DNA from: Ectocarpus siliculosus | Lineage: Eukaryota; Sar; Phaeophyceae; Ectocarpales; Ectocarpaceae | Assembly: GCA_000310025.1 (NCBI GenBank) | Contig: FN649728.1 | Coordinates: 475,391 to 539,390, forward strand | Reading direction: 5' to 3' | DNA length: 64,000 nt | Part shown: positions 1 to 64,000 of the stretch, piece by piece | Layout of the letters: the number at the start of each line of letters is the position of its first letter | Numbering within the stretch: the first letter of the stretch is position 1 | The notes under the pieces: generated by a model | Database searches by the model: none | What the model was told of the DNA's origin: nothing | Seen by the model: only the letters and a program-made list of their open reading frames with translations | Made by a program: the position numbers and the translations under genes

Positions 1-1653
1 GGTGTCCCATGGGCGATTTCGCAAAACTATCAGTAGTGTGGGAGATTGGTCACGTATGGATGCTGCAGTTTTCGCTATGAGGAAAGGACCAATCAACAAG
101 AACCTGTGACCATTCTGCATCTTGATTCTCTACACCGTAACCATCTGTTGAACGAGCGTGGCAATTGGTGCACCCTATTTCTGTAGTGGCAATCTTCCCA
201 AAACTTGCAAATTTCACACGCTGAAACGTCGTATTGGCTAAATATGGGCAATAAACACAACAATGTTGGCAAAATGAAACTCAGAGCATACTAAAGTCAA
301 CATGTGCGGGTCGCTAGTATCTCTGCATCATGACAAACGTATATGGATGCCGGTGAGGTCGGGTGCGTGTGCCGCGATGATGTGTTCACGGCAGATTGGA
401 CCACGTGGGCTACCTTTCGCACCGAATTCGACTGTATGCCAGCAATACGACTGTGCGCCAGCTGGACAACGACGGGGAACACCGCTGTGCCGTTGGTTCG
501 TTCTCTTCCCTGTCGGCAATAAAAGTAAGTTATTCGTCTACAGCAGTTTTTTGGGGTCCGCGACACTGTGATGAGCAAGTTGCCGTTGCAAAACACAAAT
601 GCACGCATTCCGGCGCATTCTGATGGGTAGGCCGTTCTCAAATCTGTATTGGCTCTAAAGTAACGGTACACCTGTCGGTTCTTGACGAAATGACAAGATG
701 AGTCCGTCCCCATTTCCATTCTCAAGCCTGAAACAATAAGCAACAAGAAAAAAACAGCTTGGGATTAGCAACGCCGACGATATTCGTCGGCTTGCTTTCA
801 ACAATCTCTATATAGTCTCAGTTTTTTTTACTCCGACAGGAGAGTGTAAATCTGCAACCTCTAGAGCCAGACGGTTTTGCTAGACGCACGCAGTAGACCT
901 CCCCAAACTACCGATTGGCAAAGACCATTCAAGGGTATTGCACGCGCACATAGAAGTATCTGGTACCTCGTTGGGCACCGATGGTTTGGCTGAAGGTCGA
1001 ACATGCAGTAGACCTTCTCTATAGCCCGAACGGTGAAGGCCATTTAACGTGTACACGCATCTACAGGTACCTATTATCCGCTGAAACGTTACCCACTTCA
1101 GGAATCAGGCCAGCCGTCTCTACTTCTATCTTCGAGATGCGCTTGCAACACCACGGATGTTGGCAGATCAAGAATGCGAAGAAGATGCCTTCGATGCTTC
1201 CGTGAGCTCCTCCAAGCAGTCCTTACACACCCATTCATTGTTTCCGACTTTAGTCCTCCGCAGCTGCGTTGTCAAGCCGGGTACATCAGAACATACGAGC
1301 GAAACAGTAGACCGAGGTGGAGAAAATCAAGAAGGACGAAGGACACGGTCAAATTTCGCGAGAGGGGCACCAAGAGGGAGACAAACGCAGAAACGTTTGT
1401 ACGGTCAACGTTCACGGGACTGGGGTGGCAAGGAACCGACACGATGCTACCACCTCTCGGACCAGCTATCATCCTGGCCGTTTCTCCCTCGACGAAGCAC
1501 TGATTACCAACAACTGTTCTAGATTCTTCCAATTTTCGACAATCCGCATCCGTTGTCAATGGGGTCATTCTTTCCTACGTTCTTGGTTCGACGGTGTGGT
1601 TGGCACACAGTTCACACCAGAGTTAGTATTTGAGCTCTTGCGATTCGCATAAT
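1..1653. other. No gene recognised
   Basis: This left-edge stretch has only short, overlapping open frames on both strands with no family motif and no convincing splice-bounded exon. It lies downstream of the minus-strand C1-domain gene and may include its 3' untranslated region. I looked on the minus strand for a diacylglycerol-kinase catalytic domain, since an upstream C1 finger might suggest one, and found no GGDGT-like block. Confidence 0.5.
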
Positions 1654-3132
1654 TTATTTTCGCTCGCGACCAGACAAGGTGGCGACGACACGACAAGAAG
1701 AGGATATATCTTGCACCAGGGCATTGGTTCTGTCTCCGACCTGGTTCCGATCTACGGACTCGGGTTCCTTCTCTTCTTCAATCTGCCGTACCGCCTCCTC
1801 GCAGAGGCTCCCCACAAGCGCCTGCAAGGGTAAATGGAGCGGTACGAAGGTCCATGCGAAAGTAGTCGATCAGAGAGCATCACCCCGTAGCAGCAAGTGA
1901 TGCGCTGGTGTTGTACATCAGGCACGGGTTGGTTTTCCTCCTGTCAAACCGTGTTCACTTTGAGAGAACCAAGGCCAATTCCTGAGTGCAGAACAGCCCT
2001 CGGCCGAGAGCAAGCCGGAACCGAGATGAGCCCCGGCACGTTATTTAGTGCGCTCTATGTGGTTGGTAACAGTATGAGTAATGGGCCAAAGATTGGTTTG
2101 GGAATCAAGTGACAGCAGGCCAATATGGATGTGAAATGAAGAACGATTTCGAATCCGTTGACCAGGTGTTAGGGCGCATCAGGTTTGTCTCCGAAGCACG
2201 CGCGCCGATGCGCCCACACCCACATTCTCTCTCGTGAATTTCCGAGACACTCCGGTGATGAACATATTTTCAAAATCGCCGTTTAACATCCCACTTTACT
2301 CAGTACCCACCAGACCGCTTGGGAGGTTGCGTTCTTGTGGAGATTATACAAAAGGTCGGCAGTATATCCATGACCGGACCGGGGGTCCCGGTGGGCGCTG
2401 TACCTGGAGATTCGAGGAGTGGCAGCTCCTGTGCGCCACAGAGTTGCAGACGAAGCACCCCAGAAAGTTATTCCCGATGGACACGAGTCGGTCGCAGTAC
2501 CCGCAGAAGGCGTTCCGATCCCACACCGCTTTCCAAGGGTGATGTGATCGGTAGACACAGTCAGCAATGACATTCTCCTCGGAAACGCGTTGAGTTAAGT
2601 CGGACGGTGTGGCGTGAAGCCCCTTGATGGCTCTCAAGCTGATTTCGGCGTGCGGGGACGAAGATGGCGAAGCATCACATGGAGGGGGAGGGGGGTGACA
2701 TTGCGTGTACAAGAGAGTTCTTGATATCAACGTATAAAAAGGTTACGCTGAGAGATGCTGAAGAGACAGGGGGGGGTTGTAGAACGCCTGGTTTGGCCCG
2801 CATGTCCATCAATAAATTTGCTCATCGATGTTCCAATTCTCACACCTCTTGCCGGACGAATGCCCTGAGAAGCCATGGAAGGCCATACATTTCAGAGAAG
2901 ACGTGTCCATGGTCTCTGTCTCGGCTCGCAGCTTCGAGCGGAGCAACTGTTTCAATCTAGCCCTCCTCCATAGAACGGCAGGGCGTCGTTCAGACTTTTG
3001 CTCTTCTTCCTCACCCTCTCCGTCGTCCTCCCCTGTTGGGACTTCGCGTCGGAGTCTCCTTAGCAGGGTAAAGCGGGCACAGGTAATATGCGAGGCCACA
3101 AAATGGTGGGCAACAAAAACAGCAGTGTACAT
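1654..3132 (-). CDS. Small C1 zinc-finger (phorbol ester/DAG-type) membrane protein, tentative 3-exon model
   Basis: Exons, in transcript order: 3132-3015, 2630-2404 and 1821-1654. Phases 1 and 0 agree and give 170 residues. The first exon starts MYTAVFVAHHF, a short hydrophobic stretch that could be a signal anchor. It then becomes basic (RLRRE) and acidic (EDDGE). The middle exon carries the diagnostic block: a His in HPW, then FCGYC, then CFVC, then HRSC. This is the H-x11-C-x2-C...C-x2-C-x4-H-x2-C spacing of a C1 domain, and it ends at a clean donor (CAG|gtacag). The last exon follows a pyrimidine-rich acceptor, is helical and charged (CEEAVRQIEEEKEPES) and ends at TAA. C1 domains bind diacylglycerol or act as protein-protein zinc fingers. 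No kinase or other catalytic domain is visible, so the role is unknown. The finger itself is solid; the acceptor of exon 2 and the start codon are the weak points. Confidence 0.48.
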
Positions 3133-4812
3133 CGCATAGAGATGAGGGGGACAGGAGCACTGTCGCCACCGCTGCAAGTTTTTCTGTGGGACCTTAGTCG
3201 TGGGGGGCACCGCAAAGGCTGTTTCGGTGTTCCGCTGTCTTTGCCGCAAAGTTAAAACAAAAACAGACGTATTCGGCGTTACCCTGAAGCCATGTCGCTC
3301 CCCGCGTGGGCAATCAGCGCAGAGGACGACTGCGAGAGGTGGCAAATCTCAACCTGTCGCCTCCGATCTTCATCCTTGCTATCATCCGACCGTGCCTGCG
3401 TCACGCCGTGACACGAGGAAATGACGGGAGATGGGAGACTTGCGTTCAACGTGCGGTGCAGCTCAGGCATATGCTGCTTCAATGACGGCATTTTGGTTTC
3501 ACCAATGACTACGTCTCTCGTGTTGTTTCCGTCTTCACGTGCGTTGAGTGGTGGGGCTACGGTTTCACTGTTGTTGTTGCACAGACGATTCGAAAAAAAA
3601 AATGTACGGAGGTGAAAAGAACTCCTGTACACGAAAGCTTCCGGGGCTGAGCAGGATTCCCCAATAGCGCGTTGTTTGCCCCGGGAGGAGACCTTTGCGT
3701 AAAGCAGCAACACCGCCTGGGATAAACAACAAGACCATCCTGCGCGGAAACCTGTAGTCGACAATTTATTCTTCGAACTTATTTTCAGTGCCTGACCACC
3801 TGCAGCCATCGACACACTGCATGAACGGCAGATCAATCCTCACAGAGACATCCAATCTAGCACGAAATTCCCATTTCCTGCTCTCGGTTGCGTCATCTCC
3901 TGAGCTTGTCTGTCCAAACTGGGAGTTTTCCGTTGGCTGGTGTGGCGCTACCGTTACATGCACCCCTGGCTCTTGGCCTGTTGAACACGATATTTCCATC
4001 AGGCTTGAAACACGACGAGACGCCGAAAACCAAGTCGCAACAATCAATCGCCGCTGGGACGTACTGTAGTCTTCGTGCTACGTGCTACGTGGCCCAACCC
4101 TTCATCGTTTTGCTCGAAATGCGTCTCACCAGGCGAAGCTGCTGCCACACTCGACTGCGGAGAGTATCCTCCTCCCCCGACGAGCAAAAATTTGGTGGTC
4201 CATGGTCTAAATGCATGATTCCATGCACAAAGCAGCACAGTCGAGGGTTCTTGATGCCGGATGGATCGGCGAATGCCTGCTCGTCTCACACAGAGCTCTT
4301 TCTATGCTGTGACTTTCTGAATTATTAGCAAGAGAAGCACCGCCAACGCTCCACACATTGGACTGCCTGACGTTCCGGAGCAGAAAAACCCATGCATAAC
4401 GAAAGTAGACAAGCCGGTGGTAGTTGCGCCGCACCTGCCCCGAACCGTCACGTGTAGGTGGTTTGGCCTCGTCCGGCTCTATTTTTTTTGCTCTGCCCTC
4501 TGCCCGCTGCCCATCGTCCGTCACCAGTCACCAGATTGACAAACTCGGCCCCCGCAGCTCGGCCCCGGTGTCACAGACGAAGTGGAGCGAAGCACATCAC
4601 AGCGGATACGGTTGACCAGGACAAATCATGTGGATTGTGCGAAGTGGCATGGTAGTCTAGCTGTTTTCGGTGGATTTGGTGAAAGTGGACGCTTGAGGGC
4701 TGCAGTTCCCTGGCTCCAGCGGGGTTGTCTGGTACACAGGGCGTTTAGGCGACGGAGGTGTTTCACAGGGCAGAGAAAACCCTCCTGTGGACCCTGTGGT
4801 GTGGTGTGGGCA
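3133..4812. other. Intergenic, no gene recognised
   Basis: This spacer separates two divergently transcribed genes, the C1-finger gene to the left and the EF-hand gene to the right. It should therefore hold both promoters. Several short open frames overlap on both strands, but none has a domain or a coherent pair of splice sites. No clear TATA box could be assigned. Confidence 0.4.
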
Positions 4813-7800
4813 ATGTCTTTATCACAGGAGGAGATAGATGCCTGCCAGGAAGCTTTTCGAGAGGTGGACGTGGGCAGGCGGGGGAACATCAACGTGTGGG
4901 AGCTCCGCATCGTTCTCCAGGGTAAGTGCCCCCCTTACGTCCCACAACGAACGAATTTGAGCGAACGCCAGCTTTCTGAGCACAACAAGAGTGGGATGCG
5001 GCACAAGATAGGGAGACCTGCTCGCGTAGAGCGCTCACCCTCTTGGTGCGACGAGCCACTCGGAGTAACTCGGGAGGGGGTCAACACTGCCGCATCAATA
5101 CTATCACCACAGCCACTTTGGAGGCGGAATTCGAAGCACCTTCGGAAATCTTGCCGATGCTACACACTCCTACACGGAGGCGGTGCACACGAACACTTAC
5201 GGCCCTAGGACACATGGAAGAGTACAACTGTTCTACTGCGCATTATGCGGATGGGTGGATGACGAAGAAGACGAGGAATCGGTTGTTGTCTACATATGTA
5301 CCGGTACTGCGGCAGAAAAGTGTGAACTGCGAGTAAACCAATAAATCCAAACGTTTGACACTTGCTGGCCCAACACTCGCAGCCGCTGGCCCCAATCCCC
5401 AGCGGGTCGCCCAAGAAAAATTGAGGCTTACGGTAGGTTTTGCTATGTACACAGTTCAAGAAATGGGGCCTGTTACGTAGTACAGAACGCGCAGCAATCA
5501 AAGAGGCCTCAAACCTTTCATCCCGCAGCAGCAACCTTCGGCAGCACGGTAACAGCAGCCCTGAAGCCTTCAGCAGGCTTGCCAATGCCTCGTGATGCCC
5601 ATGAACTTCCGCCCTCTGGAATGATTCCAAGGCACGCTCTCCAGTATCGTCTGTAGCCCTCCTTTTGGTAGCTTGTGGAGCAAGTCGGAACTTGATCGAA
5701 ATTCGTGCGCGTACTATAGTCTACGCCACAGACCCTGACGCAGTTTCTGAGATGCGCAGCATGTGTGGGTCGGGCTTTACATCGGCCGATGGAGCAAGCC
5801 TAAACGAAGTAGTGAATGGCAGCGGATGAGAGTTCCGCTGACGTTCGTTCGGGCTCAGGTCAACTCCAACTACGAACAGACATCCCCAGCTTTCGCTGCC
5901 CTCGCCGCTGCCTTTCATCGTATTGGGTACATGAGACTCGAGTGATGTGCATCATGTTTTTGGGTCCACCCAAGCAGACAGAGTTTCCCTTCCTTGCACC
6001 GCGGATCCATCGAGACAAAAAAAAAAAATGCAATCTCATGGCTCGTTGTTGCCATCGAGGATTGGCAATGTGACGTCGGAGATGCTGCACTAAAGCTCCG
6101 GCCTACTCGCCCTCGAACTCTTCGACCCGCCCTGTAGAAAACCTACGTACCTTGTTGGGCAAAGGTTTGGAGAGGTACCGAAACAATTTTGGATCAAAAG
6201 CTTTGCGAAACGAAGGGTAACACCCGATGGGTGAGACTGAAAACAGGTGTGGGATTCCGGAATGATGACATTGGTTACTTCCCTATGAGTCGACCTGGGA
6301 CGGGAAATTTCCCTCTTGTGAGGGATTGAAGCTGCGAGCATGCTCCCAGCAAGAACTGGGCAAACATCTAAACCACCCCCATGCTCTTCTACCTTTTCAT
6401 GGTGTGCAGTATTCACCGAATCGATGGATAGATAGAGGTTTGCCTGCCACGCACTACCACAAGAGCAACACGTCGGGGCAACGGCCATTTTTCATCTTGC
6501 CTCGCTGAGCCTCGTCACGCACCAGCTCCTTAAGCACTCGCTGCCTTGCTAAAATCAAACAAAATAAAATCAAACAAAACAAACTGGGGCACGCCCATTT
6601 GTAATGCGATAAACTCCGCCGAGACGATGCTAAGCTGCAGTCTCTGTTGGGCCAGAACGGGCGCGGAAAGGGCCAAGAGCGATACAGCCAGAGGTATCTA
6701 GTCTACTGGAAATGTTTTCGTTCCTTCGTCCAGGACATTTCCATCTCTTTATTGTTCCCGTGGGAATCTTCTACACCTCTCATGCTTGGAGAACCTTCTA
6801 ACGACTCGCAACCCTGCCCTGCCCTGCCCTTGTTCTCCTTCGTCACGCCGCCACACGTGGCCGGCGCCGCTGAAAACGGACGGGATATCCTCCCGGGGCA
6901 AAACCGCAGAGCTCGGGCAGAACCCCACCGACAAGGAGTTTTTCGAGGTGGTTAGCACGGTGGACCGGGAGATGAAGGGCCTCATCGGTAAGAGTTAATG
7001 TTTTGTTTTCACGGTGGTTCTGGCACACTCATTCCAGCCAAGTGACGCTCTGCGGGCCACGCAAATGGTGGTCGGTTCATCCATTTGGTTTTTGGCGGGT
7101 GTGCGGACTGTTGTCTGTCGATAGAGATGCGTTCGTTGTGTAATAATGGATGAAGAAAAAAAAACATGAGGTGCTCTCCTGGCAAGCCGGCGGTGGTCGG
7201 TTCATCCATCCGCGTTTTTGTCAGAGAGTTCCCCCCGGGAACCTAGGTTGCAGCGGTTTGGTTGAGATGGTCGGCTACTGTGCTGCCGTATCACCAAATA
7301 GCTTGCAAAAAGGCGGACGAGTTCCATTATGGATTGTCGGGACGTCAGGGTGCAGGCTGAATCAGGCGTGGGGTACGGGCACTGCTGTCTGCTTGCATGT
7401 TGATTGGCTGCTGGGCACCCCAGTTTCCGAGGAGTAGTTGAAACAACCACCAGCGATTGTCGGAACACGTGACAACAGACGTCACCGAAAAGTACTAGCA
7501 GCACCGGCACAAGCACACACGTTATCGACTCTTCACTATCAACAGGGTAGATATGCCTTCGCGCTTTCCCCAGCAGCCTTCGACGGGAGCAACAGGGCAA
7601 GCATTGCGTGGCCTGTTCTCGGGTAGGCGCGCCTCTATGCAATCTTTGGCCGCGGCTCGCGGTATTGGCTTGCCTGCGGGTGGGGGAGTCAGCGTTCAAT
7701 CTCAGATACTCTCTGTACCCGAATGTCGGGGGGGGAAGTATTTCGCGGACGAGTATTGTAGGCTGCCGGCACATCACTCTTTGTTTCAAGGTGACATTGC

Positions 7801-9696
7801 ATTGTCTCATGATGCCGTTCGTGAGCTTCATGCGCCCGGTGTGGGTCGAGTTGCGACGATAATGGAAAGGAATGCCCACACCAGTCTGCGGATACGATAT
7901 GGACGCATATCTGTAAGGATAGTGCCGTAATCCCTCGGAGCTATATCAGGACTGGAAATCGGTAATCAGGTCGGGTGGATAAGAGGCTTATTTTTTCTTT
8001 TATTTTTCAAGGGGAAGGTCGACAGTAGCACCACCCCCTGAAGGCCTCGGAGTTATTCTAATGGTGGACGTTGGCCGAACGCGGTGGACGAGCACGTATT
8101 TGAGCGACAGCAGTCGGCGCCAAAACTTCAGGCTGTTCGACTTTACACACCAGGGCGCCCTCTTGGTTCCAATTTTTGTAACTAGTCCAGCGGCGTCCGT
8201 AGATTTCAGCTCAATTGTCGATGGGAATTCCTTATAGCCTGTGCTAACATGGCCACTAATGGCACGCGTTTGTGTATGTGTGTTGCTGAAGGGTACGAAG
8301 ACCCGCTCCCTTTTTCGTACCGTTTGTTATCCAGCCCATCGTCAATGGTCCCCACAGCTTCATGGATGGTCAGGTCCCAACTCCTTCTATTATCCTTGTT
8401 CGTTCTCGCTGTCGGAGTCGGAGACATCCATTGCTTCCATTCGTCTGGTCGGATGGAACGCTCTCACAGCACCACACTCCCTCCCTCATTGCGACGGCAG
8501 TCTAAACTCCTCCCGCGTTTCCATTGCCTCGTTTACCTGGCCCAGACTTCACCTCCTTTTTGAAGATTGTCGCCAGCCAGAAGAGCGTCCGGAGCATCTG
8601 GTCTGGCGACAGCGGAGATTTAGGTGCGCATCAATGCCATCGGTCTGCGAGCCTTGATTGAAAGGGTCAGGCAGGGGTGTTGGGTTGACAGGGTATCTGA
8701 ACCGGTTGCACTGGGATAATGACGTTCATAATCGGCGTAGATTCAGAGCCGTTTGGTGCTAGAATCGCATATTACCGGCTCAACACCACTACCCACCAGC
8801 AACAACAACAATCACAATCACAACCACCATATTTCCACTGCCATAACGACAACACCAACAATGAAAGAAATTGTACCGTACCAGCACCAATATGTCCTGG
8901 GCACTCGCGTGTATGGGCGCGAACATTCTCTTTCCTGAGCTCCAGAAGAGACTGTGCGTTGGCGTTCGGGAAAACGGCAAACAACAAGTTTCATATGTAA
9001 CTTACTCCGAAATCCTGAGTGGCGGCTACCACGTCGGTCCGCACTAGGTGTTTGGCAGCTGGCTTTCAATTTCAATGAGATTCATTGACGCTCACGGGAG
9101 CTGGGGAGGTACTCCCGCATATTGGTTGGTTTTGGTTTTCTTCGGATATGGAATTTCCGAAGGCCATTTACACAACAAGAACTGGGGCACCCCCCTTATG
9201 GCGACGACGACTTGTTTTGATGCTTTTGTGAAAGCCGGGTGAGATGAGACGAGGAGGTTGGCGTGGTCGGATATTACATGTAAGGCCTGGCGCCGTGAAT
9301 AATCTTGATGTGGCACCACATCAGAGCCCTTGTCAGGACCCTTCTCTCAGGTCCGTCGAGTATTTTGACCTGCATGGAGCGACGGTGGTACTGAATACAC
9401 CACTACTTCCTTGATACGAAGGTCTTCTTTTTCTTTTGCCGGTCACGGAATATTGTCCTGATGTCCCATGCACCCCACCCGGTCGCCTCGCTCGCTCTGC
9501 CAAAGTCGACGCCTTCGTGGCTTGCGGTGGAAACCCGGACGAGACTGGGTCCGCGGACGTCGACAAGATCGTCAAGATCGTCAAGACAGACTTCGGCCTG
9601 GACGTCGACATCGAGGCCATCATCGACACACTTGACGTCGACGGGGCGGGACAGCTAGGGTTCGCCCAGTTCAAGGAGATGTTGACGGCCTCGTGA
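4813..9696 (+). CDS. Calmodulin-like EF-hand protein, 151 aa, 4 exons
   Basis: Exons are 4813-4921, 6910-6987, 8546-8623 and 9506-9696. All three introns are phase 1, have good GT/AG ends, and the two middle exons are exactly 78 nt. The protein starts MSLSQEEIDACQEAF, as calmodulin and troponin-C relatives do. It has four EF-hand units, with loops at about residues 19-30, 55-66, 98-109 and 132-143. The helix after loop 1 ends in the family signature LGQNPTDKE. The third and fourth units (VDAFVACGGN, then KTDFGLDVDIE) resemble a conserved group of calmodulin-like proteins found in ciliated eukaryotes. The loops are poor calcium sites: position 12 is Glu only in loop 1 and is Ser, Lys and Gln in loops 2-4. 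Loop 1 also lacks acidic residues at positions 3 and 5. It may work as a structural light chain rather than a calcium switch. The flagellar role is inference from the family. Introns of 0.9-2 kb hold nothing else recognisable. Confidence 0.9.
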
Positions 9697-11012
9697 AGAG
9701 TATAATCGCTCTCGGGGAGCGCTTGGATAGTCGGAAATGTTGAGGGTCGTTTTGGGGACCCCGGCAGCCTTTCCATGGAAGGAAAGCCGTGACTCGTGGA
9801 GCAATGCGTAGGTGAAGCAGGACTGATGTTTTGCGGGGTGTTTCGTGCATAGGGTATGGGATGTCTCGTCGATGCACAAGGGGCCAGGTCGTCGTTTTGC
9901 AGGGCAGGCTGAAAATGAGCGACGTTTGAGGGGTTGTGTTCCAACAGTCAGACTGTATCGGGTGTATGAACGGTATCAATGTTGGATAAGGTGGGACTTT
10001 CGCTACATTGTTCAACAGAGGCTACTGTCCAGGAAGACCTCTAGGAGAAAAAAACAGTTGTATTTCATTCGAAGCAAGGAACACGCTGCAAGTTAAACAA
10101 ATCTAAATCTATCCTTGTGAGGTGTAGTGCAACTGTACACGATGTTTGTATTGTCTTGTGTTGGTTCAAAGTGAACAATCAGTTCGCTGTGGAAGAGAGG
10201 TGCCTTGACATAGACGCTAGATGTTTGAGTTTGCGTCCGGACCCTGCCTGAATGCTGGATAGCAAAACTCGTACGATGGAACGCCCCGTCCAGTACACCC
10301 AATCGGAACACAACTTGCGACGACCAACGCGAATGGACGAAACGTCATATATCCGGAACACAAATGCGAGAAAAATGTAGCTGACGCTCGCCGAAAACTC
10401 GCCGTACAGGCCAAGCCGCAACGAACGGCCCCTAAATTGCTAAATTGTAGCCGACAGTCTTTGGGAGGTGTCGCGGTGGCACGTGACCTAGAGCTTCGCA
10501 TACAACCTTGGGGCAAGAGAGCGGACCACCTGCAACTACCCCCGCACCAGAGGCCGCTATAGGGCGTGTTACGGCACCACCTGTTGGTGAACACGCAGCA
10601 AAAAACGCCTCGACTGGGGGACTCGTGATTGCCCCAACCGAACATACTTACAACTGCATTTCGGCAACCTCCAGACTTGACCGTCATTTTCAAACTGTTT
10701 TCTGCGGTTCGACGACGACACGGACGGAATAAACCGCAAGACGCGGAACTGTCATCTGCAGAATAGGCGGTACATCTCTCGGAACGTCTCTTTTCGTGGG
10801 ATCAGGAAGACCACCAAGATACCGGGGAAGGATAAAACGGGCAGACACGTTCCTATTGGTCAACACCGGCGCCTCCGGAAAGCGGAATCACATTCCAACG
10901 TTTCATTTGCTCTGTACTCATTCGCACGCGCCCCTCTTCTCACAACTATCGCCCACCCGCATCACACCAATATTTCTCAAGTCTTCTTCACAAGCGACTT
11001 ATTTCAAAACTC
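9697..11012. other. Intergenic, no gene recognised
   Basis: Both flanking genes run left to right, so this contains the 3' end of the EF-hand transcript and the promoter of the metallothionein-like gene. Open frames of up to about 200 codons exist on the minus strand but have no motifs, no acceptable exon structure and no third-position GC bias. Just before the next start (about 10,920-11,010) the sequence becomes rich in C and T, as in a 5' leader. Confidence 0.4.
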
Positions 11013-12291
11013 ATGTCGACGGGACTCAAGACAAGACCAAGGGACCTGCGTTAGGTCAAGTTCGACCGCCAGCTTGTCTTGCTTCGCCGTCGTCGTGGTT
11101 TGTGCTGCCTTTGCTCATGCCCCCCCTCATCTCACGCACACCTTCTTTCCTATCACTTCTTTCTCTGCACGTTGATTTTTACCAAGCAAGGCGGCAACCC
11201 TTGCAACTGTGGCACCAAGCGTTCCGCTGGAGGCTGCTCCTACGGGTAAGTATGAAAACATCCACAGCAAATCTGTTGTTTAATGTGGCACTACTACGGT
11301 AATCCCGAAGCAGAATTCACTCAAAACATCTGCGAGGTTCTGTGCACTCTACATAGATTACCTCGATTGTGCTGTTTCATACAAGATCGAAAATATTTAG
11401 GTCTCCCGAGAATACTCCTACGCGGAAACGAGGCCGTCAAGACAGCAAATTTAGTTGTCCTCCACTGCTGGTGATGCTATGCTCTTCCAAGGGGCCACGT
11501 GAAAGACAGATTATTTCATATACGGTTGGTTGTCATATCCTTACTGTCAACCAGTGTCATCTCGTTTCATTTTGCGCTCAGTTTACTGGCGAATGAATAT
11601 ATGCTGCTCCGTTTGGCAATACATTCCTCCAATGAATACATGTTCCGTGATTTCAGGGTGTACTGTTCGTGCGATAATCGCCACGTGTGAAAATAATATG
11701 GTGCTGCCGTTCGAGGCACCCCCTCTTTGATGTGTCTGGAGTCGCCGTTAATCAGACTCGCTGCAACATACGCACCCCAATGCGACCGTATGACAACATG
11801 TGTCCGTATGTGTGCGTATATATTATTTGCACCGACCGCGCTAACCGGCTGACCAATGAAAAGACGCCAGTCTATGTAGTAAGGTTGAAAACCCAAAAAC
11901 ACTTATATCTGCCATGAACTGGCACCCCGTTAGAAGGCACCATGAGGGAGGCTATACTATCCTCCGGATCAAAGACAGAAACGGTAGTAACAGAAGAAAA
12001 CTGCACGCGTCTACCAAAAGGCGTTACCTTGCACTCTAGTTCGTTGTGGAGAGCTATCACAGTATGTGTGTGTGAATGTGACTCACAGCTTCATCCATTC
12101 ATCGTAATCAAACACCCCCGCGTTTCTCCTGGATGTCTTCGGCCAAATACAGTAGTACCTCAAATCATTTTACCCTTCCCCCCAACAGTCCACCGCGGTT
12201 TTGAACTCGTCTTGATTTTCTGTTATTCTGCAAACCTTGCAGCTGTGGCCAGAGTAACTCGTGCTCTTGCACCGGAGGTTGCTACCGATGA
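11013..12291 (+). CDS. Metallothionein-like cysteine-rich peptide, 46 aa, 3 exons
   Basis: Exons are 11013-11049, 11191-11245 and 12243-12291, with matching intron phases 1 and 2. The predicted peptide begins MSTGLKTRPRDL. It then carries seven cysteines in a Gly/Ser-rich background: PCNCG, GGCSYGC, NSCSC and GGCYR before the TGA stop. The C-x-C pairs, small size and lack of aromatic residues (two Tyr only) are typical of metallothioneins, which bind Zn, Cu or Cd through cysteine thiolates. Brown algae are known to have such proteins (Fucus). The second donor (TACGG|gtaagt) and the third exon's acceptor, after a long pyrimidine tract ending TTGCAG, are strong. The first exon is weaker: it rests on a clean ATG after a CT-rich leader and on a gttagg donor. 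With seven cysteines it is at the low end for the family, so another small Cys-rich secreted or structural peptide is possible. Confidence 0.5.
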
Positions 12292-14037
12292 ACCAAGAAT
12301 AATCGGCCCGCCTGACGACAAGAAGGACAACACGCCGTCGGCACTGCCCTCACGCGAGATATTAGGGGGTTGAGCCGGAGGTTTCGTAACTTGGCGTTGT
12401 GCAGCAGTGTAGCTGCTCTTATGAGAAACGTATTGTTGTATGAACGTTGTTCCTTGGCGGCACTATTCGACAAAGTTTGGTTCCGTGATGGGACGTGTAT
12501 CGCGCGAACCGATGTGGTCGAGCCACATCAAATAGAATGGCGTCATCAACAGTCTGCAGGCGCGGGGGGCGCTCTGTCGAGTACAAAGGCGGGCGGGCAA
12601 TAAAGAGTTTGCACTCAACTGGGATGATATGAATGAACGCGATGGTTTCTGCATGCTGAGTGCAAGCAGAAGAAGCCGCGCGTGGAACGCCACGTGAGCA
12701 GAAAATAGAGACGGATATATTCCGTTTCTGGAACAGAGTAAGATCTACCGGACACGGGTGGACGCGTATGGACTGCGCGTCCTAATTACACCCGGACAAT
12801 ATCCTCGAGGGCGGAAGTCGTGGCCGGGCATTCATGCCATCTCGAGTATGTAGGAGGTACTGTCGTGCTGCTGTGTCGATGTCCATTGGAGAATGTTGCC
12901 GTTTCCGGCAGTACAACAAGACGGGTAGCATCTCCAATATGCTGCGCTTATTTTTCGCGCTTGGCTGTCACACTCGGGATACAATGTTTCCGAAGAAAAA
13001 ATGTACTTCGTGATAAAACCCACCAACGCTTTGATGCGGTTGTCCGCGCAGCTCTGACGCGACGAACGAAGTGTCCGGCGATTAAACAAGAGCAAGGCCC
13101 TGCAGGCCGGTGCGAACAGCAGGGTGGGTCCTGACGTACTACATGACACTGCGACACCTTCACTTTGTTTCGACCTGAACGAGTCAGCTGCTTTCAGTCG
13201 TTGCAGTTCAAACCCATTAAACCACGTGTAAACCTCACAACAACAAAGGCGTGTGCGGCGGAGTTTAGGCCTGGCCCTCTGTGGGGAGAGCCTCGGCAAC
13301 TTCGTGCAGCCGTAGTCCACACGACACGTGCATCGCCAGGCAACGTTGTCGAGTGATTCAACTTGAGGTTTCGCATAATAATTCGTTGTTAACGCACAGA
13401 CAAGCGAGTGAACGTCCCATTCAAGAAGGAATCGGGTTAGACTCTGTATTCCACGAGCAATCTACTTGCGAAAACGATCAGCCTACGCCCGCTGGAGAGC
13501 GGACATCCGCTCCCCACCCATCGATACAATCGAGAAAACGACAAATACACGCACCAATTCCGACAATACACGTGTACATTCGAACAACTCCACAATTCGA
13601 GTCATCGACACCGCGTCTCCTCCGTCACAAGCAAAAATACATATAGAAAAAATATTGAAATTTTATCGGCCTCGACTGTGCAGCGCAAACAAAATTTGGC
13701 TCAAACCCGCTCAAACATAACGTACAGAGCTCGATCTGGTCATGACAATCTGATAGGCAGCCAGTTGCCGATCCACTGACACTATCCCCTCAACTCACCC
13801 TCGAACGACTGTCACGACAGTGATTCATACCTAATCCTAATCGGAAGCTATACACTACCGCACCGAGAGCCCCAAGAATCAATCAACCGATCGATATCAG
13901 CTCCACCTTCCATATACCTAACAAAACGCTGTACTCGGGCATAACATAACGCTGTACGCGAGGCAACATTTGAGTCCTGTATGGAGAGCTTCGGGATTCA
14001 ATCTCTCGAGACCGCATCATGACTCCATCGAGACCGA
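12292..14037. other. Intergenic between convergent genes, no gene recognised
   Basis: This stretch lies between the 3' ends of the metallothionein-like gene (plus) and the transporter gene (minus). A minus-strand frame of 162 codons at about 12.8-13.3 kb has scattered Cys residues but no motif and no splice support. From about 13.4 to 13.95 kb the sequence is A/C-rich, which would fit a transporter 3' untranslated region. Confidence 0.4.
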
Positions 14038-17000
14038 TCAGGTCCACATGTCCTCCTCCTTGTCGATCACCTCGAAGCCGTTCAGCGAGAACGACGACGA
14101 GGACGTCGACGGCGACGACAGCGTCGCCCCCGTACTACCCGACACCTCCCGACCACCGGCCCCGCCTTCTCCTCCGTCCCTCGTCCGGACAGCACGACTA
14201 CCTCCGCCCATGGTGGCCCCGCGGAATCCTGCGGCGACAACCCCTTCCTCCTCGGGGGGGTCGACGACGGAGTCGCCGCCGAGGCGGCGGAAGGGGCGAG
14301 GCACGCAGGCCGCCGTCCTCCCCAAGCCGTGTCCGCTCCCGCGGCGGCCGGCTGGAGGAGATACACCTTCGGAGGGCTCCTCTCCCCGCCGTCCGCCCCC
14401 AGCGGCCGCCGCCGTCGCCGCCGGATACCCCGCCGGCGGTGCGGTTGTAGGCGGCGCACCAGCCCGGCGGGCAGCAAAGGCAGCGCTGTAGCTGGCGGTG
14501 GTAGCAGTGCCAACGATCGCGGGGGAGCCGAACGACGGAGGAGGAGGTGCGAACGGGACGCTTCGCGAAGCGGAGCGCCGCCGCTGCTGCTGCTGCTGCT
14601 GCAGCAATCCGGTAGACCTGCTACCGGCGGTGCTGCTGCTGCTGCTGTTGTTGTTCGAGGAAGCGGAGACTGGAGGGTAAGGCTGCTGTGATCCTGGTGA
14701 TGGTGCACCAAATCTCCTTGGCGCAGTCTCAACTGTTCCTTCTACTCCCACGAAGGTCTCCGCGGGAAAATCATGGTTCCCCGTTTCGGGATAGCGGGCC
14801 TTTCTCCGGTCCTCGGGGGCATAGCCGCCGCTGTCTTGGCCTCGAGAACCGTCAGCGGCGAAGGAAGCAGCGGCAGTGGTGGCGTCGGCCGCGGCGGCGA
14901 AACCACCGAAAGCTGCCGGTGGGGACAGCACCTCACTGCCGCCGTGGTGGTGAGGCTGACGAGACGGAAGCCCGAAGTTGCCATCGATGCCGACACCGCC
15001 GACACCGTCTTCAAGCCGCTGCTGCTGCTGCTTGTCCTCTAGTTGCCCCGCGGCAGAAACGGTAGGAGGCGTTACGGTCGTCTCCGAAGGCCTCAACCCC
15101 ATCCACCTCCACGCGAAACCGGAGGGGGGCGCCCCATCGCCGTCCGCGGCGGCGGCGGCGGAGTCGGGGGCACTCAAGCTGTTGCTGTTTTTGCTTCTAC
15201 GTCCGCCGCCGCCGCCGCCGTTGCCGTCCAACCCGCGCCTCCGGTCGCCAAGCTTGGTCCCCAGCAGCGGGACGAAAAGACCCGGCTTACCTCCTCCTCC
15301 TCCTCCTCCTCCTCCTCCTCCGGCCGCAGTCATCCCAACCGCGGGGCGACGGCTGGGGGGCGACGCCGAATAATCCTCCGCCCTACCGCCGTCGCCGCCC
15401 GCCGGGCCCGAGTACGAGGAGGAGCAGGAGGAAGAAGAAAGCGGAGCCGCCGCTGCCGGTGACGCGTCGTTGTCGCGGCGAAGGAGCCGGGGGAGCCTGC
15501 GGCGGTGGGGGGGAGGGGACGGGGGCACGAAGGAGATGGCTTCCTGCCCCCCGGCGGCGGCGGCGGTTGCGTCGCCCCCGGCCTCGCCACCGTCGTCGGC
15601 ATCGCACGGGAGGCCTTCGGCGTTGTCCCCCGAGTTCAGGAGGGAGGACGTCGCCCTGCGAGAACAAACGGTTTCCGATCGGTGGGGCGGCTGTCTGGTC
15701 CAACCACCTTTTCTGCGGTGTGTTTGATATGCACCAGTAACAGTAGCACCACAACGAGGCTACATGGCTGTGTGGTCAACTACCTTTTCTGCGGTGTGTT
15801 TGAAATGTATCCGCACAATCGGGCTACATCGACACCACTGGGCACCTTGCCCCAAGAACGCGCGAGTCGCCTCGAGTGCAGACGCAAACAACGGCGTAAT
15901 GAAATAAATCGAGGTAGGTGGCATGGCATCGGATCGTCACATATCACCGTTTATCGTTCCCTCACAAAACTTGCAGCAAGCACCCTGGGTCTAACTCACG
16001 CCCTACACACCGCTCCATGCGAGGAGGAGGACATCAGCCTTCCTCAGTCGGGACGCATTCATTCCTACACGACCACACAGCAAAAAATCACACCTCGTCA
16101 GCACCACTCTATCCAACAACCATGTGCGAAGAAACCAAGAAAATTTTGAAGAACCACATCACAAGGTTCAGGCAAGACAGTCTTCTCTCCTCACCTTCCC
16201 CGGACGTAGGCCCGGTAGAAATGAGCTGAGACGGCGAGCGTGGCGAGAGACATCCCCACGATGCGAGGGCCAGCGGCGGAGCCTCTGAGGGCAAGCAGCA
16301 GCACGAACACCAGAGCAGCGCGCACGTACCCACTGCAAAGGGAGCGACAGCGACAGGTTGTGTCGGATGGAAATGGGGCGGCGGCGGAGAAATCCGGGCA
16401 GTAGACCATCGTGTGGTGAACAGCGAGGGCACAAAGCGGCATAAACAAATACGCGTAGTGGGGGGGCGGGGGGGTACTGTTGATGTAGACGCATGCCGAA
16501 GTCGTTAGACCATTTAAGTAGTGGGGTCATTGGGACAGTAGACCATTGTGTGGGGAAAACAGCGAGGACACAAAGCCGCAAAACAAAGTATGCGTCGTGG
16601 TGGCGGCGGGGGCACTAGGAGAGTAGAAAAATCGCGAGCAGAAAATCTTTGGCACACAGCAGCAACAAAAATGCGTTCAAGGGTTAAAACTCCCACGAAC
16701 GGTGCACGATGCGTCCCACCGGCCCGCTGAATAGAACAACAAACAGACGCAGGCGATGGAAGCACCCACTGCTGCGCGGGGGAGATGCACATGTATACTT
16801 GCACACACAGGTGTTCTATGGGCTGGGGCGTACACTGCAACAAGGGGGGCTGGACTGATGGCCGGCATCCAACGTTGCCTACATTGAGAAACAAAGGAAG
16901 ACGCTCCTCGACAAAAATATTGCCAAAAAAAAAGACCCGGCACAGAATCGGCTGAACATCTGGAGACGGGCGTGGATAAACTGTACTCTTGCGGAATGTT

Positions 17001-20000
17001 CCCCGCACCTAAAACGGCCTGCACAGAGACAGGCAGGCGGGCAGGCAGGCAGGCAGGCAGGCAGGCAACACCAAACACACCACATCTCTCACGATGACAC
17101 CTACACCATCAGCGTCCGCGTGGAGACGACGACCCGAGGTTGCCGTCGTCTCTCTGGACAATCAAGTTTGCCCCCCGCTCACCGCTCAAGACTTCAACAC
17201 ACCCTTCCCTTCCACCGCCGTGGCACAATCTCTGACGGGCAAACAGCCTGTCTGTGATCATATATTCGTATGTTCAACGAGTAAAGACCGCACCTAGAGA
17301 TCGCGAACATGGTGGCCGAGAGCCTCGACAGCAGAGCGAACAGCACCAGCAGGTGCCCGTACAGGAACACCCCGTTCGCCAGCAGCAGGCACGCCAGCCT
17401 CGCCCTCTCCCTCCCCTCCCCCCAGTCGCCCGCTTCCCCGACCCCTATCCCGGCCCCCTCGCCGGACACGACGGGCCCCCCAGGCTGCTGCTGGTCTATC
17501 TCCATGACTCCCACCCCCCAAAGGTGAGGCAGCAGGCGAGGAGAAAGGCCGGCGGCGGCACGAGGCACTTCCACTACTAACAAAATTAAGCACTGAGAGG
17601 GAGGGGGGGGGGGCACCGCGGGGAGGGGTGTAGTGGACGGCGAGATCATAAATTGTGGTTTTTCGTACCATGTATGCTGGTGCCTGTCTACAGTTCTCGG
17701 TGTACAATTGACGTATCGGCAGGGGTGGGTCACGACCGACTGGAGGAAGGTTTCTCAGAGACGTGTCTTCGTTTCGTGCCACCGTCATCGCAGACGACAA
17801 AGAGCCTCCAAACCAAGCGCCATTGCACAGTTCGCCCTGGTGGGGCAACGCACCAGCAAGCGAGAAAAGAGGGCAAACACTTCCACAGATAACGGGTCCA
17901 CCTCCTTGCTAGAGAGGGGTTTCCATTCGACCCGAGAGAGGGGGGGGGTCCCGCGCTTTGAACGCCGCCTCTCACCTGGAGACCCGCGGTCATCTTAGCA
18001 CCGGAAAAGAGCGCCGATATCTCATCTAGGCCGTAGTCATCGAGCGCCATCTGAGAGCACCCCGAAACGTCACCCCAACCGCAATGAATGAGCGGGAACA
18101 CAAACGAGAGGCCGAAACGCGGAGCGAAGAGGGGGGGGGGGGAGCGCGAGAAACAAGCACGGGTGGGGCGACGCGGGGAACCAATCTTCCATAAAGCTCA
18201 CGCACATCAAAACCTATGTACTGATAGCCGATGTTGCTTTACTCCACGGGCGAAATAAGAACACAGCAAGAGAAGTTAACTTTCTTAGTTGGTGGTGAAT
18301 CCTGTCGAAGAATCTAAATATCGCGCCGTATGTAACAGAAGAAAAGAGGGTACCTTAGCCGCGATGGCGCGAACGGCGAGAAGCATGTTGGCCGCCAGGC
18401 TCGCGCGGAGCCCCCCCCACCCGGCCCTAAGGTCCCCCGCTGTCGGGGTGGCCGCTAGCGCGAGGCCAAGGGCTAGCAGCAGGGTGGGCACCGATGCCAA
18501 TCCCGGCCGCTGCATGCCCACGTTCAGGCTGCGAAAGGTGTAAGGGAGGGGAATGAAGAGGGCAAGAGAGGAAAATAAGAAATAAGAAAGAGGGAGAGAG
18601 ACAAAAGGAGAGAGACAAAAGGAGGGGAGGCGGGGGGGCATTAACCTCGAAATACTCCCGACGCCGGAATGGCGCAAGGCTTTGAAGCCGAAATCAAATC
18701 ATGAGACTAGCCAACGGACGTTTTGCCTCGAACCACTCCATTACTGCAGGGCACGAATCACTCCATTACTGCAGGGCAAGGATCAAGTCGGGCTTCGCAT
18801 GAGGCCAGCTAAGGGAAGCGCAGGCGGGCGGCGGGTTGAGGACATCTTCGGGAGATGGTTTCGGCTGTTCGTGGTGGCGAGGGAGTTCCCAGACATGAGA
18901 GGGCGTGGAAAAGAGACTGTTGCTGCGTACACCCGCTGTTTCGGCCGCGTTGTGCATACTGCGTAGCCACTTCGAGATGTTGCGCTTTTGTGAGGGTGGG
19001 ATGCTGTCAACTGACGAGGGCATAGAGCAGAGAGCACTGTCCATTCCTAACTAGATTGTTTTTTTATGACTGTCGGGCTAAAACACTCGCCGCGGTGGCA
19101 AAGCAGACGCGCGCGTGAGCTAAAGTGGTGTGGGGGAAGATAAAAATCAGGAACTGTTGGACCATCCACCATTTCCTCTGGCTACTCCCGCACCGCAGGT
19201 TTGCTCGGCTGGCTTGGCGACGCCGTGCGACTGGCCGTCTTGCTGCTCTAACCCTTACCCTAGCTCTTAGCTACTGGTACTACTGTAACTACGTAGAGAC
19301 AGTGGCATCGCCTACCCTGGTGGTGATTACCGCCATGCCTATCGCATACGCCGCACGGCACTACTGAGTCACGACCACAGCCGTGCCGCACCGGTAACCG
19401 CCACAAGACAGCGAACGGCAACATCTACTCGCACGGCAGCCAGGCCCTCTCCCCGTCTACAAGCAGTCTGCGCTGTCTATTGGTTGCGGTGGTTTATTGC
19501 CGTCCATCCTCGATTGCCCCGGCTCCTCCCACAACTCAAGCGGCTCCGCCACCGAACCCACCTCAAGAGGCAGAAAAACGCCGCTTCCGTGGAGCGCAGA
19601 ACTTCCGCCGCGGCCGCACCGATGACACCGTAGCCGTGGTACTCCAGCCCGGTCCCCGCCAGATGCGCCGCCGCGAACACCAACAGGAACTTATTCCGCC
19701 GCGTCTGCCGAAACCGTGAGAACAGAGAGAGAGAGAGAGAGAGGGCACAAACAACGATGTAGGAGCACCGCAATCAGGCTGTTGTTGCGGCTGGAAGGAA
19801 GGGGGGGCACTCGGGCCAGCGGAGAGGAGAAGGGGGTGCGGTGTATCGACCAACATATGGTGCCGAGGACGGACAGGCAGGGCGCCATGATGTGTCTCGG
19901 GCGTAGGCAACGGGACAAAAATGGCAAACCACGGAGTTTCCCCGGGTTATCGATGGGCCTCGAGGGGGCTGACAACGCACACGAAACAAGCGAAGGGGCG

Positions 20001-20160
20001 GAAGCAGATCAAACGTGCAGATGGCTATTCTACAAAGTAACGGCGGTCATGTGCGTGTCTTGATGCACCTACCAGGCTTGGGGAGGGGAGGCCGGGAGTA
20101 CTCCACGAAAACCACTGCTACAAGACAAACAAAGGACAACAATGACAGCAGCAACCGCAG

Positions 20161-20225
<65 letters not shown>

Positions 20226-21413
20226 CCGCAGCAACAACAATTAACTCACCCGCTCCGCGTCGCTCAGCGCTCTGACTTCCGGCCTCCTAAAACGCCTCCA
20301 GAACCTGGACATCAAAAACCCAACCCCGAGAGCCGCCAGGGTTTGCCACGCGCTCACGGTCACCACAGAGACTCCCTTACCCCACCCGGCCACCGCGGCT
20401 CCTCCGTCGCCCCCCTCCCCTCCATTGGCGCCGCCCCCCCACGACACCGCCGGGGGCACGCGCTCGTAGTACTCGACCTTGGAGCCAATGCCGCCGTCTG
20501 AAAGATGGTCGTCTTCGTCTTCGAGCAGGGCGGTGTTGTCGGCGGCGGCGGCGCCAGCGGCGCCGCCCGTGGTGCCTATCTCGGCGGGGACGTCGCGTCC
20601 GGACGTTCCGATCAAGCTCCCTCCTCTCGCCGAAGCGCTGGAGGGGTGGCGACGGGGGACTGACAGTCTCGTCCGCTGTCCCGCCAGAGCCTCCACTGAG
20701 GCGTTGTAGAGGGCGTACGTTAGCAGGGAAGCGAGGATCAGGGTCGCGATCGTGCCGGCGCTTGCGCTACCCCTCCCGTTGCCGCCGCCGCCGCCGCCGC
20801 CGCTTGACTGTTGTTGTTGCTGCTGTGGTTGTTGTTGCTGTTGGCGGTAAGTTTCGAACTGCTGCGTTGCTGGTGGTGGTGGTGGTAGTGGTCCTCCGTA
20901 TCCGCCTCGTCCTTGTCTCCGACGGCCCCCCGCCTGAGGCTGCTGCGACGGCGGCTGCTGACCAGGGGCAAGGGAAAGCTGCCGGCCCTCAGCCAGGTGG
21001 AGCTCGGTCGACGAGGGGGGAGGGGCGTGCGCTGGGGCGGCCGCCGTTACCGCCAATGCCGTCGCGTTCGGCGGCGGCAGCGAGTAGGACGCGGGTTTCA
21101 CCACCCAGGCGGCGTTCGTTGCTAACGGCCGTGCCGCCGTCGCGGGAAGGTGATGGCCACCGCCGCTGACCCCTGCTGTAGCCGGGTAGTAAAATTGATG
21201 CGGCTGCTGCTCCGCCCCTGTTCTTGACGAGTGCGCGCCCACGGCCTCCGCAGGAGGGGGATCAAGGTGCTGCCGGTCTGCCGCCGCGGTGTTGGTGGAT
21301 CTCCAGCTGCTGCTACCGGAACCCCCGCTGGTCGCGCCGCCGGCCTGGTTTGGCGGCCGCTTCCGCCAGCGGTTGGTGGACGAGCTCAGCATCATGTCCG
21401 CCTCATGCTGCAT
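14038..21413 (-). CDS. Triose-phosphate/nucleotide-sugar transporter family (DMT superfamily) protein with long low-complexity N- and C-terminal tails, 1119 aa, 7 exons
   Basis: Exons in transcript order: 21413-20250, 19704-19562, 18528-18354, 18050-17976, 17499-17294, 16332-16195 and 15496-14038. All phases agree. An in-frame TAG lies just upstream of the start. The membrane core runs from about residue 220 to 633. TM1 is at 220-243 (ATLILASLLTYALYN) and TM2 at about 349-370. Then come blocks that match TPT family topology: FAAAHLAGTGLEYHGYGVIG; STEAAFFCLL, the usual S/T-x-x-x-A/S-x-x-P-x-F site with the Pro missing; GWGGLRASLAANMLLAVRAI, the usual GF-x-A-x-x-S-N-x-x-x-x-x-R segment; and a C-terminal pair ending LAVSAHFYRAYVR. 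Members exchange sugar phosphates or nucleotide sugars across plastid or Golgi membranes; substrate here is unknown. Odd features: about 220 residues of Gln/Ser/Pro-rich sequence before TM1, about 105 residues between TM1 and TM2, a Gly-rich insert in exon 5, and a 485-residue Gly/Ser/Pro tail ending EVIDKEEDMWT. No plastid transit peptide is evident. Confidence 0.84.
15290..15321 (+). repeat. (CCT)n microsatellite inside the transporter's last exon
   Basis: About ten CCT units on the plus strand read as GGA on the coding strand and produce a run of glycines in the C-terminal tail. Unit number is likely to vary between individuals, so the tail length may be polymorphic. Confidence 0.85.
15693..15812 (+). 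repeat. Local tandem duplication, about 77-bp period, in a transporter intron
   Basis: A block containing TTTTCTGCGGTGTGTTTGA appears at about 15,709 and again about 77 bp on. Flanks are also alike: GGTC-AAC(C/T)ACC before it and GGCTACAT after it. The two copies differ by scattered substitutions and a short indel, so the duplication is not recent. It lies in the intron before the last exon of the transporter gene. Confidence 0.75.
16398..16613 (+). repeat. Diverged tandem duplication, about 136-bp period, in a transporter intron
   Basis: The sequence CAGTAGACCAT at about 16,399 is followed by GTGTGG, an AACAGCGAGG block, ACACAAAGC and a G-rich end. The same order recurs from about 16,535. 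The copies are roughly 75-80 bp each and about 80-85% alike by eye. They sit between exons 5 and 6 of the transporter gene. Confidence 0.65.
17030..17067 (+). repeat. (GGCA)n microsatellite
   Basis: About eight to nine GGCA units with one GGCG variant, located in the intron between exons 5 and 6 of the minus-strand transporter gene. No function is implied. Confidence 0.9.
18712..18780 (+). repeat. Short direct repeat CACTCCATTACTGCAGGGCA, two copies
   Basis: Two adjacent copies of a 20-bp unit lie about 25 bp apart in the intron between exons 2 and 3 of the transporter gene. They are identical over the unit. Confidence 0.8.
20161..20226 (+). repeat. (AAC)n microsatellite, 22 units
   Basis: A pure run of AAC trinucleotides lies about 24 bp inside the first intron of the transporter gene, next to its donor site at 20,249. 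On the transcribed strand it reads GTT. The run is long enough to be unstable and is very close to the 5' splice site. Confidence 0.95.
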
Positions 21414-21649
21414 GACGGCGCCCTATTGCTACTGTTTTCCGCGTGGTGGTATATGTTGGATAGCCTGGACACGGAGTTCCGGAGGGAAGGCGTGATTATA
21501 AGGTCGGACAAAAAGCCGCACGCGAAGATTGAAAAAACATGTTAGGAAACATAAATACAAACACAGAAAGACTACCCATTCGAGATAAAAGACCACAGTT
21601 GAACGGTATGTGTTGAAGTCTTTACAGTGAATGGAGGGAAACCGTATCT

Positions 21650-21777
21650 TTCGCGCGAACCCAAGTCTAGTACATTGTATAGCTCGCGGCTCCAAACTGT
21701 AGGGACGATAGAAAAGACATATTTTTCGAGCGAACCCAAGTCTAGTATGTCTTGTCGCGGCTCCAAACTGTAGGGGA
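21650..21777 (+). repeat. Tandem duplication upstream of the transporter start
   Basis: Two copies of a roughly 55-bp block lie about 74 bp apart. Each begins CGAACCCAAGTCTAGTA and ends CGCGGCTCCAAACTGTAGGG, with a short variable middle. They sit about 240 bp upstream of the transporter start codon on its 5' side, so they could be a repeated regulatory element or a simple duplication. Confidence 0.8.
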
Positions 21778-22252
21778 CCAATATTTTGCAAGCTAGCGTT
21801 ACACGTTATTGGTGAGAGGTAGGCTCGTGGGCTTGCTACGGGCCCTTGACATGTTCACGCCATCAGATGCATGATACTTCGGCTAGGACAGCTCGCCCGG
21901 ACGGTTATTTATTTATTTATTTTTTTCTTAATATGACACAACGAATCCATCTCTATCATAGAAAAGAGCCTGAGACAGATTAGCAATGAATTCATAGCGT
22001 CAGAAAGTACCTGTATGTCTACGGTTTCCCAGACAGCATATAGGGACATCTCCCCTACGGATAACAGGCTCTTTTGTATTTTTTAATTTTCGGCGCTGAT
22101 GTTTCCGACCCCCTGCTATTGCAATTCACCAGAAAGAGTTGCGGTGTCGAAAATGGAGGAGTTGGAACCATATGGTCGAGATCTCTCTGAAAAACAAACA
22201 TTTGAGGTTGGCATCTCTTCTTGGGAGTATTCGAGCGTCGACAATCGGTCTA

Positions 22253-22283
22253 CAGGGGGGGTGGTATCTTGTGTCACCTACGA
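22253..22283 (+). repeat. Solo copy of a dispersed repeat end
   Basis: The stretch GGTGGTATCTTGTGTCACCT (with CGAG following and a G run preceding) closely matches both terminal inverted repeats of the element at about 61.2 kb. No partner inverted repeat was found nearby, so this is probably a relic end. Confidence 0.7.
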
Positions 22284-23948
22284 GATAAGCCTTTCGGCGT
22301 TGAATGCTATTGTAGTTACATTATTACTGCCGCACTTCCAAGGAAACTCGAACCCTCAATTTCTTACCAACTATTTTGTAAGCGGTGGCAATCTGTACAA
22401 TGGCGAGAGGCACCGGGAAGAAATAATTCCTCCTTGCGGAGGGAAGCCTCGGAACAAGCTGCTGGTGCTGCGTGCCATCATCCCCTTGCCGTTCGTTGGG
22501 ATTGTCGAATGATACAAGTTGTACATGTAGTACACGGTAACCTTGATCATCAGCTACGCTCCTCCGTTCACAGCAAAGGCCTGCGGCAGCTCTCCACGAG
22601 CAGCATTTCAAGAGACCGACCCACTGCCTACTGCTGTACTAGCTATGCACTTCGTGACGGAAACCACCACGCCCAGCTGGCTCTCTGTGCTTGTCTGGTT
22701 GTAGGTTGTAGAGTTGAAGTACAACCGCCATGGAGCTCCAGCGCGAAACTCGTTTGGTTGGAGAGATTCGGTCACAGCTTAGAGACATTAACGACAGATC
22801 GGGTACTTCGATACACCGGCGTCCATGACGTAACGAGGCAAGAGCGAATTGGGAGCAACGGGAGCGGCGGAGTGGGAGAAGCGTATCGTCATCCCGATTA
22901 TCCCCTACACCAACGTACATACACAGCAGTTTTCTCTCTGAATCTCCGCTTGGGCGGCGGGGTGCAAATCTCCGCTTTTTCGGTGAGCCGACTAGGCCTC
23001 TCACCTCTCGACGACCGCTTCTCCAACGCGTTCCCGAAGGGTTGGTGAGCCTTGGCCGCTCGCCACCCTGAGACAGGGGCAGCAGGAGAAACACACCAAG
23101 GTCTGTCCCCAAACACAATACCCAACACCTGCCCGACAGCTTGCCCGTTTTAGTAGTGTGGTGGTCTGCAACCTCGCAAGGCACGACTCTCAAGAAAAAA
23201 AAAAACGCTGTGACTTTCTCTGTCCGCGTAGCCCCCAAGTTCGGTGCATTGCACGAAACCGTCGCGGGCTGTTCGTCGACGTTGACTGCTGTTGTTTGGA
23301 GCTGAGAGAATTATATCTGCGAGGGGTGCACCATGCGCCGGCATCCTCAAACTACTCATTCGTATACAGGCGCTGCTGCTGCATCCTGGCCATGAGCAGA
23401 TGAGAAACTCGTGAAGGGATTTCGTGGTGAGGCATCTCGTCATGATGATGTTCTTGAGAGAAAATTAGCGGCTGACAGAGGATGGATATATATTTCACCT
23501 CGACGCTATTGAACACCCTAATCAACCTTTTACGAGGGAGAAATAATGTCAAGTACAGCGATTGGTGTGGGGTCGGGGTAAAACGGAAGGCACACGCACT
23601 CCTTTTGTAGATTGAATGAAGATCACATCCACTATCCTCCGAACGATTGTATCTTCAATTTACGCGTACAGAGCGGCGGAACACAGACCTACCGTCCGTA
23701 TACAAAATCTGCTTACAGTGTAGGGTTCAATGATGCAATAGCCGGGAGGCGGCAGGAGCGTGTTTACTGAAAGCAGCAATACTGCTGTAGTCGATTTCCT
23801 CGCGAGGTGGCAAAGCAGAGATAAACGCGACCTGGACTAACCTCCCGCCTCGAACTTGGGTGTATCCTTCAAGTCACGCCTCACGATCGACACCTACAGT
23901 AGACTACTACACATACATCTACCTGTTCAACCAAGATCCTCCACCACG

Positions 23949-26900
23949 ATGAGTGAGGAATCCGAGACGACGGCTGGTGGTGATGGCGTGATTGAGGAGC
24001 AACGACGAGAAGGTGCATTGGTGGAAGCTACAGATCTACATCGCCCGGCTCTGACTCAAGCAGAGTCATTGGCACGCCCACCGAACCTGCCACCACCAGC
24101 GCCCCTAGGAAGGTAACGCATGAGATCCACCACCTTTCGACTTCGAGACCCTCGGATTGGCTGTGGACTTGATGCGAGAAATATATTCCCGACCACACTG
24201 AACCACATCTTGCCACAGCTGCAGTATATCAAACATGTGTAGGCAGCGTAATCTACGCTACTGTAGACGATGATCATACGGTTGGAGAGGCACCACACGC
24301 AAAGCGATTGCTACAGTATTTCTATGACCCACGAGCAGAAGCGATGTCTGTTGCACCACAGTGTGCCGAAGCTGTTGTAGCTTCTACAGCAGTCCTGGAA
24401 AACCCTCGATTCGTAGAGAACAATCCGTCGCGCAAGGGTTGCCGAAATCTTGTCATGACTGGTCTGCAACACGGGCGAGTACATCCTGTCGTGCCACGCG
24501 ACGAGTATCCTGTTCCACGCAAGCAACCAGAGGAACACACAGAAGAAGTGTTAAAACTTGAGATTCGAGGAAACAGGCGCACGGCTCATCACTGAAGCAG
24601 TCCGCTTGGACAACCCTTCGCCGTACTATAGGTCCACCAGGGGTTCTGTTGCGGCGGTCGTCCCGAACACCAGCTGCGGCCTAACGTCGGAGGCCGATCC
24701 CGGTAAGGCCGCCTACGCCGTACTCGAGCGACGCTTGCAGAAGGCCATCACCGCCAATACCAAGTGGCAGCAAAAGTATGAAATCGAGACTAAGGTAAGT
24801 CCGACGGAGCGTTGTTCACCATACCTCTGAACTACCGCGGACGCTCGCTAATAAGCTTGATATATTGATGTACATCTACCACGCACTCTTCGTTCCTCGG
24901 GGGTTCAGCGCCTCCAGCGCTTACATGGCCAGTCATTGCACTCTTCCCCATCCCCCAGTGCGTCCTTTGTTTTAGGTACATAGTACCGTCCTTCCCCGGT
25001 ATGCTTCTCAATGCATGTTTTACACAAATAATAGGGTCACCGGTCTTCGACAGCTCGACATCGAATGAAAAAGCCTCGTCATCACGCAGGCGTTTTATTG
25101 CCGAGAAAAACGTCGTGACGCACAATGTGCCAGCGTGGTGGTCCTGCTGCCGGGAGGTGCCATTCCGGCCGAGTTCAGCGTCGCCTGTGACCAATCAGCT
25201 CACGCACAGCGAAGCATTCACAAACACTCCCCCACTTATCATATATGTCGCGTGGTGTTTGCTCTCTGCCCCTCTCTCTCTTTCTCTCTCCCTAGAGGGT
25301 AGGCCACGGTCCCAAGGATGATGTAGTCGTGTTGTCACTGTATCACGAGCGTGCGCCCCCCACTACCACCGCTTCCTAGAGACAGCGCAGGAGCCTTCTA
25401 CAGACATGGAAGACGTTGGCAGAGATTACGCACTGCACATAGCTTAAGAGCGTTACACTCCTACCTACTGTCGAGAGGTAGAAAGGCGGACAATGTACAT
25501 AAGAGGTACCGTCTGAGGTCCAGCTTCGAATCGATGACCCCTACTTCCGAACAGGCCAATGAGGAGCTCGGGAGGCGAGTGAGGTCATGGAAAGCAGCAT
25601 ATTCACGGGAGGTTAACAGCAGAGAGCTGCTGGAAAAGGAGCTGTCGAACACCCGCCAGGTATGAATGATCGGAGAGGTGTAGATCACCCTGGTTGTAGA
25701 ACTAAACACACCTAGCCGCCCTGGTCTAAGCCCTGCAAGTCCGCTATGCGTCCTTCATGGCGTTTATGTACGCCTTGTTACCCGCGTGCGTATAATTGTT
25801 TACGTAACACGGCGGGTTGGCTCATGGAAGCGTTAGGAAAAAGGCCCAGCGACGGCCATTGCCAATATTTCATCCCTAAGTGGTGGAAAACAACTAGGCC
25901 AGGAATATGTCGAGTGATTGAAGCCGATACCAGAAGAGCTGTTTCTACGGTGTTCACTGAATACTAAGTGGTATGGATTATGTTGTTTCCGCCCTTCACA
26001 CTGCAGGTGTCAGAATCTCAAGCGGAGACCTACCGCAAAGAAATTCGTCGACTGGCGGCCCTTCTTCTGTGTGGCCCGAGCGCCTCTGCTTCTGCCGTTC
26101 TGGTGAACGCTAGTAACAGCAGCGGTCGGGCTGCGGAGAGTGATGCTCACGCGGTTTCTCCGGGGAGTGGAAGGTATTCTACACCACCGGGAAGAGGAAA
26201 ACGGCCGTCCGGTGGATCACTCTCCGCCGAGGAAGACGCACCTACTCGACCGCTGCACCACCACCTACGCCACAACTCTGTCGGCTCGACCAAGCCGTCG
26301 TCACGAAACGGGGCTACTGCTACTCGTGGCAGTACGCCAAGAACCCGCATGGGTTGGTCGACGACACCGGGCGACGGGGGTCTGTTTTGGCGACAGAAGC
26401 CGCTTGACATCGACCTCACAACGCCGGGACAGAATCGAGAACCCTCCGCTGCGACACAAGAACAAAAAGAAGTTTGTGAAGAAGACGAAGAACCGGCGGA
26501 GTTGAACTCGTGCCCGGACAGGGGTGGCGACTTGACCGGTCCAGGCGCGGCACGTTCGGCAGAGGAGGACGGGATGCCGGAGTGGTCGCACACAAGCCTC
26601 TCTGTCTCCAGACAACCCGCACGTTCCGGGAGGGGCCAGACAAAGCGAGCCCCCGGGTGGGGGCCTTCTGCCGGGCGGTACTCCAAAGTTGGAGGGGTGA
26701 GCAGGCTCCGGCTTGCACTGCAAGGAGGCAAGTCTTCGATCTTTGCCCACGGGGCGTCGACGAGACCGCTCGTTTTGGCGAGAGAGTCCCCGGGAGGTGG
26801 GTGGCACGACGGCCGCGAGCTCGAAACGGTCCCCGAAGGATCGGGGGCAACCGAGATGGCGCCAGACGCAACAAAGGAAGAAATGTCGGATTTCCTCGGC

Positions 26901-28506
26901 GACAATGAATGCGGAGAAGAAACATCCCCAGACGGGGCAGCGGGAGGGCCGAGAGCGGAGTCGGCCTACGGCGATGACCGCGGCAACGCTGCAGGTGATG
27001 ACGGAGAGTCTGACGGGGAAAGATCGGCGGGTAGCATGGAGATGCAAGGGCAAAATGATGGAGACCACCCATTCGGGAGACTAGGGCCGCCGATATTAGA
27101 GGAAGAATCGAAAGAAAGAGGTGGGTTCGCGGGCGACCTCACCTACACCGACCACTCGGAAGCGACGAGGCTATCCCCCCTCCCTCCAGCACGAGGCCCG
27201 GGGGTACACGATGCTAACGGAGTGCCTCCTAATAAGCCGGAGAAAGATGGCGGCCGTGGCGGGAAATGGGAGAAAGATGACGGCAAACCATCCCCGCTGA
27301 TCGTTGGAAACTCCTCAACGTCACCATCATCATCGGTCACCCGCAGCGTCAGTGAGGGGGTCGCCAGCAGATACCAACGCCGAACCGAGTTCGCCTTGCC
27401 GCCCCCTCCAGTGTCTTCCGCTGCTAATGAAGGCGTTTCTCGTGGCGGAGCGACCGACCACCGGTTATCGTCGTCTCCGCTACCCCCGCGGTCTCCGCGA
27501 ATCTACCACCCGAGCCCCAAGTCCGAGGGTAGCGATGATGACGACCCCGCCGGCGTGTCAATAAAGTCCCCTTCTTCCGTGTCGGACGTGGGGTCATCTG
27601 ATGAATCGGGGTTCGAGTCATCTTCCGCGTCCGGCCGACCTCTACCTGGTGAAAATGGGACAAGTGCAAGATCTCGTACGGTTGTCTTGGTCAAGGGGAA
27701 GGGGGCCGGGGGAAGGGTAAGCAGCAGGCGGGGCGGCAACGCCGCCATGCGCAGCAGGAACAGGGCGGCGCTTGAACGACGTGCTGCCAGTTGCGGTGGC
27801 GGTGGTCGCCACGAGATATGCGCCATCCTGGGCGGCGGAAACGACGGGGCCGGGTTCAGCGACGGCGGCGTCGTGGTCGGGCATAACCAGGGCCTAACGG
27901 CCAAGGCAGCAAGACACGATGAATCTCGTCATCCCAGCAGCAGCAATATCGGCAGCAATAGGCACACCCTCGACTCAGACGGTGAGGTCCAAGAGGTTTG
28001 CCCTTTGTCGAGGAAGCAAGCTCTCCAAGGAGGACGAGGAGGGCTACAAGTTGGAGAGGGATTGCACTGCGGCGGAACAAGCACCAGCGGTGGCGGCATT
28101 GGGCTGGGTCTTGTCCTGGGCCCCACGTCGGACACCAGCATTTCGGACCTCTCTGACGGAGGGTTCGACAGCAGCAGCAGCTTAGATTGGAACACCAAAG
28201 ACCATGGGTTCAGCACCGTTGAGCCTCCGTTCTGCCAAACTGGTGCGGCGACCTATGGTGCAATCGGCGTGGGTGCTCTACCTGATGCCAACGAACTACT
28301 CGGCACACCAACCGAAAGCCTTGATGGTACATCGGGTGACGGTATCGCTCCTCCTTCTGCTTCTGCAGAGGGCAACGGTATCGGTGGCGTGCTGGAAGAG
28401 GTGTCTCTTCTGGCACCGGAGCAACCGCAGCCACAGAAGCCGCGAATTATTGAGCTGTACCGCTCCAGTGTTGCTTCGTCGACCTCGGTGTCATCTGGTG
28501 GCCACC

Positions 28507-28573
<67 letters not shown>

Positions 28574-31500
28574 CAGCTGCAGTAGCAGCAGCAGCTGCAC
28601 ACCATCAGGTCATGCTCGTGCAGATTTGAACAACGAGGGGGACGATGAGGAGTCGCTTGAGGTGTCGCTAGGGTCTTCCGACTACACGGCGGATCCCTTC
28701 ACAGGCAACGTTTCCCTGGGCTCTTTAAATCTAAGGCAAGCAGTCCGTCGAGACGTTCGTAGGTAGGACAGGTGAAGTTGGTGCATCGGAGGGTTCCTTC
28801 CTTGGTTTGAGTCGAATACTGCAAGCTCACCATAGAATGACGGTTGTCATCATCGTATCTAAAGTGATGGTATGTCGCGTCCCGAGGCGTTTGCTGTGCT
28901 ACCTGTTCTTGTCCTGCCCGAACGTTGCCGACTGCAACGATCATGAGATCGAACTTTATCTTCGTGTCCCAAGGTCCCAAGGCTTGGTTTCGACTCAAAT
29001 TGTCTACACATGCCTCGGTACGCCCGCGACCCGGCGAGAATTCAGTCAGACAGCTAGGCGAACAATTCCGTCTACTCTGACCGAGCATCCAGCCTTAGAG
29101 TAGATGCATAACTTGCACAGCGATCATGTCCAGAGCCTCCGCGGATCTCAAAGGTAAACAGACACGGAAGAACTAGTTCGGACGAAGGCCTCCCCACCCG
29201 CTTGATACCTTCCTCCATGCCCCGCCTACGGCTTAACGCGTGCTCTCTTGCAGCGACTCCGGGTCGTCGGACACCGAGCATTCCTTCTCCGTGGAAAACG
29301 TCGGCAGCCTTCCGGCTGCGGGCACAGCTGCTGCTTCAACGTCAAGTGAGCAAGCTTCCGCGAAGGCAAAACGTACCGACAGCGTCGAGGAGAACGGCTC
29401 TGGCGATGGCCGCACGGACGGCGAAGTTGCTCAAGAGGGGATGAGGGAGGGGAAGGATGGAGAAGAAGGGCAGGAAGGCGAACAACCCTGTCTTTTCGAG
29501 AGCCTTATCTCGGTGAGTTGGGGATCCGTGGAATAAGCGCTTCGACACAATCCCCGCGGAACAGCAGTACAGAAAGCGCCGTTGCGGGCATGCAACCAAA
29601 CCCACCTGTGGCCCATACCTCGCTTCTGACGCGCTGGTTGTACTGGGCCGTGGATCAGGGGGAAGAAATCAGCATCGAGTTCGAGTGAGAATCTCGCGTC
29701 GGCTTCGCGGCTGGAGGGAAGCTTTCCGCAATTAAAGATTGTGCGATAATGGTTGCGGGCGAAGCGTGATTTACAACATGAAGCACCGTGGGATTGCCTT
29801 TCAAAGCCGTTTGAAGAGAGATTTTCGCCTGTCCATCAACCCGCTCATCCGTCCACCCACCTTCGATAATTGAAATCAGGTCGGTATTCCAGCGCACTGG
29901 GACCTGAGGCCGTTGAGCAACCAGCCCACCGCCGCGGAAGCGAGCGGGCGTGACGTCACTCCCTCGGCAAACCGTCGAACCTGGGGAATATACGACAACG
30001 AGAGCGACGACACCAACAGAAGCAGCGGCGGCGGGAGTGGGGCAGGAAGCTGGATACGATCGGTGTTTTCTTCTTCTCCTTCTGGTGGCAGAAGAGCGGG
30101 AGAAAAGCCTCCAGCTCACGTTTCCCCAAGGCCTAGATCGATCGACCCCGGTCCTCGCCGTGGCAATCTTTCGGCGAAGTCGTCCTCGTCCGTGGAGGAA
30201 GAGAGAACGTTGTCGGGTCCTGCCGGTACCATCCCCGACGGAGACGATGATGCCAACTGCCTGCAGGATGTCACCGGTACCGCCAAGGAGGGAGGAACGA
30301 CGCCAATACCCCACGGGAGTGTCGAGGGGCGATTGGCACCTCAGGTCTGTTTTGCGTGTACTTTAGTTCACGCTTGCCGGCTGACAATTGGGCAGAAGGG
30401 ATTATTTGTAGAGGAAGAAACCTCAAGGGCGTTCAGTGCATGTCGTATCCACTCCGTAGAGAGAAAAGCTAGTTCACGATTCAACGATATTGGTAGGTAT
30501 TTAGAGAAGGTCACTGGTGAGGCGAAGCGGAGGTTTGACCATAGTTTGTTGCGGTCATGGCTTAAGGCAAACCCATTCCTGGAGGGGGGGGTGCTTCAAT
30601 GTTTTTCATGCCTTAGCGATTAGGCCATTGAACACGCGTCCTCATGAGGACATTGTTCCCACATGACCGATCACCGATGGTCAACCGTCCCTTCCTACTT
30701 TTGGGAGGGCTCATTCTGACTTCGTTCACTTTCGGGTGTCTACACACTGGCGGCCGAAAAACAAACAGGTTCTAGCCTGCTACCCTCCAGAGGCGACCCT
30801 TCCTTTCAACGTGTCGGACTACTGCTTCCCGCAAGGCGTTCAAGCGACAAGGATCGACGCACGGGCATCCCAGAGCAGCCTCAACAAGGTGCTCTATCAG
30901 CCGGGCGCCTGTCAGCGTGGGAGCCAGTCCTTCGTCTTCATGTTCTCAGGTGACAGTACTAAGAGGGTTCCTTGGGGCGGGACTGTCAACATTCGTAAAG
31001 GAAACACTCGTAAGAAGGAACCGGACGCTACTGGTTGATATCTCGTAAACAAGGAGTTTGTCTGGTCTGTGATGGCATTTGTTGGTGACTTCAACGCCGT
31101 GGTCACCGTGAAAATAGTGGGCGGAGAAGAAGAATAAAACACACGACGTTCTCACTCGAGGAGTACCGCTTCCTTCCTCAAAGGCAGCCACAGAAAAACC
31201 GTCCCGCTTTTCGTCCACCCGTCAAACTTAAACCCTTTCCACAGGGGACCACGGTTTCCGAGTCGCCGGGGAGGCCCGGAACCACAGGACGTACGGCGTG
31301 TGCGTCACCTACCCGAAGGTCATGCCTTCCCGCGAGGTTAGCCGCAATGGATCCGAATGCGGCAGGTCCCCACAGGGTGACGATGACGATGAGGAGGACA
31401 AGGATGGTACGGTATTGACGGTGGCGCCGTTAGCCGAAACGTCCGGTACGGCGCCTGGGACAGTGAAGAACGGGGGAGATGAGAACGGCAGAGGGGCACG

Positions 31501-34500
31501 GGGGCAGTCGCCGCCTCGCACCAGGGGGGGGAGGAGGGGGAGGCGCGGTGGTGGATACAAGGGAGGCGGCAGCAGCGGAGCAGACGTGCAGGTGACTGCT
31601 TGAATTTTGAACTTTCGTTCGCTGCCGTCGCTTGTTTAGTTAGTGGTACCGCCTGGAGACACCGACCGATAATAGCCAGGAGAGGTTTTGTCTGTCTATC
31701 CTTTCGTGACGAGTTCTACTCGTCAGCCACCCTGTTGGAATGTGCTGCCACAAGAACCTGTCCGAACAACGATTTAGTTCACCGTTGTTTTCGTTTGAAC
31801 CTGTCTGTTCCGCGGGTATTACAGGTGTGGGGGTGCTACTGCTTGTTGAGCCGCCTGCCCCTCTTCGACCTCCACTTCCAAATTCTCTGGGACCTCCTTG
31901 CAGCAGAAAGGATCATGCGTATGAAGGTATGGGCACCCATATATCGCCCAGCTCCAACTGCAGGTGTTTCGCGGAGATATAGAAGCCCCCTGCAGCCCGA
32001 CACCTTACGTCACTGCAAGACGCATGAGGCAGCTGTATCCAAGACAGGAAGAAAACACGAGCAACAGCTTTACCCCTGTCAACTGAAACCCACACCTGGA
32101 CTATGGGGGCACCACGTTCCCCATACTTAGCTTGAAAAGCAGGAACGGGCGCTTCGCGAATATGCCGATAACCGTGGACAGTTTCGGATGCAATCTTAGA
32201 CCTTCATCGCACGTCGCGTCCCCAAACCTCCCCCTTTCTTTCCCGCCGCGGAACAGTTGACCGCAGAGCGGCGGGGTGGCCTTACCGCCTCCGATGAGAT
32301 AGCCGAGGCCGCGCTGTTATCTAATCGGGTGGAGGAGTTGCTGCTTGCTGTCTCGAGAAGGTAGGAGAGTGCGGGCGTTGCTCGAAACCCCAACCTCGTT
32401 GAAAAAAACTGCGAAGAGGGAGATGTCATGACTTCACACGCGCTGTGCCACAACACACGCGAGCGCCGGCCAAACACAAGCGGCACGCGTGTCCTACCGG
32501 GGGCGTAGCAACCTCAATCACGGCCTCTGTGTAAGGTGTCTGCCGAGCTTGTCCATACGAGCACGCGCAAAGCCGTGGAACACGTATATAGCTGGTTCTT
32601 GGTCGTTCCGAGGGCGAAGAAACCGCCGAGGATCACTCTTGCCGCCCTGAAATTTCACCCGTAATCCCACAACGATAGAATAGACAGGCAGTTTGGGCGC
32701 TGCTGAAGCTCACGAGTAGCGCCGGCACTAGCCCCATTACCATTACAAGAGAATCAGCGGTTAAAACTCATGTCTGGTACTCGTTCGTTTTGGTGAAAGG
32801 TATATGCGACAGGCTGTGCCGGCTCCTGGAGAAACGGTACGCTTCCAAGTCCACCCCGACCTACCGGAGATACACTACCAGCGAGGAGCCATGGCGGAGT
32901 TCCACGGGGGGCATCAGATCAAGAACTCCGGGTGAGACGTTAGTCTACAGCTCCCCGAGAGATGTTTCATACTTCGGAAAGCTTCTTCATACGAGGAAAA
33001 CACAGAAGTTTCATAATTGATGTACAGGAGTCTACGATCGTTTCGTTCGGATCAATTGTTTGTGGTGGCTGCAGGAAGCCTAGCAGACCGCCAGACAAAG
33101 TTCGTCAAATAGCAGCTGGTTTTTGTTTGTATCGTACCACGTGTACCCACCTCGAAAAATACATGCCATTCAAGGCATCCCCAACGACCCTGTTCAGAAC
33201 ACCCCCCCCGCGCCCTCCCCACGAAACCCGCTTGTCGTTGTTTTTTTCTTAGGCCCAACAACAACAACGTGGGCTTTGCTAGCTACGACAGTTTCGCCAG
33301 CCTGAGGGGAGATTGCATTCCGCCGCACGTCAAGGACGGTCGCGAGATGATCGATGGCGTCGCGGCATGGGCGTTACCAGGCACGCTGTCCCTCATTCCC
33401 GTCGACATCCTTGTGGCGGTCGTGGGTGCTCTCATGTGCGAGTATCAGGTGCGCGCAAGTCTTTAGCCTCGAGATCGCGTGGGGCCAGCAGAATGATGGG
33501 TTCTACGTGTTGGTGAACCTGCGTGCGTGTTGGGAAGCGATGAAAAAGCTGCAAACAAAGGTATCTATGCACGAGGTGATATCCCGGAGCTTTGGAGACG
33601 CATCCACCACACACGGGCAGCATAAGTTCTAGGCCAATGTTCCTCTGCATCAATCACTTTCCGATGTCGGAAGATTTCGCCCTGCGTGCTTCTAGCGAAG
33701 TCGCTGTGTGAAATAATGAACGGTGCCTCCTCCGGATAGTTCTCGCCGTGGACTGCCGTGACCCTGTCGGGTGCTTCCAACAAATAAAACGTAAAGGTGA
33801 TCGTCGTGAGCGAGAATTTGGGGCTCCTATCCTCGGCCGTTCTCGCCCTCGCCGCGCTGACCCGGCCCCTCCTGTGGGTGCACCCGCTGGTGCCGGTGAT
33901 GCCGATTGACATGGCTGAGGTGCTTTCAGCCCCGGTGCCGTATCTAATTGGTGAGAGAGAATATAGGTCATTGGCATGAGTATCTTCAATGCGGAACGCT
34001 GTATTCTTTGTCTGGGTTTGATCGGCGAAGCAAACGGGGAAGATTTGTCACGCTGGTTGAAGCACTGTTCATGCGATTACGATTCTTTGAAAATATGCTC
34101 TTTGCCAAAAGAGCTTAGACGAACCAGAAGCACTCGTTCGGCCGTTCGTCGAAACCCCAGTTCTCCGGAGCACTAAGTCTGAAATGGCGGATCGGCCCAA
34201 ACGGCATTTGGATATGTGCACGACAGGATAGAGTCTAGAGTGATGCCCAAATCGACACCAGCCTAATATTATCCTTATAGAACTCGAGGCAACGATCATC
34301 ACAGACGAGAAATCTCGGCGTGATTCTTTACCACGAGCCTTGGCGGAATATACGAGCACGTTCGTTCTGAATCGAAGAACGTAGAACTGCCGAAAACACG
34401 TCAGCGCGCACTCTGTCCGTTTAAATTCGCAGGGACGCCTCGGCTGGTGGCAGGGGGGGGGGGCGGGGGACGCGTCCATGGACCGCTAAGTCCAGGACAG

Positions 34501-37216
34501 GTGGGTTATGGCACACACGGTATACCTCCCTTCGCGTGGGGTGCCCTACGGGACCACCTGTAGCTGTTGATAGTAGCAGAGCTGTCCAAAGGCATTGACA
34601 ACGCCTCAGGAAAGGACAAGGAATGTCTCATTAGAGAGTGTGAGAGAGGCATGTGGCGTTGGGAGCATACCTCACCTCCTCTTTGTTTCTGGTCGGGATA
34701 ACAACGATTGAACGTCTTCACCAAACCTATTTCATCTGCGGAGGGTTGCGCATCTAAACAACGATGAGCGTGGATTGCTCAACAGCCCGATCGTTGTTGT
34801 CCAGTACGTCCGGGATCCTGACCGTCTACGAAGCGAAGCTTGTCGCGCTCAGGTCGGGGCCGGAACTGCGCATCGTCGCGTCCTCATGAGCAGCGCGCGC
34901 CAGCCGTCAGCAGTTCACAGCGCACTCTGGTGGTTGGGTCAACCCTCATACTTCCAAACCCTTGCGACATGTCCGTCCACCCTGGACAGGTTCTCCTCGA
35001 CGCTGACGAAAGAAAGGTGGTTTTTGCTCATGCCGAAGATGCCTCGCGAACCGAGCTTCCAAGGTACCGCCAGGACATGTGTGTTGGGTACTGACCCAGA
35101 CGGCTAAGGTTGGAAGTTTTGCTTGGTGCGGCCATGATGATACATGTCTCAATGTCAGCGTTGTAGTCAGTGCTGATTTGGTAATTGTTGCTGTTGTTGT
35201 GCTTTTGTTGATGATCAAGCCTTGTAATCCACGTATGCCGCCGACGACAGCCGGTGTGACGATGTGGCGTATTGCGTAGCGCCCATCGATCGAATATGCC
35301 TGCGTTCAACCACCAAGTTGATTTGGCTGGAAGTCGCTGCAGGCATCCTGCTCGAGGGAATAGCGGGGCTCACCGTCAACGTACGGTAGGCACCGAAATG
35401 TCCCCGACGAATGACTTCCCCTTTTTTCGATTCCTTCAGATCTCGGGCCCTGCTAGCACGCCTAGCCCCCCTCGCGAAGGTTCTCGGCGAAAGCTGCGTG
35501 GGCGTAAAGAGAGAAACCCCGTTGCATCTCGCCAGCGGAAGCCAGGTATCCTGGGGGTTCGCGTAGTCCTTTCGATAGTTCAAGCACATATACTTTTCCC
35601 AGTGCCTCTGTCATTCGCTGAAGGATGGATTGTGTGCCCAGAGCCACCGACCTGCACGACCCACGCAGACCACGCGTCACGGGCATTCAAAAACGTTCCG
35701 TATGTTAGACAACGCGGTCTGTACGCTTCCCAAAACACAGTCCCGTCACATGTTCATTTGTACAGCAAAAATGTCCGGTGCTTTTTCCTGGCACGCTGAA
35801 GCGCATCGAGCTGCCGCTCGCTTCATATTTCGACGGAGAACCTCTACGAACCCCGACCCTTTCCCCGTGACCGCCACCCTCGGCCCACCGGGAATATCGA
35901 TACGTGCCGCTGCAGGCGGCAGCTTCCGAGGTGGTTCAGGCTACAGTGGCCGCGCACATTTCCGCTGTCTGCACGACGGCGCTGAGACACCGGAAAGAGA
36001 TTATTGCCCCCACGATCACCCCTACGTCAATGCTAGACGCGGAAGGGCTGACACCCACGTCTAGCTTCACCGAGTCCATGTCCAGTGCAGACGCGACGGT
36101 CGACGGTGATGATGCCGGTCACGCTGGCGGCGAGGCCCTCGAGCGCGGTGGTGGTGTCGGTGGTCCACACGCTGGGAGCTGCGGCGGCGGTGACAGCAGT
36201 GCCGACAGCTGCGACCACAACGGTGTCGGTGGTGGCGACGTCGAGCCGGCGGCACGTGAGCGTCAGATGAAAAAGTCCAATGCCTTGCAGAAACGCAGCC
36301 CAGATACCAAGGGGGGGGGTGCAAATCAGTTAGAGGAAAGGGAAAGAAATATGCCTCGATTAACGGAGGATGAGGACGGAGAGGAGGCCGCTGCCGTCGA
36401 CGCCGTCGACGCCGGCGCCGTTGGGTCCACCGAGGCTTCCTCCTCTCCGCATACCCTCGTTGAAACCGATGCCGCGGATCACACCGCTTCTGCCGAAGAT
36501 GATGACGCCGACGACGACTGGTGGGAAGAGGACGAAGAAGACAGTGAGGGCAAAGGCGGGTGCGAGAAGAATAGCGGTCAAACTGAGACGGCCGCGTCTG
36601 CAACCCATGGCGCGTGGTGGGGAACAGCTGGGAAAGGAGAAAAATCACAAGGAGGAGGAGGAAGAGGAGGAGGAAGAGGAGGGAGAGGAGTTGGCAGCGG
36701 CACTAGCAGGTGGATGCGTCGACGAGAGCGGGAGGCACCGTTCCTTCGCCTGCTTGTCCGGAGTCAGGTGTGTTGAGTCTGGGGCATATTTCAATTGCTC
36801 CAACGTGGATCGGCAAAATGTTTTTGCCTGCGTGGGTGTAAGGTATCCAACTTCACTGGAACGAAACATACGGCAGCACCGCGGTTGCCCTCAAGTGGTT
36901 CGTGTGCGGAGTGCATCGATGGCAGGAAAGGGAGGAGCGACACACCGATTTGTTCGTGTCAAGCGCTTCGGAGGCTGCTACGTGTTCTACCTCTACTGTC
37001 ATGACGTCCAGACCGCAAGACCACTGGAGAGTTCAACCATGTCTTGTTCAAGTTGACGATTCATGCCTTTATGATAGCGTGAGGATTGGGATATGATGCT
37101 CGCGGTCGTGTCTCGTTTCACCCGCCGCCTCGATATACATGTTGTTGTCGCCCTGGTCTGCTCTATTCCCGCAGGCGTTTGAAGTATTCCGTGCTGCGAC
37201 CGCGGAGAAGCAATGA
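23949..37216 (+). CDS. Tripartite DENN-domain protein (putative Rab guanine-nucleotide exchange factor), about 2109 aa, 17 exons
   Basis: Exons: 23949-24112, 24641-24794, 25555-25659, 26007-28762, 29254-29512, 29880-30344, 30769-30949, 31245-31591, 31825-31926, 32257-32360, 32800-32931, 33253-33448, 33797-33950, 34853-35063, 35440-35545, 35916-36767 and 37175-37216. All phases agree. Residues about 90-165 form a coiled coil. Residues 165-1300 are low complexity and Ser/acidic-rich, with a poly-Ser tract near 975. The uDENN module starts at about 1302 (ACYPPEATLPFNVSDYCFPQ, then FVFMFSG, then TYGVCVTY). The cDENN core spans about 1478-1720, with CYCLLSRLPLFD, WALPGTLSLIPVDILVAVV and VIVVSENLGLLSS, then WVHPLVPVMP and APVPYLIG. 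The dDENN part begins with VLLDADERKVVFA and ends LRLLVRSQ-AFEVFRA, but is split by about 250 acidic/Gly-rich residues. DENN proteins activate Rab GTPases on membranes; the target Rab cannot be read. The acceptor of exon 14 is the least certain. Start: first ATG after a pyrimidine-rich leader. Confidence 0.87.
28508..28598 (+). repeat. (CAG/AGC)n tract encoding poly-Ser in the DENN protein
   Basis: About 21 uninterrupted CAG units (AGC in frame) followed by interrupted AGT/AGC/TGC codons. They lie within exon 4 and give a run of about 24 serines before a Cys-Ser mixture. The frame is kept on both sides, so the run is translated. Confidence 0.95.
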
Positions 37217-39727
37217 AAGGAGAGGGGCGGTGTTGGTTTAAAATCGAGAGCTGACGTCCCTCAAAGCAATGCTTCGGCTCGGTTTTTATTCCTGCCAGAT
37301 ATTGGGTTCGCGCATACGTTCAGATCAGGGCAAGGAGGAATCAGGAGCGAACCACATGTTGCATGTGTGCGTCGGGGAAAGTAGCGAAGAAAAAAGGTGG
37401 ACTGTGTACCGGGCACGAGCTCGGCCTACACAAGTATAATACCCATGTGTGTGACACTCGCCGGTATATTAGCACATACACGGCACAGAAAAAACAAGTG
37501 GGCTTGATGCCATTGTTTGTGAAGTCTGTGGGTGTGACTTCTCGCCGCGAGAGGAGTAGCCGTCCTTCACCCCTAATTTGATTCAACAAGTACCGAGAAA
37601 GGCATGAGGGCTATGGCCCTACACTGACGCGCCTGAGGTTCGCGCATTCGCTCTATCTACGAATGGACAACAACGCAGCAGGCATACGCTACTACTGTAA
37701 TACAGACCAGTACACACCTCCAAACGCATTCCTTGCGCGTGCAGGGAGTCTTTCAGCCGTTGACTGAGCTTGGGGCCTGCATAGTAGTCATGTCGCACGC
37801 CTACTATCTTTCACCTTACGGGGGTCATTGTATGCAAGTTTGATTTCTATTGGGTGAGGTAGATTACGCCCTCGAGAGGGGCTCACCTAATACGGTCAAC
37901 GAGGCATCCTAACTCCGTTGCGTCGAGAGGCAAAGCCAAAATGAAAAAAACGGCGGTGACGTGGTGGTTCGTTCAAAAGGGGGTGCACTTGCGGCCCTGA
38001 AACACAAGCCCTGCCTGTGCGTCTGTGCGAGTCTTGCATACGACGTTCTTTTCTCTTCAGTACGGCGCGCCGTCAACGCGTACTGGACGCATCTCGGGGC
38101 ACCCATCATTAGGCTTGTGTCCGGGAGTGTTTCGATGTGTTATGGGACGCCATGAGTCCGATTACGATGAACCTTCCTGACGTCGGATGCGTCCGACCAA
38201 CACGTCCCTGTGATACGTAGGGTGGCATTGCCGTTTTTGTACCAGGCTTGAAAAAGTGTTTTCTCCACGATCTTGGGCAAACGACGTTCTCGTACATACG
38301 GAAACCGCGGGATTGGCCTTCGGATATTTTTTCCTCCGTCTGTTCCGGCGTCACGAGGTGCGACACTTGGAGGAGTGAATGGCGCATGCATGCCGGCGTC
38401 GTGGTACAGGGTACAAAGAAGTGTTTTCCGTTCGCCGCACGCCGCCGTTCACTTGAGAGTGGCGACCGCGCGACACGCCGGTGGGGATCGCTTCATTCAT
38501 TGACCTGGCCAAGACAGCTGTCTATGAGGGAAAGTGGCGGCTCGCGGCGGTCGGTCGCACACAAAGTATATTTTCGGTCAGACTATCTCGGAGAAGCTTC
38601 GATCCCACAGTCACCATTCTGAAATACCACACACTTATTTCTCTCAAACGTATAACCATGATCACGGTGCATGTCTTTGCCTCGTTCACATGAGTTGTTT
38701 TTCTACGGTGCAGCTCCTTGCCTGCTCGAAGCTGCGCGCGGTACGTACTGCGTGTTGTCGGGCCGACAACGTTTGGCGGTTAGCTCCCGCTGACTGTGTG
38801 ACACCACGCCGTTTCGGGGATCACCCGTTCCCCGCGCCCCCCTGGCGATACCTGTGCGAATTGGAGCCGACAAGCATGATGTTCGCCGTAGCCAGGGCTT
38901 GACCGATGTCCGGCCGCCGTCGTGGACTGCGGCTGAACAGCGCAACCACTATTCGCTTTGATTGCTTTGTTCTGGGGTTCTGGGCATTGCGGGGGACGTT
39001 GGGGTCGGGACGAGAGAACGTCCCACCCCGTGTCATGAACAACGTTGATCAGGACCCCGGCCCGTTGAAATCCCGTCGGAAAATGAACACATAAGAGACA
39101 CAGTACATGGTACAAAAACAGCTCCTTTCGATGATCTACAAAAACCAAAAAGAGGGAACAGCAGCCACAACCCTCTTCATGATACCTCCCCCGCCCAGAA
39201 GGAGAAGAATCCGAGGACCCACCCAGTTTGACGAGAAGAGGGCTAGCGCGGTGCCAAGGACACGCATTCCAGGAGATGGCAAAACAACAGGAGCCACTTC
39301 GGAAGCTCCCCGAACACCCTCGTGGTTTTGTACACGGTTACAAACGTCACGCTCACGCTGATCACAACAAAAAAAAACGGCGAAGAACTAACAAACCACA
39401 GCACAGATTGAGCGAGCAACTGGTTATCATGTTTTTCCTGCACAGCACAAATCGTCTACCCAAAATAGTACAAGTTCGAAACACCGTGTTCCCGACAATT
39501 ATCGATCCTCGCTCCAAGATCACTTCATCACGCCTTACCAAGCCTAACCTACCATTACCATCGGCACTATGCGTCACTGTTGTGAACGCTTCGCTTGTCG
39601 TAGACCGATCTTCGTATGGACACCAGGGCCCGACACCGGCAGTACAGCGACAATTCCCCTCCGAAGATCCCACAACAGACTTATGGTTTCGGAGTGAAAT
39701 AAATAACAGCGCCATGCACACTCTCTA
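37217..39727. other. Intergenic between convergent genes, no gene recognised
   Basis: This contains the presumed 3' untranslated regions of the DENN gene (plus) and of the lectin exon (minus). Frames of 60-125 codons on both strands have no motif. On the minus strand at about 39.48-39.60 kb a short frame (THSADGNGRLGLV, then ILERGS) resembles the neighbouring lectin exon and shares the words ATCTTGGAGCG and GGATCGATAAT with it, so it may be a decayed partial copy. Confidence 0.4.
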
Positions 39728-39952
39728 TTATCGATCCAAGGCCTTCCACACCACCTCGGAACCCTCCCGCTCCAAGATGGCGTTTCCGTCATCGGTGACA
39801 ATCAGCCTAAACATATCGCTACCGTCGGCGCCTTCACGATCATTGGCGCTCGGTACTCTCTTCCGCTGCTGCGTTGTTCGCCTTTTCTTTTGTCGGGCCT
39901 TCTTTTGTCGTTGGCCGCCGGACCAAAGGAGCTTTCCCTCCTCGCGTAGCTC
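39728..39952 (-). CDS. Bulb-type lectin-like 3' exon (alternative end of the neighbouring lectin gene, or a separate gene)
   Basis: A 75-codon frame on the minus strand follows an in-frame TAG that is also a possible acceptor (CCGATAG|GAG). It reads ELREEGKLLWSGG, a basic linker (QKKARQKKRR), FRLIVTDDGNAILEREG and VVWKALDR, then TAA. The order W, basic linker, then L-x-V-x-x-D/E-G-N/R-x-V/I copies the pattern in exons 2-3 of the lectin gene at 40.2-42.6 kb. The D and N of the mannose-site consensus QxDxNxVxY are kept, but Q and Y are not. Its start phase is 0, while the upstream lectin exon 3 ends in phase 1. It therefore cannot be joined directly and needs an extra exon, or belongs to another short gene. 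No start codon of its own was found. Confidence 0.45.
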   Translation of the reverse strand, partial: ELREEGKLLWSGGQRQKKARQKKRRTTQQRKRVPSANDREGADGSDMFRLIVTDDGNAILEREGSEVVWKALDR

Positions 39953-40157
39953 CTATCGGATATCATGCAATTTACCAAGAGAGTGACGTGTCAAAGCGAA
40001 AGAGCAGCCGACGGGTCACGTGGTGATGATGTCAGCTAGGGTGTGAGGCTGAAAATCGGGTTTCGCAGCACACATGATAGCACAGGATGAGCTTTGCTTG
40101 TTATTATGAGCAAGATAACCACGGTAGGACCCATTGCAAAGCAACACTACCCTGGGA

Positions 40158-42580
40158 TCAAGTTGACAACAAGCGTCCGTTGCAAAATAAGAGGTATGAC
40201 CGACGGCAGATTCCGGATTCGCAGTTGTACGGAAGGCAACCAGACAATATCCCGTTATCGTAGCCAACGTTTGAGGCATTCTGGTGAAACCGCAGCCCTG
40301 CAATCAGAGATATTACCACCAACGAGAGGACCATCGTGATACCTACCCGGGCACACCGAAGAATTCATTGAAAATGCGGCAGTGGACATGAATCACTGCT
40401 GTCGGAATGGGGTCGGGACACGTGACATCGTGGTACGGGCAACCCAACAGAGGACTACGCCGAACCGGTAGTGCTCTGGAGCAAAATAGACAAAGCTAGA
40501 TGTTATGGCCAAGACTTTGGCCCATTTTCAAATACAAACAAGCAGAAAACACACACCGCGCATTTGTATGCTCCGTGCGAAGACTATCAGGGCGATACGA
40601 AGAAGGGCGTCCTGCCTTAACCGTGTTCCGCCAAGAACAACAAGAAGATGGCATCCTCACAGTAGGTAGTCCATGTCGATATGTTTGCCAAAACGCCCCG
40701 AGTATAACGTACCACTCTTCCCTCGGGAGCGACCGTCAACCGGCACGCCGTGCAAGGCCGCACCGCCTGCTGTCGTCGGATCTTCCTCCAGATCCACCCG
40801 ACCAGGCTGCGGCGCTTCTTTGATCCTCGGGCCGTCCAAACCTGAAAAAACAGTGACCCAGAACAAATCAACCGCAGAGAACACCCAAAACAGCGCATAA
40901 GCGAAAGAGCGATGCATACTCCGGGGTTTCATGCCCGACGAAAGACGGCGGCGAAAACGAGAAGTACATCAGCGAGCAAGGGGAAGGGACTCTGGCCAGT
41001 TACGAGCACGTCACGATGGAAGTCTCCCAGGCCCTCTTCTAGGTAACCGGAGCATGGCTAGAGACTGAGTTTCGGGTTCAGCCCAGCACTCTAGGGGTGC
41101 AGCACGGGCGCGATTTTATCGCTTGCCACACGGTGGCACCTCAGGTTGAACCATTCTCCTGCAAGCGTCCTCCTGTGAAGAGCGGGCGGGGTGTGCGTAT
41201 GGCGTGTACTCCCCGGCCGAGCAGAAAGAAAGGAACCTCTGCAGGCAAACCCAATTGGTCTCATCTACCAAACGCATGCCGCCTCTCTAAGTCCCTTCAC
41301 TACGAAGGGGTGTCAACGTTCCAAGACAATTCGTGATCGAGCCAACTTCAACTCCCGTTCAGCTAAACTCACGTTTATCCCGAATGCGACGGTGATCATT
41401 GGGCAACTGGTATGGAGCAAGCCGCCTTTTCGTTAAAACATATCATGCAGTGTCTAAGGCTGTAATTCTCAGTCTTGAAAGTGAATACAAAGCGACCGGC
41501 GCGGTGCTGCGTTTCCCAACATGATGAACGCGGCAGGCCGCCCATGGGCAAGACCTACCACCGAACCACCGCGCCCCCGCCCCCCCCCCTCCACCATTTT
41601 TACACGAACGTGTGATCTCACCGGACGTCCGTTGTCAGCTAGGACCAAGTCGCCGTTCGGCATCACTCTCAATTCCGTTGAACCGTTCGAAAGCGCATCT
41701 TCCAACCCGATAGACCGCGTCTGTTCGAGGGTAGCAGCCATCTTAGCGCGCTTTCTCTGTCCGCGCGTTTGCAAAAGGTGGCCACAAGGTTACCGTCGGC
41801 CTGTGAAGCTGTGCCGAGTGAACGTGGCCCTTCCGTGGGGACAAGCGAAATCCATGGTCCACTCGCTGCCTCCTACCGATGCCTTCTTGACAGGGACACT
41901 TTGGCGACACTCACAAAGGCCTCCCTATATCCTAGGGTTTGAAAACAAGCTCTACGTACATAATTACGCAAGCGGACACAGACGCTTGCTGTCCATGTGA
42001 TTCGTTCGCAGCTTACCCTTTGCTCCGCCTCCAGTTTCGCCTTCGCCTTCGCCGCTGCCGCGTCCCGTGATTTTCGTTCCTCTCTCGCCTTTTGCTCGCG
42101 CAGTCTCGCTGCTTGTTCATCCTTCGCCCTCTTCTCGTCTCTGGCCCTCTGCTCTTCGCGCGCTCTCTGTTCCCGCTGCTGCTTCTCCCTCAAAGCACGC
42201 GCCTCTTCGAGCCTCTTTTCTTCGGCGTCCGCGAGAGCCTTTCGTTCCAGGTCTTTCCGTCTCTCCGCTTCGCGCTGCTTCTGCCGTGCCTCCTTCGCCG
42301 CCACCGCTTCCCGCAGCGCTTTCTCTTCCAGCTCCATTCTACGGGCACCCTCTTCCCTCTCCTCCCGCGTGCGTCTCTCCATCTCAGCCCCCTTCTTCAT
42401 TGCCACGATATCGCGAGTACTTGACATAGCGTCTTCATCGACCGCTGTGGAAACCCTTGCCGAGCTGATCGAAAGGAGCAGCCACGTGGTGAGGTAGCTC
42501 GCCGAGAGCGTCAGCAGCACTATAAGGACCGGTCGGGCGTATCGCATCCGTGATTTTGGCTTGTGGCCGGAGTTGGTCAA
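40158..42580 (-). CDS. Type II membrane protein with coiled-coil stalk and bulb-type (B-) lectin domain, 339 aa, 4 exons
   Basis: Exons in transcript order: 42580-42017, 41756-41622, 40841-40661 and 40297-40158, with phases 0, 0 and 1 in agreement. The short N terminus (MTNSGHKPKSRMRYARP) is basic. Residues about 17-38 are a single membrane span (VLIVLLTLSASYLTTWLLLS). Residues about 55-195 are an almost unbroken Glu/Arg/Lys/Ala helix with many REEQRA-like repeats, a long coiled coil. The head carries lectin strands: ELRVMPNGDLVLADNGRP, joined across the intron to VWTARG, then CRLTVAPEGRVVRYTRG. These follow the bulb-lectin pattern L-x-V-x-x-D/N-G-x-L-V-L...V-W. The mannose-site residues QxDxNxVxY are largely replaced (M, N, D, V, A in the first; A, E, R, V, Y in the second). 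Basic N terminus plus downstream stalk predicts an outward-facing or lumenal lectin. Ligand is unknown. The last exon (ending NGRLLST) is Cys-rich and could instead be an alternative 3' end. Confidence 0.75.
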
Positions 42581-43689
42581 GGGAATTCAAAGCGGGGGTA
42601 CGCGGGGAGAGGAGGAGGGCGTGGGGAGATTGCAGTCGCCCTTTTAATGGCGCATGACAAGACCCGGTGACAAGGATATTGATTCCAAGGGCCCAGATGG
42701 GTGGAGGATCGAATCGGCTAGGCGTGGTGGTATTCCTCCCTGTGAACTACCCTTGCACTGTCTCTATTTAGGCGTAATTGTGCTTGTGCTCCTTCTGCAG
42801 GCACTTGTTGGGAGCCCGAGGTTTGGTGTGTTTTCCTTCTATAAGGACGCAACTTGCTTCAATAAGCGAGACGTTTCGTGCGCAACCGCCTCGTGCTACA
42901 ATAGTCGCCGCGAGCCGTCGGCGAAGACCGACCTAAGATGAAACTCCAGCGAGGCGCACCAGCAACGACAAAAAGAGCGAACGCACACGTCGGCAAGCAC
43001 AAAACATTTTCACACACCAAGCTTGCCGGTGTATGGGATACAGTACTACATTCGATATGCCATGCTTCTCACAGCAGACCGGAGAATTCACACAAATGTG
43101 GGATTCCCGTACATGTGCAAAAACATGGCAACCCTTCAGAGTGCTAGTGCTGCACCTTCACGGAAGGTATGCGGACCTCACCGAACGGCACACCAGAACA
43201 CAAGGAGTAGCGGCGGCACCTTGGCCTCCTCGTTCGTATTTTTTGTGTCCGCGGACTCACCGGGAGCGGGACTCGCATATCCCCGTCAACGGCGGACCGC
43301 TTCTCAGGAAACGTTTCCAAGGGCTCCTCCCCTAAAAAGCCACCGCCACCGGATTGACCCGACTGTAAGCGTGCTGCTCTGCAGGTTAGCGCAAACAATT
43401 CGCGGGTTGCGGTGGACGGACGAAGAATGATCGCGTGCTGCTGTGTACAGCAGGGAGCTGGGCACGATGTACGCACAACGACATTGAGTGGCCGAACGTT
43501 CGCATACAGCATGAAGTGACCGATCCTCCCCCCTTTCCCAAAAATCTTGAACGTCTTCATCCATCACAGTTCAGCCTTACACAGTCCGTAAAGCCGTAAC
43601 CCAAAACGGATAAACTGCATGCAGCACCACATACATCCACGAAGCAAATCCAAGGCAACCAAGTTCAGTGGCCGAACCAACCCACTCGT
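42581..43689. other. Intergenic upstream of the lectin gene
   Basis: This contains the lectin promoter on the minus strand. A purine-rich patch (GGGGAGAGGAGGAGGG) lies about 25-50 bp upstream of the start codon. Only short frames without motifs occur on either strand. Confidence 0.35.
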
Positions 43690-44065
43690 TCACCTTCTTC
43701 TTCTGCCGCCGATGGACACAAGAGAAGAAGGCGCACTGCTCCTGCCTGCCTCGCTCAAGCCCTCTAGCCCACCTTCGCTCTCCCACCATCCGCTACTGTC
43801 TCCGCTCCAGCGCGACGACGCCTTGCCGCCGTTAGTATTGGACCTCTGCCCGTTGATGGTGGGGGACGGAGTAGCACCGCCGAATAAATCGGCGCTGCCG
43901 CTGCGGCTAAGGTGCCGACTACGACGGTGCTGCCGACGGTGTCGTGCGCTGCTTTCACTCCGTTTCCGGCCCGCCGGGGGGTATAGACGCGGCCACCAGA
44001 AGGTGACTGTTAGGGCCTCGACGGAGAGAATGAGGTACCCCGCCGCCCTCAGCGGGTGGAGGTCA
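43690..44065 (-). CDS. Possible 3' exon of an unrecognised minus-strand gene
   Basis: A minus-strand frame follows a pyrimidine-rich acceptor (GCCTCGCATAG) and runs about 125 codons to a TGA. It has a hydrophobic start (GYLILSVEALTVTFWW), then Arg/Ser-rich and Gly/Ser/Trp-rich sequence ending SIGGRRRR. GC-rich third positions favour coding, but a second minus-strand frame and a plus-strand frame of 267 codons over the same bases look almost as open. No family is recognised and no upstream exon could be joined. Confidence 0.22.
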
Positions 44066-45487
44066 CTATGCGAGGCAGGAGGAAGAACAACGAAGCGATG
44101 CATAACGTTTTCACTGGCGTGTTCTCGGCGTCATGCCCAGGATGCACTTCTAAGGTGGAGGGTGGAGGGAAATCATAGGTGGAGGTCCATGGAGCGTGTT
44201 GGCAACCTGGTATTAAGTGCTTTCTACTCAGGTAGTTCCCATGGCGGCACAACGACGATGAGCTGGGATTTTCGACGAAGACAGCAGCGTCGACGTAGGC
44301 GACGAGAACATTATGGCATGGAAATATTACGGCATGGAAACGTTACGGCATGGACATCCATCCAGAACGGTTTCGCTTCTATTTACAGCTCGCTGATTAG
44401 GGTTAGGTTGGACATGGGGTAGTTTAGTAGGTTCATCATTTGGAAGTCTCAGCAGCGTACCCACCACCTGCACAACTACCATGTCTGGCCTTGACAAGCC
44501 CGACCAACGTACCAACGTACGGGCAGCATGAGCGACCGTTAGAAACGTACACAGCAGTGGAGGCCCAGCCACGGTGGTTGTAGGTTCATTGGTTTTACGT
44601 GAGTGGAACACGGCGGGGCAGGTGGATAGTGCTACGATCAACCCGTAGCTATAACGTCAATATCGGAGATGATACAACGCCGTAACAACGCCGTAACAAC
44701 GCCCAGGTTGACCTTTCGAGATCATCAAGGGTTGGAAAGCATGTGTACAGAATGGTGCATTTTCGTTTTCTCTGGGTACTGCTGTGCGTCGATTACCATG
44801 ATCCAGAAGACTGATCGCGGAAGAACGGTTTTGAGATTGGTGCGGGAAACGCTGTGACCTTCAATATTTACATGATGACAAGTAGTGCCGCACATGTCTT
44901 AGTTGCGAAACATAAACATTGCAAGGCGGCGAAACAAACCATGGACACAAACGGTTCTTTCGCGGGGTGTCTGCCTGTACGATCGGACGTGCATCACAGG
45001 ACTTCGGAAACAAAGCAATGCCGTTTTCCTGAAACGATGTTGTGGGTTTCATTCTACCCTTGGGGACTTAATGCGCATCCGAGCGGCCGCCGCGCTACGC
45101 GTGCATAGGCCATAGGCTAACCTCTTGTTACAGCAGTGTAGTGCTGCGGTAGATTACATCTGGACGGTTAGACCCGCAAGCGGATGACCCTCAGGAAGAG
45201 AAAAAATGCACCACACCTATGATGGGTAGATCTGTCACAGCAGTATTGGTTACGGTTCGCCTCGGTAGTATCCCGACAACTATGGAGACACGTACAGGCC
45301 TCTGCTGCGTGTAAGAGCTGGCGTGTACACAAACATAAACCGCCGCGTCTCGTCGCACTCGATCTTTCCACCGGCCCTAGTCCAGCAGACGGAGGAAGAC
45401 ATTTTAAAAAATCGAAGGCTACATTTTGGAGAAAAGACTACGCGATTATAAACCTTGCCTGCCATATGTGCTGGTGTAGTTCTTGCT
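44066..45487. other. No gene recognised
   Basis: Short motif-free frames on both strands. Small direct repeats of GGCATGGA occur at about 44.31-44.35 kb and of CCGTAACAACG at about 44.68-44.70 kb. A 40-codon minus-strand frame ending at 45,280 (starting MSSSVCWTRAGG) has coding-like base use but no splice support. Confidence 0.35.
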
Positions 45488-45741
45488 CTACAACCTCTTC
45501 CTGTCCCTAAACAAGAAACTGATAAGGTTGTCAGCACGCACACCCAGCTCGTCGTCGCGATCCAACACACCAGACTGCAGAAGAATCAAAACGGTCTCCT
45601 CCTCCTGTTCGCTTCAAGTAGGTACGCGTGCAGTCCCGAGCGAGGTAGATCGCATCAAATGTGGTCGTTACCAACCCAGGAAACGCACCTCGTCACACGA
45701 GCCCAGGCCATGCATCCTGCCGTTGCCATTTGGTCGCCCCC
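45488..45741 (-). CDS. Possible last two exons of an unrecognised minus-strand gene
   Basis: Two exons, 45741-45689 and 45574-45488, can be joined in phase 0 at a gtgcgt donor and a TTCTGCAG acceptor. They read GRPNGNGRMHGLGSCDE, then SGVLDRDDELGVRADN followed by LISFLFRDRKRL and a stop. The composition looks like real protein and the splice sites are reasonable, but the piece is only 45 residues. No upstream exon with a matching phase-1 end was found. No family is recognised. Confidence 0.28.
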
Positions 45742-47517
45742 CTGGTTCCACCCTCATCGCATTGTAGATAGAACGATGGTATGTCTCAAACGCACAAACG
45801 CGTGCGTTTGGCGTAAAGATGGGGGGGCCGGCACATGGCCAACAATAACCCGAGAGTCTGAGAGTGTGGTGGAAGGAGCGAGTGCCATCCTAACCGTGAG
45901 GCCCCCGGCTGAAGTCCGCAAGTCCGCAAGTCCGCAAGGTTGGGTTCCGGTCGTCAGCCAGCCAGCACCGTTGCAGGCCGCCATCTGCCAACCGCATGGT
46001 GCGGTCAAGTCGTTCCCGGCTGTGCGTTCAAGTTGTTCCCGACTGTAACTGTTTTTTCAGCTCTAGGAATAGAAGGGAGATGCTTGGATCAGTGGACGCC
46101 AGGTGAGTTGTGTCGATCAACGGCGTGAACAAAATCTGGATGCGGCGTGATTCCACAGCAGACAGAGCTTCCGTTTTGGGGTGTTCGAGCGCGTACCAGC
46201 GTCGCAGCAGTACGGTAGCTGCGCAGGGTGGTGTTTGGCAGCTACCGGGGTACTATTATCGCCGTTCTGTGGCGAGCTTCGAGCGATCCTTGAGGGGCAG
46301 CCATACGTAAGGTCTCGCAGTATGTGTTAAAGATACGTTATCAGCAGTATCAATCAGCATGTATGTTTGTTGTTCCGTCTCTCGTGTAACGGAAAAAGCT
46401 CGGCCGACGGATGCGCGGCGCACGACAGTGGTGCGTGTGGAAGTCCCCACCATTGTCTTTGGGGGGTAGCATCGCTCGTAGTTCGCAGCGCCCACGTCCC
46501 CCCAAGCCTGGTGTGGTTGACGCGCGCACACACACCTCCAGGAGGAAGTTAATTGTGTGGAATGGGTGGGTCCAGAATCAGAACTTCGGAATCGAAATCT
46601 AGTACCGTAGGTTTGCTGTATGCCTATCGGGTTGGAGTAAACGGTACTAGTGCTGTGGGCGCCGATTTGAAGGGAAGACAAAAAAAAAAAAAAAAAAACT
46701 GGAGGAACGCACAAGTGAGTGCGGAGAAGGTAGAGAGGTAGTATGGCAGCAGTGGTAACACGGTGTTCGCTGTCTGTAAATGAGGAAGAACACTCTTCGG
46801 AACACCAGGCAACCACAAAGCTACAGTCAGCTGGATTGAATTCCCATGCCCTCTTGAGCATGTACTCGCTAGGCTTCGCATTGTGGTAATTTCCGCCGTT
46901 GTGAAATGAGTTCAGATGCTGTTGTTGTTGCAACATGAAAACCAGTATTAAAACTCTGTTCCGACCTCTACTACAGTACAGCGCTTCATCTTTCCTCTTC
47001 GTGAAAGTTTTCGCCTTCACAAGATAAAAGTCTACAAAAGTTTATTTTAAATTTTTTGTAGGCCACCCATTCACTAGTAACTCAAGTTCCAACGTACACG
47101 AACAGGCAGTCCGGAGTGTCTTGTGTGCGCCCTGTGCGGTGTCACTCTCCACGCCGAGACGTTCTTGCTCTCTTTTAGAGCCTGATTCTTGTGCCTTCGA
47201 CCTCATCCTACTATAAATAGCCGGAATGACGACAGTGCGGGGATGCGTACATGGTCACCGAGTCGTTTCGATTTCTCCGTCGTTGCCCAATGCAAATGTT
47301 CTTGGTGCTGTCTCTCCCTCTCTTTTGCCTTCCTCAAATCTACAACTCAGCAAGGCAGGGTAGCTCCGTGGATGTTTTTCAGTTTTGGTGCTTGCCCCTC
47401 GTGCCTGTACTCCTTTGCATCCGCGTCGATAAAACAGGAGAGGGGAGCTCTCGGCCGTCGTTCGGATACGGAGCCCGGCGAACTCTTCCGAAGTGAGTGA
47501 AAAATTAAGAACTGACC
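45742..47517. other. Intergenic, no gene recognised
   Basis: This stretch includes a triple AAGTCCGC repeat at about 45.92 kb and an A20 run at about 46.68-46.70 kb. A 254-codon minus-strand frame (46,256-47,020) is open across the A20 run, which it reads as poly-Phe. It has AT-rich third positions unlike the clear genes here, and no domain. A CT-rich stretch and TATAAATAG-like sequence at about 47.21 kb, roughly 300 bp upstream of the kinesin-like start, could be promoter sequence. Confidence 0.4.
46681..46700 (+). repeat. Poly-A run of about 20
   Basis: A plain homopolymer tract in intergenic sequence. It could mark the tail of a retroposed copy, but no recognisable retroposed gene lies upstream of it. 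Confidence 0.9.
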
Positions 47518-50500
47518 ATGACGACAAACTCCAAGCGTCTGACCATAGGTGTGGCGACAGCGGCCGCCGCCCTTCTCCGGGCGAAGCATCCTACAGCTTC
47601 CCTCTGCTTGGCCTCCTGCAGACCGGCCAATAAACTTGCGGATATTCCGTGTTCTCTCCCCTTCTGCCCGTGAACATGCTCAGACGACCGAGCCGCCAGA
47701 CCTTTGTGTGCGAAGGGATGGGCCACGACATGTGAGCGTCGAGGCGCCCGAATGCCGCACAACTTCAAGGCAGAAGGAGTCCTTCGAAGTGACGCGAGTC
47801 TTGCAGTTGAACGCCACGCCCGAGGAGATATTTGCAGGTGCGACTGAGTGCCTCAGAGGGACGCTGATTGGCAACCCTCGTTGCGTTAGTTGTGGTGGGA
47901 TCGCTGTGTACGCGCGCGACTGTGGAAGAGGGGTTGAGCCTGGTCCGCAAGCTGCAACCGTAGAGCGGGTAGGTGCAAGAAGATGAGGCAGAGGAACGCC
48001 GATGCCAGGTCTAGGCGGAGTTCCACATTTCCGGCCGAGGCACGTATTTTGCTGTTGTGGTGTACTTCAGTAGAATTCAGTGCAGGGCTAACCGCCGAGA
48101 GATGTTCTAGAATAGTTTTTTTTTTGTGAAATTGCCCGGGTGTAGTAGCCCTCAGGCTCGGATGTCCGTCCCCCGCTTCTCCCCACCGAGGTTAGATTTT
48201 GAGTTCCGATGTCACCCACCCCAATTCCCTTCTCGCTCACATCCAAAACAAATCTCAAACAAAAAACAAGGTGTCGGCAGTCCCGTTGTGGATTGGCTGT
48301 GGGACGGCTTCAATGCCGTGGTGTTATCCTATGGGCAGGCCCGTTCGGGCAAGACATCTCTCCTGGTTGGAAACGGCGCGCCGTTGACAGAAACGCCTGG
48401 AGAGAGCAGTCAACGAGCACAAAGTCTGCCGAAGGGGAACTCAGAGCCGGGCCGGATCGGTAGTGGAAGGCTAGGGAAAGGACGACGAAGAGGCGACGAG
48501 GAAGGCTTACTGAAAGACATCTTGAGAGATATCTTCGACAAGGCAGCCGCCGCAGGTCCCGCTGATGCAGCCGACCCCGTCCTCGTCGCCTGCCAAGAGA
48601 AACAGCTATCTCCCACCACTGGGGAACCACCCTACGAAACTCTCAACCCTTTGGCGGGATCGTGGTCACCATCTCGGCACGCGAATGATAGCCCGGGATT
48701 CGACGTCTGCCCAGGCGGCATCGGCACTCTGCTTGGCACCCAAGAAGTTACCCCTAACGGTGCTGGGACAGCGACAGTGCACACTAAAAGATATGGAATA
48801 GATTCTGAGCGTTCGGAAGGGAGGAGGGACAGTACTGAACCGGTGGCGACGGCAGACCAGATCTACGGCAGTGAGAGCAGGAATGAGACGGGGAAACAAA
48901 TATCACGTCGCAGTATAACCGGAGAGAGCGGGCTTAGAGCTGTTGTGGCGCTAAGCGCCTGGGAGGTGGCGGGGAAGCACGTGACGGACCTGTTCGTAGA
49001 TCCATCACCAGACAGCGGCAGTACCGGCGGTAGTAGTAACGGGAGGAAGAACAGCATGGGGAACAGTAGCAGCAGTATCGAAGTAGATGACAAGGGCACG
49101 AGGGGCGTGGCGGGGCGTAGTCGGAGCCGAAACAGGAGCAACAGGAATCGAGCGGCCGGGTCAGACTGTTCTCGAAGAGGTGGAAACCGGGGCGGCGGCA
49201 GTCGGAACAGCAGGGGCCGTTCCGGGAGTGATGACTCTTCTTCCACGGGGGCGGGGTGGCCAACTGGCTACCCCGAGGGCTTTCTTTCCGTGCGGGCGCC
49301 GAATCTTAGCACCGCGTTGGAGCTCGTGGACGTTGCCCAGAGCCGATGTAGCGCCTGCCGAAGGCAGAGGGCCACCGCGACGAGCGAAGCTGCGAAGGGA
49401 AGCAGGGGGAAAGGAGGAGGCGGGGGGAAGGCGGGAGGCGGTACTGCAGTGGAATCTGCGGCTGCTGCCGCAAACAGCAGTCACGTTTTCTTTCGGGTCG
49501 TGGTCTACAATACTCTAGAAGAAACCGTGAGCACGCTACACATTGTTGATCTCGCGGGAGGCTGGGAGGTGAGAAGTCGAGAATACCAGGTCGACGGGTA
49601 GCGGGTAACTTGGTGGGAGTTTCGGAATTTTTTTTCATGGTTTCGAAGCTTCGATGGCCTCATGTCGAACGACGCTGACGAATCCTTCCCCCACGCCTTT
49701 GTAGTGTCTTTGAATTTGTTTTTTCTCGACGTCTGACACCGGCCAACGCGCCTTTTGCCGCCATCCGTGGCCCGATGCTCTTTCGGTCAGCCTCCCAGTG
49801 AGAAGCCTGCAGGCAGGCGCGGAAGCAAATGTTCGGGGATGGGGTCTGTTAGACCCAGCGCCGTTTCTCGGGAATGGAACAGCTTTGATGCGATGATGGT
49901 TGGGTTGGTTCCACCGCCCCCTCCTCCACCTCCAGCGACCGCCGTGCCGCCCGACAGAGTAAACGACAGCGGCTGCAACTGCGGACACGTAGAGAAAGGG
50001 GGCATTGCGTTCGATGCTGGCGGGGCTACGGCAGTGAACGCGGAGGCAGCGGCATCGGAGTCGCGGCCTGCACCCCCACCGCCGGCACATCCTGTGTTTG
50101 GGTCTCCAAAAGGAAAGACGTTCGGCGGTGGGGGCGGGGGCAAGCTAGTAGAGGCCCTCCGGCCGCTGATTTCGGGGAACACGCGTACGTGGCTGGTCGT
50201 GTCGGTGGGTGGGGATGGCAAGTGTGGGGGAGGGGCGGCATGGCGGGCCCTGGATGTCGCTCGGCGGGCTACGGGTATCTCAACAACGTGCATCCGTCTT
50301 AGGTGAGGTTTTGTGGGTACACAACGTGCGCGGGTCGATCGTGTGTTGGTCCGGCCGAGAAAGTATGACGAGCCTGGTGGTTCGCATGATGGCCATTGCT
50401 CAATGCCTGCACGTTCCTCCCGCCCGTTGGTACCCTATGTTGAATATCTTGGGCCGATTCTCCAAGCTCAATTACTACGAGTCAATAGCGGCGCCGAAAT

Positions 50501-53500
50501 GGCGGCGCTGGAACCATCGGTTCCCTTCAATTGGACGCACTAGCATAGGATTTCGAGCCTGATACCGGTGATTTTCTTTGCTGCATGCCTGCCTTGCCTT
50601 TGTGCTAGAAGTGGTGGTTCGGTCACCTCTTCGTGCTAAGAAAAGGGATTGAACACATGTGGACAGCGGGTGTGGCCGCGGCATAGCACAGACTTAACAT
50701 GGTGGTGCGGTTCAGTGCGTGCAAAATGGAAGTCAAAGCGGTATCCACGGAGCTTGTCCAACACAAGTGCTACAAAGCATACCGTACAAAAGGATATCGG
50801 GAAATGTCTGGTCTCCAGCAGAATATTAGTAGAGTAGGCGTAGTTGTAAAGGGTGCGACTTCTTTGCCTTGGAGGTTATGACATTCACCCTCATGCCTCC
50901 TTTTGCCTCCCTTGCCTACTTGGGTGGTATCGTCGAAAACTGTCGCCTTGTTGCGGGCAGAGGAGTAGCCCTCACCGACCTTCGCTTACGGAGCCCAAGC
51001 GAGGTCCTCCCTGTGGTCGACGGTTCGCACACTTCCAACCCCGAAGACGAATTCAGTGCCTCTGTCAGTGGCGTGAGCAACCGGCGAAGAGGTCGGACCC
51101 GCGCTTCTGCATCCACTACCTCCGTCGATACAGTCACTGCCCTCACCGTAGGTTCGCCACTGAACGAGACGAGTCGTGTTGAGCAAACCCTGCTGTCGAC
51201 AGCGGGGGGCGGTCAAAATTCTACTACGTTTGGCTATCCCGAGCCGGAACAGGTCCTGCATGCACCCATATCGCTGGTGCCTTTGTTGTCTGGCTTGTCG
51301 GAAGGCGAACGATCGTTGTTTTCCTTCGGAGAAAGAACAGGAGACGGAGGAGAATCAAGTGCGGGGTCCAGCAGCGTGGACGATTTTCTAGCGGGGTTTG
51401 TGCGAGGAGGTGGTGACGATGACGATCGACCGCGACTAATTTCTTCCAGCGGGGTGTTGCAGGCCGACGATATGCTGGAGAACGAGCCAGAACAGGCCAC
51501 TCCTGCTGGGCAAGTCATCGCCGCCCCCTTAGGGGAGCGGGGAGACGGAAATAGGAGCGACGTTGTGAAAGGAAAACCTTCGAGGACCTCAAAACCAAAA
51601 GCCTTTGCAGCGTCTGCGGTTCGGGGTAGCCTCAGCTTCAGCGAGCAGCGGCAGCATGATCAGCATGCACCACAACTCCAAGGTTCACGGTTGAGACCCG
51701 GTGGCCGGGCGGCGACCGTCGGCCCGAAGCCGTCGGCGGGCACGCCATCAACGACGTCGTTTACGTACAACGGTAGCGGATCTGCTCGGGGGTTCGAAAA
51801 CGACGGCGGAGAGGAGGACGACAACGACCCGCCAGCAACGCTGAGGGAGTCAAGACTCAGAAATGAGGCCTTCAGTAGAAAAGTCGCCGCCGGTGAGCCG
51901 GGGGTTATAGATGCCGAAGCGGAGTCTCCGGCGGAGTCTAGGGCAAGAGAGAACATCGATCGCATGATGTCGTTGCTTCTGGAAGAGGTGCTCCCGGATA
52001 GACGCAAAGCAAGTTCAACCGCCGGACCGGCAGTGACTTCATCGAGTAGTGAAGGCGGTGGAGGGCACCATGCTGCTTCCCCTGTAGGAGTCAGCAGGGA
52101 TCGTACAGCAGCAGCGTCCGCAACTGCCGATGCTGTCGCACGTCAGTCTTCATCATTTCGCTCGTCTCTGCCTCGTGGGCCCACCCCTCCTCCGGTAGGG
52201 AGGCCCTCGGATGATGACCAATCGGCCCCGGCAATGCAAAGCACGCCCGATAGTGCAACCTTCTTGACACCGATAGAAGTTCTCATGCGTACTCCAGCAG
52301 GCGGGGCGTCCATAGGCTGCAAGTCAAAGAGGGAAGAAGAGCAGCGGGGGCACTGTCGACAGTGTACCGCATCGGATGACACAACGCCGACTAGCCGTGC
52401 CGAAACAAGTCGCAGGGCGAAAGAAGAGACGTTGCACCCGCCTGGGTGGGTGCAAGGCCAGGCGCCGAAGGTAAGAGCAGTGGGAAGAAGTGGACGAATG
52501 GCCGATGAACACACATCAATGCCGACTCCTAAGGCGCGCGACATTGTCGGCAGAGACACGGGCGACGCTAACATTGGGCGTCGATCTCGGGCTGCGAGCA
52601 GCGGCACCGGGGACGCTCTCTCCCGTCTGTCACGAGGCAACAGTAGCGGCAGCAGCAGCGGCGGAGGAGGCACCCGACGTTCAAGTCGAGGCTTGTCGAC
52701 TGGGGGGGCTCGGCAGACGAGTACATCGGACCGAAACACCGATGAACGGGACGGTGGAGAATGCATGAAAGTAGAAGTGGGTTCGGCACGGGTGGAAAAC
52801 AATGGCGCCCACGCTTTCGAGGATAAGTTGGACGGTATGGAGGATGAGGGAGGGGCACTGTTGGGCCGACATCATGCTGCATTGTTGCGTGTGGTTCGCG
52901 AGCAGGAGGATCGCGGAAAGCAGGTACGCTGTGAAATCTTCATGGACTATGCAAAGAGGACGCTGGCGCGAGCGTTGGACTGATGCTGAAAGGAGTCACC
53001 TGCTGCGCACACGAGAATATGTTTGTTGATGGTGTTTGGAACCACAGTAGTGCGCGTGTAACCGCCAATGCTCTCATGATTTATGTAACACGTGCAAAAA
53101 GCAGAGCATTCGAAAAATGGTGCCAGGTATGGTGCAACAGACACATTTGTTCATCAAAGAAAAAAAATATTCGATCGGGCTGCTCGTACACAGATGATAC
53201 GCCGCTTCGAGGCGAAGGAATGCGACTGGCTTGAACGGGTGACAACTCTGGAGGCCGACCTAGAAGGCTTGCGGGCGGAGGCGGTCGAGACAAGGGGTCG
53301 ACTGCGAAGAGCGGAGGAATCATCACCATCCGCCGAAGTGTTCGAACGGTGAGCTCTGCAATTCTCCCCTGCGCTAGCGTAGACCGCCTGTCTACCTTCT
53401 ATCGTAAGGTTCGAGATGTTCTCCAATCTCAAGACCACACTTTCGCGAACAGTTCTACACGTGTGAAAGTCTTGCCGTGGCCCAGTAGCTTCACACCGAT

Positions 53501-56500
53501 GTCCGTGTCTTGTACGAGTCGGTAGAACACCCCGTAAGTGCTACACGTCATGTCTTGTGCGTTACATTATGTTGGCCATGTCTCTGGCCAACGTTGTACG
53601 ACTTCTGTCGTCAATCCCTTGGAATCGCACGCTTGCAACGGCGTCGTGCTGCCTCACGCGACCTAGGTACGAGGCCCACACCGGAATTCTCGAGGCGGAG
53701 AACACCTCCCTCCGAGACCAGAACATCTCGCTCGAGCTGAGACTGCTGGATACCCTCCGACAATCGACAACGACTGCTTCGTCGACGGGGAGAACGACCG
53801 TCGCAACCGAAACCAACTCCCACCTTTCCCTGTCAGGGTGCCAACAACACCGACATCATGCCGCGCTAGTCTCGACGAGGGCGACCGCTACCGGCGAGAA
53901 GGAGGGGAACCAGGACAGTGAAATATGTCCCAAACAGCACAAACCCGGCACTGGTGCGCTTCAGCAAGCAGAAGCATCAGCAAAAGCCTGCGTCGATGGC
54001 GGTGCTACATCTAGGTTCAGGGTGGATGGGAGAGTACCACCGTCCGGGAGCGTGGGAGAGGCGGGAAAGCCATGGCCAAGCGGGGGGACGCCGATGTGCG
54101 CTGCGGTGCTGAAAGACTTGCGACGGAGGTTGAAGGAAGCGGAGCTGGAGGCGAAGAAAATGAGGGCGGAAAGGGCGGGAATGGACAAGCGCGATCGACT
54201 CGTGAGTGCGGGGTCGATCTCGCTCCTGTGATTGGTGCTCCTAATTTGTTGTTCGGCAGGGCATTTACTTATTGTGGAGGTGACGGTGGAAATGGGGATG
54301 GCGGGCAGGCGCCACTGTAATAATCTTGCTATTGTTGTTGTTGCTGTTATTGTTGTTGTTTTTGTTGCTGTCGTGGACAGCTTCGATTGCGTTGTGTGCT
54401 GCTTCCCGCCACGTCGGGACGTCCCTTCTGGGGCTCGATACCCACGACCATGGTTAAAGGAACGAAACCATGCCTGACGGGTTTGTCCGTGGACCGCTGG
54501 TGCCGAAAACATGTTCTAGTCAACGGCTTTTATATTAGACACGCAATATATTTTCTCCATCAATGAAGAGAAAGTGCCGCATGCCATCTTCCCCCAACTG
54601 ATGGTCAGTGTCAAGCTCAGCTCCGGACGTTGAAGGAGCAGAGATCGAAGCTGAGGGAGTTCCTGCTCAGGGAGAGGGAGCACGAGGTCAAGTTAACCGC
54701 AAGCCGCCTCGAGTCGGCGCGGGCGGAGGTGATCGCTGAGGACAAGGCGGCGGAGGTTGAACACCTCCTCGATAACCAGGTGCTGCGCGCTGAACGCGTA
54801 TTCAATCTGCTGATACCACGGCTATTGGTCTTGTATTCGTTGTTGTTCGTGATGTTGGCCCTGCGTCTTCTGCAGCTGGTTGCTACGATGCGTGAATCAT
54901 ATCCCACAGGTGGTCGTAGACCGGGCACAAACCTACCCGATGGACAACTGACGTGGTACCGAGATAGGGAGCGTGTTTTCTGAACACATCGAACTCATTG
55001 AGTTTTGGACGCGGCCGTATCTCGATTAGTCTACATGTCGCAAAGAGAAGAACAGGCTTCGGTTTACTCTATGGGGAAAGCAACAGCGGTTTCGTGGTGG
55101 CCAGGTTTCGAGAAGTCGTCCCGGGACATCCCCACGTTGGACATGTCACCAGGAAACAAATATAAAACAATATGAAATATGATCAAGTTGGAAATCACGA
55201 TGCATCCGATGTCCCGATCGATTTACGCTGTTTGTCGAGTATGCCGATGAGCAACTCGTGAAAAGCTATTCCAGAGCTTGTTATTATCATCGCACGCCGT
55301 CTGCGTGCTCACGGACATTCCGCTAAAGAATAAGACTAGTCTTTCATGCCAGCAGAGCAGTTGTATCGAGTAGGGACTTTCCGAAGCACCATTCTCCGCC
55401 TCTAATCCCGTGTTGTCGGCCCTCCGCCGTCTCTGCCCGCCCCGGTCCCCTGTGGCCCTCCAAACCACTCATTTGTCAGGCCGCGTTGGTGGCGGAAAGA
55501 GAAGACCTAGTTCTCGCGCTTGCAGGTAAACAGAAGAAATGACCGAATTGAACAGCAGGTGGTCGAGCCGTAAATGATCAGGTGTAGGACCAGGGGAGCT
55601 CAATCCACAGCGGTACCAACGACATTTGTGTTTCGTTGTGTCCCGATTTGACCATTGTCGCTGTTTCCGGACTTAAACGTGTTTCACTTTCGTCACAGAG
55701 GAGAGGAAAAAGAGCCGCCAGTTCGACGAAGACCGCGTAGCGTACGGACACATTCGGCGTTTCATCGAGCGGCACGCCGGCGGCCGGCCTGCGGAGTGGG
55801 ACGAAGAGGTTTCAGTGATCGGGCACGATCAGGTTAAGGATGTGGGTGCTCGAAGACCCGCCGAAAATTTGGAAGGTATGGGGAAAGAACGAAAATATCC
55901 TTCTCTTCATCGTCAGGAAGTCGTTGGGATGGGTAATACCCCTGGTGGTGCTCCAGGGCATCGTGAGGCGGGGGAAAGGGTGAAGGAGTCGGCTGTGCGG
56001 GCCTTAGATGAAAGGATGGCGACAAGGGGAAGCGGTGGTGGCCGTTCTGTCAATGGTGTCGAGGAGGGTGGTGGTGGTGGCGTTTCGTTTGAAACCCTCC
56101 GACCACGAAAGAGCGCGAGCACGATCGATGCCACACCGTCTGGTAGTTGCCAAGGCGTCACCACAGATGGCAGCCGGCACTTGTACTCCGATGTTTACAG
56201 GCAGAAGCTGAGTGCTCGCGTTGGGGCAATTTGTCGAGACGACGACGACGCCCGTTCCGGCTACGGCACTGGTGGTGCCCGCTTTCGAGAAGACAGCAAC
56301 AACTACAGCCATAGTCACTACGCGTTGAAGTTCACCGTTGGAAGCGAACGGAGTGGGCAGGTCAAGCCTCTTGTGCAGAGAACCCCGCTGAAAGGCTCGC
56401 TGCAGGCGGAGTGCAGCCGCAAGGCCGATGGCGGCTATTCCTCGCACGGGAAAACGGCGGTGCCCGACGACGATTGGCTATTTGGCGGCGGAGGAGAACA

Positions 56501-56579
56501 CGGTCCTGGCGTTCACGATAACGAGAATGCCGAGTACCACGAAAGTAGTTTCGCCACGACAAAGGCGGTGGAGGGCTAG
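47518..56579 (+). CDS. Highly divergent kinesin-like protein, about 1931 aa, 10 exons
   Basis: Exons: 47518-47548, 47622-47837, 48271-49568, 49791-50302, 50961-52923, 53194-53348, 53667-54201, 54621-54779, 55480-55525 and 55699-56579; phases agree throughout. The motor spans residues 11-685, about twice the usual 340. Landmarks in kinesin order: INLRIFRVLSPSARE (strand 1); SFEVTRVLQLNATPEEIF (usual F-x-x-D-x-V-F...A-T-Q-E-E-V-F); DGFNAVVLSYGQARSGKT, with the P-loop at 104-111; VALSAWEVAGKHVTDLF (usual SFxEIYNExVxDLL); NSSHVFF at switch I; LHIVDLAGGWE at switch II; and KLVEALRPLISGNTRTW (usual SKLTRLLQDSLGGN). Switch I lacks the SSRSH block and switch II has GGWE where GSE is usual, so ATPase activity is doubtful. 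Long Gly/Ser inserts separate the blocks. Residues 687-1340 are disordered. Coiled coils follow at about 1341-1450 and 1545-1680, then a Gly/Ser-rich tail. Exon 1 (MTTNSKRLTI) rests on a short 73-bp intron and is the weakest part; the exon 8 donor (gtgctg) is also weak. Confidence 0.78.
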
Positions 56580-58191
56580 GGAGTGTCAGAAACGAACAAC
56601 TCAGTCGTATAGACAACAGGGAGATGGTCGATGAGCGACGTTGTCCACCATGCCTGCCTTCGATGATTGTGTGCTCGGGATCAAGCAGGCCGACCATTCG
56701 CTTGTTGCGGAAGGGGGCCGGCGAAGAGATATCAACGCGACGGCTTGGCGGCAGCTTGTTTACGGCGAGAATAGCAGGGAGCGGTGAAAACACGGTTCTC
56801 GTGGACCCGTCCCCGCAGGACGTTTCTCGAGGAAGACAGCGGCTTCTCAACAAGAGAGCTGAAAAAAGAGACTGCTTCCTGCCTAGGGGTGAAGAATATA
56901 TCAGGCTTGAAAAACATCTCCTGTAGGTTTTCGGCTTTCGTTCCCACAAAGCGAATAAATACGTTTCAAGGAAATGAAGACGGTGTCTTTCCAATGGACA
57001 ACGTGTACAGGAGGGCGCTTACGCGACAGTGCCAATCAAGGACTGTGCAAGTACTTGCGCTCAGCTTGCATGGTCTAGCTCACCAGCACGTGGACAAATG
57101 CTTGAGAGAGGACATATGCCATGATGTAGAGGATCCCGCTGAACGTACCGACACAGGATACCATCGGACCTCCACGACTACCGTCGCGGAAGAAAATATC
57201 GGGGTTAATACGTTGGGATAAATGAAGGGGAATGTATGCGAAAGGGGCTGGGGCTTTGGAGCCACCCGTCGTGTGAGGCGACTGCAATTCGCACGTACTG
57301 CACAAACCAAGCAGGAATGACCGCGTTGCAATGATGGAAAAATAAATGGACACCCCGCTACGATGAGGTCGTGAGAACGGCTCCTTTCGTCCAGGGTATG
57401 CAACATGCAGGACCAGACCTGCCAGCCCTGTTTGCCCTTCACGCGGAAAAAGTGGATTGAACGTGCCGCATCAAAACGATGTTGATACCGTCGGGCTGGA
57501 TGCTGTTGCTCAATCCCAGTGCGTCTACAGTAGAACGGCACACCAGTAGACGTTCCCATCATTGGCGTGACCGCATAAAAATGGATGCACTCTCGCACGG
57601 TCCGTACATTCAAGCGTGAGGCGCATGCGCAAGGAGTTGAAGGGCAAAGCCGAATTTCGAGCAGGTTTCTTTGGCATAACCGTGACTCTTACTATTCATC
57701 AGCTCCCGCACTTTTAGATGTTGTCTTCACCGAACCGAAATCACGTGTGGCGCTCATTTTTTGTCGCACCAACTATCGTTTACCGCCAAAACACAGCGAC
57801 TATGTGAACAGAGGCTGAAACCCGTAGAAGGGATGCACTATTTGCACAAGGAAAGCAGCACGACGGTGCAAAGAACGGTTTTCGCCTCCTCTCACCACTC
57901 CCACCAACTCTGACAAGCAAAACCAAACCTCCGCCAACACACATTCCTCGGCGTGTGCTAGAACGAAAAATTTCACCGAATCGGCAGATACTGCATGTCA
58001 ACGCCACGAACAGGCCTTTGTGCCATTATCGATATTGCTCATGACAGGCACCAGAACGAGCGGCTTCCAACGTTGTTCCCTATCCAAATGCATTATCATT
58101 ACCATCACTCATCTCAGCCAAAACAATCGCAAGCTGTGCCTGTTTCTCCTGCCACTACTCCCCCCTTTCGCCCAACCTCGATCCCCGAACA
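56580..58191. other. Intergenic between convergent genes, no gene recognised
   Basis: This lies between the 3' ends of the kinesin-like gene (plus) and the deaminase gene (minus). Frames of 70-210 codons on both strands have no motif, and the longest is the antisense of the kinesin-like last exon. A T/C-rich stretch on the plus strand at about 58.0-58.2 kb would read as purine-rich 3' untranslated sequence of the deaminase transcript. Confidence 0.4.
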
Positions 58192-60392
58192 TCACGGCGT
58201 GTCAGCAACACCGTCGCCGACCGACACTATCTCCCCCTCTCTTCTCCTCGAGCGAAAAAATCCACGCAAGGGTAACGCGCACTCCTCCGCGAGCACGCCC
58301 CCCTTTACTTCGAGCTCGTGAAAGGCATGTCTTTGAGAGGACAGGTCCACCCAGCCGCCACAAGCCCCGAGATTAGGGTTCGGGGCTCCGAACACCACCC
58401 TATCCACCCGGAAAAGCTGAGACGGTAACGCGAAAAAGGGGAAGCCGGGGGCACTGGTTGGAGAGACACGCATGACACAAATCAACCAGATTTGCGGTTT
58501 TGTCAGACTAAGAGAGCCTGTTCCTGAGAAGAACAGAACCAGGTGACGAGCCTGTTTGGGCATTCGGGAGCCGAAACCCTCAAGACGTCTACGTACTCGG
58601 AGATGGTAAGGTCAAAGTCATATCTGGTGGGTCGCGGGCGTGCAATTGCAGAAACCCGAGGACAGGTCGTAAATTGCGCCGTCAATACTCGTTCCCACTC
58701 CATGTTGACAAAATCACGAGAGCATGCGTCCTTCACCGAGATAATCTCCTACGCGTTGATACTAGGCGACGGTGGTCGAAGCATTTCAACAAACAGAACA
58801 TATTTGCGGTGCTGGCTCTGACCTGTGCGGCTGAAAGACACATGGCGCAAGGCTCCACTGTGACATAGAGCGTGGTCCCGGCAAGCCTCCAATTGCTCCG
58901 TGCTTTTGCCGCAGCCTTGTGGGTGGGGGTTATTGACCATGTGGCGTGTACGCACGAAAAAACGAAAGGTACGGCATGCGTTAGTAAAATGTCGGACGCA
59001 CTCAGAACGTAGCAAGTGCGAGTTGATTCCTTTCGAGGTTAAATGCCTTCTATGTTGGGGTGTCACCGACCAAGGAACCTCGGCAGCAAGTTGGAACTTT
59101 GCTCCAAGTGATGCTCAACAAGGCACTCAAAGAGTGAGCAGTTGGGTTGGACAGCAGTACACTCCATGTCAGCCCTGTTCGGCTTCTTCTGCCAATCCGA
59201 CCAATGTGTTTCGGTCCTCAACCACATAGACCCACCTGGAGACACAGCATTTCGGCGTGCGCCGAGGCGTCACGGCGCCCCTCCACTTCGTTTCTGCCGG
59301 TCGACAGCACTCGTCGCCTTCCATCTCTCCTTGTCGGTACGGTCTCCGCCAAAATAGCTCCAATCTGGACAAATACCCAATGTGACAGAAGGAAGCGTAC
59401 AAGCAGAGGGTTGAAGGGGGTACAGGTTGGCATCGATGAAGGCATAACCACTTGGACCAGAGTAATACTGCTTCGTATTGGGCTTGTATTGTAGGAAGCA
59501 CACGTGGCCGTCCTGTCGACGTTTCCTGACGGCCACGCGATTTGGGATGCATAGGAGCAACAAATATACGATCAAAGGCCAGCTCGACGATGAAAAGAGG
59601 ATCCCGCAACGCCAACCTATCGTGCCACAAACGCATGCATGCAGCAGGTCACTCGCAACGAAATGAAGAAAAAAAAAACAACGAGTGTGGCTAGCAGCTG
59701 TGCGGAACCAACGAAGCGATACAACGAAGAGGGGTACTCACCGGCACTTCACCCTCCATGCGGGCTCGTCCTGCCAACCGTAAAGCCATACGCATAAATC
59801 GGTCATCATCTTCCTCCGAATACTTCGGGACTTCTGAGGCGAAATTTTCTTGAACGGCCTTCGAATGCCCTCCTTGAAGCAGGGTTTCCGCTTGCTCAGC
59901 CATCAGCTGTGAGCTTTCCAACCCCCCTGTCGCCAACGGCCTCGCCCTGGTGCTGGTACTACTGCGTTCTTCAGAGAAAAAGCCAGAACCTGAGCATGAC
60001 ACATCCTTCCCACCAGAACGGGAGAGGTCGGTGTCCGCGTCGTCTCTAGTGGCAATCTCGTCAGTAGACACGACACCATCCACCTGCAGCAGCTGCTGCT
60101 GCCGCTGTCGTCTTTCCCTGTTGGCAACGTTCGCCTCGTTATCTACAACGCCAGGTGCCACCGCTGCTCCGACGCCGGTGCTCGGTCGAATTGCAGTCTC
60201 AAGGCCCAAGCTCTCAGCCTCGACGATGCTAGGCTCCATCGCCGACAAACCCTCCGCGGCTTCTACCTCTATGTCTCCTAAGGTCTGCAGGCGCAACCGC
60301 TGGCGCCGCCGCTGCCGCTTTCTTCGGCATCGGTTACTTCCGCCTTGCGTCTGGTGGGCAAGACCTACGGTGTCTGCGGCCCGATGATTCAT
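58192..60392 (-). CDS. TadA-type tRNA-specific adenosine deaminase with long N-terminal extension, about 365 aa, 4 exons
   Basis: Exons in transcript order: 60392-59742, 59364-59236, 58915-58823 and 58416-58192; all introns are phase 0. The enzyme converts adenosine-34 of a tRNA anticodon to inosine. The catalytic domain starts at about residue 195 with DDRFMRMALRLA and GEVP, joined to IGAILAE. The zinc and catalytic motif is ASAHAEMLCL (His253, Glu255). The second motif, LYVTVEPCAMCLSAA, gives Cys283 and Cys286, the other two zinc ligands. The C-terminal block VVFGAPNPNLGACGGW and GGVLAEEC...FFRSRR is the bacterial/plastid TadA form rather than the eukaryotic ADAT2 form. Plastid or mitochondrial tRNA-Arg(ACG) is thus the likely substrate (inference). 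About 195 low-complexity residues (Arg-rich, then Ala/Glu/Gln-rich) precede the catalytic domain. The frame stays open upstream of the ATG I chose (MNHRAADTVG), so an extra 5' exon with a targeting peptide is possible. Confidence 0.87.
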
Positions 60393-61162
60393 CGTTTCTG
60401 CACTTGTACCATTTCGCAAAGCCCCAACACTTGCCACTGCGGTTACCGGCTCGTGTTCCTCGCGATCGGCGACATCGGGGGTGCTCGGTGGGCTTCGCTG
60501 GGGCGAGAGCGGCCAGTCGTGGACAGTGCTTCCGCTGCGCAATCGGCCTCTCCGCCGGCGAGAGGTGGTGGGATGGTGCTTGGCACTTTGGCGCCCGGAG
60601 TCACGATGTGGAGACAGACTTCCCGACAGGCCTTTTGACCGGCGGTGCGCGCGTATCTGCCCCGAGACTGGTGGACCTGAGAAAGGCCCGGTGTTTGGTA
60701 GAGGGGGGCCAGTGTTGTTTCCGGTTTAGTAAGGGATAAAGATGGCTCACGAAGGATACTTCTCTCGGTAGCACTGGTGTGACCTAGACACCCTCCCCGC
60801 AAATACCACACCGGATGATGATGTTATTTAACGCCAAAAGTGGTATCGCTGGGTGTACTGTCTTGTGCACTACGTGGTACCACTACTGCTACAAACTCAG
60901 TCGATATGGTGCACAGCTGCGACCGTGTGTTCTTCATGCATCGATCTCAAGTCCGACCGAAGGGGTAGGTGCAGGCAACTCTTCGCGACTCGTGTAGCTC
61001 TCTGTATACATCACCGATGACGACAAACATCGCCGCTCCCCGTTGCCATTGAAGCGCATGGCCAAGGTGCAAGCTGCAAATATGCATGCAATGTATGCGT
61101 GCCTGATGGGCAATACTGTAGAACAACCAGGTCGGTCGGGTTTCACCCATGGCCAACGCATA
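60393..61162. other. Upstream region of the deaminase gene
   Basis: The deaminase frame remains open for at least about 200 bases beyond its first in-frame ATG, so part of this may be coding or 5' leader. Beyond about 60.8 kb no gene is seen. Confidence 0.35.
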
Positions 61163-61376
61163 CCGTAGGTGACACAAGATACCACACCCCCTGGCCCGTT
61201 TTTCAAAGCTCGACTACTCCGCGACGAAGAGGATACCAAAATAAAACGATAACCTTTCGGAAAGATCTCGATGAGACCGTTCCAACGCCGTCATTTTCGG
61301 CACTGCTACTATTTACGGTGGCGTAATCGATCTCTCAAATCGGGCCGGGGTGTGTGGTATCTTGTGTCACTCACGG
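61163..61376 (+). mobile_element. Putative miniature inverted-repeat transposable element (MITE), about 210 bp
   Basis: The left end GTGACACAAGATACCACACC (from 61,169) is followed by CCCTGGCCCG. The right end, read on the opposite strand from 61,370, starts with the same GTGACACAAGATACCACAC and continues ACCCCGGCCCG. The terminal inverted repeats are thus about 30 bp with two small differences. They may extend outward through CCGTAG and CCGTGA. The interior of about 140 bp has no coding frame. A related single end occurs at about 22.26 kb, showing the family is dispersed. No target-site duplication could be fixed with confidence. Confidence 0.65.
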
Positions 61377-62161
61377 CAGTCTATGACTCATTGAACATGG
61401 CCGCGAACATGTCTTATTCTAGCAAAGAGGTAGCACGGGAAGATGAAACATTGTCGGCAAACAGGCATTGAGTAACATGGTTCTACAGCCCCCGCCACAC
61501 GAGAGAAATTCGTATCAGTACGCCCAGCAGCACCGGTATAACACGTGCCCGGTATCAACTGCTGACTGGACACACTGCTGTGCATGACCACTTGCCTCGC
61601 AACCTTTGGAGGCAGGCCCCGTTCCGCCAGGCCACCACATCTCGCAACACCGCGATTGACACAATAAGTGTTATACATCTGGCCGATACTGCTGCTCCAG
61701 CAGCAGCATTTAGCCCTCTGCTCGTCATGTTGAGCGAGAGATCAGACAGAGCTGTGAGGTCGCACACCACGCGGCGGCGGAATACAGAGGGGGCACGCAG
61801 AGGAAATTCAGAGATTTGCGGTATTCAGCGATGAAGGGGAGTTTTTTTTAATATTCTCGCACGCGATTGAGAGAATGCAAGCCAGAGAGCCAGAGCACTC
61901 GAGGGGAGCAACTCTCGGAAAGAGCCGGGCTATTGCACGTGAGGTTCCTCGTGTGCTGGCATACGTTCTGGCACCAAGAGTAGCTCTGCTACGGTGGACC
62001 CGGTGGGGAACGAGAGCAGGAAAAGCGAGATAGAGGGACGAAGACACAAACCGCATCTTGTTTCGTCCCAAAAACAGCGGTTACTTTTTCCCGAGAGACC
62101 TGCGTGATCCGAGAGAGCCACCACAGCCCTCACCCAGGCCCCCTGCAGCCTGAGCAACGCG
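61377..62161. other. Intergenic, no gene recognised
   Basis: Only short frames without motifs. From about 61.85 kb the sequence becomes rich in GAGA-like words and then in C/T just upstream of the exon at 62,162, ending GCCCCCTGCAG, which could be either 5' leader or a splice acceptor. Confidence 0.35.
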
Positions 62162-62331
62162 ATGCAGCGCTACCTGGAGACGACGAGCTCCGGGAGCACC
62201 CAAGTAGATAGTCATGCGACGGGTGGCGAGGAAGAAGAGGGGGGCTTCCCTGACTGGATCGCCTTCGGTGTAGTGGCGGTGGCTATGGCTCTCGGCATCA
62301 TCACCAGGACCACCCTCGCGAAGTGGCTACC
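62162..62331 (+). CDS. 5' exon of a membrane protein, possibly a Na+/H+ antiporter (partial)
   Basis: The frame starts MQRYLETTSSGS and passes an acidic stretch (GGEEEEGG). It then has a membrane span DWIAFGVVAVAMALGIITR, followed by TTLAKWLP and a clean donor (CC|gtgagt, phase 2). The hydrophobic segment with LGIITR and the ending KWLP resemble the first helix and the approach to the P-Y-T-V-x-L helix of CPA1-type Na+/H+ exchangers. That is only a resemblance, since no later exon was identified before the window ends. The ATG could instead be internal, because a good acceptor (CCCCCTGCAG) lies 13 bases upstream and keeps the frame open. Confidence 0.4.
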
Positions 62332-64000
62332 GTGAGTGCCTTCCACAATCTGTGCTCGCTTCGTAGAGCTGTGCTCTGGACAGCAATCGCATTAGCAATG
62401 ATAGGGAAGGGTGTGATAGGCTGGGGGTTACAGCTCTTTGCGTTATTCCGAGAGGCACGGGGAAGGCGTGATGAGGATTACTTTTTCGGCCAACGCGAAG
62501 CACACTGCGTGCGGCTTGACCTTGATCCAATTGCACTTGAAGCGTCCGTTGTTCGTTCTTTCATGTACAATGCAGCAGGTGTAAAAATAGGCTGCTGTAG
62601 ACTACATGTACCGAAAAGAGACAGCGAGGTACTGCTGCGTCCTTCTACAAGTTCAATTGTTCGAGATTAGGCGATAGACAGTGTCCCGACCTGCCCATGG
62701 CCGGCGCACCGGCAAGATTAAGTCGGCGTCATCCAGGCGATACATTTCTCTCGCAAGCACTTTCGTCGGTCGGACACACGGTCTATTATACATTGTCCGT
62801 GTGTCCCCGTTGCGCCGTTGCTGACAATGGACTGCCTATCCAAATATTGCTCATCAAGTCGGTTGCGATAAAATTCTGAGACTCGTGTTCCGCGGTAGGG
62901 ACAGCAGTCACATACACTACACGTCCTGTGCTCGTGCGGGATTTCCTCTACAAATACGGACGCCGACGTGAGCAAGGACGCGGTACCGAGTTTTTGTGAA
63001 AGGAGGTATTTTTTTCGGTCTTCATTGTGTAGGTAAAGTCGGGAAGTCGGGCGGTACACTAGGCAACATGACTTTCCGGATCATACCGCAACATACGGCC
63101 GCGCACCGGTCGGAGATAGTCGGAGATTTACCGCGCATTAACCCGTATTTGCACCGGTCGCAGGCCATCGGGCGCGCTTGCCTGCGTGTACTCTAGTGCC
63201 AGCGATATCGCGCAACAGAACGGCAGCGCCCGGCATCGCGCGTTCTGTCGGTGCACGAACGTCAACAGATGTTGCAGCATGGCTGGCTATATACTGCTGT
63301 ACTACCGGGCCGCTCTTCGCAAAAAAACACAAATATCATCCGACCATTGTTTGCATATCTTGGCACGCATGGCGGACGAACATTTCATCCATGTGCCATC
63401 ACAAACAGCTAACAGCAGCATCAACTGCTGTTCTCTGAAGCGTATGCATATAACAATCAGAAACTTTGCACCAGAAGGGTGTTGCGAGGTTGTAAATATG
63501 TTTAGGAACGGGTGCTTTTTACTTTCGTCCCTTCTATTCTGGGCACCAATCTACGCCGTTCGGTGTGTGCTGATGCACCACCGGGGCCACACGGGGAAGG
63601 TTTGATCACTGGAGCTCCCACCCCCCCGCGCGTGCCTTCATTTTCAACGCGAGAAAGGGTCAGCAGCTCCTCCATCGATATGAATTCACTTGCGAATCAA
63701 CCACATTCAACCACTCAAGCAGTGTTGGCTCCCAGAAAGCTTGCAACCCTCAACCTAGTACCAATAGGGTACCCACACAACGAGGTTACAGCGGTACCAG
63801 CTGAGCCACCGGGGCCGAACTGTCAACCAGAGTTTTGGGCCTAAATGTGTACCAGTCGACCATGGGCGCTTGGTGCTCGGTTGATGCCGTTTATTGTTTG
63901 TTATTGCCGGCGAAATCCTGTGATTTTTAGGCCACAGTTAGTGTCATTGGGTGATGACCCATCAGCGTTGCGTCGTTTGCCCCCCCCCCCCCCCCCAACC
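62332..64000. other. Right-edge region, no exon recognised
   Basis: If the exon at 62,162 begins a gene, this is its first intron. I searched for a continuation starting with one base and then a hydrophobic helix and found none. Short motif-free frames occur on both strands. A run of about 17 C lies near the last bases (about 63,980-63,996). Confidence 0.35.

Follow-up and report, generated by a model that had tools for sequence, protein, structure and literature searches.

A divergent kinesin-superfamily gene of Ectocarpus siliculosus with an intact P-loop and altered switches: a candidate non-cycling pseudo-motor

Costal-2 is an animal Hedgehog scaffold, and Vik1 is a protein that lacks a P-loop and has its kinesin homology domain at the C-terminus. 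Kinesin-11 proteins, i.e. KIF26 (KIF26A/KIF26B) and C. elegans VAB-8, have been described as lacking a functional P-loop and have a kinesin fold, regarded as non-motile, within a long protein used for regulation and not for transport (PMC12646758). Drosophila Costal-2 is an atypical kinesin that may lack motor activity and was omitted from kinesin trees for its divergence (PMC2867816). The kinesin-6 MKLP2 (KIF20A) has 99 aa inserted in loop 6, makes additional contacts with tubulin through loop 8 and works as an active motor (PMC5602324). In a phylogenetic survey, 166 of the 1,624 kinesin-like sequences were excluded for excessive divergence, with the suggestion that a large share of these fit no established family (PMC2867816).

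We analysed a window of 64,000 nt from the alga E. siliculosus (contig FN649728.1, positions 475,391 to 539,390 of the forward strand; coordinates below are those of the window). We consider it fairly probable that it holds a single-copy kinesin-superfamily gene whose N-terminal motor has turned into a non-cycling pseudo-motor. The protein would resemble KIF26/VAB-8 as a non-motile kinesin fold in a long chain, but its P-loop is intact and it is the switches that are changed. With Costal-2 it shares an atypical, divergent sequence and a possible lack of motor activity, but no relation was detected beyond the common kinesin superfamily. The motor is enlarged as in kinesin-6, the insert of MKLP2 lying in the same place as an insert of about 115 aa here, whereas kinesin-6 members conserve the nucleotide-binding motifs and hydrolyse ATP and here both switches are altered. 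The Vik1/Cik1-type domain (PF16796, Microtub_bd), in which the kinesin fold is used without catalysis, matched the protein weakly (26.2 bits at best, below the cut-off of 27); the present protein differs in scoring higher with PF00225 than with PF16796, in its intact P-loop and in the N-terminal position of the domain.

The gene lies on the + strand at 47518-56579. Precisely, 10 exons with GT-AG borders join in phase into 5.8 kb of coding sequence without a stop, giving a predicted protein of 1,935 aa with zero internal stops. An earlier reading of the same DNA (hereafter the sequence-only reading) had proposed a 1931-aa model at the same coordinates, which our rebuilt model confirms with 4 aa more. 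The exons are the following:

47518-47548, + strand: exon 1 (31 bases), coding for the start Met and residues 1-10, joined in phase with exon 2
47622-47837, + strand: exon 2, motor from beta1 to alpha1, INLRIFRVLSP ... FEVTRVLQLNATPEEIFAG; PF00225 at residues 45-117, PF16796 at residues 16-116
48271-49568, + strand: exon 3, from the P-loop as far as switch II, inserts at L5, L6, L8 and L9; 496-aa open frame; PF00225
49791-50302, + strand: exon 4, end of the motor; 189-aa open frame
50961-52923, + strand: exon 5, low-complexity Ser/Gly/Arg linker of about 620 aa; 716-aa open frame
53194-53348, + strand: exon 6, charged helical segment, phase-consistent
53667-54201, + strand: exon 7, charged helical segments flanking a low-complexity spacer
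54609-54779, + strand: exon 8, charged helical segment
55480-55525, + strand: exon 9 (46 bp), within the charged helical region, phase-consistent
55699-56579, + strand: exon 10, last part of the helix, then a low-complexity tail of 260 aa and the stop TAG; 300-aa open frame; single copy in the genome

Exon 1 is the least certain, being separated from exon 2 by a 73-bp intron with a pyrimidine-rich acceptor. For exon 4 we used the acceptor at 49791 as the in-phase choice that keeps the frame; by eye, 49806 is a weaker in-phase alternative. The longest open frame is 716 aa, whereas no frame was longer than 282 aa when the region's bases were shuffled 200 times. Of the nine introns, all but the 73-bp first one have stops in all frames.

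The gene is single copy: searches with pieces of the motor, with exon 4 and with the tail matched this locus alone, besides other kinesins at the P-loop, and found no paralogue in the genome. A 28% match in the same genome (L038) was spurious. We also rejected as a close paralogue L065 (G000:C26:6118000-6124500, minus strand), a divergent kinesin-like locus with P-loop GLSGSGKT, NHQSTRGH and DLAGTEPAG; given its switch motifs STRGH and DLAGTE, it is not of the same degenerate type. L065 is absent from the list of the six-frame PF00225 search.

These data bear on whether the gene is a decaying kinesin pseudogene, from which selection was lost recently and which has not yet gained stops. We regard this as very unlikely, as the ten exons join without stop or frame shift, the 716-aa frame is far above the shuffles, the divergence seems old and the genome yielded no intact paralogue to take over. 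The active-site changes described below, the repeat-like inserts and the codon usage speak for it; synonymous codon usage, with 3,069 kinesin codons from the same genome as the training set, did not separate the coding frame from the other frames.

The kinesin identity of the motor was evaluated with profile and sequence matches. The sequence-only reading had proposed a comparison of the model with Pfam Kinesin (PF00225), and the match is significant: 41.1 bits (E 1.4e-10) for the whole protein and 45.5 bits (E 6.4e-12) for the motor, residues 1-686, against a curated cut-off of 29.3. The insert-trimmed core reached 72.6 bits (E 3.8e-20), a value to be read with the consideration that trimming was the analyst's choice, so that more reliance should be placed on the two untrimmed scores. 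The segment beyond the P-loop matched PF00225 by itself (26.7 bits, E 3.4e-6), and neither the reversed core nor the shuffled post-P-loop core gave a PF00225 match. The best PDB sequence match was KIF15 (kinesin-12), with E 2e-5 for the untrimmed and 3e-8 for the trimmed motor, the latter aligning along the whole KIF15 motor (chain residues 51-349); yet KIF15 is just the top of many similar scores, and its rank is no evidence for family membership. The last third of the motor was unreported by Pfam. For its C-terminal block (alpha5, beta8, alpha6; residues 633-680) we built an HMM from the corresponding C-terminal blocks of twelve kinesins of the same genome, to which it scored 11.5 bits, a value reached by 0 of 2000 shuffles. 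Judged by these matches, the gene is a genuine, highly divergent member of the kinesin superfamily, and we file it there under no named family.

The landmarks and inserts of the motor are the following:

residues 15-24: beta1
48333-48356, + strand: P-loop GQARSGKT (residues 104-111), an intact GxxxxGKT aligned with the P-loop of KIF15
about residues 160-173, + strand: alpha2b EGLLKDILRDIFDK, preceding beta4 GLRAVVALSAWEVAGKHVTDLF
48573-48917, + strand: loop 6 insert of about 115 aa between alpha2b and beta4, a gap between aligned PF00225 blocks
49023-49268, + strand: loop 8 insert of about 82 aa, Ser/Gly/Arg with net charge +10, delimited by composition
49389-49457, + strand: loop 9 insert of about 23 aa, Gly-rich, just before switch I and overlapping an 18-bp tandem repeat
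49470-49484, + strand: switch I site ANSSH (residues 483-487), after alpha3, in place of SSRSH
49548-49568, + strand: switch II DLAGGWE (residues 509-515), in place of DLAGSE[KR]
49914-50141, + strand: loop 12 insert of about 76 aa, Pro/Ala/Gly
50142-50285, + strand: alpha5-beta8-alpha6 block KLVEALRPLISGNTRTWLVV...ALDVARRATGIST (residues 633-680), with the motor's last landmark KLVEALRPLISGNTRT...ARRATGI

A further insert of about 30 aa stands at the loop 5 position. From beta1 through the alpha6 block the landmarks occur in the right order for a kinesin, and the motor covers about residues 14-680, roughly 667 aa versus the 327 positions of the PF00225 profile; on both counts we agree with the sequence-only reading, which had described ordered landmarks and a motor of twice the normal length, about 675 residues. 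Its P-loop (intact, GQARSGKT) and its switch II (DLAGGWE) also stand, both in the translation and in the alignment to KIF15. Its statement that switch I lacks the SSRSH block holds in part: the motif is degenerate (ANSSH) but not wholly absent, Ser486 and His487 surviving.

The switch I Arg (in SSRSH) and the switch II Glu (in DLAGSE) of kinesin-1 form a latch (Arg203-Glu236) that positions the lytic water(s), Ser201/Ser202 contact magnesium and the gamma-phosphate, and latch mutation powerfully inhibits hydrolysis (PMC4924600). In the alignment to KIF15, AANSSH stands opposite ESSRSH and DLAGGW opposite DLAGSE. The catalytic motif NxxSSRSH reads AAANSSH here, so that two Ser and the Arg of SSRSH are replaced; the position of the latch Arg is Ser485, with no Arg at or beside the switch I site, and that of the latch Glu is Trp514, directly followed by Glu515. 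With ANSSH for SSRSH and DLAGGWE for DLAGSE, both partners of the latch are therefore missing. Among 25 other kinesin-like loci read in the same genome, SSR[S/A]H was present in 20 and DLAGSE in 19, and neither ANSSH nor DLAGGWE occurred in any; the other loci had a variant such as STRGH/DLAGTE, a masked stretch at the motif or no motif found in one frame.

Among the findings that count against a pseudo-motor, Glu515 could replace Glu236 through a one-residue shift, and switch II retains its Asp509 and Gly512; the codon-usage result above and the alpha4, YRDSKLT and heptad results below also count against it. Alternatively, the gene could be a fast-evolving but still catalytic kinesin, in which Glu515, Asn484, Ser485 and Ser486 assume the latch and magnesium contacts in a shifted register, the inserts being harmless loops on the surface. 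The preserved P-loop and switch I His are consistent with it, as is the fact that MKLP2 works despite its loop 6 insert (PMC5602324), and other kinesins of the genome keep their motifs while having long Gly/Ser inserts in loop 12. We consider it unlikely all the same, since no Arg is found at or beside the switch I site, neither latch partner is conserved and the tubulin-binding motifs cannot be recognised.

With respect to the latter, alpha4, tested over 16 columns, scored no higher than expected from shuffles (the observed score was reached by 541 of 5000), and the YRDSKLT block (L12) was not found in exon 4.

The sequence-only reading had taken the long Gly/Ser inserts as a suggestion of a pseudo-motor. 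The inserts are present but by themselves are no mark of one, because kinesins of the same genome with intact motifs carry them too (e.g. in loop 12 of L009, L024 and L064), so that they are weak evidence in this respect. Together with L044, these loci have motor-loop inserts of about 35 to 100 aa, Gly/Ser- or Ala-rich and especially in loop 12, with their motifs kept. L044 (G000:C20:95000-99500) has the P-loop GATNSGKS, SSRAH at switch I and, close to where the motor ends, a poly-Ser run; by eye it looks like a kinesin-6. On this comparison within the genome, the inserts are a habit of the genome and no sign of lost function. We rejected the possibility that they are unspliced introns, since exon 3 stays open over about 430 codons and the introns, except the first, have stops in all frames. 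The 18-bp tandem repeat (49405-49441, 2.1 copies) codes for the Gly-rich insert of loop 9, which suggests how that insert originated. A single-sequence AlphaFold2 prediction of exon 3 alone gave a pLDDT of 38 and is uninformative on the fold.

Returning to the pseudo-motor, which the sequence-only reading had proposed, we retain it as the best reading given two degenerate switches, by inference from the sequence. The P-loop would probably still hold nucleotide. Loss of the switch I Arg and the switch II Glu would mean loss of the latch that positions the lytic water, and the Gly-rich loop 9 insert and the Pro/Gly loop 12 insert would separate the pocket from the tubulin face; with the latch residues gone and the pocket and face parted in this way, neither ATP hydrolysis nor stepping would be expected. 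The domain would then be a structural module, stabilised by nucleotide, within a long protein that is mostly disordered. As the ATP-gripping loop is intact and the parts that burn ATP are eroded, the protein is probably a stationary adaptor and not a walking motor.

The same reading had suggested binding of microtubules or ATP without stepping. The intact P-loop is in line with the ATP part, but canonical microtubule binding is doubtful because the tubulin-binding face appears as eroded as the active site, and the failure to find alpha4 and the YRDSKLT block leaves it unsupported. The basic loop 8 insert may be an electrostatic tether to microtubules. The charged helical C-terminal half would dimerise the protein or bind partners. 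A coiled-coil scaffold tail, as previously claimed, is plausible: the tail looks helical, with 131 residues free of proline, but a crude test gave no heptad signal beyond that of shuffles.

The protein downstream of the motor is without relatives elsewhere in the genome. We compared ten of the longest other frames of the window with Pfam and none had a match above a cut-off, so that the neighbourhood offers no functional hint. A 932-aa frame (25968-28763, + strand) has a helical-looking start and no Pfam match, and is possibly an exon of another long low-complexity protein. The isolation of the post-motor part would fit a lineage-specific kinesin class with a mechanochemistry of its own, conserved across the relatives of the alga, and surveys do list unassigned and excluded divergent kinesins (PMC2867816; PMC8906236). 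No relative of the gene was found on any contig of the viral and prokaryotic collections, as expected for a eukaryotic gene, and the viral collection yielded no kinesin loci for alignment. We judge such a class quite unlikely. A related proposal, somewhat less doubtful though still unlikely, is that a lineage-specific class kept the P-loop, discarded the switch latch and rebuilt its tubulin face with disordered inserts, giving a nucleotide-held microtubule scaffold conserved in related algae.

Non-motile kinesins are a known kind; what distinguishes this gene is that the P-loop is kept and both switches are lost. On its sequence, it appears to fit the set-aside divergent kinesins, with an intact P-loop beside altered switches as its unusual pattern. 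Divergent kinesins of this type are easily missed: a six-frame PF00225 search of the genome did not report the gene, and the main survey excluded such sequences (PMC2867816). Pseudo-motors reveal the uses of the kinesin fold after walking is lost, and with its P-loop kept and its two switches lost this natural protein could separate nucleotide binding from hydrolysis.
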